Source of the DNA: Parelaphostrongylus tenuis
Lineage: Eukaryota > Nematoda > Chromadorea > Rhabditida > Metastrongylidae
NCBI GenBank assembly: GCA_019055375.1
Contig: JAHQIW010000071.1
Coordinates: forward strand, 1-64,000
Length of the DNA stretch: 64,000 nucleotides
Direction of reading: 5' to 3'
Shown: positions 1 through 64,000 of the stretch, in pieces
Layout: each line of letters begins with the position of its first letter
How positions within the stretch are numbered: position 1 is the first letter of the stretch
Program-made: the position numbers and the translations under genes
Notes under the pieces: generated by a model
Told to the model about the DNA's origin: nothing
Seen by the model: the letters and a program-made list of their open reading frames with translations, nothing else
Databases searched by the model: none

Positions 1-3000
1 CAAATTTTTCTTCGCTTGGTCAATGTGCTGGCATAGAATTTTTATGTTTGAGTTGTGGAAGAATTATTTGTTCTATTATTTTGAATTTAGTATTTTTATT
101 TTTATTTTATTTTGTTAATTGAGAGCCGCAGCAATCCTAGCCCGAGCAGCCCTAACCTATGTACAAGAAAGCAATTTGAACAAGTAGAGGAAATCCCTGT
201 AGTAACAGAAGAATTCGTTTATTTAGAATTTTTGGTTTAAGCGGAGAAAAAATAATCTAAATACCAATAGCAAAAATAACGCGACACGTGTGATTCGAGC
301 AACGCTACGAAGGCGCAACCACATCCGCATCCTAAACGACCAGCAATGCACGCCTTGGAAACTCAACCTTATTTTCTCTGCGCAGTGCAGTAAAAAGGTG
401 TTTTTAGAAGCAATCAGCATGTTGACATCATCAAGATTCACGCTCTCGAATATCACTAATACTCTGACGTAAGAGCTTTGTCCTACGAGAACTACACGTG
501 TGTGGAACACAAATCTATTTTTCTGTGCGCTGAAGAAGGTTTTCTAATGAATCAAATGTACTTTAAAATCCTAAATTTAGGCTATCTAATGGTTAGCATA
601 GTTCAGGGAAAGAGCTCTGTCCAGCGAAATGTAAACCGATATTGCGGAGTCGTGAAGAGCACAAATGTTGTTTGCACTGACACCGCTCTAGAAGGACCTT
701 TTAAAACAACACATGCACATTCTTGAATTCTCCGAGATTGAACGTTCTGAATAATCACTAAAAGTCTAGTGAAAATCCTTTGTCCCATTAGAAAATTCTC
801 TTTTAGAGCTTTTGTTTGAGAACAGAACATTATCTTCAATCTATATATCAATGTATGCATGTATAGTGGATTTCTGAGAGATTAAAAATTAGCACACGTG
901 CCAAAGTGGTAGGTGCTATAAATTTATTGAAATATAAGTAATCTCAAAGCAGAACTCCATTCCCTATTTTCCCAATCAGCTATTTTCAAATAATTTCTTT
1001 CACTAATATGGTTCAAAATAGCTAGAACCCAATATAATCATCGAAGTTATGCAAGACGCGCAAAAAGTTCTGACAGTCTTCATTCTGCTGAGTTGGCATA
1101 ATATATTTTGGTTATCACGCTGATAATTTTATTGAATTCTTTGTTTATTTTGATCTGGAATGTTTACATTCATTGCCTTTTTTCAGTTGAGCTTACAGCT
1201 ATGCTTATTCGTGAAAAAACAGCGAATCACATAGTTGAATTGCACAGATTCTCACCGCGGCAGAAACGTGTGCGAACATCTTGTGCAACTCAATTGCTGC
1301 AATTCGTTGATTTTCACGATTCGTAACTTAAGCAAAACTGAAAAAGGCAATAAATGGAACAGATTCAAGATCAAAAACAAGCAAAAAATTTCAACAATAT
1401 TGTCAGCGTTGATAACAAAAATAGATTAGAATCAAAATCAACAGAATGAAGTATAACAAGAACTTTTTAACAACCACTTTATTGATATCTATATTGTAGA
1501 TGTGAAACAATGAGTTAGATTTGCAGTTGCTTAGTATGCTACCACTATATAGAATACGAAATTGTTGAGGAACTCATGAAAGAAGCGGAAAATGTCCAGA
1601 TATTCACTTTCTGAATTCAATGAGATCAGTGCTGCTATACATAGGCGTCTAGCATCTGCACATTATTAATATATTCCACTTTATTTCATCAGTATCACAC
1701 TGTTTTTGCAACTGTGCTGGGCCGCAGTACTTTTGCCCATCCAATTCGTCTCCTCGTTTGCATGAGGATCCATCTTCTTGAAGATAGTCGAGCACATCTC
1801 ATTGCAGTCTCGAGAATAGCCAGACTGAAGCGTATTCCCCAAGACCTTCGTTGTTGATCACCGCAGAGTATTGGAGTCGGTGGGGGTTCAGTACCGATCG
1901 AGCCGGTCCGAGCAAAATACACCCCTCGGTCACAGGCCCTTAAATCTGCATATTATCAAAACAAACTAGCGATCCAACTAGGATTTTACTCAAACACACT
2001 CCACCATATTGAATTTTAATTTGAGCGACTCAAATGATCTATATCGCAAGACCATGAAATCATGATCGAAGTTGAAGTGTCGAACACTCCAACAGAAAGA
2101 GGACATTGAGACGTTACGCCACCATAAAAATTTTATATAATACAAATTTTTTAGCCTTTTTGTCAAGACGAAAATACAACCAGGGTAGTTCGTCAGGATC
2201 TCACAAGGCATAAGATCTCCTGCCTAACTTGACTACTAACTATAAATTCTTAAATTTTCACACGATCAGATCTGATCAACTCTGAGGGCTTTATTTCTTT
2301 ATCCTTTAATACGAAGTAAGCATTGCTATGCTCTTTAGACGACAGTCTAACTACTTCGTTTGTGGGACATAATCATCTTTTTACTCTCCACAACGGTTTA
2401 TAGATGCTCCATTTTAATAATCAAATTTCGCCTACAATTTTCAAAGAGTTTGAGATAGTCGAGCGATTGTTTGAAAGTCTACTGATAAGCAAAACTTCAG
2501 AAATTGGGAAATGGAAATCAAAACCAAACACGTACTGCAGGGAAGAACGCCCCTAATCACAAGTGAATGAGATTGTTTTCTTTTAGGGCGAGAGGTACAT
2601 TCGCCAGTCTATATGATGTCTGCACGGTTGGTCTTCAATTGAGCAACTAGTGGTCAGGTCATCAGAGCGACTAGTATTTCAAAAGTTGTTTCATGCTAGG
2701 TGCAGTTGAAATTCAGTTTTGGCGAGTTTTCTCTTATGAAGTGATGGAGGTGTTTGATTCACAGGGTTATGAACAAACGTGGCCTTTCCAGGTCTGGAGA
2801 GGGCGAAACCGCCCGAAGCATTAATTGTTTGAGCTTTACTACGTCAACCTCAAGTTTTTTTACCGACAAGAGAAAAATTTGTGAACTACTGGAAAGTCAC
2901 CCATAAGTCTTAGCGAAGAATCAATAAGCATCACAGATGAGACAATTTTCTCTGGGCCGCTACAGCGCCAAAAAAGGTCTTCTAAGGGATTACAGCACAG

Positions 3001-4627
3001 TGTTTAAATCCCGTTTTTGAAGCAAACTGGAGATTATTGATGTATAGTGAAAGATTCTATCCAACAAAAAAGTGCTCCAAATACGCGTCCTATGATATAT
3101 CAAACAGGCTGTTCCAAGGGGTTGAATATGAAAACAAGCAATCCATATTTCAACAAAGTGATGTTACCCTAGGGTGGCCGTCACGTAGATTAGAAATACT
3201 GTAAAAGTATCTGAAAAATGTGTGCCACTTGTGGAGCAGGAAATCGGATAGACAAAGAATAGAAAGAATGAACAACAAAAATGAATTAATAATCAAGAAA
3301 CATTAGTTAGAGTTTTCTTAACTACATCTATGATAAGTTTAACGAATATAATTTGCCTATGAAATGACTTTAAAAGGTCTATCAATATATTATATCTTCT
3401 TGAGCTGGACGTTCACTATTTTGTCAACTACACGAAGATGAAGTAAAGGATATATATGACCCTTTCGTATATCACGTTTTTTTCTGATAAATACAGAGTC
3501 AAATAAAGGCTATCATGTGGACGAAGGAATTGGAAAATGGTAAGAAAATTCTAGCAGATCTATCTTTCCTTCCGTTTTTATTTCAAATCGACCCTTTAAG
3601 TATTCATGAATCCAGTAGTATTCAGATTAAAAATCCGACATTTACGTTAGCTCTTCAAAAATTCGTGGTAATACTTTTATTCAACTGTTTTCTGAAGCGT
3701 CGCTCATTACTACATGATCTGACAACATATTTTTGAGCCTTTCATGAAATTTTTCATTGGCATTTAAACATTGCAAGATACGTGTTTCGGCATTCCAAAC
3801 TCGTCCAGCTGCGCGGTGCCATTTCGTCTTAGCCAGTCCATTTCAGGTGGAGAACCCCCTCATATACAGGAGTGGTCGAGTAACATGTTACACTGCGCGC
3901 GTCTAAGCTGAGAATTTCACGTCACACACTGCAGAGATAACATATCAATCGACTACTAATCACTACAATGTTCGGTAATCCCGTCACTGGATATACAGTG
4001 GTACTCTTGAAGAAGCGTGTATTATCAAACGACATCTCTGATCACTCCGTCTACCGTGCTTGTATTCTTCATGTGTCTTATGAAAAATGAGTATCAGTTA
4101 TTTTATGCTTTTTCCACTCTGCTCCTCACTGTGACGTCTCTATGCTATTCCCAAAAACTTAGGCGTTCTAGAAGCGTACGCGTCGCATCGCTTAGATACT
4201 ATCTCTTGCCATATACGTCCCCTCCGCTCCGATTTACATTGCAAGCAAACTAGGCATCCCTTCACTCCGTCCTGTGTAAATTACTACCAAGCGTGTTTGA
4301 GAGGATAGAAAAACCTATTTGGTGGATTTATGGGATTCTATAAATCGCTGAAAATGCCAAATACGCGTTCACTGCTGCTATGACTGAAGTCAAATAAATG
4401 TTGCATGTTCTTTGTTTATCAAATGTCTTCTCTTCTCCTGTTCTCTATAAATGAGGTAGATTTTTTTTTGCAATCCTTATCATTCTTCTAAATCGTTTTT
4501 TTTAATAAAAGCCTGTCTTTAATTGATAATTAGTGCCGTCTGTGCATTGGACTAGCGTCAATGGCTTGTTATATTCGAATGACTGACTATTCCACTTCTA
4601 ACAAGCCGTCTCGAATGGAATCACGCA

Positions 4628-4630
<3 letters not shown>
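1..4630. other. No supported gene
   Basis: AT-rich sequence with only short unrelated open frames on both strands. Near 2697-2850 a block ending AGGGCGAAACCGCCCGAAGC resembles 21560-21680, so it is an interspersed repeat. Confidence 0.6.

Positions 4631-4667
<37 letters not shown>
4631..4667. repeat. (AT)n microsatellite
   Basis: About 18 uninterrupted AT units. Confidence 0.97.
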
Positions 4668-4673
<6 letters not shown>

Positions 4674-5334
4674 CCCTGTATGGTTTCTCATATCTAGTAT
4701 AATCTTTCAACCAAAGGCAGAATGCATACTTTCCGCTGGAAAAAGGCTCTTTCCCCAACCTAATTTTTCCTATATTGGTCTTTTCAGTCAGGTATAATCA
4801 AAGTAAGAAAATGAACTACCTCCTCATAATCAATACACTTCGGCCATCCCACTCAGTATCCTTTTTGACTACATTGTTTCTCTTTATTTTCGAAGTAGCA
4901 ATTCACAATTTTTATTCACTCAGCAAAGTGCACGAGCATTGCCAGATAACAAAAAACTTGAAACCTTTTTCAAATGCGTTATTTTTTCTACTATTTGGCA
5001 ACAAAAACGTTTCTTTTCTAAGCCATACCATCCTTCATACTTTGACAACTAGCTTTCTAATTACCTTCAGGCTAGTCTCAGAAGTTTGCGTGTCCTTTTT
5101 TCCTTGAATAACCTTTCTTTTATAATGGCAATCAATTGGCTTTTCATTAGAGAAATTTTCATGTATGTATCTGCACAAATATATATTAATTAGGATTTTC
5201 TGTTCTCCGTGATTGTAAGCACACTGTAATCCCTTCTACTCAATCTTCCAAATAACTTTTTCAATATTTACATGTGTCTGCTTCTCCCAATACAGACAAT
5301 GTTCATCCATTTCCATCTGAATAAATAAATAAAT

Positions 5335-5465
5335 AATATTCCGCCGAACCTTACTGTGTTCTTCTACTTTACACGACCCGTCATCACAGTTCTCTGCATT
5401 GGTCCTAACACTTCTTGCATGTGCTTCGTTCTTCGCAATAATCCTCCACACTTCGAGCATTTCAC
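5335..5465 (-). mobile_element. SINE-like family 2, fragment
   Basis: Body fragment with the related frame RSVRTNAENCDDGSCKVEE; the tRNA-like end is absent. Confidence 0.5.
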
Positions 5466-6491
5466 GTGTTGCTACGACTGTTGCTTGAGCATTTTGTCAC
5501 GTTCATGAAAGTTGTTGGATGCTGGTCTATTTACTTTTATACCAATTTACTTAGCTATTTGCTCAAATTCCAGCTATCTTAATGATAAGCTTGTTCCACG
5601 AGAAGGACGTTTTAGTGCGTTGTTACAGTTGAAACATTATTGAGTTCCACACTCGGCGCCGGTCGGTCGCGCAGCGCAATTTACATGCGGTGTGCGGTGC
5701 GCGGCAAGTTTAGAACCCAACATTCTTTTAGCTGCCACGACGCACTAAAATTTTTTTCTCAAAAACTAAGCAAGTACGTGAAATTTTTGAGATTTGAGCA
5801 AGCGAATGGCTATGAAAGCCTGAGAGAAAAGCCGTGTCTAGCGAGAACTACTCAGATGTGCAACACAGTTATATCCTTGTTGCTACAGCTCGCAGAGGGA
5901 GTTCTCAACAGGCAAGCGCGCCATTAAATTCCATGGGATTTGAGCTACCGATTGGTTACTGAACGGCAGCTGCTTAATGCCATTGTTGCAATATTCATCA
6001 ATATACCGGTGAAAGGCATACGCGCCGCCTGTGAAATTTAATCAAAATTCAAGAGATGCAGGGCAATGAAGAGTTGTGGGGAAAACCAAGAACATTATCA
6101 AATTTGCCAAAATTTGTGCTATCGAATAGTTACTGAACTTGATGAGGAAAAGCTTTGCTTATCGAATCGTGCTTGAGTGCTAAACAACATTTCCTTTTAC
6201 TGTTGCAGCGTAGTAAAAAGACCTTTCAAAAATTAAAATAAGCCGCTCAAATTTTCGAGACTTGGGCTATCGAATAACTACTAAAATGTCTAGAAAGAGC
6301 GAAAGTTACGCTTTTTTGAATATGGGTGTTGATAGGGGAAGTATCGTATATTCGTTTTTTCTGAAACTCGGCAATGCGTTTTATGTCATTTTACAAAAGT
6401 TAGCTGGATTGTCTTGTTGACGTCTTCTTCTAGCAAATTACTTCGCATTTCCAGGGATTGGTGGAATGAGAGGACGAATGCTATCATGAAT

Positions 6492-6493
<2 letters not shown>

Positions 6494-6526
<33 letters not shown>
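6494..6526. repeat. (AT)n microsatellite
   Basis: About 16 AT units. Confidence 0.97.
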
Positions 6527-6528
<2 letters not shown>

Positions 6529-6970
6529 GTAACGATCTAAATAAATTGGATACCATTTTTTGTATCAAACACCCATTTTGTGGGATAAAACGCAAACCGA
6601 GAAGATAACAGTATTTCTTACGGAAATTCAGTATTCTGTTTGCTTTTTCCTCTCTTCACTTTTTTGCCTTGATTCGCTTTTAGCTTGTTCTATTTTCCTT
6701 TCCTTTTCTTCAGCTCTGATTGTTAAATACATCTCCAACATTTCCCACTGTCTTTTGCAGTAGTTTATAACGAAAGCTTGTCGTTGCTGTTGATGAGAAG
6801 CGTCTGGACCACTTTTCCAACGTCATGCATAATTTACTTTTTCTTTGTTGGCAGACGCGAGGTTGTTAAGAAGATTTATTCAACACAATACTGGCCAACA
6901 TTTTGACACTTACACCATCTTCATAGGTTGCTAAAGTTAATCAACCTGATATTTTGATTTGATATTTTGG

Positions 6971-7106
6971 TAAGGCCACCGCGAGTCATTTTAAAGGCCA
7001 GATGTGCATTCAATAACCTCAAACGAAGTTAAAAATTGAAGTCGAATGCATGACGCATCCCTCAGGGATTGATCAACGCCGAGAGCTTTATCCTTTATCC
7101 TTTTTA
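6971..7106 (+). mobile_element. SINE family 1, 3' half
   Basis: Matches the body from GGCCACCGCGAGTCATT to the CTTTATCCTTTATCC end; the tRNA head is missing. Confidence 0.8.
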
Positions 7107-7828
7107 TTTTGGTAAGTAATTCACTCAGGCAAACGCCTTCATAACTTCAGTAGGAAAAACTTTATTAATAAGATTTCGTTAATTTAGTAAACATCTTCTC
7201 TCGTCCTCTCACTGTTTTGAGCATTTTCCACCTGCGTGCCGTTCGGGCGAGATCATGCGGAGCGCGATTGCACTGTGCAATACGGCAATCAGTGCCAACA
7301 TTTGATGAACTTGTCTGCTTTGAACAAGCGAAATCACATGTACCTTATTGCCTCAATATCCTTTCATCTCGCTCAATACCAGAAAGTAAGCAAATCGGAT
7401 AGAAAACAAAAACCAAAGAACTGTTGTGCAAAAATAGTGCCTAGTGCCTGAGATATCAGGTCGTTGACGTAGAAGCATCTCGGCGCCCCTTCTCCGACCA
7501 CTCTCTCTAGGCGACATATTCTCTCAAAAACTAACTAGTTCTTTCGAAAATTCGCTGTCGCTGGTACAGCGAACTGAGGAAGTCTTTCTATGGACTAGCT
7601 CCAGTTCAAAATCTGTGTCCAAAGAGCTATTAAATGACTGCATTAAGCTTAACAGTGTCTGCAGAAAATGTCCATTGAACGTAAAATCCATTCATAACTA
7701 TGCGCACCGTCTGCAATGAGCACATACGCAAGTGCTCATAAAAGTGCAAGTCTTACCGAAAAGGTCAGAGCCAAGCAGATTAATCAATAGTTTTTTACAC
7801 TTGACTGAACTTACCCGTGGTTGCTATT

Positions 7829-8165
7829 GAAACATTTCTTGGGGTAATGTTTCGACATCTTCATCTTGCTTAGAGCTGAAGAAAAAAGTGTTGATTATCA
7901 CGAGTTTCGATCAATAGGTTTCAAAACATTAACCTTATTGTGTTATGGCTAATTGTGCTTAAGCTACTGCTACAGGATGGATAGTACACTGAATTGAAAA
8001 TCTATTCTTTGGTCAATAATCGGCAAACAACAAAGATGTCGTATGAAAAAAAAAAAACCCTGAGTGAGCCTCTTTGAAGCGGTGCTCCACCGATGAAAAT
8101 TTGACTCGAAACATTGGATCTGAAAAAGTTGAACACGTCGAAACGTTGGCAAAATCAAGGTTTCA
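7829..8165. mobile_element. MITE family B copy
   Basis: Inverted ends of about 40 bp: GTAATGTTTCGACATCTTC on the left and the complement of CCAACGTTTCGACGTGTTC on the right. No coding content. Confidence 0.55.
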
Positions 8166-10674
8166 ACACAAATCGTGTGAGCTCAGTCTTGTAAAACATT
8201 AGAAACTATTCTTGACGCGGTTGAGTGAACGTCGGTAGTAGACAGAACAATCCAGCAGGCTCGCATAGAGCACAAAGGTGTAACGGCGGAGCAAAGGTCT
8301 TAGGGGCATTAATCAAAAAATGGATACGTGAGAGTTTTGACATATTCTAACGAATTCCAAAAAAAAAAGAAATGGACCACAACAGAGAATGCCATTCTGC
8401 GCAATACCTCAGATCTGTGTGTTCATCTCAGCAAGGCACATCGCTCACGTATGACGATGCGGCTAGTCTCAAAAAAAAAAGCTACTGATTGAAACTCCAT
8501 GAAGCGCGAAGCGATGAGTTTCCAAGAGAGGCTATTCACCGCGCAAATGAGTCCGTATGTGATAAGATTCCTTGCTGAATTAGTGGAAATATTTAACTGA
8601 TTGGATTGCCCTTGAATTTGACAAATTTGACCCTTCCGCATGCTGAATAAGACGATAAAATTTAGAGTGTTGTGCTGAGCAAGTCGTGTTAACAACTCCA
8701 TTTTTGCACATCAAGAGAACAGTGAGTTATTTGACTATGATCGCGGTTTATCAAAGGAATTCGTTCCTAGGAATCTTTTCTAGCAATCTAGGAAGTTTGG
8801 ACACTGGAAGCGCAATTAATCGAGACGCCATGCAATTTGGGTCAACTGGGCCTCCATCTTGGGTGGTTAATTAGCACCACACTTCGGGAAATGCAAAGCT
8901 GACGACTTCCGACACACCCACTATATCTATCTATATCTATTTGATCCCAGCCAGATCATGTACCACCACATTCACTATATCTCCCGGGTGAGCAAATCAA
9001 TGCCGTCGTCTGGGAAGTCTTCACTCGATTTGATCTCAATTGAAGCGTTCATCACGGGCATCCCATGATTGCGCTAGGATCGGCACGATCATTCTCCAGT
9101 GACATTCATGAAATCAGCGGAACATAACCAAGCGCTAGCAGAACTTATATGAAAGTTCGAAGGCCGTCATTGAGCAAATGTCCGCGTCAACGAACGAATA
9201 AAAGAAGCGATGTGTTCGGTACAATATGTGGTGTATGATCATTTAATAAATAGAAAGTAGTATGATTTTTAGTTTCTCATCTTGCTGTTCTCTAGCTTTA
9301 TAATCTGTTCTATGCTGTTACTCTATTACACCAAGACAATTGGCATTCTTTTCATTTCCTCTAATTTCGCTTTTTTCAATTGAGATAGTTGCTTTCTAAT
9401 GGCAACTAAAAGACTCATGTTATATAGAACATCGCTAATTACAGAAAAGACTTTGCCTTATCCATCTGCTAGCATAATGTTGCAACTATATGATGCATTT
9501 CACCAAAATTCACCTCCTAAACATACTGTTCAAAGTATCTGGAAGAATTCTGCTATATATAAAATGTGTTTCACTATTTCTTGTAACCGACGGTTCTGTA
9601 CGATAATTGTGGCACACAGTAACACCTGGAAATGAGAATACAGTAAACTAGTGTTATGAGATGAACTTTACATGCCTCACATAAGAGAAGACTCCTTCCT
9701 AACAGACGCCAATTTGTGTAAATAGAGGACTTACGAAATATATCACTTGGCATGTTTGTAAAAGAGACTCAGATTTATTACTTCAAAGAAAATATTACCG
9801 TTTCTAGAATAAAGTTTCCATTTTCACACTATTTTACGAAAATTTTCTACAAGAAAATTCAAAACTTTGAAAAAACTAACTGGAAGAATTCGGATCTGAT
9901 TGGATAGATAATTTAACTCTGTAGATAATTTGATCAGCGCTTAGGTTAATGGGAAGTCGCTCCTAAGAATCGATGGATTTTAGTCTTAACTCAACTGATA
10001 CTGCACTATGAAATGATGAATTTTTATCTACATTTCAAACTTCACACCGTCTGTCATCATCTTTTACTGCTCTAATCTCATCACTTCTACTATTCAGTGA
10101 TTTTTCTCGCATTCATTGTACTAAAGAGCCCGAACATTTTGTGTACTCGTTCGAGTGTTAGTTTGAGAGTTTGTCTTCATAGATGCTGGTCGAGGCGAAT
10201 CTACTTACAATGTTGAAGATAGCTGAGCGAAGGCGTTCCTAGATGATTGCAAAAGAGTGTTGGGAATCCAACATTATGCTTCCTGATCAATTCTGATGAA
10301 CTCCATTAGCAACCGCTCGTCCACCTCCCATCTCCCACTTTACCTCACAATGGACTACTGATATACTCTTGCTGAAGGTTGTACTTACTTCCAAAACAGT
10401 ATTCGGGAGTACAGATCGATCAGTCACCTTTATCACCTGCCGTCCTGTTGATTATCGAGTTACTTCAGCGAGCATCAGGAAAATTTCGACAACCAATATG
10501 TTAGAAAGTTGACAACCTCAGTCAATGGGCGGGATTTCGTATACATATAGCACAGAAACCAGAGTTGTCGTTCCGAAACCCCTGAGAAAAAAATTCTACG
10601 AGATCCGCCTGAATCGTACATTTGCATGATATCCGTTTTACTTCAACATTGCCATTATATATATATACATATAT

Positions 10675-10978
10675 AAAGGATAAAGGATAAAGCTCTCGGC
10701 GTTGATCAATCCCTTAGGGATGCGCTATGCATTCGACTTCAATTTCTAACTTCGTTTGAGGTGATTGAATGCATATCTGGCCTTTACAATGACTCGCGGT
10801 GGCCTCCCGCTGAACCGAGTCAGTGCTGCTCATCCTCCCAGACAAGTCTGAGACCTGCCTGGTACCAATTCACCGACCCCGGAAGGATGGATGGCTTGGT
10901 GGGCCATGAGCGCGAGATCGAACAATTGACCTCGTGTGCGACGCAGGGCACCTCTCACCACTGCGCCACATGCGCTCC
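10675..10978 (-). mobile_element. SINE family 1, full copy
   Basis: Reverse complement of the same unit: GGATAAAGGATAAAGC tail at the left, tRNA-like head ending at 10978. It is followed by a TATA microsatellite and then the RTE element. Confidence 0.88.
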
Positions 10979-10979
10979 T

Positions 10980-11024
10980 ATATACATATATATGTATATA
11001 TATATATATGCATATGTATATATG
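10980..11024. repeat. Imperfect TATA microsatellite
   Basis: TATATACATATATATGTATA pattern between a SINE head and the start of the RTE element. Confidence 0.9.
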
Positions 11025-11029
11025 TTCAG

Positions 11030-14000
11030 AGCCTGGCAAGCTATACGTTGGATATCAAAATGCCAAAAACAGCAACAAATATGGGCCTCATTCCCCTGAC
11101 CCGAAAGAGCCCCTGGTACGGCAGCGCTAGGTAGGACGAGTACGGAGAGACTGCTAAAATCTCAGGGCCAAACTAGGCTGCCAAGATCGAAACTGACTAA
11201 AATGACGATCTGTACCTACAACGCAAGAACCCTTGCTCACGAATCCGCTGTAGAAGATCTATTGATTCAAGCAAGAAGAATAAGGTGCGACGTCATTGGC
11301 CTGGCTGAGACGAGAAGGCGCCATCCTTTTCACGCTGTCTATGACACCGGAGAAGAACTGTTCCTTGGTACATGCGATCGCAGAGGTGTCGGCGGCGTTG
11401 GCGTCCTCGTCAAATCGAATTTGACCGTGAGCATTGATTCGTTCGAACAACTAACAACCCGTATCGGACGATTACGGTTGAAACGATGTGGTTCTATGCC
11501 GGCTTTGAGCATCTTTGTTGCTTACGCACCAACATCAAGCTATGACGAAGACGAAGTCGAGGCGTTCTATATGGACCTCGAAAAATTCTCCAGAGAAGGT
11601 CATACATTCTTCAAGGTCATTGTCGGAGATTTTAACGCAAAAATTGGACCGAGAAGAACGTCTGAAGAACGTCACATAGGGACCCACGGACTAGAATGGA
11701 ATGAACAGGGTGAGAGGCTATCCGAGTTTATCATGACGACCCAAACCATCCATGGTAACTCGCAATTCCAAAAACCTCTTTCTCAGCGATTGACGTGGGA
11801 GTCTCCCAGTGGAGAGTACCATAACGAAATAGATCACATCCTGCTAAATCGAAGCTTTTGCCTACCCGATGTCGCTGTTGTTCCTAAGTTTTACACGGGA
11901 TCAGACCATCGCCTCCTTCGCGCAACGTTCCGTTTTTCGAGGAGAGGAGAGAAAGCCGCTAAATTCAAACAACAAAGTCCCAGAACTACCATAAACTGGG
12001 ATGTATTCAAATAATTAGTCGACTCTTGGGAAGATACCGTTTTCGACAACATCGACGAAGAATACGATCGACTCTTTGAATATCTTCACGTTAGCGCTAT
12101 AAAAGCCGAGAGTCCTAAGGTCACGATGAGACGCTTGTCTCCGCAGACACTCGAGCTGATACGTCAACGTGGAATCGCACGAGCTGCAGGCAACCGAAAC
12201 CTTACGTCCGAACTTGCGAAACGATGCAGAGAAGCGATGAAAGAAGACCTTAAAGAGAGAAGAGCAGCAGTTATGGCAGAAGCTTCAGAAGCTGGGAAGA
12301 GCATTCGCAAAGCCTAGCGAGGCTTCGCCAACTATAAGACGAAGATGATTGCACTCCGATACCCTGACGGGACACTTACAACTTCAAGAAGGGATATGGA
12401 GAAAATCATCCACCAATACTACTCGGATCTCTTCGCTAGCCATGTCCTCTTACCGTCATGTAAATCGAAAGAGGACGAATATGTTGTTCCACCGGTCCTG
12501 CCTTCCGAAATTTGACGTGCTGTATCGTCGGTGAAGAACAGAACAATACCCGTCCAGACAGGATTAGACCAGAACATCTGAAGAATCTGCCGCCAGCTCT
12601 CATCAACACCCTGGCTCGGCTCTTCAGTCGCTACCTGTCAGAATGTAGGGTCCCGATTCAATGGAAAACCAGCAAGACCGTATTGTTGTTTAAAAAGGGA
12701 AACCTTCACGACATAGGCAATTATCGCCCAATCTGCTTGCTGTCCGTTGTCTATAAACTCTTTACTCGAGTCATCCTAAACAGGACTGACAGAACACTGG
12801 ACGAAGGACAGCCATGCGACAAAGCAGGGTTCCGAAAAGATTTAGTACCATAGACCACATCCACACGATTACAAGACTCATCAAGTTTCACGAGAGTACA
12901 AGCAACCACTCTGTCTCACTTTCATCGATCTGAAGAAAGCCTTCGATTCAGTGGAAACAGAAGCGGTTATAGAGGCTCTGGATAACCAGGGCATCCCTAC
13001 TCGGTGCATGATGATCCTTTGTGAGCTTTACAAAGATTTCACGACCAAAATATCTCCATTCTATAACAATATAACCATTGACGTAAGAAGAGGCTTCGAC
13101 AAGGCGATACAATTTCGCCAAAACTATTCACTGCCACCCTACAAAACGTCATGCGAACATTAGAATGGGACGATATGGGAGTGAAAATTTACGGTCGACA
13201 GTTGAACCATCTTCGCTTTGCTGACGATATCGTTCTCATAACACCAAACATCAGTCAAGCGGAACGAATGTTGACCGATTTCGATAACGCCTGTGGGAAG
13301 ATTGGTCTTCAACTAATCTAACGAAAACAATGTTCATGAGGAACGGATGGGTTGCGAATGCCCCATTCACGCTCAACGGAACGACAATCTCCGAATGCTC
13401 CAGTTACGTCTATCTAGGTCGTGAAATCAACATGATGAACGACCTAGCTCCAGAGTTAAGCAGGAGGAAACGAGCGGCTTGGGGAACATTTAAGAGCATC
13501 GAAGATGTAGTGAAGATGACAAAGAACGTCCGACTCCGTGCCCACCTTTTCGACTCGACAATTATTTCTGCCCTAACGTATGCAGCAGAAACCTGTCGCT
13601 TCGTAAGCTGGAAGAAAGATCACTTGGCCGTTATCGAACGCGCAGTTGAAAGGTCGATGCTAGGAGTATCCCGTCTCTCGCAAATAAAAGAAAGGATCCG
13701 AAGTTCCGACCTACGTCAACGATCGAAAATCAGAGACGCCGTTCTACACGCCAGGATTTTGAGAATAAAGTGGGCCGGACACGTGATGCTCTTCAACGAC
13801 AACCGATGGACGAGAGCCGTTACCAGTTGGATTCCTCGGAACGCCAAGCGCTCTCAAGGAAGACCACTGATCCGTTGGTCCGATTTCTTAACGAAAGCGA
13901 TAGAAGAAAGATATGATGCTCAGCGAATCCCTAGAGCGAGGAGGACCCACTGGGCTACTCTTGCATGCGATAGGGAGATGGAAGTGTTGCTGAAGCCTGA

Positions 14001-14055
14001 TCGAGTCACTCGACGACCAACGAAATGACAGGTGATACAGGTGAGATGTGATACA
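11030..14055 (+). mobile_element. RTE-type non-LTR retrotransposon, long degenerate copy
   Basis: The best-preserved LINE in the window. An intact APE endonuclease frame runs from ATG at 11202 to a stop at 12012, with GDFNAK and SDHRLL motifs. Reverse transcriptase follows in several frames: a stretch around 12540-12850 (GNYRPICLLS), then LKKAFDS near 12930, and the catalytic FADD at 13217-13228. A C-terminal stretch 13330-14028 ends at a stop before a short repetitive 3' tail (GTGATACAG units). Stops or frameshifts at about 12014, 12316, 12854 and 13320 make it non-autonomous. It abuts a SINE and a TA-rich microsatellite on its left, where it appears 5'-truncated relative to the 45.4-kb copy. 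Confidence 0.93.
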
Positions 14056-14369
14056 GGTCGGTTTCTTTTTTTTGGAGTGCTTCTTCTCGCTTTCTACCAT
14101 TATGTCAGTCGACGACAAATTTGTCACTTATCTCGGCCGTCTTCTCATCGAGACAAGCATCGAAAAAGTTGAAGATGAAGAGAATATTTTGAACTCTTTC
14201 TTAAGCTTTTGTACAAGAGAGTGAGAAAATTAAATAAGGCAGAGTAGATTAACCCCTTGATCACGTTAGATGGTAATTAGGTAATTTACTGCCACCCAAC
14301 TTCTGTCGCTTTGAGAAAAGTAAATGCATTTGTGAAATACCGTCCCTTCCTAATTTTTTAGATTGCTTG

Positions 14370-14560
14370 AAGCCTTACGCGAAATTGGTACGCTAGGGTC
14401 ATACACGCGTGTTTCGGAGGTCTCGTCCTCCTGGTCAGTGACCCACGCCCCACATTAAGCTCTGAATGTAGCAACGAGGGAGGCGTATGTGGTAGCAGCA
14501 CAGTGTAAAAAGACATACACTTTGTTCAACCAGCCAAATCCATCGAAACTATTGTTTATT
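14370..14560. mobile_element. Foldback/MITE family A, left half
   Basis: Matches the left and central part of the 22-kb copy (GTGACCCACGCCCCACATTAA, GCAACGAGGGAGGCGTATGT) with the right arm lost. Confidence 0.7.
14396..14444 (-). ncRNA. Hammerhead ribozyme with core mutation
   Basis: Stem I GGGUCA/UGACCC, stem II GGAGG/CCUCC, GAAA and stem III ACACG/CGUGU all pair perfectly, but the core reads CUGACCA, so the catalytic G8 is C. Predicted dead. Confidence 0.65.
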
Positions 14561-14775
14561 ACGAGGTTTCAGAAACAGTCGGTGCCATGGATCATACCTT
14601 TCATTTCGAGCGTTTCTTGAGACCACGCTCAAATTTTCACATTCTCGGCTCAAAAATAACTATCAGCCATATTATGATTTGGGCGAAGTCTCAGGAAACA
14701 CTTGAATGGTATAAAGTTTTATGAACTATTCATTTCTTAAGTCAAAACTTGAGTTTTAACCAAAGAAAAGGACAG

Positions 14776-15100
14776 CTCGCAAGAAATGTTACACCTTTTT
14801 TTTACTCATGCCGGTGTTTACATAGAGTCGGAATCTGATTTATTACGAAAAGTATAATATTTCACGATCACCAGCCAAGAGCAATCAAGTGTACAACACT
14901 TCCCGTTCGATGATCTTATCACTTGACTGCGCATGTAAGAGCTACGGAGTTGTTTCTAATAGATAGCGAATCTGTACCGGCGGAACTGACTGAACCGAGG
15001 AGCACCGTGCAACTGACGAAGCTGCATGGCTAGAACACATGTATTGGACTGTATAAGTGTCTCATGCATGGCTAAAAAGTAACCATCACGCAAGATCAGT
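14776..15100. mobile_element. Foldback element related to the 32.5-kb copy
   Basis: Shares CCAGCCAAGA-CAA-CAAGTGT, CAACTGACGAAGCT and the ATGCATGGCT-AAAA end with 32460-32860. Boundaries are approximate. Confidence 0.5.
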
Positions 15101-18100
15101 ACTATTGAGCAATAAGTAGGATGAGCAGAAACGAAAGATTTTTACTTTTTTCTAACTATTTCGAAGCTGCTCGTGGACGAGAGGCGAAAAGATATGCTCT
15201 ACAGAAGGATGTATCACGTGTTTCACGAAATGTGAAAACCCTGGAAAGTTGGAAAAATTCATCGGTCTCTTTCTCATAATGATCATTGTTCAACTGCCAC
15301 AGAGTCTAATGGAGTTCGAACAATGGTCTTGTATGTCATCCTTTGGGAACTATGTTAAGAGGAGAGATGGATTCAAAAACTCTTCTAGCAAACCACGAAT
15401 TTCCTTCAAGATACTGATAGAATTTCGGAAACTCTTGAGTATCGTGGTGCGTTTTGAAACATGTTGTCCTTTATGTGATGCATCACTTCTGTAATCATCT
15501 TATGTATCTCATCTTTGACTAATCGACATGTTTTTTTTTGGCAATCTTATTGGTCGAACTCTCTTCTACTCATTGAATTCACTTTCTGTTCAGGTATTAT
15601 TTAACGAAAAATCGATGAAATGCTCAACGAATCGAACAGTTCTGCTGAATGTGGACTTGAACCGCATGACTACCTTGAGGCTGGTACTTTACTACATAAC
15701 TTTAATTCAAATTTCTGACATTCATTAATTGAGCAAATGGATATAAATAAATACACACACATTTCAGAGACAGTACTCAAACTTTTGTAGCAGAGTTCTT
15801 CGTTGAATCAAAGAAATCAAGTAGCGGAACAGCCAACCGCTAGCTGAATGATGTAGAATAAAAATTAAGCATAGAATTTCCAATACTTCACAAGATTCAT
15901 ATTATTTCGTGTTTGAATATATTGAAAGTTTTATATAAATCAAATAAATACGTTTTATTAATTGGCGAGAATTAGTGAATTTGTAGAAACAGTGGGAAAT
16001 TTTTAAAAAAGTTGCAGCAGTTTCTTTTTTGAATCTCTTCACAATGAACTCCAGTAGCGCTTTGCTTAGGTCTGAATTTAGATTTCCAATAAAAGTTTGT
16101 TTTTCAACGCATAAGTAGCCACATGGTTTCAACTGTTGGCGCATATTGGCCATCACTTTAAAACAAGTAACGTGTTCAACAGTTGCTCCTTTCGCTCAGA
16201 ATTTACATTTTCTTAACTCATTCGTTACCGTATCTTCGCATTTGAATTGAAATTATCCGTCTCGTCAATTGTGCCGCAATAATATAGCTCTGCAGCGTTG
16301 TTAACTAACTATATCATTAAGACTCTCTCTGTACCTCCCTCTCAGCAGTACTTTAACCCATTCGGTGGCCGCCAGCAATCACCCTATGTATCATTAGGTT
16401 CTGGTGTCATCAGTCGTTCACAACAATTGATGATTATCCCTTAATGAAAAAATCGAATATAATAATCAAATTACGAAGTTGTTTCAATCCGTAGCGTATT
16501 ATTGTTAGCTAAGTTGCCAACTTTGCTTAATTACAATGAATACTACTTGGATGATGCGGGGCGCGACGAAATGAATTAGGACGAATCATGCAGGTGTTGG
16601 CAAAATTGTCTTCTGACTGGCAAATTATTGGGTTTTTTCCTGATTGCAAAGAAACACTGGGAAAACTAATCTTATTCGCTAGGGAGGAACTTTTCATAGG
16701 ATGTTAGTGAAAATTCGTAAGCTGAAACTTCGGGTTACGGCCCCACGTCGGTGGTTTTCCAAAAAATTCTTTTCTTGGCGTTGCTACTGGAGAAATTTTT
16801 TTTACGTCATAGACGTGCATAATTCTCGCCAAGAAGAGCTTTTTCTTTGAATTATTAGTAATCATTTGATAGCGTAATCGTTTCTGATTCCAACGCTATG
16901 CTTATACCCTAAATTATCGTTTCTCTGCAGCGCATCATAGAAAATAAGATTGATTCACATGCGCAAGCAAGGTGGTCTTTGGTCAATTCACCGGCCGCCA
17001 GTCAAGGCAGAAATGTGAGTTGCGCGATTATCAATCGATTTTCGGTCGTTATTTGATTAGGAACTGCTTCTCCGCTTTGTAAAGAAAACTCTAGATAGAA
17101 GGTATGACTCTAGTATAAAGAGACTCTGACTGCTTGCATTTAGTCATGAATGCACGCTTGCACGGTTGAATCAATCATCATTACGATCACTTTGATGGAG
17201 TCCAGGAGGCCGTGACGTCCTCATCGTTTTCAACAGTGCTTCCTCTACACGTTCATATGCTCGAAAATCGATCTATAATTATGAGGCTCCATTGCTGCCT
17301 CAGCCAGCGCCCGTTGAATTGGCCAAAGACCACCTTGCTTGCCCATGTGAATCAATCTTATCTTCCGTTGCGTTGCAGAGGAATTGTCGTTTTAGGATAT
17401 AAGCACACCGTTGGATTCAAGAACGACTGCGCTATCGAATTACTATTAATAGTTCAAAGAAAAAGCTTTGTCGGCTGGGAAAATATGCATATCTGAGGCA
17501 TACTCTTGTGTAGACTTCACAACGTTACAAAAGTGTGTTTAAAAAGAACCAGCGACGTGGGGCGGTAGTTTGAAGTCTTAGCTTTCAAATGATTGCTAAC
17601 ATTCCTATGAAAATTTTTTCTTCAGCGAATGAGGTCGGTTTTTCATTTGTTCCCTCATAATCAGAAAGAACCCCTACTGATTTCGAAAAATTGTTTTTGC
17701 GTGGAAGTTTGAACGTCGTAATAGGGCAATTCTATTTTCACTACCTACTATCTAGTCATAAAAGAGCTACTGAATGAGAGTATAGACTTTTTTTCTCCAT
17801 AGAGACGTTTTCTACCTCATGTTGGAAAAGGCTCCATATTGTTCACTTACCTCGTGAGGCTGATATCTTATGTAAGAAATCCAATAGTATGTTATCGAAA
17901 ACCGTTTTCTAGATAGATATGAGTAGTCGATATTCTTCAAATTATTGAGCTAATTCGAATTTGACTCAATACAACAAAAAGTCATATCGCGATGGCAAAC
18001 GGTTGTGGACAACTGGATCGAATTACCTCGGTTTTCAAGAAAACAAAGATAAGGACCGCTAGCTAAATAAAGTTTGAAACACACCTTGCATAACCTTAAT

Positions 18101-18257
18101 AATCTGTAAGCGTCTAGTAATATGGTTAGATGAAGATTATTGTTTCCGATTTGGAAAATACTCTCCATGTTTTCTTACCATTGGACTGGTCGTGGCTAGT
18201 GGCCATATTGAGCCTGCCATGCGAAAGTCATCGACTGGTAACCCGTCAAAGAGAGTT
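15101..18257. other. No supported gene
   Basis: I looked here for the missing TM1 exon of the GPCR and found no convincing hydrophobic exon with a matching donor phase. A weak frame at 15595-15727 after a CTGTTCAG acceptor is the only candidate. Confidence 0.5.
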
Positions 18258-18545
18258 GAGTGAAATGTTTTTGAACTTTTTTGGACACTTTATTGATTCG
18301 TCCTCACAGTGTTTATTTTTTACTGTGCGGATATCAGTACCTCTAGCATTCAATTCGCTTTTTCGTCTAATTCTTGAACGTCGTGGAATACTGGTTGAGC
18401 ACGTCCCGTTGTCATCTCGAGGAGAGCTTGGCCGTGGCATTCCATATTGTCGTTCACTGTTGACTGCCGGAGAGTATTAATGGGTTGGGTTTAGCTCCCG
18501 TGGACTCCGACGAACATCACAACCACTCGGCCACGGCACCCCCAT
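18258..18545 (-). mobile_element. SINE-like family 2
   Basis: Right end CCGTGGCCGAGTGGTTGTG (minus strand) and the same body as at 34.3 kb. The parallel frame reads TDIRTVKNKHCEDESIK. Confidence 0.65.
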
Positions 18546-18970
18546 TTGCAATCTGAACATTGGCTCACATAAATCAAGCTGCGGCTCCAGCCTTTGGCAA
18601 TCTTCAAAAAAAATCATGCTGGTCATTCATTAAAAAACAGAAAGCGATGGAAAGATACTGGTAGAGATTTTCATGAAGACTGATGATGAAAATCGTATTT
18701 CATCCTTTCACGTCTCTGTCAAAGAAATCGATGTTCATCAAATGAACAAGGTTCGTTCAGAATGGCTAATGAATTTAAATATCAGTTAATTAATGGTTTT
18801 CAGCTAATGCAAATCATTTCGAAAATCTAAAATGTATATCTTACTCAGTTCAATTTCTGAACTGAGAGATAAGATAAATTCTATTTAGACTATCTTCTGT
18901 ACGAATTCATGTTTATATCATAACTTTGCTGTCACTTCAAAATTCGCCTATATATATGTATTTATATGCT

Positions 18971-18972
<2 letters not shown>

Positions 18973-19009
<37 letters not shown>
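18973..19009. repeat. (TA)n microsatellite
   Basis: About 18 TA units next to a SINE fragment. Confidence 0.97.
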
Positions 19010-19125
19010 TCGTGGTGGCCTACCAATGTATTAAGCCAGTGTTTTTATCCTCCCAGAGAGTGTGGTACACATTAGCCGAACACTTAAAGATGGAAGGGTT
19101 GGTGAGCCTTGGGTGCAGATCCAGG
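19008..19125 (-). mobile_element. SINE family 1, internal fragment
   Basis: A diverged match to the SINE middle (ACTCGTGGTGGCCTACC, ATCCTCCCAGAGAG), just right of a TA microsatellite. Confidence 0.6.
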
Positions 19126-19741
19126 TCATTGTGTTTATTTATTTTTTGTTTGTATCTATTTTGACTTTCAAATGAAAGTATTTTATCAAGTTTGAATAAA
19201 GCTTTTGTTTTGGTAGCAATCTTCATATCTTCACAAAAAATAACTTTCACACTATGTGTATCGCACTTTATAGTAGTTTATGTGCGGAAATATATAATTT
19301 TTTAAATGCAATCTGCTTAAGAAAGCCGTTCATCTAATGCCTTATGGAGGTAATCTTTATATTGAGAAACTTTGAAAAATTGTTCGCGCAAGTAGAACGA
19401 AAAAGCGAATGAAAAAGGACTGTCACTTATTTCTTTTAAAAGACGTGATTTCAGGTGAAATTTTTTCTAATCAGTGTCGTTGGCAGTTTAATAGGCTTGT
19501 TCGGATTGTTTGGAAATGCATCAACTGCACTTATTCTTACAAGGTTTATTCTTTTGAATCTTCTAGTTACACTTATATAGCATCGTTTGAAAAACTTTTA
19601 TTTTAAACGTCTTCTTACATTATTCAATTGAGAGGCCATTTCTGGGCATTTTTAGCAGACAAAGCTATAGTTTTTTTTTTTGTTTGCAATGACATCATCG
19701 AGCAATGAAGCTGATTAATGAAGAGGCTAAGCGGTTTTCAG

Positions 19742-22700
19742 GCCATCGATGAGAAATCCGAACAATTTGTTCCTAACGGCACTAGCCGTTTTCGATTCTT
19801 GCCTTTTGATCACTGCCTTCTTTATCTACGCCATGGAGTACATCATTGAATACACACAAGCGTTTAATTTGTACGTTGCATGGCTAACATATTTACGGTA
19901 AGTATAAATTCATTGCTACTTTCTCATATGCAAACACAAAAAAAAATTATTTTACCAAAACACCTTTGTGGTGACCAAATAGTGCTCTACCGAGAGCTCT
20001 ATATTTACATGTGAGTGAGATGTCGTCATTATAACCTGTAATCCCGTTAGACGAAGAGTAGCTATTATTTCTTGACAATCCTAGTAATTTCCATGAGTCA
20101 ACATCTTACCAGTGAACTTCGCTGACACAAGTAACATGACCATCATCAGATTCCGTAAGAATGTTTGGAGCCGTAACTAGGTTGTTACGCCAGAGCCATA
20201 CATACTTTTCGCAGGTCTCGCCCTCTTCATCAGCGGCTCACGCCCCAAACTGCAGCCTACTCCATAGCAAGGTTGGGAGGCGTTGCTCATAATGATAACA
20301 CTACCATGAGATAATGCTATCACCATTTATTCTTACCTATTGTAAGCTGGAAGATAGTGGGATATTTCGATGTATATGGCATTTGGATATTTAGACATTA
20401 AGAAACCTCACCCGCCTACCATGATGTGGTAATCATTGAAGACTAAAACAAGAGACGCTTCAAAATTATTTTAAACAACTTTGCACTCGTTTTCAATCAT
20501 CGGCATTCCGTAGAGATCTCAAAATCTTGGAAATGTGAGTTCAACTGCTTCTTGACAATTTTTCATCTTCATTAAGGCCCGAATGCCATGAATATCGATG
20601 TACTTGGTTCTTTTCGAATTTTAGAATTGCCGTGTTGAAGCGATCTAATAGGGATTGAAGGGAGTGAGTAATCTTATAAATGTCTGGAACCAATTATACT
20701 GATAACGAAAAAGTGAGGATCTTGGTGGCGCGTTGTGGAATTGAATGAGCTGCCTTCCTTAGTAAAGTGCATCACTTCCACAAGGCCATTTTCCCTCTCA
20801 GTTTTTGTGTTACATCGTTTGACTGTTTTTCTCCTTGTATTCATGTATCTAGGCAACTAATTCTCATTCTCATGTGTTAGTGCACCTGTCAAAGTTTCTC
20901 TTCTGTCTTACAACATTCATTCATAGAGATGGCGGGGCTCGTGTGTTGGTGGCGCTTTCGTGTGTCGTCTTATCGACCTTCTGAACCTGATCCGACCAAA
21001 CGTCGATTGTAGGTTACCCTCAAATCCAAAAGTAGCAGCAACAGTGCGTTCGTATTTTCATCGTCGCCAGCTGCCAGTCCTCGTGGATCCGAATAAATGC
21101 TTTTATGCGATTAGGATCCGTCTACGGCAGCGCCAAATCCTGTGCTTAAGCGACTCTCGCCAATTTTGATTTAAAACAATGTAAACAATGAATAAGATAT
21201 AATTTTGGTCAAGTTCCTTGTCGTTGAACAGCTAGAGAAATGTCTGATTGAACTATTCAAGAAATCATCTCAGCTTTCAATTATAAACTAAAAATGATGA
21301 GTGGTATGCAAGACTATCGAACCAAGCGGGAGTTGAACGCACATTTTGTCTATACCGGATACGCATGCTACCACTACATCATCGAGGCCACCCCATTGCA
21401 ACAATTTTTCTTCGATATGAGTTATCGCAGCTGTCAGCAAGCAACTTTCGAAGAACCTTTGGCATCCGACGACGTTGCAAAGCTCAGTTTGAAACTCAGA
21501 GAAAGTGGCAGTTATGTCACAAGTTCTTTTGTTTCTAATGCGAATGAAGTATAGCTTTAGCGACTTTTCCACTGGGGTTGCGGAGGAGTTTGACTGACTG
21601 ATTTGAGACACTCAGATCTATTTGCTTCAAAGAAGGCGAAACCGCCGAAACCTCAGTTGTTGAAATAAATTGTGTTATCAGAGCCTTGTGTTTGGATCAC
21701 GAAGAAAAAATTCATTTTTCAGATGTTTATCCATATAACATCATAACACAGCTAGAAACCGTAAATATAGAGAACTTGTCTAGGTCATCTTGGCTTATTA
21801 CGTTGATTCTATTGAATTAAACAATGAATCGTGAGAATCTTCATATCTTTAATACATTTGCTTCTTTTTCTGCATTGAATTCTTTCAGCGAATGGCAATG
21901 AATCTTCAGAAATATTTGATAATTACTTTTTTTATCCACAGCATCGACTGTTTTCAAAGCCTCGTAATAAAGGTTTAAAATAGTCTCAAAAAGAATGCGC
22001 AAAGCTTAAGCGAGGTTGATGCGCTAGGGCCATACACCGGTGTTTCAGAGGTTTCGCCCTCCTCTTCAGTGACCCACGCCCCACATTAAACCCTGCATTG
22101 TAGCAACGAGGGAGGCGTATGTGGTGATTGCAAAGTGTATATTGACTCTGGTCCATCACCACTTCCCAGTCGATGGATGATCTCGGCTGGTAAAGCACTG
22201 ACGAGGATGGCGAGACCTCTGAAACACCGATGTATGACCCTGGCGTATTAACCTCGCTTAGGCTTTATGCATTCCTTTTTTTAGAATTACTTTTTTTATT
22301 ATAAATGACTTTGTAGAAAAACCTATGAACCCCGAGGTTAAACTGTGATCCTAAACGTTAGCACTTTTTCTCTTTCTTCTTCGTTTATTTCATTCATACA
22401 CTGGCCTCATTCAACTACTAGATTTTGGAATTTCACTAGGGTCTGAGAGGATGAAAAATTCAACGAATTTGATAACCAGTCTCAAAACAGCAAGTGTGAT
22501 GTTTCCCTTCCATGGAATTTTATTAGGATGTTGCAGTATCATTTGGGAACCCGTTTATGGGTACTGTACAAGGATATTCACTGAAATGATGAAATATTAC
22601 AATAATGCTCAGAGATTTGTCAGCACACCATCCTTCACTGTATCGAATTCTGCTTATAAATCAATATTATTCAATGAGAACGTACTGTAAACCTTATTTA

Positions 22701-25700
22701 CTGTTTGATTTAATTTTAGCGACGCTTCCGATGCGAATTATAATCATAAGAAAACTGAAAAGCAAGTAGAGCATGTGAGTGAAGTGATTTCAAATCACAA
22801 CTACTCCTTCATGGGGTACGCTTGTCCGCAATGCACCATCAAGATCCTCGCTCTTATGCTCTCTCAGCTGTTTTTTTTTCAGAACAATTATGGCATTGAA
22901 TAAAGTTAGCGTTGTGATTCCGACCATGACTTCAGCTTCGCTTGGTTTAATGCCGAATTGTGCTCTCTAGATCAATCCTGGTGGTGAATGTTTGATAACA
23001 GCCACTTATTATGATTAACCCTTTCACAACCATGCATACCGATTTTATCCTGTGCACGATTAAACAATCCCTTGAATGTCGCTTTCGGTGGCTGCGCTTT
23101 TTCTCGCCTATAATTTTTTCCTTTTTCCTTTCTTGAAAGTGAATACAAAACAGATGAGTCAAAAAGCCCAGCGAGTCCCTCTTTCTTTGGTTCCCATGGG
23201 AGATATGAGCTGATTTCGGTGCACATAGATATTGCTGTTCAATGGCACGCTCTCTGAGACGTTCGTTAACGAGGTGATACTCAGCTAAGAGGAAATCGGA
23301 GCGGGACCATATTAGTACAGTGCAAATGAGCGCACGCCTCGGAAGAGATAGTCGTAGCTTGAGTCCACTCTATATACATAACATCCCAAGTTTTGCCCAT
23401 ATCTTAGAATTCTTTGGTTACTGGTCAAAGAATTCTCTGTTTTTTCTGGTGAGGAAATAGAAGGTTGTGTACAGCAAGAGATATTCAGCTCAATATTATC
23501 AACCTTTTGACTGCCCATCAAAAAAACCAGTGGACTGGTTGATTCCAAAGCTAACGAGCATCGGTGAAGTAGAACTAACAGTTTTGGAGAACTGCAGACT
23601 TTCTTCCAAGAGCGCTTGAATTTTCGTGATCAAATGTGATATAAAAAAATTTTTCTACCATTGTCCTTTTTTCATTATAACGCGCTTACTGTCGTTAGAG
23701 GATCGTTTTGTAACTGAAAAACGATAAGGAAACGTCAAAGGTTTTTATCAGCGACTCTTTGCATTCTTTATTTTCTGCTTTCTAAAATTATAAGCGCTAA
23801 ACTTTCTTATCTCGATACTTCGTTCTTTGTGAATTTTTGACCCTTACATATCAATGACACCAAGTTTTACAGATTTCTCTTGGCACTTTTCCTGAACAAT
23901 TCCGGTAATAAAGAATTCAACGAAGAATTCATCGTGGCTGTCATCAAAGAGAGAAAAAAGAGAGATGCGGGAAAAATCTGCTCGCTGAATGACGAAAATT
24001 TTCTGTATTTTTTTTTTGCAAAATTGGGGCAAATTAGTACTAATCGCTATGCCTATTAAATTGTTTCCACGCATTCTTGAAGACGACACAATCTCAAGAG
24101 GGAATTAGCGAAAATGCTCAACATAGCAGGCGTTGCTGTCCCAGTCATTCTTATACTACAACGCTTCAGAATAATCATGCACAGTGATTGATTGACTGTT
24201 ATAACTAACTTGCCTGAACAATTTAAGGCCCATCTCTTTGATCACAAGTAGAAATAATGAGTGCTATAACGAACTATCCGCCCTTGTGGCGATTTTGTGA
24301 TGGACAAGATTTTCAGTTTCCACTCTCTCAAGAACCACACTTGGGATTTGCCATGTCATCACTACTTGCCAAATAGCAACTATATACTGCTGCTAAAGTC
24401 GCAGTGTTTCCGCTACTGGTTCTCTCTTAGAGGATTTTAGACAGAAATTTTGAACTCCTTTAAGAAAAAAAAGTATTTTCTTTTGTTTAGCCGCTACGAG
24501 GTGTTATTGATATTGTTCATTGAATATCAGCGAAGCATACAACGATGATATTACCCATTTGCCGAAGTTAATAGATAGTCTGTCCTGAGATTTAATACGA
24601 ACTTCTTTTAACATTCTAGGAACTTGATGGTAATCATTACCCGTTGCAAACCGCAATGCGATGCTTACAAAGGCACCTCTTTCTAAACACAATGAGACAT
24701 TGAGCCAATAGAATTATAGACCTCAAAGAAGAGTTTTTTAAAGCGAGAGTTGTTGCACTCATCAAAATATGTCAAATGCTGCACCTTCATAATTGACTAT
24801 AGGTATGATTGTAATAGAACGATTACTGACAGAAACATAAGCGCTTCTTTTTCACGAATGATGAGCACCTCAGCACAGCTTCAATTACTTTATTTTCTAT
24901 ATTATTGGCATCCATGGCGATAGCAGAAGCTGTAAGCATTTTGGCTATTTCCTGAATTTGTCTTCCTTAGTTCTCAATCACATTCCGAGCGCCGATCTTG
25001 TAAGACCTCTTTTATAGTCTGAAGACACCACTATGAAGGTGTTTTTTAGGCTTCGTCATAGATCTAATCACCCGCCCTTTTGTATTGGCGATAGTTCTGC
25101 TGCAAATTCGGCTTCTTTCAGCACAACAATGAAATTTGCGCTAAGTTTGTCCAACTCGAGAATGATAGAGCAAGCTTAATCCGTCAAATAACTCAATAGA
25201 TATACTCGCCTAGATATCTGAGTGCTTAAATGACTTCCTTCATGCTTTCTGCAATTTCCGTCGTCTCATCTGTTTGCCTCGTTGTATTAAGGCCCTCATA
25301 TAGTGATGGGCTCAATGTTATGCGTAGGTTTTATCGCGTCTAGAAAATCTACCGCTATTTATCGTCATTCAAATGCCTAACACTGGGCAAATGTGAGTTT
25401 CCGTGAAGTTCAAAAATAGCTCTTTTAGTCGATCTTAAATCTTCACCAAAGGCAGTCATAAACACTAACAAGATGGGTCCTTCAGCTTTTCGACTTGCAT
25501 ATTACCTGGATGTCAATTGAAATGGGGGGGGGGGGGGGAAGGTGCTGTCGATTTGTAACTCGAAAATATTATATAACCCAATCCGCTATAAAGTTGAATC
25601 GATTGATAAAAAAATCTTCCTGTGCTTAAATCATGAACTAGTGTGTTGATTCATATGGAAATCCTTGAAAAAAAAAGTGAGTTCTATCAAGACCGAAAAT

Positions 25701-27674
25701 TATGTCTTTCAAGCCTCAAAGAAAGAAAGTTTTCTAGGTTTGCATTTGCTCTTTCACATATCTCACAAACGGGTAGCGTCTACATTACTGTCTCGGTGAC
25801 AATCGAACGTTACTTAGCAGTTTGCCAACCGAGGCGAAGTAAGAAATTGTGTAATTTAGGCAAGTATCATTTGATCATAGTTTTTTTGAAAATTTCCTGA
25901 GCTCTTGCTATTACACCTTATCTGTTGCAATGTTTTACCGTAATCCTTTCATTTTTTTGACTAAATCAGTTGGTCATTGCTTTAGGAGGAGCTGTGTGGA
26001 CAATTCTCGCTGTGACAACGTTTGCTGTCTTGTTCAATGCTACGAAATTTTTTGAACTTGAGGCATGAGAATTTTCCCTACTCATAATATGGATAACTAA
26101 ATAATATTAATATGACTGCACGTGTATAGTTGCCTACCGTAAAATATTTTTTATGCACTTTCTCAACTTTGTTCCACAAAAGCAGCGTACATGGAATTTT
26201 CTGCGATAAAAAATTTGTATGAAATTTTTTCGAGTAGAAAGCGAAATTTTTTTCTAAAAAATCTTTGTGTGGTTATGTTACTCTGCGTTTCTTCTTTTAC
26301 TTTTTCTCTTTACCAATAAAGTCTACAAAGGATGTAATGATTCAAAAACCTTCCGTCGTTATTGATTTTTTTATAGGTGACCGTGAATCCACTCTGTCCT
26401 GATGGAAAAGACTGGCAAAGTTACATCTTGTTACCATCGATGATGGCTTCTGATCCACTTTATCAGCAGGTTAAAGCTCCCTGTAACTTGCACTCCAACT
26501 ACATCTTACGAAATTGTAGTTAATATGAGGAACCGATCAAATTTTTTATTTCTTCGAATTTTGTACGCTTTATTACTTACAAAATGCTGCATTCATTCTC
26601 CCGTGTAAAAACGATTTGCACTCACTTTCAGTAGATATCACTGAACATAATTTGCGAATGTAAATTACAAAAAACAGTCGCTGATATTTTCTTGAAACCT
26701 TGAACGGAAATATTTCTGCCTTTTGAGTCAAACCACGTAATCGTTACGCCATAGCATTGACCTTTGGTGGTGTAATGGCAGCACGTGCTCCCAGTCTGGG
26801 TGAAACGCTATTTCCACTCCCGCCTAAGGTTCAGGGCTTTGTATTTCACTGAGCATCCTTGGGAGATGGTTGCCTCAAGCCATGAGCACCTCTAAAATCA
26901 GGCATAATAAAGTGCAAGAGCAGTGATAAGATGAGCCTAGTTATCCTCACGCAACACTCAAACCCACCCGCAATGTATTCTATGGCCATAGTAAAGAAGG
27001 ATGCGAAGGAGCGAATGAAGTACAAGAGTGCGGTCATGATACCTACAGTAAATAGTGAATTCGGTTCCGAAAAATTAAAAGTAGTAAAGTATTGAAAAGT
27101 TCGAATAGGTTTATTACAATTTCTCTACAGGTCTACGCGCTATGGTTGACAAACATTGTGATGGTTTTTCTACCATTTCTAACGCTTCTCGTTTTAAACG
27201 CCTATATAGCGTATACAATTCGAAAAAGTCTAGAAAAATTAGATGACCATCATGAGAAGTGAGTTTAATGTTCACTCAAAATTCTTATAAATATTTATGG
27301 TTGAGTTAGAATTCTACTTTATAGCTTCAAAAATATCATTACAACCTTATGATTCGTTACGAGAAAGAAAATGAGTGAGAAATGCAATTGCAAAGAACTG
27401 CAATGATCTCTTTTAGGTGGGCAGTGCTGATAGGGGATGGGAGTGTCGACTAGCAGAAACAAATCTATAAGCGATAATATTAACATTTGTAGTAAAAAAG
27501 GGAAATCAAGAGCCTTTTTTCCATCAGTTTTTTTTTTGAATGATTTCGCTGCTTTTATTCTTCGCTTTCTTGATTGATAGAGAGAGAGCGTATGAGCAAA
27601 ATGTCACCTTGATGCTTTGTTGTGTGAGTGTGTATGAGTTGCGAGTGTGTGGATGCGAACGTATATGTGTGTGC

Positions 27675-27715
<41 letters not shown>

Positions 27716-30700
27716 ATGTGTGTGAAGATTTTTCCAATAATTACGACATGTATAAACTTAAATACCCGGCATGCCTATAGATTTCAGATCACTATATGCT
27801 ACACTCTCCGTCAGTAATATCGCACGTGAAATTGCCAGGTGAAACAAATGCACGCAGTGCTATATATTTCTATGCACAGTGTCTACCGTAATGTTGTGTT
27901 CGTGAAAAAAAAACACTTTATGACCACATCCAAACCACCCTTAAAAGAAGTGTTTGGTTGCTGGGTGCAGTAACAAGGCGATTTTGGTGTGTATTAGGAA
28001 ACGATGGGATCCTCATGAATTAAAACCTAACTTTACTTAGCTTGCGTGCAAAGTCCATGATTTGTATTCGGATCTTTAATACAAGAGAACAAGTGGACAG
28101 GACTTCCGTTCAGGATGGAAAATTGGCTTCCTGACTGCGTTCATGATTTACGTTTAATATTTTCGATAATGGGCAGTCCAATGTCAAACTTAGTTAAGCA
28201 CTTTGTGGGCTTCAGTTTCTTTCAATCACTATTGAAGCTCGGAAGCTCTATGTAACCTAGAACTCGTGTCTCGTTGTGAAAAATTTATCGATTTTAATAG
28301 TTTCTGCTTGAATCAGCAAACTTTATTCTGAGTTAAAAAGTAGCTTCAAGAATGTACAGCTCTAAATTTTGAATCAATACTCGAGCATTCTAATGTAACT
28401 AAAAAATTTCAATTTTACACACAAAAAAAACCTTGTGGAAATTTCATAGGCATATCCTTTACAGTTTTTGGAATACTTTTAATTACTACATACATTTTTT
28501 CGGAAACCGTAGGCAGTAAACGGAATTAAGAACCTAGAGCTGCAGATCAACTATAGTCAAATTTAGCATTACCATTTTGATTTACCACATCACATTCTAA
28601 GAAACTGGCAAAACAATGAGCGGTTTTGCTTTATTTTACGAGTCTACGATAATGAAGTCCTTGATTGGGCGAGCCCTACGGTAATGAACTAGCTTGATTG
28701 GGATCAGAAGAGCATACGCATCGACGCAAAATTCTTGTCAAACCTTCATTTTGCTGATGACATCGTCATTTTCTCAAATAGCGCTAATGAAGCAGAGACG
28801 ATGCTCAGGGAACTCAACAAAGCGGAAAAGAAGAACGGGCTATACATAAATCGTATGAAAACCCAGTTTGTGAAAAAGCAATGGTACATTGATAAACATA
28901 TCAATCTAAGTGGTTCTTCAATTACGGAGACTTCCCCGCTTGAAGAAGTCACCGATAGCGAACCCCAAATCACGCGCTAACCTTTTCAATTGCACAGTCC
29001 TCCCATCGTTCTGCTATGCAATAGAGACGTGGGCTGGTACTTCGACCAAGTGAAGACTATCGCGAACGACTCACAGAGCGCTTGAACGATGTCTTCTGAT
29101 AATCAGTTGGCACTTACAACACGTAGCAAGCTTGAGCAGGTCAGATCTTCGTAAAGTATCACATCTTCGCGAGCCAGAGAGTATGCATCAATAGCGAAAC
29201 ACAGATGAGCCGGCCATATAGTAAGAAGATTAGACGACAACTGGACGAAACGAAATGTAGAGTGGACTCCATGAGGATCCACCTGTCCGCGAGGACGACC
29301 ATCTACTCGTTGGGCGGAGGTGTTCATCAAAAGAATTAATCAGCTGTTCGCACCCACTGATAGTCTACAGAACACGGTATGAAACTCCCGCCAGTCTCCA
29401 TGCTGAATGAAACCAACGCTATGGACGACAATCGCGAGAAGACAAGATCAACGGAAATTATGTTGAAGTTGTACAATTTGTGAAGATGACACCGTTTAAG
29501 TATCCTAGGTATACAAGCCTAGTGAATCGGATTTGAAGCTAACATCTCATTGTAGTCGCAAAGAGATGGTGTAACGAAACCATTCCATGTACATTTAGCT
29601 TTTACGTCAAGATAAATTACGATTTCGGCAATAAAGAAGAGGAGGATGCTGCAAACGAAATCGCTTCTTATGGGAGAGTCGAAGATGTGATGAACAAAAA
29701 AAAAATGCGCAGAAAAGGAATATCAAAAAACTTGTTCCGCTCCGCTCCGTGATCATTTCAGCGATTCTTCGACTACTCCTAAATCTCAGCATGTTTTGGT
29801 CAAAGGTTCAAGATAACAAAAAAATACCTACTCAGCTCAAGGATTGAGACTAATGACCTGTGTTTTGCAATCTACTGATTTAATAAGTGCCAAGGATATA
29901 ATCGCACATCCCAGGCCACCACGTTTTCTCGCTCTCTAAGTCCACCAAATCAGCAAATTGACACAAGATTTCTCAGCAGGATAAAAACACTGATCATCAA
30001 CAACCCTCCAGTGCAGAGCTAAGAATGCAAGGAATAGGTGAGATTGGTAGCGTACGGTCAATTTTCCAGCTTAACATGTGACAACGGTCATTATGGGACT
30101 CTATACAGTCCATAATATGGAAACTTGCATCCAGTCTGAATCAACTCCTATATTCTTCATAAGATATTATAAAGAGTAGACAGTTTTACGAATCGGTGGT
30201 TGGATTTTTTTGCAGTGAAGGCAAGCCTCTCTTAAGCTAAACTGCGGTTTGAGAGCATGTTAAATCCATTACCTTAGTACCAGATTATAAACTTCATTTA
30301 CTGGATTCTTTGAAAGCTTTTGATGTCTAATGGATTTGTTTTGCTACTTACACGCCAAAATCGTGCCCCCGTTGTAGCATGTGTTGTGGTGTCGTCTTAA
30401 ATAGTAGAATTTTCCAAGCTTTTAGATGTAGCTCACTTAGTAAGTTCGTGTATTCATATTCTCATCTTTCCAGCCGTCTCGTGCTGAGATGTATTTATAT
30501 TTATATTTACTGGAATCTATTATGGTAGAAATAAAACAATTCAAACTCCTAGTCACGAAAAAGGCTTGAGCCTGATTTTGGACCAATTAAAAAGTATTCA
30601 GAATACCGGATCGCAGTCAATTGAAGGAAAAAAGCAGGGAGGCTACAATGGTTCTAATTATAATTGTGTGCATTTTTCTCATCTGTAATTTTTGGGGATT

Positions 30701-33700
30701 CGTTCTCACACTTCTCGAGCGAATTGTCGATCATGAGACATTGGTAAGGAACTGTTTGTATTGTAGTCACCCATTATCACCTAACAAAGCCGTTGTCCAT
30801 ACGGCATTCTCATACCTTTATAACGATATTCTAAGATGCTAAAGTCAACTTTCGAATGATTTTCTTTGCTGGTATTTATATCATATTATACCTTTCCTTC
30901 GAGTGCTTTATTAAGATCACGCTCAAATTTCAAAAGATCCTTTCATTATTATTTGAGCCAACATGTCATGTGGTCTGGTAAAGGCTCTTGTACAGCCCGA
31001 GACACGTGTTTCGTCCTTACAGACTCATCAGCCGGGCAGAACCCGTCGTCTGTCGATCTTTTCATAGTCAGTTCTCTCGGGAGCGTCACACTCCTTATAT
31101 ATAGTTATCGACGACCTACGCTTTACATTCTATGTCAGGTGAAAGATTCACCTAAAAACACGTGGATGAAACACGTGTCTCGGGCTGTACAAGAGCCTTT
31201 ACCAGACCACATGACATGTTGGCTCAAATAATAATGAAAGGATTTTCTTTGCTTTATGTATTTCTAACTATAGGTTCATGACGAGGTGAAGCAAATTTTC
31301 TAAGACGTGTTCCGTAGTGCAGTGACCGAAGCGTAGTTGACAAAGATAGCGTACAATATTTGCCCGTGCAATTCTACTCTGGGCCAACCTTGACTTTCAT
31401 CTCTTTGATTGACGGATTTGTACTAAATGTGTCTATAAATGCTCGCGCCGATGTAAATACTGAGCGTGGTAGCCTGAAAATTTCTTATAGGTATTATAAA
31501 ATGTATAAGTATAGAGCGCATGTGGCGCATTGGTTAGAAGTGTCCTGCGTCGCACGCGAGGTCAGTGGTTCGATCTCGCGCTCATGGCTCACCAAGCCAT
31601 CCATCCCTTCGGGGTCGGTAAATTGGTACCAGACAGATCTCAGACTTGTCTGGGAGGATAAGCAGCACTGACTCGGTTCAGCGGGAGGCCAACGCGAGTC
31701 ATTGTAAAGGCCAGATGTGCACTCAATCACCTCAAAAGAAGTTAAAGATTAAAGTCGAATGCATGGCGCATCCCTCAGGGATCGATCAACGCCAAGAGCT
31801 TTATCCTTTTTTACTCTAAGGTTCTAATGAAATGTATTTGATCACTTTCGCTAGCGTTTTTCATGGTCAAAGGTCTAAGTGACAGCCAATCTCCACATTA
31901 AAGTTTGAACACCTTCATGGGCAACGCAAACGAGAGTGATTGAATTAAACAAGCGCTCATACTTGTGCAAATCGTGTTGCAGGTAAAACGAATAATTAGA
32001 GGGATACACGAGAGTTCTTAAGAATTTCTAGCATTTTGGTGAGTTTTGGTTGCCTTCTTCAGAGCCACCTTTAATCGCTTTGATCCGCTCGCCACCTAAC
32101 CACAGAAAACTCTCCGCTTCTGAAAATATTTTATTTGATGAGATAGCAAATCTTTCTTCATCCAAAGAAGTTGACAAGACAGTGCTCATAGTGATGGCCT
32201 GCTATCGATACGCCACGTGTCTTTCTCAAAATGTAAAAATCATGTTTATTCGAATGTGAGCAATTCAATAAGTGGCGGAGTGGAGGATCTGTACGATTGA
32301 CTATCTCGACGTCTTAATATCAATATGTAGAACATAAACGAAGTCCATGCGCGATGGGGAATTATTGCTTGATTTATATCCAAAATAAGACCGTTGAGTG
32401 AATTTTATATCGACGACCTATTATCTTACCGTTCGCTTCGAGTGTTTTTTTTTTCAAACCACGCTCAAATTTCAATATGCGTGATAACTATTTTTTGAGC
32501 CATGCATGTGGTCTGTTATGGCACTTCTACTGTGCAATAAAAAATAATTATCAGGACAAATTTAGCTTTGAGAGAGGTCTTGAAACACTCGAAACAAATG
32601 GGATGATATGTTATAAATACCAGCCAAGAACAAGCAAGTGTGCAACAGTGCTACTTAGTGATTTCTTTCACTAACCGGCACATATGAATAGTGCGTCCGC
32701 TCCTTCTCTATGTAAAAGGTTGGGTTACCCTGAGAGGAGGATTGGCTAAGATGAAAGGTACTGAGCAACTGACGAAGCTTCAAGGCCGAAACACGCGTGT
32801 ATATGTATAAGTGCCCATAAAAGACAACATGCATGGCTCAAAACTAGTTATCGAACGAACCTCATATCAATTTGTCAAGAACAAGGCAGCTAATTAGTGG
32901 AAATTCCATCTGTGAGACTACCCATAAGTGTTTTTTTTTGTTTTATGGAAAATTCCTGCTTCTCTTTGGTTGCTGACCAGATTTCTTTTAGATGATCAAA
33001 CATCATGCCTTCTACACTTTTTCTCGTGAAGCCATCAATTTTCTAGCTATCATAAATTCCTCGATTAACTTTGTTATCTATATCATATTCGGAAAAGATT
33101 TCAGGTAAGTGGGTACACTTAAATACTAATTCACAGTTAGTAATCAATATATTTAATCGCACTTTTTCTTTCTGAGCTAAAACTCAAAGTTGACATGATA
33201 AATTTGCTTGAGCAGCTAATTTTCCGGCGATTTGGGCTTCTCCAGAGCCCAGAAAGATGGTCACGTTGCCCACGACTTAGTCAGTCAAAGGCTCCATTAT
33301 TTTCCAAAATGAAACCACTTAATGTAGATTTCAATTAGATCAACTACAAAACAGCTTTGATCTACTCACCGCTTCTTATAAGTCCATCACTACGCTAAGT
33401 TAATACCACCCGAGTTAAATTCACATGGACTTCGAATGCACCGTTCACACCAAGAAACAGTCATGTATACTGTGTCATATTATGCGTGATAATGAAGCTT
33501 CCTCCTGAAGTACATGTTTGGATTCGTGGACTTTATCCAGATTGCTTCCAAAATCTTACGCGCTGAAATTACATGTTTCTATTTAAGCATGATGACTTTT
33601 AGCTGAAAATCCTCCCTTTATGTGTCTGTCCACGCGAGCCCAACAAGCATCTGATTTAGCTTTAGGATTTCCCACTAGGTGTTCTTTTATGCGCACTCAA

Positions 33701-36700
33701 AGTGGCCTACCCGATCGCTGATGTATTCGCGTCCACACCTTTTACAAGAGAATGAGTGAACTGTAGCTATGCTTATGCGATCACCTTCTCTATCGTTGTG
33801 GCAATATTATACAATCTTGCATTGTGCATAAACGATCATATGAGAGGTTGTGAGCTAGCTGCCGTCCAGGGTATTCGGTGGATATTTCAAAAACCTTTAC
33901 CAACTCGTCTAAGCCTGTCCTTTCCAAACAAAGCTACATAGTTATATCGACCGAAAAGAAAAGAAAGATTAATGAAATCTTGCTTTCTTATAATCATCAT
34001 TTGGAGGTGTACAATCAACAATTATGCCGTTTGGGCGAAAACTGAAAAAGGGCAGCATTTCATTTCTTGATTTAGCGACGAGAGCCAATTTAATTAGTTC
34101 ACTCAATAGTGGTGGTATCGACAAAAGATCCAAAAAGGGCAGTTCTTGGTGACGAAAAGGCTCTCATGACGAGATAAACGCAGAAGAAAAAAGAATTCGA
34201 ATTGTCGAACACCGTGTTATGGAGAAATTTACGCTAAAACCGGAGATTTCACTATGTGAGAGAAATTAGACTCTGCTCGTTAAAGCTACTTGTGCTTTAT
34301 ATTTTTCTGAGACAACTAACAAACTTTGTCAACTTACTTTCCTCTAATCTCAACATGACCAATCAATCGCTTACCACTTTCCAGCACTTTATTTGATCCA
34401 CCATCACAGTTTTTTTTCACTGTACGGATCCCAGTATTTGTAGCACTCAGTTCGTTTTTCTCCTTCTTCTTGAACGACGTAGAATAGTGGTTGGCGAGTC
34501 TTCTTGCAATTTCGAGGATAGCCTTGCTGTGGCGCTCCATAGGACGTTGTTGTTGACTGTGGGAGAGATGTGGGGTGGAGCTCGGCTCCACGCGCGCCGT
34601 GACCAACATAACGACCACTCGGCCACGACGCTTCAGCCGATCTATCATTGATAGAAAAATCTAATTCGGCGCATGTTTCAGCTCGTTTTGCCTTCTTTAG
34701 AATCTAAGATTTTAGTCTTCACTGCCGCATGTCCTCAAGCAGATCTTCTCCTTCGCTTTGTTTGAGTCAAACTTTCTCCAGTGAGGCACCGCTCGAATAA
34801 ATAACCTCGGTCAGAGAATTCAGGACAACTCGCTTCATCCTGTAAGTAAGGAGCTTGCGGAGGTCCGGGGCTGATTCTCAACCACTCATCAGCACTCTTT
34901 GCAGTCAACAACGAGTGCCTTATGAAAGCCGAGGTAGGACTATCCTCGAGATTGCGAAGAGACATGCTTGACCAGTATTTTACGCCGTTCAAGAAGAAGA
35001 AAAACGAATCACATGCTAGAAGTACAGGTATCCGCGCAGTAAAATGTGATAACGGATCACGTACATAAGTAATTTATTATTATAAATAATAAATAACAAA
35101 ATAAGCAGCTGCCTGTCACGTAGCTGATTATAAGAAAAAACATTTCTCAAGTACGTTTCTAGGAAAGAACTGGTAGTTGTGTACGGTTGTGGAGTACGTG
35201 GTATCAACTTGAAATTACCGGTGATTGATAAGTTTCAAATTTGGAGAACATTCAACAAAAGGACGGAAGAACCACGGTGTTTTGTATGTCTGAACCGGCG
35301 AAGTAGTCACAGAAGTGATAAGGTACGAAATCAAACCAAAACTGATGACCAGTTTTGTTTCATTATACATCTAGAAACAAAATAAAACAATATTTATATG
35401 AAAACTCCACTCTTGATTTTGCATTCTGTTTTATATTATCACTATTCACACGATGTGCGACCCCCAGCACTCCTCCTACTCTGTTAATGCCTTGCATCCG
35501 TTATCCATAAAGCTCTTCCGATTTGCGTCAGCTGCTACAAAGGACTGTCCTCCTAATGGATGTCGTTTAGTGCTCCCAGAATTGATTCTTCCCGCAATCC
35601 TGGAATAGCTCTACCAGAGATGCATACAGGGTCATGAGAGGGGCAAACTTTTCCTATAAAAGTATGACTTCGATTTTCCGACATTAGAGGAGTGGAGCGT
35701 CTCATTGGGCGGGGATGAGGTAGAAAACTTTCCCGTGATATTCAGGAACTTCATATCACTATGATGCTTGTGTTTATCGAGCCTCAAGCGGCAGTAAGAA
35801 ATTTTTTCTCACAAGTACTTACTGAGTACCTAACGAGAGCCATCGTCAGAAGGGAGAGCTGCTAAGCAATGGCTCCATGCTAAGCAAATTTTCTCTACAT
35901 GAAGAATTGCTGATGGTTTATCGATCATTGTTACTAATGAATCATAGACTGAGGCATTTTCTGTATTGACTATGAAGATAGGTGGTTAGAGTCATACTAA
36001 TTATCCAGGCGTGACCTCACTACCACTTGTATCTTAGTGAAATACCAAGATTCATACTTGCCCGCTTCATCATTGGAACACGCTTTACACTGAACCCTAC
36101 TTTATAGCAGGGGTGGGAGACTTTGTTTGTAATAATGGCATATGATAATGTAACTTTTTCACTATTTTTCCAACTGATTGATTTCGGCTGGCAGTGAAAA
36201 TGAAGAAATCCACCTTATCTTTGTTTTTCAACCGCGATAAAAAAATTGCCTACAGAGAGGTTATAAAATAGTCGACGAGATGGATTTTTACATAATCGCT
36301 TATAAAGTATTTTTCCTTTTCATTCGAATGACTAGATCTGAAAGTCCAGGTAATCTCGATCGACTTTTTATACTTTTCCACTAATTTTATCTTGTTCCAA
36401 TCGCATTCCACATAATGTTGTGTAGTCGGGCGTGAGTCTGACTGTTCACGATTTTACTCCCAAAGGAAGCATACCGGGTTAAAGATGTAATAAATACATC
36501 ATTAAACATTTATGGAACTTTACCTTGAAATCGTGTGATTCCTTCTTCTCCATTTCTCCTCTCATCCACCTAAAAAAGAAGAGACGAACAGGGTAAAATT
36601 TATCACTGCTATTTGTATGCCAAATTTCAAGCTTTCATCAACATCGAATCATGATTTTTGTGCGCTTGATCGTTTGGAGCAGATGCAGGTATCCCAAGAA

Positions 36701-36967
36701 TCATCACCTGAGCAAAACGGAACAGGTGCAAAAACAGATAGCTTACCGATTCAAATCGAACAAAATGATTCAGGTATGTCCTATATGAAGGAAATTATGA
36801 GTAAAATGCCCTCTCTCAAGTGACTCATATTTTTAGGCAAAATTCTTATGTTGGAACAGAAAAACGGTTCAGCCAAAGGGAGAACAACACTTACATTTTA
36901 TTCAACGGTCGACGATGAGACGAATGAACACATATTATTCACATTTGAGGACGTAACGCTCTGTTAA
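19742..36967 (+). CDS. FMRFamide-receptor-like GPCR, TM2 to C-tail (5' exon missing)
   Basis: Rhodopsin-type neuropeptide receptor of the nematode FRPR kind, expected in neuronal plasma membrane and coupled to G proteins. Exons: 19742-19897 (TM2, [16 protein letters not shown]), 25738-25859 (TM3, [17 protein letters not shown]), 25986-26062 (TM4), 26377-26469 (loop 2, NPLCPDG), 27131-27258 (TM5), 30602-30743 (TM6, [15 protein letters not shown]), 32992-33104 (TM7, NSSINFVIY), 35163-35322 (tail, [10 protein letters not shown]), about 36689-36773, and 36837-36967 ending FEDVTLC-TAA. Phases agree throughout, giving 401 visible residues. ERY replaces DRY and NSxxNFVIY replaces NPxxY. No Cys is seen at the usual top of TM3 although loop 2 has one. 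Introns at 25860 and 26063 begin with GC. The tail exon boundary at 36689 is uncertain; the frame is also open back to an ATG at 36617. The TM1 exon was not recognised upstream, so the 5' end is incomplete. Subfamily assignment is from memory of the family. Confidence 0.9.
20165..20330. mobile_element. Foldback/MITE family A, diverged fragment
   Basis: Shares the ACGCCAGAGCCATACAT, GTCTCGCCCTCTTCATCAG and GGGAGGCGT blocks with the family but is more diverged and lacks the right arm. It is in the GPCR intron after TM2. Confidence 0.6.
20193..20239 (-). ncRNA. Degenerate hammerhead ribozyme
   Basis: Core CUGAUGA and GAAA are present and stem I pairs (GAGCCG/UGGCUC), but the core-proximal part of stem II (AG opposite GC) and stem III are mispaired. 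Likely inactive relative of the 22-kb motif. Confidence 0.5.
21314..21385 (-). repeat. tRNA-derived repeat remnant
   Basis: The minus strand holds TGTAGTGGTAGCATG (A-box-like) and GCGTTCAACTCCC (B-box-like). A related block lies at 39305-39375 (minus, CGGGTTCAACTCCTG). Both are too diverged for a firm fold. Confidence 0.4.
21987..22282. mobile_element. Foldback/MITE family A, full copy with hammerhead
   Basis: About 295 bp with inverted arms of 60-70 bp (left arm contains CGAGGTTGATGCGCTAGGG, right arm CCCTGGCGTATTAACCTCG). The left arm carries an intact ribozyme. The right arm keeps the GAAA half (CTGACGA…CTCTGAAACACC) but lost stem I pairing. It lies in the large GPCR intron after TM2. Confidence 0.8.
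22027..22075 (-). ncRNA. Hammerhead ribozyme in the 22-kb MITE
   Basis: Minus strand: stem I GGGUCA/UGGCCC (one G-U), core CUGAAGA (position 7 is variable in hammerheads), stem II GGAGG/CCUCU closed by a G-U, GAAA, stem III ACACC/GGUGU, residue 17 = A. Probably functional or recently so. Confidence 0.78.
22283..25523. other. GPCR intron sequence without recognised features
   Basis: AT-rich, short open frames only; no repeat family identified. Confidence 0.6.
25524..25538 (+). repeat. Run of 15 guanines
   Basis: An uninterrupted G15 followed by AAGG, about 200 bp before the TM3 exon in the GPCR intron. Confidence 0.98.
27620..27722. repeat. (TG)n/(TA)n microsatellite
   Basis: GTGTG-rich stretch running into about 14 TA units and a second GTGTG block, in the GPCR intron after TM5. 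Confidence 0.95.
28620..29460 (+). mobile_element. Second RTE/LINE lineage, RT remnant
   Basis: An open stretch at 28735-28980 contains [11 protein letters not shown], the RT catalytic box, followed by a ligand-like [12 protein letters not shown] segment. Downstream, broken frames still resemble an RTE C-terminal region (WAGHIV-like near 29210, then a GRP-like arginine-rich segment). The sequence differs clearly from the RTE copies at 11 and 45 kb, so it is another lineage. It lies inside the GPCR intron between TM5 and TM6. Confidence 0.75.
30939..31242. mobile_element. Foldback element with ~75-bp arms and a hammerhead
   Basis: Left arm (about 30939-31018) and right arm (31165-31242) are near-perfect inverted repeats containing GTCATGTGGTCTGGTAAAGG and its complement. 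The spacer is about 150 bp. An intact minus-strand ribozyme straddles the left arm's inner end; the right arm keeps only the GAAACACGTGTC half. It sits in the GPCR intron after TM6. Confidence 0.85.
30995..31037 (-). ncRNA. Hammerhead ribozyme in the 31-kb foldback element
   Basis: Minus strand: stem I GCCCGG/UCGGGC (one G-U at the junction), core CUGAUGA, stem II GUCU-GUAA-GGAC, GAAA, palindromic stem III ACAC/GUGU, residue 17 = C. Every core base is kept although the helices differ completely from the 40-kb ribozymes. It lies in a GPCR intron, antisense to that gene. Confidence 0.9.
31514..31812 (+). mobile_element. SINE family 1 (tRNA-derived), full copy
   Basis: A tRNA-like head (GAGCGCA acceptor arm, A-box TGGCGCATTGG, B-box GGTTCGATCTC, closing GCGCTC) is followed by a ~220-bp body and a 3' end rich in CTTTATCC. 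This is a Pol III SINE of about 300 bp. It lies in the GPCR intron between TM6 and TM7. Confidence 0.88.
32460..32860. mobile_element. Foldback element, decayed hammerhead-like core
   Basis: Inverted ends ATTTTTTGAGCCATGCATG and CATGCATGGCTCAAAA. Near 32770 a CUGACGA…GAAACACGCGUGU core with a weak stem II remains but stem I no longer pairs. It ends about 130 bp before the TM7 exon. Confidence 0.6.
33480..33750 (-). mobile_element. Penelope-like GIY-YIG fragment
   Basis: The minus strand encodes [10 protein letters not shown], a frameshift, then [19 protein letters not shown] and [19 protein letters not shown]. These match the zinc-knuckle and GIY-YIG endonuclease of Penelope-like elements. 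It lies in the GPCR intron after the TM7 exon. Confidence 0.85.
34335..34645 (-). mobile_element. SINE-like family 2, copy with open frame
   Basis: The right end on the minus strand reads GTGGCCGAGTGGTCG, the A-box of a Leu/Ser-type tRNA. No clear B-box was found. The body matches 18258-18545. The minus strand stays open over 104 codons and includes [17 protein letters not shown]. Confidence 0.65.
35381..35386 (+). terminator. AATAAA overlapping an alternative GPCR stop
   Basis: If the donor at 35323 (GTACGA) is not used, the GPCR tail exon reads on in frame for 20 codons to TAA at 35383-35385. That stop lies inside an AATAAA hexamer. This would give a shorter alternative C-terminus (ending LETK) with its own polyadenylation signal. 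The arrangement is seen; use is inferred. Confidence 0.4.
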
Positions 36968-37737
36968 CTTCTCATTCATCACTTCGTATTGTCCTACGTT
37001 CCTCCTGCAAACTTGTCTCGCCTTGCATTCAACTTTACAAAAGAAAATATCTGACCTAAATTCAGCTGAAACCCTTATCGATATTGTATGATGTGACCTC
37101 ATTACGTGGTAGTGTGCCTTGACTTTCTAACAATTCCATCTGATCTACAGACTCTGATTATCTAGATTTTTTATCGTGTCTTTAAATATAGTAGTAACGA
37201 TGCTGTTCCGTTACAAACACGGTTACTTTTCCATATACAACTGAATGCCGCTATGTTTGATTGGTAGGTGCCAATAAACTTCAAGGCCATAAAGTCGTTT
37301 TGTGGAAAATTAGGAAAAAACTATTACAGTGTAGAGGAATCTTATCAAAAAATTCCTTTCTTAGACGAATTCAAAACGAAGCTGAAGTTATGGTCAGCTT
37401 AGTTCAACTACCGGAGAGCTAAATTTGATTAGAAGCGAGTTTCCTGATGCTGCAGTGAGTCCCCCTCTTGGCTTAACCTGATATACAGTTTTTGCTTTTT
37501 AAAGATATTATGGAGCTTTTGATTCAATTAGGATTTGAAAGAAAAATATGAGATTTGCTTGTGCTTCTCGACATACATTTTCTCACACATAATTTCACAT
37601 AATGATTGTTCGTGTAGCGCAATGGTTAGAGGTGGCCTGCAATACTCACGAGGTGATTTATTCAGTCCCACGCTCCAGGTTCACGAATCTACCCTTCTCA
37701 TGTGGACAAAGTGCTACCAGAGTTCAAAATAATTTTA

Positions 37738-38010
37738 AAGAATGTTTAGGGCTTTACCCGCGGTTGGTATGCCACAGCCATACACGCGCGTTCCGGAAGT
37801 CTCGCCCTCCTCTCCAGTAACCCATGCCCATGTGCACTGTAGCAAGGGGGAGGCGAATGTGGTGACAATGACATTGTGCCATCAACACTTTTCAGTCGAT
37901 GGATCGTGACTAGTAAAGCAAAATTGATCCGGTGACGAGGAGGGTGAGACCTCCGAAACGCGCATGTATGGCTGTGGCATACCAACCTCGGGTAAGGCTC
38001 TAAACATTCT
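37738..38010. mobile_element. Foldback/MITE family A, full copy
   Basis: Arms AGAATGTTTAGGGCTTTACC and its complement at the right end; inside are the same TCTCGCCCTCCTC and CGAGGAGGGTGAGACCTCC segments as the 22-kb copy. Both ribozyme cores are mutated (CUGGAGA on the left, GUGACGA on the right). Confidence 0.75.
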
Positions 38011-38739
38011 CAAATATTATATTGAATCTTTATTGCGAGGTTTTCAAAAACAGTCGATGCCTTGGTACCGCAGTTGTTTCGGTGGATAGTAGCACCGACT
38101 GATTTCACCGGTACCTCACCGCAAGTCATTGGATCGGCTAAATATGCATGCAATGACCTCCAACGATTCATTTTGAGGTTAAATCCATGGATCGGTTCCC
38201 AAATGCCTGATGGACTTATCGCCTGGAGCTCTATTTTTTTCTGTTCTATTTATGGGAATCTTCAATGCACAGTTTTTAGAGACACTTTGCCTTATACACA
38301 GAGCAAATTAATCATTTCCGCTCCTTATATCAACCAAAATTCAATTTTAGAACAAGCGCGATTTCAACTAAAACACTCCGAATTGGTACGCAAGGACTAC
38401 TTTCTATTAACTTCGACACACTCTGCTATTCTCTGCTTTTTGAGGAGTAATAGATGGATATTTTGTAAAGTATTTACAACAGCTGACTTTGCAACGGACT
38501 CCGTCTTGCTATGAAGCCTGAGAATATTAAGTTGATTGCAGCCTAGTCAGCCAGATATCCACAACTCCAAAAGAAAAATCACGAGATTCAGAGCTTATCG
38601 TACTAAAAAGAAAACAACTTCATTACACACTTAGAGTCCTATACTTCTTTTACCAAATATAAAGGTGGAGACCTATCGTTTAGTTCACATAAATAGGAAA
38701 TTTGCCTCAATTCAAAGTATCAATTTTAGATATCATGTC

Positions 38740-38990
38740 AGATCAGACGTGATATCGTGGCGATTGCTTCAAAATTCTACGCGTCGAATCTCCATTTTAC
38801 TGTTCGACGATAGCATTTCTAGCTGCAAAACATTTCTATAATATCTCCGTATCCGGTATCCACCTGGTGGGGCATTCGATTTGACTTTGATACTACCCAC
38901 TCGGTGTTCTTTCATGCAAACACAAAGTGGCCCACTGTTTCGCAAATGTATTTGCGCTCGTACGTTTGTAAGAGATTGGATTAGAGTATC
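38740..38990 (-). mobile_element. Penelope-like GIY-YIG fragment, more decayed
   Basis: Parallel to the 33.5-33.75 kb fragment: on the minus strand ERKYICET and KEH-like pieces in shifting frames, then a segment resembling the ISARK-LEAI block. Only short stretches translate. Confidence 0.7.
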
Positions 38991-39479
38991 ATGGATATTT
39001 CGAAATGTATCTACGATCGCTTAACGGCATTGGTGAATTAGACCTATACGATAACTCGCGGTAAAAATGATAGCAACTGTTTAGAAATTAATGCACGCTT
39101 TTCAATATCTCTGCTAATCAGGCATAGTTGAGACACTTCCACTCTGTGCATTCAAATTCCAATGTGAAATGCATTTTTCATATTTTTCAGAAGAAAATTG
39201 AGCTGTCAAGACTGTCAATTTTCTAGATTTCTAATATTTTACTTACTGCCTTATTCGCAGTGTTTTATTTCATATATACTCAAGAGAATTGAGTAGTGAG
39301 CAAAAATGCGACCTCAGACAGGAGTTGAACCCGCGTTTCATCATACGCATCCATACCAAGGACATCTCGGTTATGGTAAGAGTTAGCGATAATCTGGCAC
39401 CACATGCACTGCGTAACATCTTTTTTGAAAAACTATTGATTGCTTCCCGATTTCCATTTACTATTGCAACCTTCAAGTA

Positions 39480-39735
39480 TTGCATCACCTGTATCACCTG
39501 TCGAGTGACTCGAGCGGGCATTAGGAACACTTCCATTTTTCTCTATCGCGTGCATGAGTTCTTTCTTCTAGCCCTTTTGCGTGAAGAAATCGGGCGATCG
39601 GGCCTGTGGTCTTCCTGTAGAGTGCTCCATATCCCGAGGAATCCAGTTGGTAACGGCTCTCGTCCATCAGTTGTCGCTGAAGCGCATCACGTGTCCGGCC
39701 CACCTTATTTCCGATATCGTGACGTGTAGAAAGGC
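39480..39735 (-). mobile_element. RTE 3'-end fragment
   Basis: Reverse complement of the RTE 3' terminal region. It starts with CACCTGTATCACCTGTC at the left and reads back through the WAGH/RSQGRP-equivalent segment. No coding capacity remains. Confidence 0.85.
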
Positions 39736-40279
39736 GTCTTCAAGTATTGCACAGAATCAAATATTAAAAAAAAAACTTATAGATTTAGATCATAATTTTG
39801 ATTGTCGGCTTATTATGGCCGACAAAATGCTAGCATCACTGTAATTGCGTAGTAAAGGAGAGCTTTTTATAGAAACATGAAAGTTATATTTGAACCATAA
39901 GCGTATCAGTGTATAGGAAATCGAGGGTTCTTACTTGATTAGATGACACGAGTTTGGTAAACTGCTAATAGTTGTAGTAGTTAGTCTGGAGTTTCAGCGA
40001 TCTGCCTTCTTCAGAGTGCGGACGTACGTTGCATCAGACTATTTGGATGACACGGAGGATCTTTCCTATGCCGCCTAGATCAGGTCAAAAGATTAAAAGA
40101 ATAAAGGGCGGGAGGTCTCATGTGATGGCTTCATTCGCCTTTCCGGTTTATTTTGGGGTCTTTGGAGCATATCTAAAATACCTTAAGAGTTTCGCGCGTT
40201 GATGTTTTTGATTCCTGCGCTAGGATCGTGACACTCACATCAAAATAACTATTGCTGTGTTTTCGTGCCCTATGTTAAC

Positions 40280-40292
40280 TTAGAGATTTGCT
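40280..40292. repeat. Left 13-bp target-site duplication
   Basis: TTAGAGATTTGCT directly before unit A; the same 13 bp follows unit C at 41177-41189. Confidence 0.85.
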
Positions 40293-40329
40293 CTGATAAG
40301 GATATGACATATTTTGAGCCATAGGTCTA

Positions 40330-40377
40330 GTGCTATATAGGCGCCTATTTCGTCCTAGTGGGACTCATCAGTAGCAC
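40330..40377 (-). ncRNA. Hammerhead ribozyme, unit A
   Basis: Minus-strand motif with stem I GUGCUA/UAGCAC, core CUGAUGA, stem II GUCC-CACUA-GGAC, GAAA, and a palindromic stem III AUAGG/CCUAU. Residue 17 is A, so cleavage is predicted between 40336 and 40335. All conserved core residues are present. Confidence 0.92.
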
Positions 40378-40613
40378 CCTCCCTCGGTTCCGTCGATCCC
40401 TTGAGGTGAAATAATCCTCTAAAGGAATCGACGCCGAGTAAAAACTAAGCACCCAAAGTAGGATGAGGTATTACCTGACTTTGTGGTGACCGGCAGTCGA
40501 GCTTACGGCTTTTAAAATGAATCATACTTCTGCTATCGACTGCTTTTTTTTACAGACCCGCTCAAAATGATTTAATCTGATAAGGATATGACATCTTTTG
40601 AGCCATAGGTCTA

Positions 40614-40660
40614 GTGCTATATAGGCGCCTATTTCGTCCTATTGGACTCATCAGTAGCAC
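40614..40660 (-). ncRNA. Hammerhead ribozyme, unit B
   Basis: Same fold as the unit A ribozyme, one base shorter in the stem II loop (GUCC-AAUA-GGAC). Predicted cleavage is between 40620 and 40619, so the two sites bound a 284-nt minus-strand RNA monomer. Confidence 0.92.
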
Positions 40661-41057
40661 CTTCCCTCGGTTCCGTCGATCCCTTGAGGTGAAATAATCC
40701 TCTAAAGGAATCGACGCCGAATAAAAACTAAGCACCCAAAGTAGGATGATGGTATTACCTGACTTCGTGGTGACCGGCAGTCGAGCTTACGGCTTTTAAA
40801 ATGAATCATACTTCTGCTATCGACTGCTTTTTTTATCTGTAAAAATCTTTTTATCTTTATCTTTTTATCTTTTTTTTATCTGTAAAAAAAGCAGTCGATA
40901 GCAGAAGTATGATTCATTTTAAAAGCCGTAAGCTCGACTGCCGGTCACCACAAAGTCAGGTAATACCATCATCCTACTTTAGGTGCTTAGTTTTTACTCG
41001 GCGTCAATTCCTTTAAAGGATTATTTCACCTCAAAGGATCGACGGAACCGAGGGAGG

Positions 41058-41105
41058 GTGCTACTGATGAGTCCCAATAGGACGAAATAGGCGCCTATAT
41101 AGCAC
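41058..41105 (+). ncRNA. Hammerhead ribozyme, inverted unit C
   Basis: Plus-strand copy with stem I GUGCUA/UAGCAC, CUGAUGA, stem II GUCC-CAAUA-GGAC, GAAA and stem III AUAGG/CCUAU. The core is intact. Confidence 0.92.
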
Positions 41106-41176
41106 TAGACCTATGGCTCCTTATCAGATTAAATCATTTTGAGCGGGTCTGTAAAAAAACCAGTCGATAGCAGAAG

Positions 41177-41189
41177 TTAGAGATTTGCT
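41177..41189. repeat. Right 13-bp target-site duplication
   Basis: Second TTAGAGATTTGCT. Taking one copy and removing the insert joins SKSL on the right flank to the GIY-YIG continuation at 40279 in the same frame, though old stops interrupt that frame. Confidence 0.85.
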
Positions 41190-42624
41190 TTTATCGATTT
41201 TAGATTTGCCATCTAGATGCTCTTTTACGCGAGTGAAGAGTTATCCACCTGTTTCGCCTATATGATCCTTCACTTATCTCTAACATGTAATTAAATAAAG
41301 TGTGTCCGATCTCAACAATCTCGCTCGTTTCAGTTCGCGCAGAATATGCAGTTCTTTGTGATCATAGTCGATCGTAAATTCTATTGTGGATCAGCTGATG
41401 GCGCAGGATGGGAGGTGGGATTTCAATAATGACCACAGAATATTCAAGACCGCATCTTTTTAGGCAGCTTTCAACCGCGCTGCTGATTTCGTTTGATATG
41501 AATGGAAGTTTGAACGGATTTTATTTAGGTGTGGGGCATTGTTCTTTGGGGCCCAATTTCACCTTTTGAATTTCCTGAGTGGCTGATGTTTTGTAGCTAT
41601 TGGAAATGGCTATTTCTCGTGCCAAATGTAACGATTCGTTCTTTTCCTCATCTCCTGTGCACACATTTTTGGCCGCTCGCTACACGATTTTATTAGGCGA
41701 TTTTCATGTGTGAAGGATGAGGCGGAAGGTCATGGACTGCAATGTGTTTGATACTTGGTTTTCAATGCCATTTAATACTAAAGCCATTATATAAGCTTTA
41801 CTTGGATGTTAAAAAATGGAAGGCAGCTCTCGCTTGGACTCTCTCGCGTAAATTTTATATGCTCTGACTGTCCGTTCTAATCTTCAGAACAATTGCCAGT
41901 TCCTCTTGTGTCTAGTAGACAATGAAATCTATACACCGACAGTAGAGCAATGAGAGGTGAACAAGAACTGGAGCTTTTGTACATAAAGGCGATGGCAAGC
42001 CTAGGTGCCAACCGTCGACTTATGGATAGCCTCTGAGTTGTGTAAAGTATTTTCCCAATCACCGAAAGATCGAACAACTAAGATATCTTTTCAGGGTGCT
42101 CATTAGTTGTTGAACTGAGAAGCGTACATATTCATTTTTTGTTCATTTTCTATGAGAAATTGGAAAATGGCTTGCACTGCAGAGTCATTTGATACGTTTC
42201 TATAGAGTAAGGTAACGTCAGATGACTCGATTACATGCGAGTTGTTTGATTTTGAGCAACGTAAGTGACTTGAGTACTGAGCAGAGGGGTTCTTATAAAT
42301 TTGAGCACTTGAGTAAAGATAAGAGTTAGCAACCACGTTATTCTAACCGTTGCTTCCCATATGCAAAATGATAAGTCTAACCTGGTATGTTAATGGATCG
42401 GTTGACACAAGATCAGTAGTAGATATTAATTTATGTTTTTCGTTAGTAGGTATAGGATCAGACAAATTGAATCATTGTTCTTGAAGCCGAGAGATAAGTG
42501 AAGGTTCCAAACCCGCTGCATTTGCCGTGTAGACCCATTCTTTGTTTAAGTTTTGGTATTGGCGCTTATATTACGTTCTCAAAGGATGGACGATAGAAGG
42601 AAACATCCTGAAGGTGTTTTTCCA

Positions 42625-43715
42625 ATGGAAACAGAAGCGGTTATAGAGGCTCTAGATAACCAATGCGTCCCTACTCAGTACATAATGATCCTTCGTGAGC
42701 TTTATAAAGATTTCACGACCAAAATATCTCCATTCTACAAATATCACCATCGACGTATGAAGAGGGGTTCGACAAGGCGATACAATTTCTTCAAAACTAA
42801 TCACTGCCACCTAAGAAAACGTCATGCGAACATTAGAATGGGATGACATGGGAGTGAAAATTGACGGTCGACAATTAAACCATCTTCGCTTTGCTGACGA
42901 TATCGTTCTCATAACACCAAACATCAGCCAAGCGGACGAATGTTGACCGATTTCGATAACGCCTGTGGAAAGATTGGTCTTCAACTAATTCTAACAAAAA
43001 CGATGTTCATGAAGAACGGATGGGTTTTGAATGCACCATTCACGATCAGCTGGAAAATCTCCGAATGCTCCAGGTACGTTTATCTAGGTCGCGAAATCGA
43101 CATAATGAATGACCTAGCTCCAGAGTTGAGTAGGGAGGAAATGAGCGACTTGGGGAACGTTTAAGAGCATCGAAAATGTAGTGAAGAGGACAGGGAACAT
43201 CCGACTCCGCGCGCACCTTTTCGACTCGACAAATATCCTGCCCTAACGTATGCAGCAGAAACCTGGTCGCTACGTAAGCAGGATGAAAGATCACTTGGCG
43301 TTATCGAACACGCATTCGAAAGGTCAATGCTAGGAGTAACCCGTATCTCGCTAATGAGAGAAAGGATCCGAAGTTCCGTCTTACGTCAACGATCGAAAAT
43401 CAAAGATGCCGTTCTACACACGAAGATATCGAAAATGATGTGGGCCGGACACGTGATGCGCTTCAACGAGAATCGATGACGAGGGCCAACCGACTGGATT
43501 TCTCGGGACATCAAGTGCTCTATAGGAAGACCACCGACCCGTTGGTCCGATTTGTTCACGAAACTATAGAAGAAAGATATGATGCTCAGCGAGTCCCTAG
43601 AGCTGGGAGGACCCACTGGGCTACTCTTGCACGCGATAGGGAAAAATGGAAGTGTTGCTGGTACCCGCTCGAGTCACTCGGCGATCAACGGGACGACAGG
43701 TGATACAGGTGATAT
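42625..43715 (+). mobile_element. RTE retrotransposon, 5'-truncated copy
   Basis: Begins in the RT domain at a sequence matching 12947 of the larger copy (METEAVIEALDN) and runs to the GACAGGTGATACAGG 3' end. It contains the FADD region near 42890 and the YVYLGREID block. Several one-base indels break the frame. 5' truncation is normal for LINE insertions. Confidence 0.9.
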
Positions 43716-45395
43716 TGTATAGGTGACGATGAATTGATTTTCTAGAATGTGCCAATTGTTGACTGTGAAACGTACGATTTTTCAGTCAGTAAGGGTAAAC
43801 TGTTGACCGGTACTAATTTGTCGGGTGAATTTTTGCTGCAAGATGTTGATTATAGGAGGTGTTGATTTTTTGAACAGATATTTTGAGCAAAAGGCTTGGA
43901 CGACCGGCGTTATGCAATTTAATGGTCAGAAATATGGGCCTTCAAAGAGGTATTCATCGCGTTGATGAACGCGGCTTTTCGTGCACTTACTTCACCTTTA
44001 TACTATAACTATCTTCACATAGACCTTTACCAGAGGTGTTTAGTTCTAAGAGATGTGCTCTCAAGCTACATTCCCACAAGGCAAGCTATAGCAATGCATT
44101 ATAAGGATTGGAAGTTTGTTTTTTCTCCCAAGGATATGGTATTACCGCTGAACAATGAAGGATTTTGTGGGAAGTAGGCGCTCTTTTCATCAGAAAACCT
44201 TTACAGAAAATTGACTTCATGACATTCCATCTTTTCTGCAGCGATGAGATACCTCTGCGTATGAATTTCTTTCTAAAATTACCGATAAATCGCCTATGAC
44301 GTCTAGGTGGAGAGGGAGCATTTCAGGTGTGAAACATGAACTTCTTCTCAATTTTACGACGTCATATGGTAACCTTTCAAAAAGCAACTTTGTCATCGGA
44401 ATCCTCGAGATTTGGGCTATCTTAACAAATTTTAAACTATAAAAAACTTCAAAGAAGAACCATATAGCGGCCCCAGCCGGACAATCGAAGAGAATTGAGT
44501 ACAAAAGAATAATTTTATTTTCGCTATTACAACGTGATAAAAAGCTGTTTTCCGATGCTAAACAGGTTTTTCGAATCACAGAGATATGAACTTTCGAATG
44601 ATTACGAAATGTTTAAGGGAAAACTTTTCTGCAGCGAGAAAAGTCGTCAAACAGTCGTGTATCTGATTTGGTACACGTCGTTCCCAAAGGGTTAATACCT
44701 ATATTTTGATGGTTTAAGAGACAGTTTTTCGAAACACTAATCGTTTGATCCCTTTTCAGTCTTCAAGGTTTTGGTGGGGACCAGACGCACAAAGTTTTGT
44801 ATGGGTGAAGAAGGTGCTTAGCTCTGGTCAAATTTAATCAAATATGGAATAGGTCGCACGAATACTCGACTAGCCGTTTATTTTTGGATTATTGCAACGT
44901 ACTCAATACGATGAGACAGGCACAAAAAGAGAATTTATTTGCGCTCCTTTTAGTCAATCAACAATCAGCGGAACAGTAGATACTGCGAGTAATCAAATTA
45001 GTCAAAAAGAAAACAGCAGTTGTTGAAAATTGCCCACATTCTATTTCCTACATCACTGCTGATTCAATGATGAAGCAATTTTTTTTCAATTTCTTTTGAT
45101 CTGATCAAGCGAAAAGGTACCTTGCATATGTTTCGTTGCGACTGACATATAATCTGTTTTTCCCGCAAAAAACAGCACATTTCTAGATGTACATTCCCTC
45201 AAATTTAGGGCCGTGTACACCCACAGGGTATTACGAACGTAAATCATCGGAAATCGGAAACCATTCAGATTCTGTCTTTACTTGTTGACCTCTTATAAAA
45301 TCAATATACAGCACATTTGTATAACACAGTCGCAGTGTCATGACAACGTGTATACGTTAGCTGACATCAATGAACGTATGTTCACGGATATCCCT
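43716..45395. other. Between RTE copies; one weak exon-like stretch
   Basis: A GATTTTTCAG acceptor at 43775-43784 is followed by open stretches in two frames up to 43935 (KGKLLTGTNLSGEFLLQD, then NRYFEQKAWTTGVMQFNGQK). 44217-44579 on the minus strand is open for 120 codons but shares the dispersed repeat of 5640-6420. No gene is supported. Confidence 0.4.
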
Positions 45396-48372
45396 CTTTG
45401 AGGGATCCCGCCCTGTTAGTCGCAAGGGCACGTGGCGCGTCGCCAGGTGGTGGATAGGGAAATAAACGCAAACCAAAAGCGCGGTCGCTGTGCTGCAAAC
45501 CGTGTGCTTCCCAAACACGCAGGTTGCTTTACGGAATGGCTCTCTGCTTCTGCAGCTCTAATTTGACGAAAATGCAGTTCTACGAGTTAAATCTTACAGA
45601 AGTCTGCAGTCAAGCAGCTTGAGAGGCGGTTAAGATTTGTCTCCAACAAATAAGCTCTTCCCGCTCCTCCGAGAGAAACTGGCAAGCCACTTGTGAGTTT
45701 CCAGCCCACACGTTTAAAGCCTAGCAAACTAAACGTTGGGTATCATAACGCTAGAAGCAGAAATAAAAATGGGCCTCATTCCCCTGAACCGAAAGAGCCC
45801 CGATACGGCTTCGGGTAGGACATGTAAGACGAGTACGGAGAGGCTGCTAGACTCTCGAAGCCAAGCTTGGCTGCCAAAAGCGAAGCGGACTAAATGGTTA
45901 CCTGTACCTTCCAACACACGAACACTTGCCCACGAATCGCTGTAGAAGATCTATTGATTCAAGCAAGAAAGATAAGGTACGACGTCGTTGACCTGGCTTA
46001 GACAAAAAGGCACCACCTTTTTCACGCTGTTTATGACACCAGAGAAAAAAAGGAGGAATCTTCGGAAGAAGTTCTTAAATTCTTCAAAGGCCTTGTTGGA
46101 GATTTTACGCAAAAATTAGACCTAGAAAAACGTCTGAAGAACGTCACAATGGGACCCACGAGCTAGAATGGAATAAACAGGATCAGAGGTTAATTCAGTT
46201 TATCATGACGACCCAAACCATCCATGGTAACTCATTATACCAAAAACCTCTTCCCAAGCGATGGACGTAGAAGTTTCCCAATGGAGAGCACCATAACGAA
46301 ATAGACCACATCTTAGTAAATCGAAGGTTTTGCCTGACAGATGTCGCTGTTGTTCCTAAATTCTACAAGGGATCAGACCATAGCGTCCCTCGCACAGCAT
46401 TCCATTTTTGCGAAAAGGAGAGAAAGCCGCTAAATTCAAACAACGAAGTTCCAGAACAACCATAAAGGGGGGCGCATTCAAATCAACAGTCGGCTCCTTC
46501 GAAGATATCGTTGTCGACAGCACCGACGAAGAATACGATCGGCTCGTTGAATATTTTCACGTTAGCGCTGTGAAAGCCAAGAGTCCTAAGGTCACGAAGC
46601 GACGCTTGTCTCCGCAGACACTCGAGTTGATACGTCAACGTGGAATGACACGAGCTACAGGCAAACCTTACCTCCGATCTTGCGAAGCGCTGCAGAGAAG
46701 CGATCAGAGAAGACTTTAAAGAGAGACGAGCAGCAATAATGGCAGAAGCTGCAGAAGCAGCGAAGAGCATTCCCGAAGCCCACCGAGGCTTCGCCAGTCT
46801 GCACTCCGATGCTTTGACGGTAGACTTACGGCTTTCAGAAGGGCACTGGAAAAAATCATCCACCAGTATTACTCGGATCTCTTCGCTAGCCATGTCCTCT
46901 TACACTCTCATACAAATTGAAAGAGGATGAATCTGTCGTTCTACCGGATTTCTCTTCCGAAATCTAACACGCTATATCGTCGGTGAAGAACAGAGCAACA
47001 CTCGGTCCAGATAAGATTAGACCGGAACAACTGAAAAACCAGTCGCTAGTTCTCTTCAGCACCCTGGCTCGGCTCTTCACTAGTTTCCTGTCAGAATGCA
47101 AGGTTCTCATTCGATAGAAAGCCAGTTAAGTGTCTTGTTTTCAAAAAGAGAGACCTTCACGGCATACATAGGCAATTGTAGCCCCATCCACTTGCTGTCT
47201 GTTGTCCATAAAATCTTCACTCGATTCACCTAAACAGGATTGACAGAACGATAGACGAAAGGCAGCCATGCGAACAAGCAGGGTTTCGAAAAGGATTTCA
47301 GTGCCATAGACCACATTCGCACGATCACATAACTCATTGAAGTTTCACGAGAGTATAAAATACCACTCTGTCTTACTTTATTGAGCTGAAGAATGCCTTT
47401 GATACAGTGGAAACAAAAGCAGTAATAAAGGCTTTGAACAATCAAGGCATTCCTATTCGGCATATAACGATCATTCGCGAGCTATATAAAGATTTTACAG
47501 ACAAAATATCGCCATTCTACAACAATATTATCATCGACGTAAGAAGAGGGGCTCGACAAGGCGATACAGTTTCGCTAAAATCAGTCACTGCCACCCTCCC
47601 AAAAGGTCACACCTACGGAAAGATTGAGCTTCAACTAAATCTAAGGAAAACGTTGTTCATGAAGAACTGATGGGTTTTGAGTGCTCCATTCGCGCTCAAC
47701 GATACGATCATTTCCGATTACTCCACTTACGTCTATCTATGTCGTGATATCGGAATGATGAACGACCTAGCTCCAGTGTTAAGCAGGAGGAAACGAGCGC
47801 TTTGGAGAACGCTCAAGAACATCGAGGATGCAATGAAGAGGACAAAAAACATCCGATTCCGAGCCCACTTTTTCGACTCGATGACTAGTTATGCCCTAAC
47901 CTATGCAGCAGAAACTTGATCGCTACGTAAGCAGGATGAAAGGTCATTTGGCGTTATTGCATGCGCAGTCGAAAGGTCGATGCTAGGATTATACCGTATG
48001 TAGCAAATGAGAGAATGAATCCAAAGTTTCGACCTACGTCAACGATCGAGGATCGAAGACGTCGTTCCGACACGCCAGGGTATCAGAAACAAGGTGAGTC
48101 GGACACATGATGCGCTTCAACGACAACCAATCAATGGACGAGAGTTGTTACCGACTGTATTCCTCGGGATATCAAGCGCTCTACAGGAAGACCACTGACC
48201 CGATAGTGCGATTTCTTCACGAAAAACATAGAAAAAAGATATGATGCTCAACGAACCTCTAGAGCGGACCCACTGGGCTACTTTTGCACGCGATAAGGAA
48301 AAATGGAAGTGTCGCTGGTGCCTGCTCGAGTCACTCGCGATACAAAGGGGAGACAGGTAATATAGGTGAATG
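45396..48372 (+). mobile_element. RTE retrotransposon, near full-length but heavily decayed
   Basis: From about 45717 to 48372 this parallels the 11-14 kb copy: the leader with GGGCCTCATTCCCCTGA, a shortened endonuclease region with many frame breaks, a linker frame (46408-46719), RT fragments (47407-47919) and the 3' end with a decayed GACAGGTAATATAGG tail. The ~320 bp before 45717 (GC-richer, containing GTTAGTCGCAAGGGCACG) is absent from the other copy and may be the true 5' UTR. That extension is inferred. No intact catalytic frame remains. Confidence 0.85.
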
Positions 48373-48639
48373 CACATTTACCTTTATTCAAAATACAAAT
48401 AATAGTAAGAAAGCTTGAAAACTATTCTGCTAAAAACAGCAGGCGTTATGTATAGAGTACTTCTTGATGATTTAATTTGTGATTTATGCAAAATCAAGAG
48501 ACAATTGCGAGACAATTTTTACGCCTAAATAATAACTCATAGAGACCAGTTAGTCTGGAATAAGCACGAGAGCGAAGACATTTTTAGAAACATTAACAAT
48601 GTAAATATATAAATAAGAATAACAGTCATTACCTGCTAT

Positions 48640-50115
48640 CCCAATAATCGTCAAGTGACTCGAGCGGGAACCAATAGAACTTCCATCCTGTCCTATCACG
48701 CGCAAGAGCCACCCAGTGAGCTTTGCTCAAGGAGTTCGTTGAGCATCACAACTTTCTTCTAGGCTTTTCGTGAAGCAGTCGCACCATTGAGTCGGCGGTC
48801 CTTTCTATGAAGCCCTTGATATCTCGAAAAATCTAGCCAGTGACGGTTCTCGCTGACCCTTGTCGTTGAAACGTTTTATTTATCCAATCTTCTTCTGGCC
48901 TGTAAAACGACCGCCTTGATTATTTATCGCTGTCGTAGGTCAGGACATCGGAGTCCTTCTCGCATTTGTGAGACACAACATACTCCTAGTATCCCGTACC
49001 TTTCCTTGGTTCAGCAAAGACGAGGACGTTTATTTTGTACAAAATAGTGAAATAGAGATCGTATCGATGGCTAATGTATCGGCTGTATTGCCCTCAGAGC
49101 CTGAAGGAGTCCTAGTGACGTGCATCAACTTAGTCATACATTTTCATAACCAAAGCAGAAAGAAAAAAGCTAGCAGACATCTCAACAATTTTAGATCGTA
49201 AAGTAATCAGCTACATTTGACTCCGACTCACCGTGACATACTCCTGATATCGACCTTTCAACTGCGCGTTCAATTGCGCAACGTAATTTTGATCCTGCTT
49301 ACGTAGCGACCAGGTTTCTGCTAATACGTCAGGGTAAGGATAACTGTTGAGTCAATAAGGTGGACACGGGATTGGAGGTCTTCGTACTCTTCACTAAATC
49401 ATCACTGTTCTTGAACGCTTCATAAAGCCGCTCGCTTCCTTCTGCTCAACTACGGAACTAGGTCGTTCATTATGCTGACTTCCCATCTGGACAGACGTAA
49501 CTGAAGCATGTCCTGAGAAATTCGTCCCTTTAAACGTAATTGAGGCACTCGAAACCAATCCGTTCTTCATAAACAGCATCTTCGTTGAATCCGGTGAAGA
49601 CCATTCTTCCCACAAGCCTTGCCGAAATCGATCAGCATTCATTGCTAGCCGATACTTGGTGTTATAAAAACAATGTCAGAAGCCCAGCAGAGATGGCGTA
49701 GTTGTTAGCCGTCGATTAACACTCCCAGACTGTTTCATCTCGATGTTAACATGACGGTTTGAAGGCTGGTAGTCAAAAATTGGAAAGATGATATTGCCTT
49801 GTCGAACACCTCTTTTCACGTCGATAGTATCACCGTATAGAATGATGATACTGTGGTTGTAAAATCTTTATCTATCTTATAAAGAGTCATTATGTGCTGA
49901 GTAGAACGCCCTGATTGTCCATAACTCATATAGCATTACTGCTTCTATTTCAGTTGAATCAAACGCTTCCTTCATATCGATGAAACTAAGACGTATCGGT
50001 TTTTGTGAACTTTAATGAGTTTTGTTCTCCAACGATTTGGTCTACAGTACTAAATTCATTTCGAACCTTTGCCTTCTTCATGATTGCCGTTCGATCGGTG
50101 TTCTCCAAGACAGCA
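48640..50115 (-). mobile_element. RTE retrotransposon, 5'-truncated, inverted, with internal insertion
   Basis: Minus-strand RTE copy: its 3' end lies near 48650 and RT-domain sequence extends to about 50115. Recognisable pieces include MLFMKNGLVSSA (about 49560), and the DNQG region near 49910. It is highly mutated and is interrupted at 48994-49235 by a 242-bp insertion with a target duplication. With the + strand copy ending at 48372 it forms a tail-to-tail inverted pair. Confidence 0.85.
48994..49235 (+). mobile_element. 242-bp insertion inside RTE copy
   Basis: RTE sequence is interrupted between ACATACTCCTAGTATC (48978-48993) and ACATACTCCTGATATC (49236-49251), a 16-bp duplication with two differences. 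The insert is open from 48968 to 49201 on the plus strand and includes FPWFSKDEDVYFVQNSEIE. Source unknown; no poly(A) tail or inverted ends seen. Confidence 0.6.
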
Positions 50116-50556
50116 GCCTATATTGGTGAACTTTCGAACTTCCGCTTTTCATGGCGCTAATGTTTAACATGCAGGATGAGCTAGTCGTATGATTCTTAGA
50201 TGCCATTAATAACATAACCTCTTAAGCACTGGAAACAATTTTAAAACTTCTACTTTATGGTTGTTCTAAGATTTCGTTGTATAGATTTACCTATTTTCTC
50301 CTCTTTCGACGAAAAACAGAATTTTACGCGGACACGAAAGTCTGATTCCTTGTAGAATTTCGGGAAACATCAACACTAGTTAGGCAAAACTTTGATTTAG
50401 TGTGATCCTACGTATTTTTTTATGACACACCTTCTAAAAGGGACTCCCACTTCCTCCGCCTTAAAGGAGCTTTTGGCTTTGTAAGTTGTAATGGATAGTT
50501 TTGATCGCCATGATGAACTCACACAACCTCTCATCTTGTTCGTCCCATTCTAATCC

Positions 50557-50926
50557 ATGAGGCTCAATGTGACGTTCCTCAGCGTTATTCTAGGTCTAAC
50601 TCTCGCGTCAAAGATGATGTTGCATAATGCTCATGGAGTCAGTTTAGTAATATTTCGCAACTATTTTTCGTTAATACTCACTTTAGGAGTTCAGATGCTA
50701 TGGAATTGTAGAAGAGGCTTTATTCTGTTGCTACGTAAGTGCTCACTTCTATTACTTATTTACTCTTCACTATAAACATGTTTCATCCTAGCGACTTCCA
50801 ACCCTGGGCATGTACACGGTTTTTACGTTTTCTACGCAGTTTCCAACTGCCACCTTTCCAGATAACTTCACTGTGGCAACATGCAAGTGGTTTTTTCAGC
50901 ATCAAAGGCGCATCAATAATCTCTGA
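50557..50926 (+). CDS. Candidate small secreted cysteine-containing protein
   Basis: Not recognised. A real ATG opens MRLNVTFLSVILGLTLAS, which looks like a cleavable signal peptide. Three exons can be joined with all junctions in phase 0: 50557-50637, 50687-50734 and 50792-50926 (TGA at 50924). Introns are 49 and 57 nt. The first donor (GTCAGT) is weak, the second (GTAAGT) strong, and acceptors CTTTAG and CCTAG are reasonable. The 87-residue product has a CYGIVEEALFCCY block and one later Cys. In exon 3 another frame is also open, so the third exon could be wrong. No trans-splice acceptor or AATAAA was found nearby. It sits about 440 bp beyond a minus-strand RTE copy. Confidence 0.3.
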
Positions 50927-51484
50927 CTAACGACGGGCTTCTAATAGATATCATCCCCCACTTATAGTAACGTGAGTCTTCCCTCTACTGCATGATCTGC
51001 CTCGCTTTTTTCGCCTACAACACTTTCAAAGAGCAATTTGTAGCTCTCACTTTTTCTTCAGTTGTTAAAAGTAATTTGTTCACATACATGGACTTAAAAA
51101 ATCTAAATAGTGATATTCTCGTTTGTTCTTTGTTTCGACTTGCTAAAATTCATTCATAGTTTAGGTGATACATTTGCTTTTCACATACATTCAAAGCCCG
51201 GCACCTGTGTAGTATTTTGATTGGCTGTATTCTCAAGTGCACGAAGTATGGTGATTCCATTGTGAGAAGCTGAGAAATTTTATATGGGAAGGACCAACTT
51301 TTTATTTTTTCCTGCAGAGTATTGTAAAGCTTTTTATCGTGAAAATTGTGAGAGGAAATACGTCTTGATTTTTTTCTCGTTTTAGAAGATTTGATACTGG
51401 AGCATAAACACCAAATTTGTCAGCCAAAAGTAATCAAAACTGCGTGATTTTGGTATGGTTCAATTGCGCATTTTTTAAAAAAAC

Positions 51485-51835
51485 CTTCGGGAGATAATGC
51501 GGTTGCAGAAAGGACACCTAGGGAATGGTTCGTGAAGTTCAAAGCTGGAGAGAACAGTCTGGAGGATCAGTCGCTCTCGCACAGTCCACAGGAAGCTCCA
51601 GCAATCTTGCGCGCTGCTTCATTGGCAATTTTCCCTACGCGCCATTCCTGCATGAGCAGCAAACGAATTTGTTTCCAAAATAGCTTTATCTTGAAGCAAA
51701 TGCAGGCAAGTTGTATGCCAAAATGTGCAATTAAACGATACCAAAATTATACAATTTTGATCATTTATAATCAATAAATTTGGTGCCTCTTTCACTAGTG
51801 CCAAAGCATATGAAACGACCTATTAATTTTTTGAG
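51485..51835 (+). mobile_element. Mariner transposase remnant
   Basis: From 51490 the plus strand reads GDNAVAERTPREWFVKFKAG then SLEDQSLS, matching the second HTH/linker of mariner transposases. It then loses similarity. CATATGAAACGACCTATTAA at about 51810 resembles a mariner terminal repeat. It is an internally deleted dead copy. The left end is not defined. Confidence 0.75.
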
Positions 51836-52344
51836 CATAAGGTCGTGAACATTTAAATCGGGTAAAATTGGATTGTGCAACTTCTCTAGAGACGTACTCC
51901 GCACTGGTCACTATGCGATTACTCGACAATCAGTGGTCTTGGGGGTTCGCCTTTGGAAGAGGTCGAGTGAGCTATGTGCGACTCACCTTCAGCTTCCCAG
52001 GCTGCGCAGAAGACGAAACATTCAAAACTTCAACCATTGCGGCACTGTATTAGTGTTTAAACTCATCAAAAAGACACTGGTGAAATAATCTATGAGTCAG
52101 TGTAGTCAAAAATGTAGTCAAAGTCAAGTAAATCAAACAATGTGTAGTCGTAATCCTCTCTACCTTTTGAAGATGATGGGATGTCTTTATGGGAGGGAAT
52201 GCTCAGATGCAAGAAACCAGCTGAGTTCTAAAAACTGTAGATGCTTGAGGCACGAGAGTTCACACGATTATCTACGGCGATTAGAGGAATGATGAATAGA
52301 AAAAGGCGGTAAAACTCTCACAAGAAGGTGGGAAGAATGTGCAA

Positions 52345-52440
52345 TAAGGAATGATGGACAAGGGCGTTACCGACTGGATTTTTGGGTTATATCAAACGCG
52401 TAGCAGTTAGAACGCAGACCATAGTCAGACAATGTATTTC
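52345..52440 (+). mobile_element. Short RTE fragment
   Basis: About 95 bp resembles the RTE segment around 13810-13890 (a GGGCGTTACCGACTGGATTT stretch and the following GRP/V-R-F region). Both ends merge into unrelated sequence. Confidence 0.55.
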
Positions 52441-55300
52441 TTTTTGAGCCTTTCATGAGATCTTTCATAAAAGACCAAAGAAAACCTCAGAAGCAAAAAA
52501 AAACTAAACTCAAAAACCAAAGACAAAAAAATTAAAAAATCAAAAGTCTGAGCTCAAAAGTCCGACTATCTCTAAACCTCGGCATGACTAAAGAAATGTG
52601 AAATTTCTTACGAATTGTGCTCTTCTTGATTGAAGACTTCCACGAGGTTGATACTTCCTTTTCGTCAAAATTTGATGGGTAAAGTTTCGGCGGCAACGCC
52701 TTCGTCGAAGCCTAGACGTATATATCATACCATATTTGATTACTCGATTAATATTTCGCATGCATTGAAAATCCAATAGAAAAGAATTCAACAGTCTACT
52801 CATTCTGAAAAATCCCACCTTACTGAGCAAGGTCAGAGCTGCACGTGAAGCTTTCCTACCCTTCGGTCTGCGATATATGCATACTGTGTGCGGTAATAGC
52901 AACACCGACATCATATATCAATACTCTGCTAGAAGCCATTCTATAAATCAGACACGCATTCAATCACCTCCGTCATGACACGACTGGAGACGAATGCGTG
53001 GCTCCTCTCTCAGCGATTAATCGTCGTTGGACGGGACGGACCAGCAAATTACTACACAGAACTTACCACGAGGTACCAAATGGGTGCAAGTCAGGTAATT
53101 TGGCCTATAATATCACACTATCTCATTGAGATTCCCACACACCAATCATCACACTCGCAAGCACGGTGAGTAGGAGCATTGTTCATAGTGAATGTGCGAC
53201 GTATTCGAAACGGGTGCACAATTGGCATTCAAAATGGAAAAAACACTCATGACTGTGAGAGACGTAAGGAAGTAGCAAAGCACTACAGCAATAAACAAAA
53301 AATATCTAAATGCCGCAGTTGAGAGCGCTGACCAAAAAGACAGAGATTGTCATTAATGACGTGGATTTCGATAGTACCGCAGTGAAATATATGAGACTAA
53401 TTCAGAAAAAAATAAAAAGTTTTCACGAAACTTTATGAATCACCAATATCACTTGGAGCCCTCCTTACTTAACGCGTGATTCCAGTGCGGAACCACTGAA
53501 GGCTCCACATATCCTATTCGCATTTAGACGTAGCTCAGTGAACTCTGCTTTCTTTAGAAACCAAAAGAGTATTACTACTTTATCTCGGAAATTTAATAGA
53601 AAAGTTCGATCTAATCGATCGTCCGGTTGTGCGGTTCACATCCTACAGGAAATACTCACCAATGGTCTATGTCCATCGCTTTTCTCAACTTTGAACGTTC
53701 TTTCGTTTCTGACGATAACACTTGTGCAAGAAGCATAACAAAGTCAAAAAGGTAGAAGGCTTGGGAACAATTATTCTTTGTTCTTCTCACTAAATTCTTG
53801 ACGTTTCTGTAGGCTCTCCAATCTAACAGCTGCACACTGTCCAAAACTGGTGAAAATCTTTTCATCATAAAAACTTTTCTACCAGGGTTCACATAACTTC
53901 AGCATTAGAAGGCGATCGCTTCGTTGAGCGTGAAGCTTAAGAAAGAGATATTGAGCAAGGAATACATGGTGCGCTTGGAACTTGTCGGCTACCGTAATAT
54001 TCCACTTCCGCTCGCATGTTTCTTGAGGGTTGTCACTGATAAACTTGGCGAACTAGTTTCGCCCTGACTAAATCTATTTTGGAGTCAATGAAGTCTCACA
54101 AATGAAAAAATTCTCATTCTGGAATTCTTATATAGCTCACAAAAAATTTTCATTAATTGACTAAGCTTGAAATGACTATTCTAAAGATTCACAAGTGCCT
54201 CTGCATCATGTTGGAGAGGTTTTTCGACGATAAAGTGTGGCAAAATGGCTGCTTGTAGTCATACTTTGATTAAACAAGTTTTTGTTATTAATCTGCTATC
54301 TTTCAATATTTTTTAAATGAGTCAACCTTTTAAATCCCTCTAAAAGCCTTGTCCTTTCAAATGACATCCCTCGGTCCATTATTTTGTAAAGTCCGCAAAG
54401 GCCGACTTGAAGAACTTGTAACGACTGATAGCGAAAGGGCTGAGTGACAAGAATAGCTATTTTTGGGTCTTTCGATCTCTCCTTCTTGACAACTCCACAC
54501 TGCGCTGGTTTCCTATTGATTTCAAATCTCGTCTTTTAAGGTAACGTGTAAAAATTCACGCGAGGATCCCAATCAAAAGTGGTGGTAGATTCTTCCCATG
54601 TTAAATCTAGAGATATAAAAATTAAAATGAAACACTGACTTGTCAGATGTTGTACAGTTCTTCACTGATAAGATAGCAGCCCTAACTTTGAAAGGGACAC
54701 AACGCTACTCTTTTCTGACATTATGTGCACGTATACATGGCTGTTTAGCAATCAAAAAAACTGAGAGGTGTTGGCCCGATCTGTAGCAATTTCTAGTCAA
54801 AAGCTATAACGACTAAGCAAAACTGCTTATTCTAGTCATTCATCACTGTAGAACGCCTCTTAGTCTATAAAGAGCGCTGCCTCACCACCTCCTCAGAGCT
54901 TGAGGCTGAGACGTAGCAAACTATGTCATCTTACTGTTCGACTTGCGAAATTGTAAGAGCCCAAAATAGCTTTAATAGCTTAAAAAATGGTTTAAAGACC
55001 CATGATAACGGCAGACACTTGCATTGTAGATGCGATACGCTAAGATGTGTATTTAGGTACTATAGGTGTCAAAGTTCTTGATATTGAAAAGAAAAAAACT
55101 TGAGTGAACTCTCTGAACCGTCTAACACAACGTCAATGCTTTTGCAATCAAAATAGCAAAAATGACAATAAAGTAGGTCAAGTGTAGGTCAGTAAGTGGC
55201 GCTCCTCTCTTAATGGCTTTACTCATTCATCAGTTTGTAATAAATGTATATATACAAAGCCCACACATCCCATACAAATACCCTTCTTCATAAGCGTTAT
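52441..55300. other. No supported gene
   Basis: AT-rich sequence between the repeat-rich block and rab-7's 3' UTR; only short open frames. Confidence 0.6.
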
Positions 55301-55324
55301 GAAACGACACATATTCCTTTACAC

Positions 55325-55330
55325 TTTATT
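55325..55330 (-). terminator. Candidate polyadenylation signal of rab-7
   Basis: An AATAAA hexamer on the minus strand lies about 520 nt past the rab-7 stop codon. It was the clearest canonical signal I noticed downstream. Cleavage would fall 10-20 nt further along. The 3' UTR would be long for a nematode, so a nearer variant signal may be used instead. Confidence 0.4.
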
Positions 55331-55853
55331 GCAAAATACTATATAAAGAGATATAGGGAAACATGCAAATGTAAAATTTCGAACATTGGCATATATTAAA
55401 CAAGTACTATGAGAAAGCACTAGTTAGTTTGTTAGTTTAAAATTATCAAAATTCACGTTAGATTGTAACGAAGGAGGTGAGAAGATCACTATGATGTGGA
55501 TTTAATGACAAAGTTTAGCAGTTCGGTCACTTTTCATGATAACGTATAGTAGCAGTTACCAAATATTCCCTAGTTCAGATCACGACCCACACAACTTCAT
55601 AGTAACACCAGGGGAACTGACGTAAGCAACGAGAAACTATACAGACACAACGCATCATCATGAATACATGGTAGACGATTTCACTTGGTGATGATAAGTC
55701 TAAGCATCGGTATCACTGCTTATCATTGAAAGAGAAAGAAAAAGACTATCAATAAACGCCAGTTGGTAAGGACTGAATGTGAAGTTATATCATATGGTTA
55801 GGCAAAACTTGTAGAACGGAAAATGATCAGTTCTATGACCAGTATGGGAACAC

Positions 55854-60499
<4,646 letters not shown>

Positions 60500-60500
60500 C

Positions 60501-60520
60501 TTTATTCTGACTGAAAATCA
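60501..60520 (-). promoter_or_regulatory. Probable spliced-leader acceptor of rab-7
   Basis: On the minus strand a GATTTTCAG acceptor ends at 60511, followed by an 11-nt leader (TCAGAATAAAG) and then the rab-7 ATG at 60499. No upstream rab-7 exon is needed because the ATG opens the complete protein. A TTTTCAG about 10 nt before the start codon is the standard arrangement for SL trans-splicing in nematodes. The acceptor is seen; trans-splicing itself is inferred. Confidence 0.7.
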
Positions 60521-61220
60521 AAATAACGAAAGTAGAAAAAAAACGCACACTCACTCTCTGTCAATCAATAATGTAAACAATCCGGAGACCAAGTGGATCG
60601 TAGACGACAAAACGAACATAAAGACGACAATTATGGAAGCGCCCGAGTAGTATAAAACTCTTCAGAGAGACTAAGCAAGAGGAAAAAAAAACGACCCGAA
60701 CTAATCGGAATGACAAGAGATCAATGAATTCACGGCTCATTAGTATAAATAGCACTTGTCACGCTGTGACCACTAACTACTACACCACGTGCTCGAGTAC
60801 TATACTATTGCATATGACATGCCGCCGCTAAGTTCACTCTCCTTCGACTAGGCCTCGAAAAGCATGAAACAATCGAAAAAAGGATCTTCTAGAGGAGATC
60901 AGAGTTGCCAGAAATTCAGTCTGATCTATAAAAATTTCCGAGAAATCTTACTAGAGAGACGGGGCAATATACCATGATTTTCAGACATATTTTAACACTT
61001 CAAAATAGGCGTTAAAATAGGTTAGTACTACAAAGTGATGATGAAAATGCGAAGATAATCGATAGCATATGCCCACGACACGTGGAATTCACGTGAAAGC
61101 GAGAGATTGAAAACAAAGAAGACCACTGATATCGAAAGGATATCATGGGATGCACTATAGGAATTCCATCGATGGATAATAGAACAATCAATAGATAAGA
61201 GAACCAAGAAAAAAGATACT

Positions 61221-61817
61221 TGAGATGATTCATAGAGCATCAATGAGCGAACGCAAACACGAGAACGACAGCTCATCTCGCGTCGATGTCGGTGGAAAGA
61301 GAGAGCGGAGAGTTCGTTGTCGACACACAATCGATTCCATTACAAATGTCTCGTTGACGTTCCATCACAAGACACACGCAGATTCTACTTTCCGAACGAT
61401 CTTCATTCAATTGAGCAACCAGTGATCAGGTGAGCTGTCGAACCCACAAAAAACCCAAACCCAACAGATCAGCGCGCGCCACAAGGGCACTGAAGCAGTC
61501 AGACGTCGAACTGAACCTCTCTTATTGCGCTGATGAAGGCGGACCAACCCCTCCTTTGGCTGCACTTTTAAATCTGCTGACGGAGAAACATGGTGTTTTC
61601 TTCTTGGACAGACTCGAGGCTGCTATCGAAAGCTTTTTTCAGCGCTCTTTAGAATTTCGATGGTTCCACCTTCCTTGGAGTCGCTGTGTTTCTTCAAAAG
61701 TCTTTCATTTATCAATGGAGACCAGTCGCGTAAAGTTTTATGTGGGAGCGAAATGGATAAGACAATCGCATTTCACGAATACTCTTATTCGGAAGCTTTC
61801 CTAAGACTGGTACATCT
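61221..61817 (+). CDS. Candidate multi-exon gene of unknown function, 3' end in a MITE
   Basis: Not recognised. Three open stretches join in consistent phase. The first, ending at 61429, contains HYKCLVDVPSQDTRRFYF. The second, 61468-61592, contains DVELNLSYCADEGGPTPPL. The third, from 61643, contains SLCFFKSLSFINGDQSRK. The second intron (61593-61642) has a strong TTTTTTCAG acceptor. The first intron would be only 38 nt with CCAACAG, which is short. No ATG is seen in the first stretch, so the 5' end is open. From about 61818 the frame runs into a MITE arm, so the downstream open frame there is probably not original coding. It is divergent from rab-7, 0.7 kb away. It could be a pseudogene or chance open frames. 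Confidence 0.3.
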
Positions 61818-62062
61818 TCTTCAAAATCGATCGCTTGACGTTTCGGCGATTTCGCTGCACTTAGAGCCGTTCACGTACTTTCTATCGGAAAAGGTCACTG
61901 GACTGCCATCACACACTGTGAATAACTACTGTCACAATGTGATTATTGTTATTACTATTATTCAATGATTATTCATCGATGACCTTTCGGATAAACGCAA
62001 TTAAAGGACTATGAGAAAACGCAGAGTTTCCGAAACGTTAGCCATCGATTTTTGAAAAAATA
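61818..62062. mobile_element. MITE family B copy next to candidate gene
   Basis: Left arm CAAAATCGATCGCTTGACG-TTTCGG and right arm the complement of CAAAAATCGATGGCTAACG-TTTCGG, about 40 bp each, 160 bp apart. It supplies the last ~50 codons of an open frame at 61660-61968, which should not be taken as host coding. Confidence 0.65.
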
Positions 62063-63248
62063 TACCAACCACGGGTAAAGAAAGAACATTTTGCGAAATG
62101 CTTTGATACTCACTTGAGCGGTGCTCCATCAAAAAAAGAAAAAGAAAAAAGAAAAAAATTCGATTTGCGCGAAAAGAAAAGTCAAACAGGCGGACATCGA
62201 CTAGAATCATTCGCTCTGAAGAAGTAGAAGACGAAGACATCGAGACGATAGCCGAATAAATTCCAATTATCAACAGCACGGTGTGGTGAATCATATTAGA
62301 AGTTATAATTCGTAAAATAATTTACATTTCCCATTATAAGGCTTGGTGAGAGTCAGACTTCTGATTTATTACAATCGTATCTGTTCAAAAAAAAAAAGGC
62401 GCAGATTAATTACTCATAGCCGGATTAATAAAAAGGCAATCCATCGCTGACGAAACGATTCATCAGATCATTCTCATAGTGTGCCCACAAATGCAGACAA
62501 TACATTAGGTGAAAAGACTGAACAAAATGTTATTATAAAAAAGGCGTTTATACATCAGTATCACAATGATGAGTAAATCTCCACGATAGCAAAATGTATC
62601 CCAAAATTTGAATCAAATAAAGTATAGTTCGAAACAGAGGCCTATTAGAAACATCTGTGCTCTGAACTCACCATATGCTAGGAAACCGGTTTTCTACTGA
62701 CACTGAGTGACTTGTCAAAGAAGGAGAAACCACATAAGTCGCATAATCAGTGTTTTACATTGCACAACAGAGATCACTAGGCTACCAACGAGCTACAGAA
62801 CAGAGTTGCAAATGGAAAAAGAGAAACAATTAATGTGTTAAGAAAGGAACACCGAGCGGCATGACACTGTCCGTCAAGAAGAAAAAACGCAATTCGTCGA
62901 TAACGCGCGAAAAAGAAATAACCACTGATGATTCGATTGCGAAATGAAAAAAAATCAGGAAAGGGTCAAAAACGCGTCCAGCATGCAGTGGATGGAAGAT
63001 GGTGAAAAATTGGTGAAACGAAAAATGAAACGGCTGAGAAGTGGATCATTTATTCCTATACGATTATTAGCGGCGTTTTGGATCTCCATAAAACTAAAAA
63101 GTCCATTTTTATATGCAGTTAATTACCATCCTACTAAGAAATCCGGTTTATCCTTCCACATACTAAAAAAAAGATTGTTATTTAAGCTAACTATGAACTG
63201 ACAAGTCTATTTGATTTTTTATCGCCACGCTAATGGGCATTGATCTCA
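62063..63248. other. No supported gene
   Basis: A minus-strand frame at 62001-62294 starts with a hydrophobic MIHHTVLLIIGIYSAIVS but contains a T-rich low-complexity run and enters the MITE arm; not accepted as a gene. Confidence 0.5.
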
Positions 63249-63521
63249 ATGCGTGCAGCTCAAAACAACGCCGTCTCGTTGATACAGTCTATGATAAAAC
63301 ACTACGAACACGTTGGCTACCTCGTCGACCTTTCGCCTGAGACGCAGAGTGGTCGACCAGCTGGCGGAATACTCTTGAATGACAATGCTGGTTTTCCGAT
63401 GAAACTTAGATTTTTATCATCACCAGAGAGGTTTTGTGATCAGAAAAGATATGATAAACCTGAAAAGACTTCAATATTCCTATTGGCAGTAGGAACAGGA
63501 ATGCTTCCTGATGGACAATAA
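63249..63521 (+). CDS. Hypothetical open frame, possible terminal exon
   Basis: An open frame from ATG at 63249 to TAA at 63519-63521 encodes about 90 residues, including YEHVGYLVDLSPETQSG and ending MLPDGQ. A GTGCAG acceptor at about 63258 would also give the same frame, so it may be a terminal exon, not a complete gene. The stop codon overlaps an AATAAA (63517-63522). Codon use looks more gene-like than its surroundings, but I recognise no family and part of the opposite strand is open too. Confidence 0.25.
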   Translation: MRAAQNNAVSLIQSMIKHYEHVGYLVDLSPETQSGRPAGGILLNDNAGFPMKLRFLSSPERFCDQKRYDKPEKTSIFLLAVGTGMLPDGQ

Positions 63522-63522
63522 A

Positions 63523-64000
63523 ACAAGCATATGCTTGTCAAAAATGATACTGCTTACTGCGCAGAAATTTAGAAAAAAAGGACATAATTGCAATAGCAAT
63601 TATTTTTCGAAAGTGTTTGTGTACACTGCTGAGAGTTGTTTCAATCTACGTGACGTTAATAAATTTCAATTTTTATAGAGTATTGTAAGGCTGCTACCCG
63701 TAGATACCACAAGAATAATCAAACAAGTGATTATGAGTTTTCAGACGTGCTCGTCAAATAGGTATCACATCTGCACCGCACCCATTACAGTGGGTCCCAC
63801 AAAGCCGAAATGCGGCGCGGCAATCAGTGATGCAAAAACGGTACACGAGGTATCCAGCGTGTCAAAAAAGATAACTGTTACAATCCACATATGACTGCTG
63901 CAAGATATACCATTTTTTTCATTCTACAACAATGAAAGTCCAATTCTTCGAAATTCACAAAAAGTTTTTTTTCTCGTCAGTGCTTCAATTTCAAGCAATG
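63523..64000. other. No feature seen to window end
   Basis: AT-rich, no long open frame or recognised repeat. Confidence 0.6.

Follow-up and report, generated by a model that had tools for sequence, protein, structure and literature searches.

The 884-bp segment at positions 40293-41176 of the window (the whole 64-kb stretch of DNA analysed) is a single insertion, abutted exactly by perfect 13-bp duplications, and is best read as a retrozyme-like element bearing the insertion footprint of a Penelope enzyme, a reading that makes the question of how such elements are mobilised testable. We consider it likely that the insert is a non-autonomous retroelement of this type, inserted by the machinery of a Penelope-like element (PLE) priming on both target strands. 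PLEs have been described as strong candidate movers of animal retrozymes, with LINEs as the alternative (PMC7229834), and a 2024 review still names both (PMC11722881). Direct signs of a Penelope reverse transcriptase (RT) moving such hammerhead units were lacking before; the footprint of the insert, with an inverted copy at one end, resembles the work of this suspected enzyme. The element would also extend retrozyme-like elements to nematodes. Among the titles and abstract openings listed by searches of an open-access library of incomplete coverage, there was no report of a nematode retrozyme and none of a PLE-type footprint on a retrozyme.

The insert is made up of two tandem units, an A/T-rich filler and a third, inverted unit, enclosed by the two copies of the target-site duplication (TSD). 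Outer ends are counted throughout from the first base past the hammerhead cut.

40280..40292, no strand: left copy of the TSD, TTAGAGATTTGCT, 13/13 against the right copy
40293..40576, minus strand: unit A, 284 bp, its outer end being the short end, +43 nt past the hammerhead cut
40577..40845, minus strand: unit B, extending into the palindromic centre
40846..40872, no strand: A/T-rich filler of 27 nt separating the inverted arms B and C
40873..41176, plus strand: unit C, inverted; it spans one unit length and 30 nt of overlap and has a 15-nt deletion
41177..41189, no strand: right copy of the TSD, TTAGAGATTTGCT, 13/13 against the left copy

The sequence TTAGAGATTTGCT is found at 40280 and 41177, with no third occurrence in the 64-kb window. 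Units A and B start at 40293 and 40577, 284 bp apart, and their junction is seamless and in circular phase, with no trace of an ORF between them. A is 97.3% identical to B (259 columns) and 97.1% identical to C (242 columns), whilst C and B are 90.9% identical (285 columns, the 15-nt deletion of C being counted). The inverted arms of B and C (40644-40845 and 40873-41074, 202 nt each) are 95% complementary across the 27-nt spacer, and C stops on its outer side, at the long end, 8 nt past CAGTCGAT. The G+C content is 0.44, and the longest listed stop-to-stop frame beginning inside it is 74 amino acids. No other close copy of the 284-bp unit was found in the 64-kb window. The original prediction of two near-identical monomers 284 bp apart, joined with an inverted third in one 884-bp insertion, is thus exact in its coordinates, and the 13-bp target duplication that it named matches at 13/13 positions and abuts 40293-41176 directly.

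Inside the ragged ends, the changes private to one unit amount to one substitution and one single-base gap in A, three and one in B, and four substitutions plus the 15-nt deletion in C, one further column being ambiguous. With only three sequences each difference is private to one of them, so equal descent (a star tree) of A, B and C is not claimed. All four substitutions private to the inverted unit (40873-41176) are G to A on the hammerhead-sense strand. The stretch 40644-41074 forms a near-perfect 202-bp hairpin, a transcript of which would be a long double-stranded RNA; weakly scoring matches to unrelated microRNA families at 40738-40980, all below gathering score, are attributable to this long B-versus-C hairpin. 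An inverted-repeat DNA transposon (MITE) was rejected because the termini do not match: relative to the cut, one end of the insert lies at unit position +43 and the other at +77.

Each unit carries a type I hammerhead, detected both by motif scan and by the Rfam Hammerhead_1 covariance model:

40329-40378, minus strand: hammerhead of unit A, 26.1 bits
40613-40661, minus strand: hammerhead of unit B, 28.0 bits
41057-41106, plus strand: hammerhead of unit C, 29.5 bits

CTGATGA, GAAA and a complete stem I are present in all three, and ATA precedes the cut; as read by hand, stem III can form four pairs closed by a self-complementary GCGC tetraloop. The motif scan found five hammerheads in the window, three of them inside the insert, against a mean of 0.05 and a maximum of 1 in 40 first-order Markov-chain sequences of the same length as the window, which excludes chance occurrence. 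The Hammerhead_1 E values for A, B and C are 0.046, 0.011 and 0.0034 over the 64-kb window and 0.0008-0.00006 over a 1.1-kb stretch. A scan of the window at the gathering threshold (34 bits) lists none of the three, the sole hammerhead above it being at 30995-31037 (34.9 bits). The covariance-model scan originally proposed therefore returns type I matches in every unit, at scores below gathering, and the description of these hammerheads as intact is apt for the core sequence, which is kept in all three, and not for the Rfam cut-off. Circular folding of the 284-nt unit gives -86.3 kcal/mol, whereas shuffled sequences average -65.1 (z -3.9) and none of 100 is as stable; hammerhead stems I and II are both present in the predicted fold. 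In searches with short pieces of the hammerhead, a 25-mer matched no genome contigs and a 17-mer matched three viral contigs, in none of which the printed bases went on to form a hammerhead.

The insertion splits a decayed PLE ORF on the minus strand (42133 to 40134), which was located by tblastn with P0121, a protein of Ancylostoma ceylanicum that combines an RVT_1 with a GIY-YIG domain:

41190..42133, minus strand: decayed PLE ORF on one side of the insertion, in pieces (RT side 42133-41696, middle 41679-41371, first part of the GIY-YIG domain from 41312)
40134..40292, minus strand: rest of the GIY-YIG domain

When the flanks are joined without the insert and one duplicate, P0121 gives a single gapless GIY-YIG match of 94 amino acids (66.6 bits), compared with two broken matches of 30.4 and 48.5 bits in the unjoined window. 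In the converse comparison, the read-through of the joined flanks matched P0121 at E 8.7e-25 (two of 45 candidates at E <= 1). The empty site can thus be reconstructed from the window itself, as had been predicted; the reading phase by itself is weak evidence of this, because insert plus one duplicate come to 897 nt, a multiple of three. The GIY-YIG piece matched no Pfam family, and a first, shorter protein query of it found no match, the longer query leading to P0121. A second decayed PLE remnant, again matched by P0121 (E 1.4e-7), lies at 33981-33495. The insert itself contains no RT/GIY-YIG ORF: the PLE ORF found is that of the interrupted target.

In its anatomy the insert agrees with the retrozymes of Metazoa as they are described in PMC7229834: tandem type I hammerhead units whose 284-bp length falls within 170-400 nt, a G+C content of 44% (reported values being below 45-50%), no ORF of note and apparently no coding capacity, a TSD longer than 4 bp and a stable self-paired fold. 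The retrozyme-like character originally proposed, based on tandem 284-bp units, hammerhead cores and the 13-bp TSD, is thereby borne out. It differs from them in its inverted unit, its recurrent outer ends and its PLE-like footprint; the words 'inverted' and 'nematod' are absent from the main text of that paper. According to PMC3846280, the Penelope elements of Adineta vaga have a pair of direct pLTRs with an inverted one next to them; a 31-bp tail may be present, and the TSDs measure 8-10 bp. The insert shares the two direct repeats, the adjacent inverted one, the short tail and a TSD with them, whereas its TSD is 13 bp and it has no RT/GIY-YIG ORF. The inverted monomer had been regarded as an extra attachment, a view that is revised here: direct plus inverted repeats with a short tail and TSD are a documented Penelope form (PMC3846280), and the layout also fits a PLE protein that extends both strands (PMC11167929). 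By this comparison unit C is probably no oddity and fits the form in which Penelope inserts.

The same resemblance raises the alternative that, rather than a retrozyme propagating in its own right, the insert is an ORF-less PLE relic, its units being pseudo-LTRs brought together by internal deletion. Two direct repeats and one inverted repeat with a TSD are indeed the layout of a PLE shell, and retrozymes have been proposed in review to have arisen by PLE reduction (PMC11722881). The A-B junction, however, is seamless, in circular phase and at a spacing of 284 bp, as one would expect if the unit itself had been copied, and no ORF trace lies between the two. We therefore hold this alternative to be doubtful, although it deserves some weight.

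The insert is one of at least nine loci in the 64-kb window that carry the hammerhead-plus-downstream module. With the insert as E1, the others are:

E2, 30871..31240, minus strand: opposite-strand arms, ends at +130 and +61; TSD GATTTTCTTTGCT at 30858 and 31241
E3, 21936..22284, minus strand: opposite-strand arms, ends at +97 and +50; TSD AATTACTTTTTTTAT at 21921 and 22285
E4, 37725..38065, plus strand: opposite-strand arms, long end at +97, short end at about +56 (by eye)
E5, 14351..14590, minus strand: one arm and a tail on the opposite strand that stops at the long site
E6, 32430-32880, both strands: composite of module pieces
E7, 3680-3813: single arm, decayed, found by profile
E8, 20154-20245: single arm
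E9, 15007-15096: single arm, decayed, found by profile

The TSDs of E2 (13 bp) and E3 (15 bp) are perfect, and the E2 hammerhead is the one that exceeds Rfam gathering. A scripted TSD search covered E1-E4; the duplication of E4 is doubtful (6/7 at best by script, at shifted ends, and 8/10 by eye), and the left end of E5, at about +51, was placed by eye. A profile trained on six sequences from E1, E2 and E6 matched three loci outside its training set, E9 at 31.2 bits, E7 at 30.4 bits and E4, in part, at 15.2 bits, whilst the best of 123 matches in 20 Markov windows, with two profiles, scored 8.0 bits. Rfam at permissive thresholds found no hammerhead in E3, E4, E5, E6 or E8. Four of these loci (E3, E4, E5 and E8) form a second, Rfam-negative family of hammerhead-like elements, three of which have opposite-strand arms or tails ending at a common motif. 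E6 lies some 600 bp downstream of the second decayed PLE ORF (33981-33495) and possibly represents the terminal repeats of that PLE. TTTGCT closes the TSD of E1 as well as that of E2, which may point to a target preference common to the two.

The outer ends of these elements follow a pattern. In E1 they lie at +43 (short) and +77 (long), the latter becoming +92 with the 15-nt deletion of C restored, and in all three elements with perfect TSDs (E1, E2 and E3) a short outer end on one strand is paired with a long one on the other, so that either flank represents the RNA from its 3' side. CAGTCGRT precedes the long end by 8 nt in E1 and by 7 nt in E3, E4 and E5. E1 and E2 each have an 8-bp stem whose loop contains the short end (GCTCAAAA/TTTTGAGC and GCTCAAAT/ATTTGAGC), and the long end of E2 is some 35 nt farther out than those of E1, E3 and E4. 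At the inner side, the arms of B and C in E1 both stop at an identical unit coordinate, and the inverted arms of E2, E3 and E4 start just 16-39 nt upstream of the hammerhead cut.

Biochemical work on PLEs provides a parallel for these ends. As reported in PMC11167929, a PLE protein in purified form cuts the two strands of the target and extends each of them, favours A/T-rich DNA and starts reverse transcription at two adjacent internal RNA sites, the interval between which becomes the tail. Within the PLE ORF, the main start lies at 111-118 nt and the hammerhead cut at 26 nt, which by our own arithmetic from PMC11167929 places the start 85-92 nt past the cut; the long ends of E1 (+92) and of E3 and E4 (+97) are close to this distance and that of E2 (+130) is not. 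Poseidon of Anolis carolinensis thus resembles the insert in having a hammerhead followed by two RT start sites at a similar distance, and its two-strand priming would yield the arrangement found here (PMC11167929). It differs in being an autonomous vertebrate element with the start sites inside its ORF, and its tail is 30-40 bp, compared with 49 nt in the insert, or 34 nt with the deletion in C left as it is (PMC11167929). Hammerhead mutants of the lizard PLE inserted unaffected in vitro (PMC11167929), and for this reason any ribozyme activity may serve RNA processing rather than insertion itself.

On this basis we propose the following course of events. The template would be RNA of the 284-nt hammerhead unit, either circular or of several units, and a Penelope-like RT/GIY-YIG protein would copy it and cut the two strands of the target at positions about 13 nt from each other. 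Antisense cDNA would be primed by each target-strand 3' end at either of two fixed positions within the RNA, a short one some 43 nt and a long one some 92 nt past the hammerhead cut: the left strand would prime A and B from the short site (almost two units, about 1.9) and the right strand C from the long site (slightly over one unit, about 1.1). The two cDNAs would be joined head-to-head at the A/T tract with some filler, and repair would leave the 13-bp duplication. A circular or multimeric template is suggested because both cDNAs are longer than one unit. Their common stop coordinate could be accounted for by an RNA 5' end at that point, or by snap-back; since the ribozyme cut lies elsewhere in the unit, there is no indication of a template that merely stopped at it. 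The PLE ORF remnants at 42133-40134 and 33981-33495 count in favour of a PLE. No autonomous PLE bearing the same hammerhead module was found in the 64-kb window, so that the enzyme itself is putative. The link to Penelope RT made in the original prediction has accordingly gained structural support from the layout and the end sites, the enzyme itself being a matter of inference. The more specific proposal, that a Penelope enzyme moves hammerhead RNA circles and makes cDNA from both strands, each running for more than one round from a fixed start, is advanced tentatively. Were it true, a PLE recognition module made up of hammerhead, stem-loop, CAGTCGRT and long site would be present in strongylid retrozymes, and an inverted unit would serve in general to diagnose the insertion of retrozymes by PLEs. 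Should both end sites turn up again across the genome, the inserting enzyme could be decided from sequence alone, and then with purified enzyme.

Several observations count against the PLE reading. Three of the nine loci (E7, E8 and E9) are single-armed and E6 is composite; the long end of E2 is displaced, the duplication of E4 is weak and the left end of E5 depends on the eye; E3, E4, E5, E6 and E8 are silent in Rfam; the TSDs of 13-15 bp exceed the 8-10 bp of Adineta; and the comparison relies on a PLE from a vertebrate, whose hammerhead is dispensable for insertion in vitro. The common inner-arm end of E1 also belongs here, as a snap-back copy explains it equally directly. In that scheme a single cDNA (A then B) would be made from one target strand, and its 3' end would fold at the A/T-rich palindrome and copy itself to give C. 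A single centre of symmetry lies between the inverted arms (40644-40845 and 40873-41074), and the sequence at this centre could form the hairpin required. Snap-back would nevertheless leave the outer end of C at an arbitrary position, yet this end matches the long ends of E3, E4 and E5 relative to the motif; nor is the centre a fixed fold point, because the inverted arms of E2-E4 start 16-39 nt upstream of the cut. Snap-back is on these grounds improbable. Mobilisation by a LINE of the RTE type through L1-style twin priming, which makes inverted segments in L1, would suit the abundance of RTE-like copies in the window and is improbable, as it requires an RNA 3' end at one side only plus a second site chosen by microhomology, whereas here two internal sites recur across elements on opposite strands.

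The RTE-like retrotransposon copies, related to strongylid ones, lie at 10.7-14.0 kb, 42.6-43.7 kb and 45.9-48.4 kb. An RTE endonuclease ORF matched 854 proteins at E <= 0.001, and the matches listed (the best 120 of the 854) include proteins of Angiostrongylus, Ancylostoma, Necator and Haemonchus, together with a Parelaphostrongylus tenuis protein 94% identical over 57% of the query. These matches identify the host as a strongylid nematode, as had been suggested. Elsewhere in the window, two nested inverted-repeat pairs of 76-77 nt occupy 16837-17467, and a Ras-family fragment with WDTAGQERF, probably a Rab GTPase exon, lies on the minus strand at 57282-57581.
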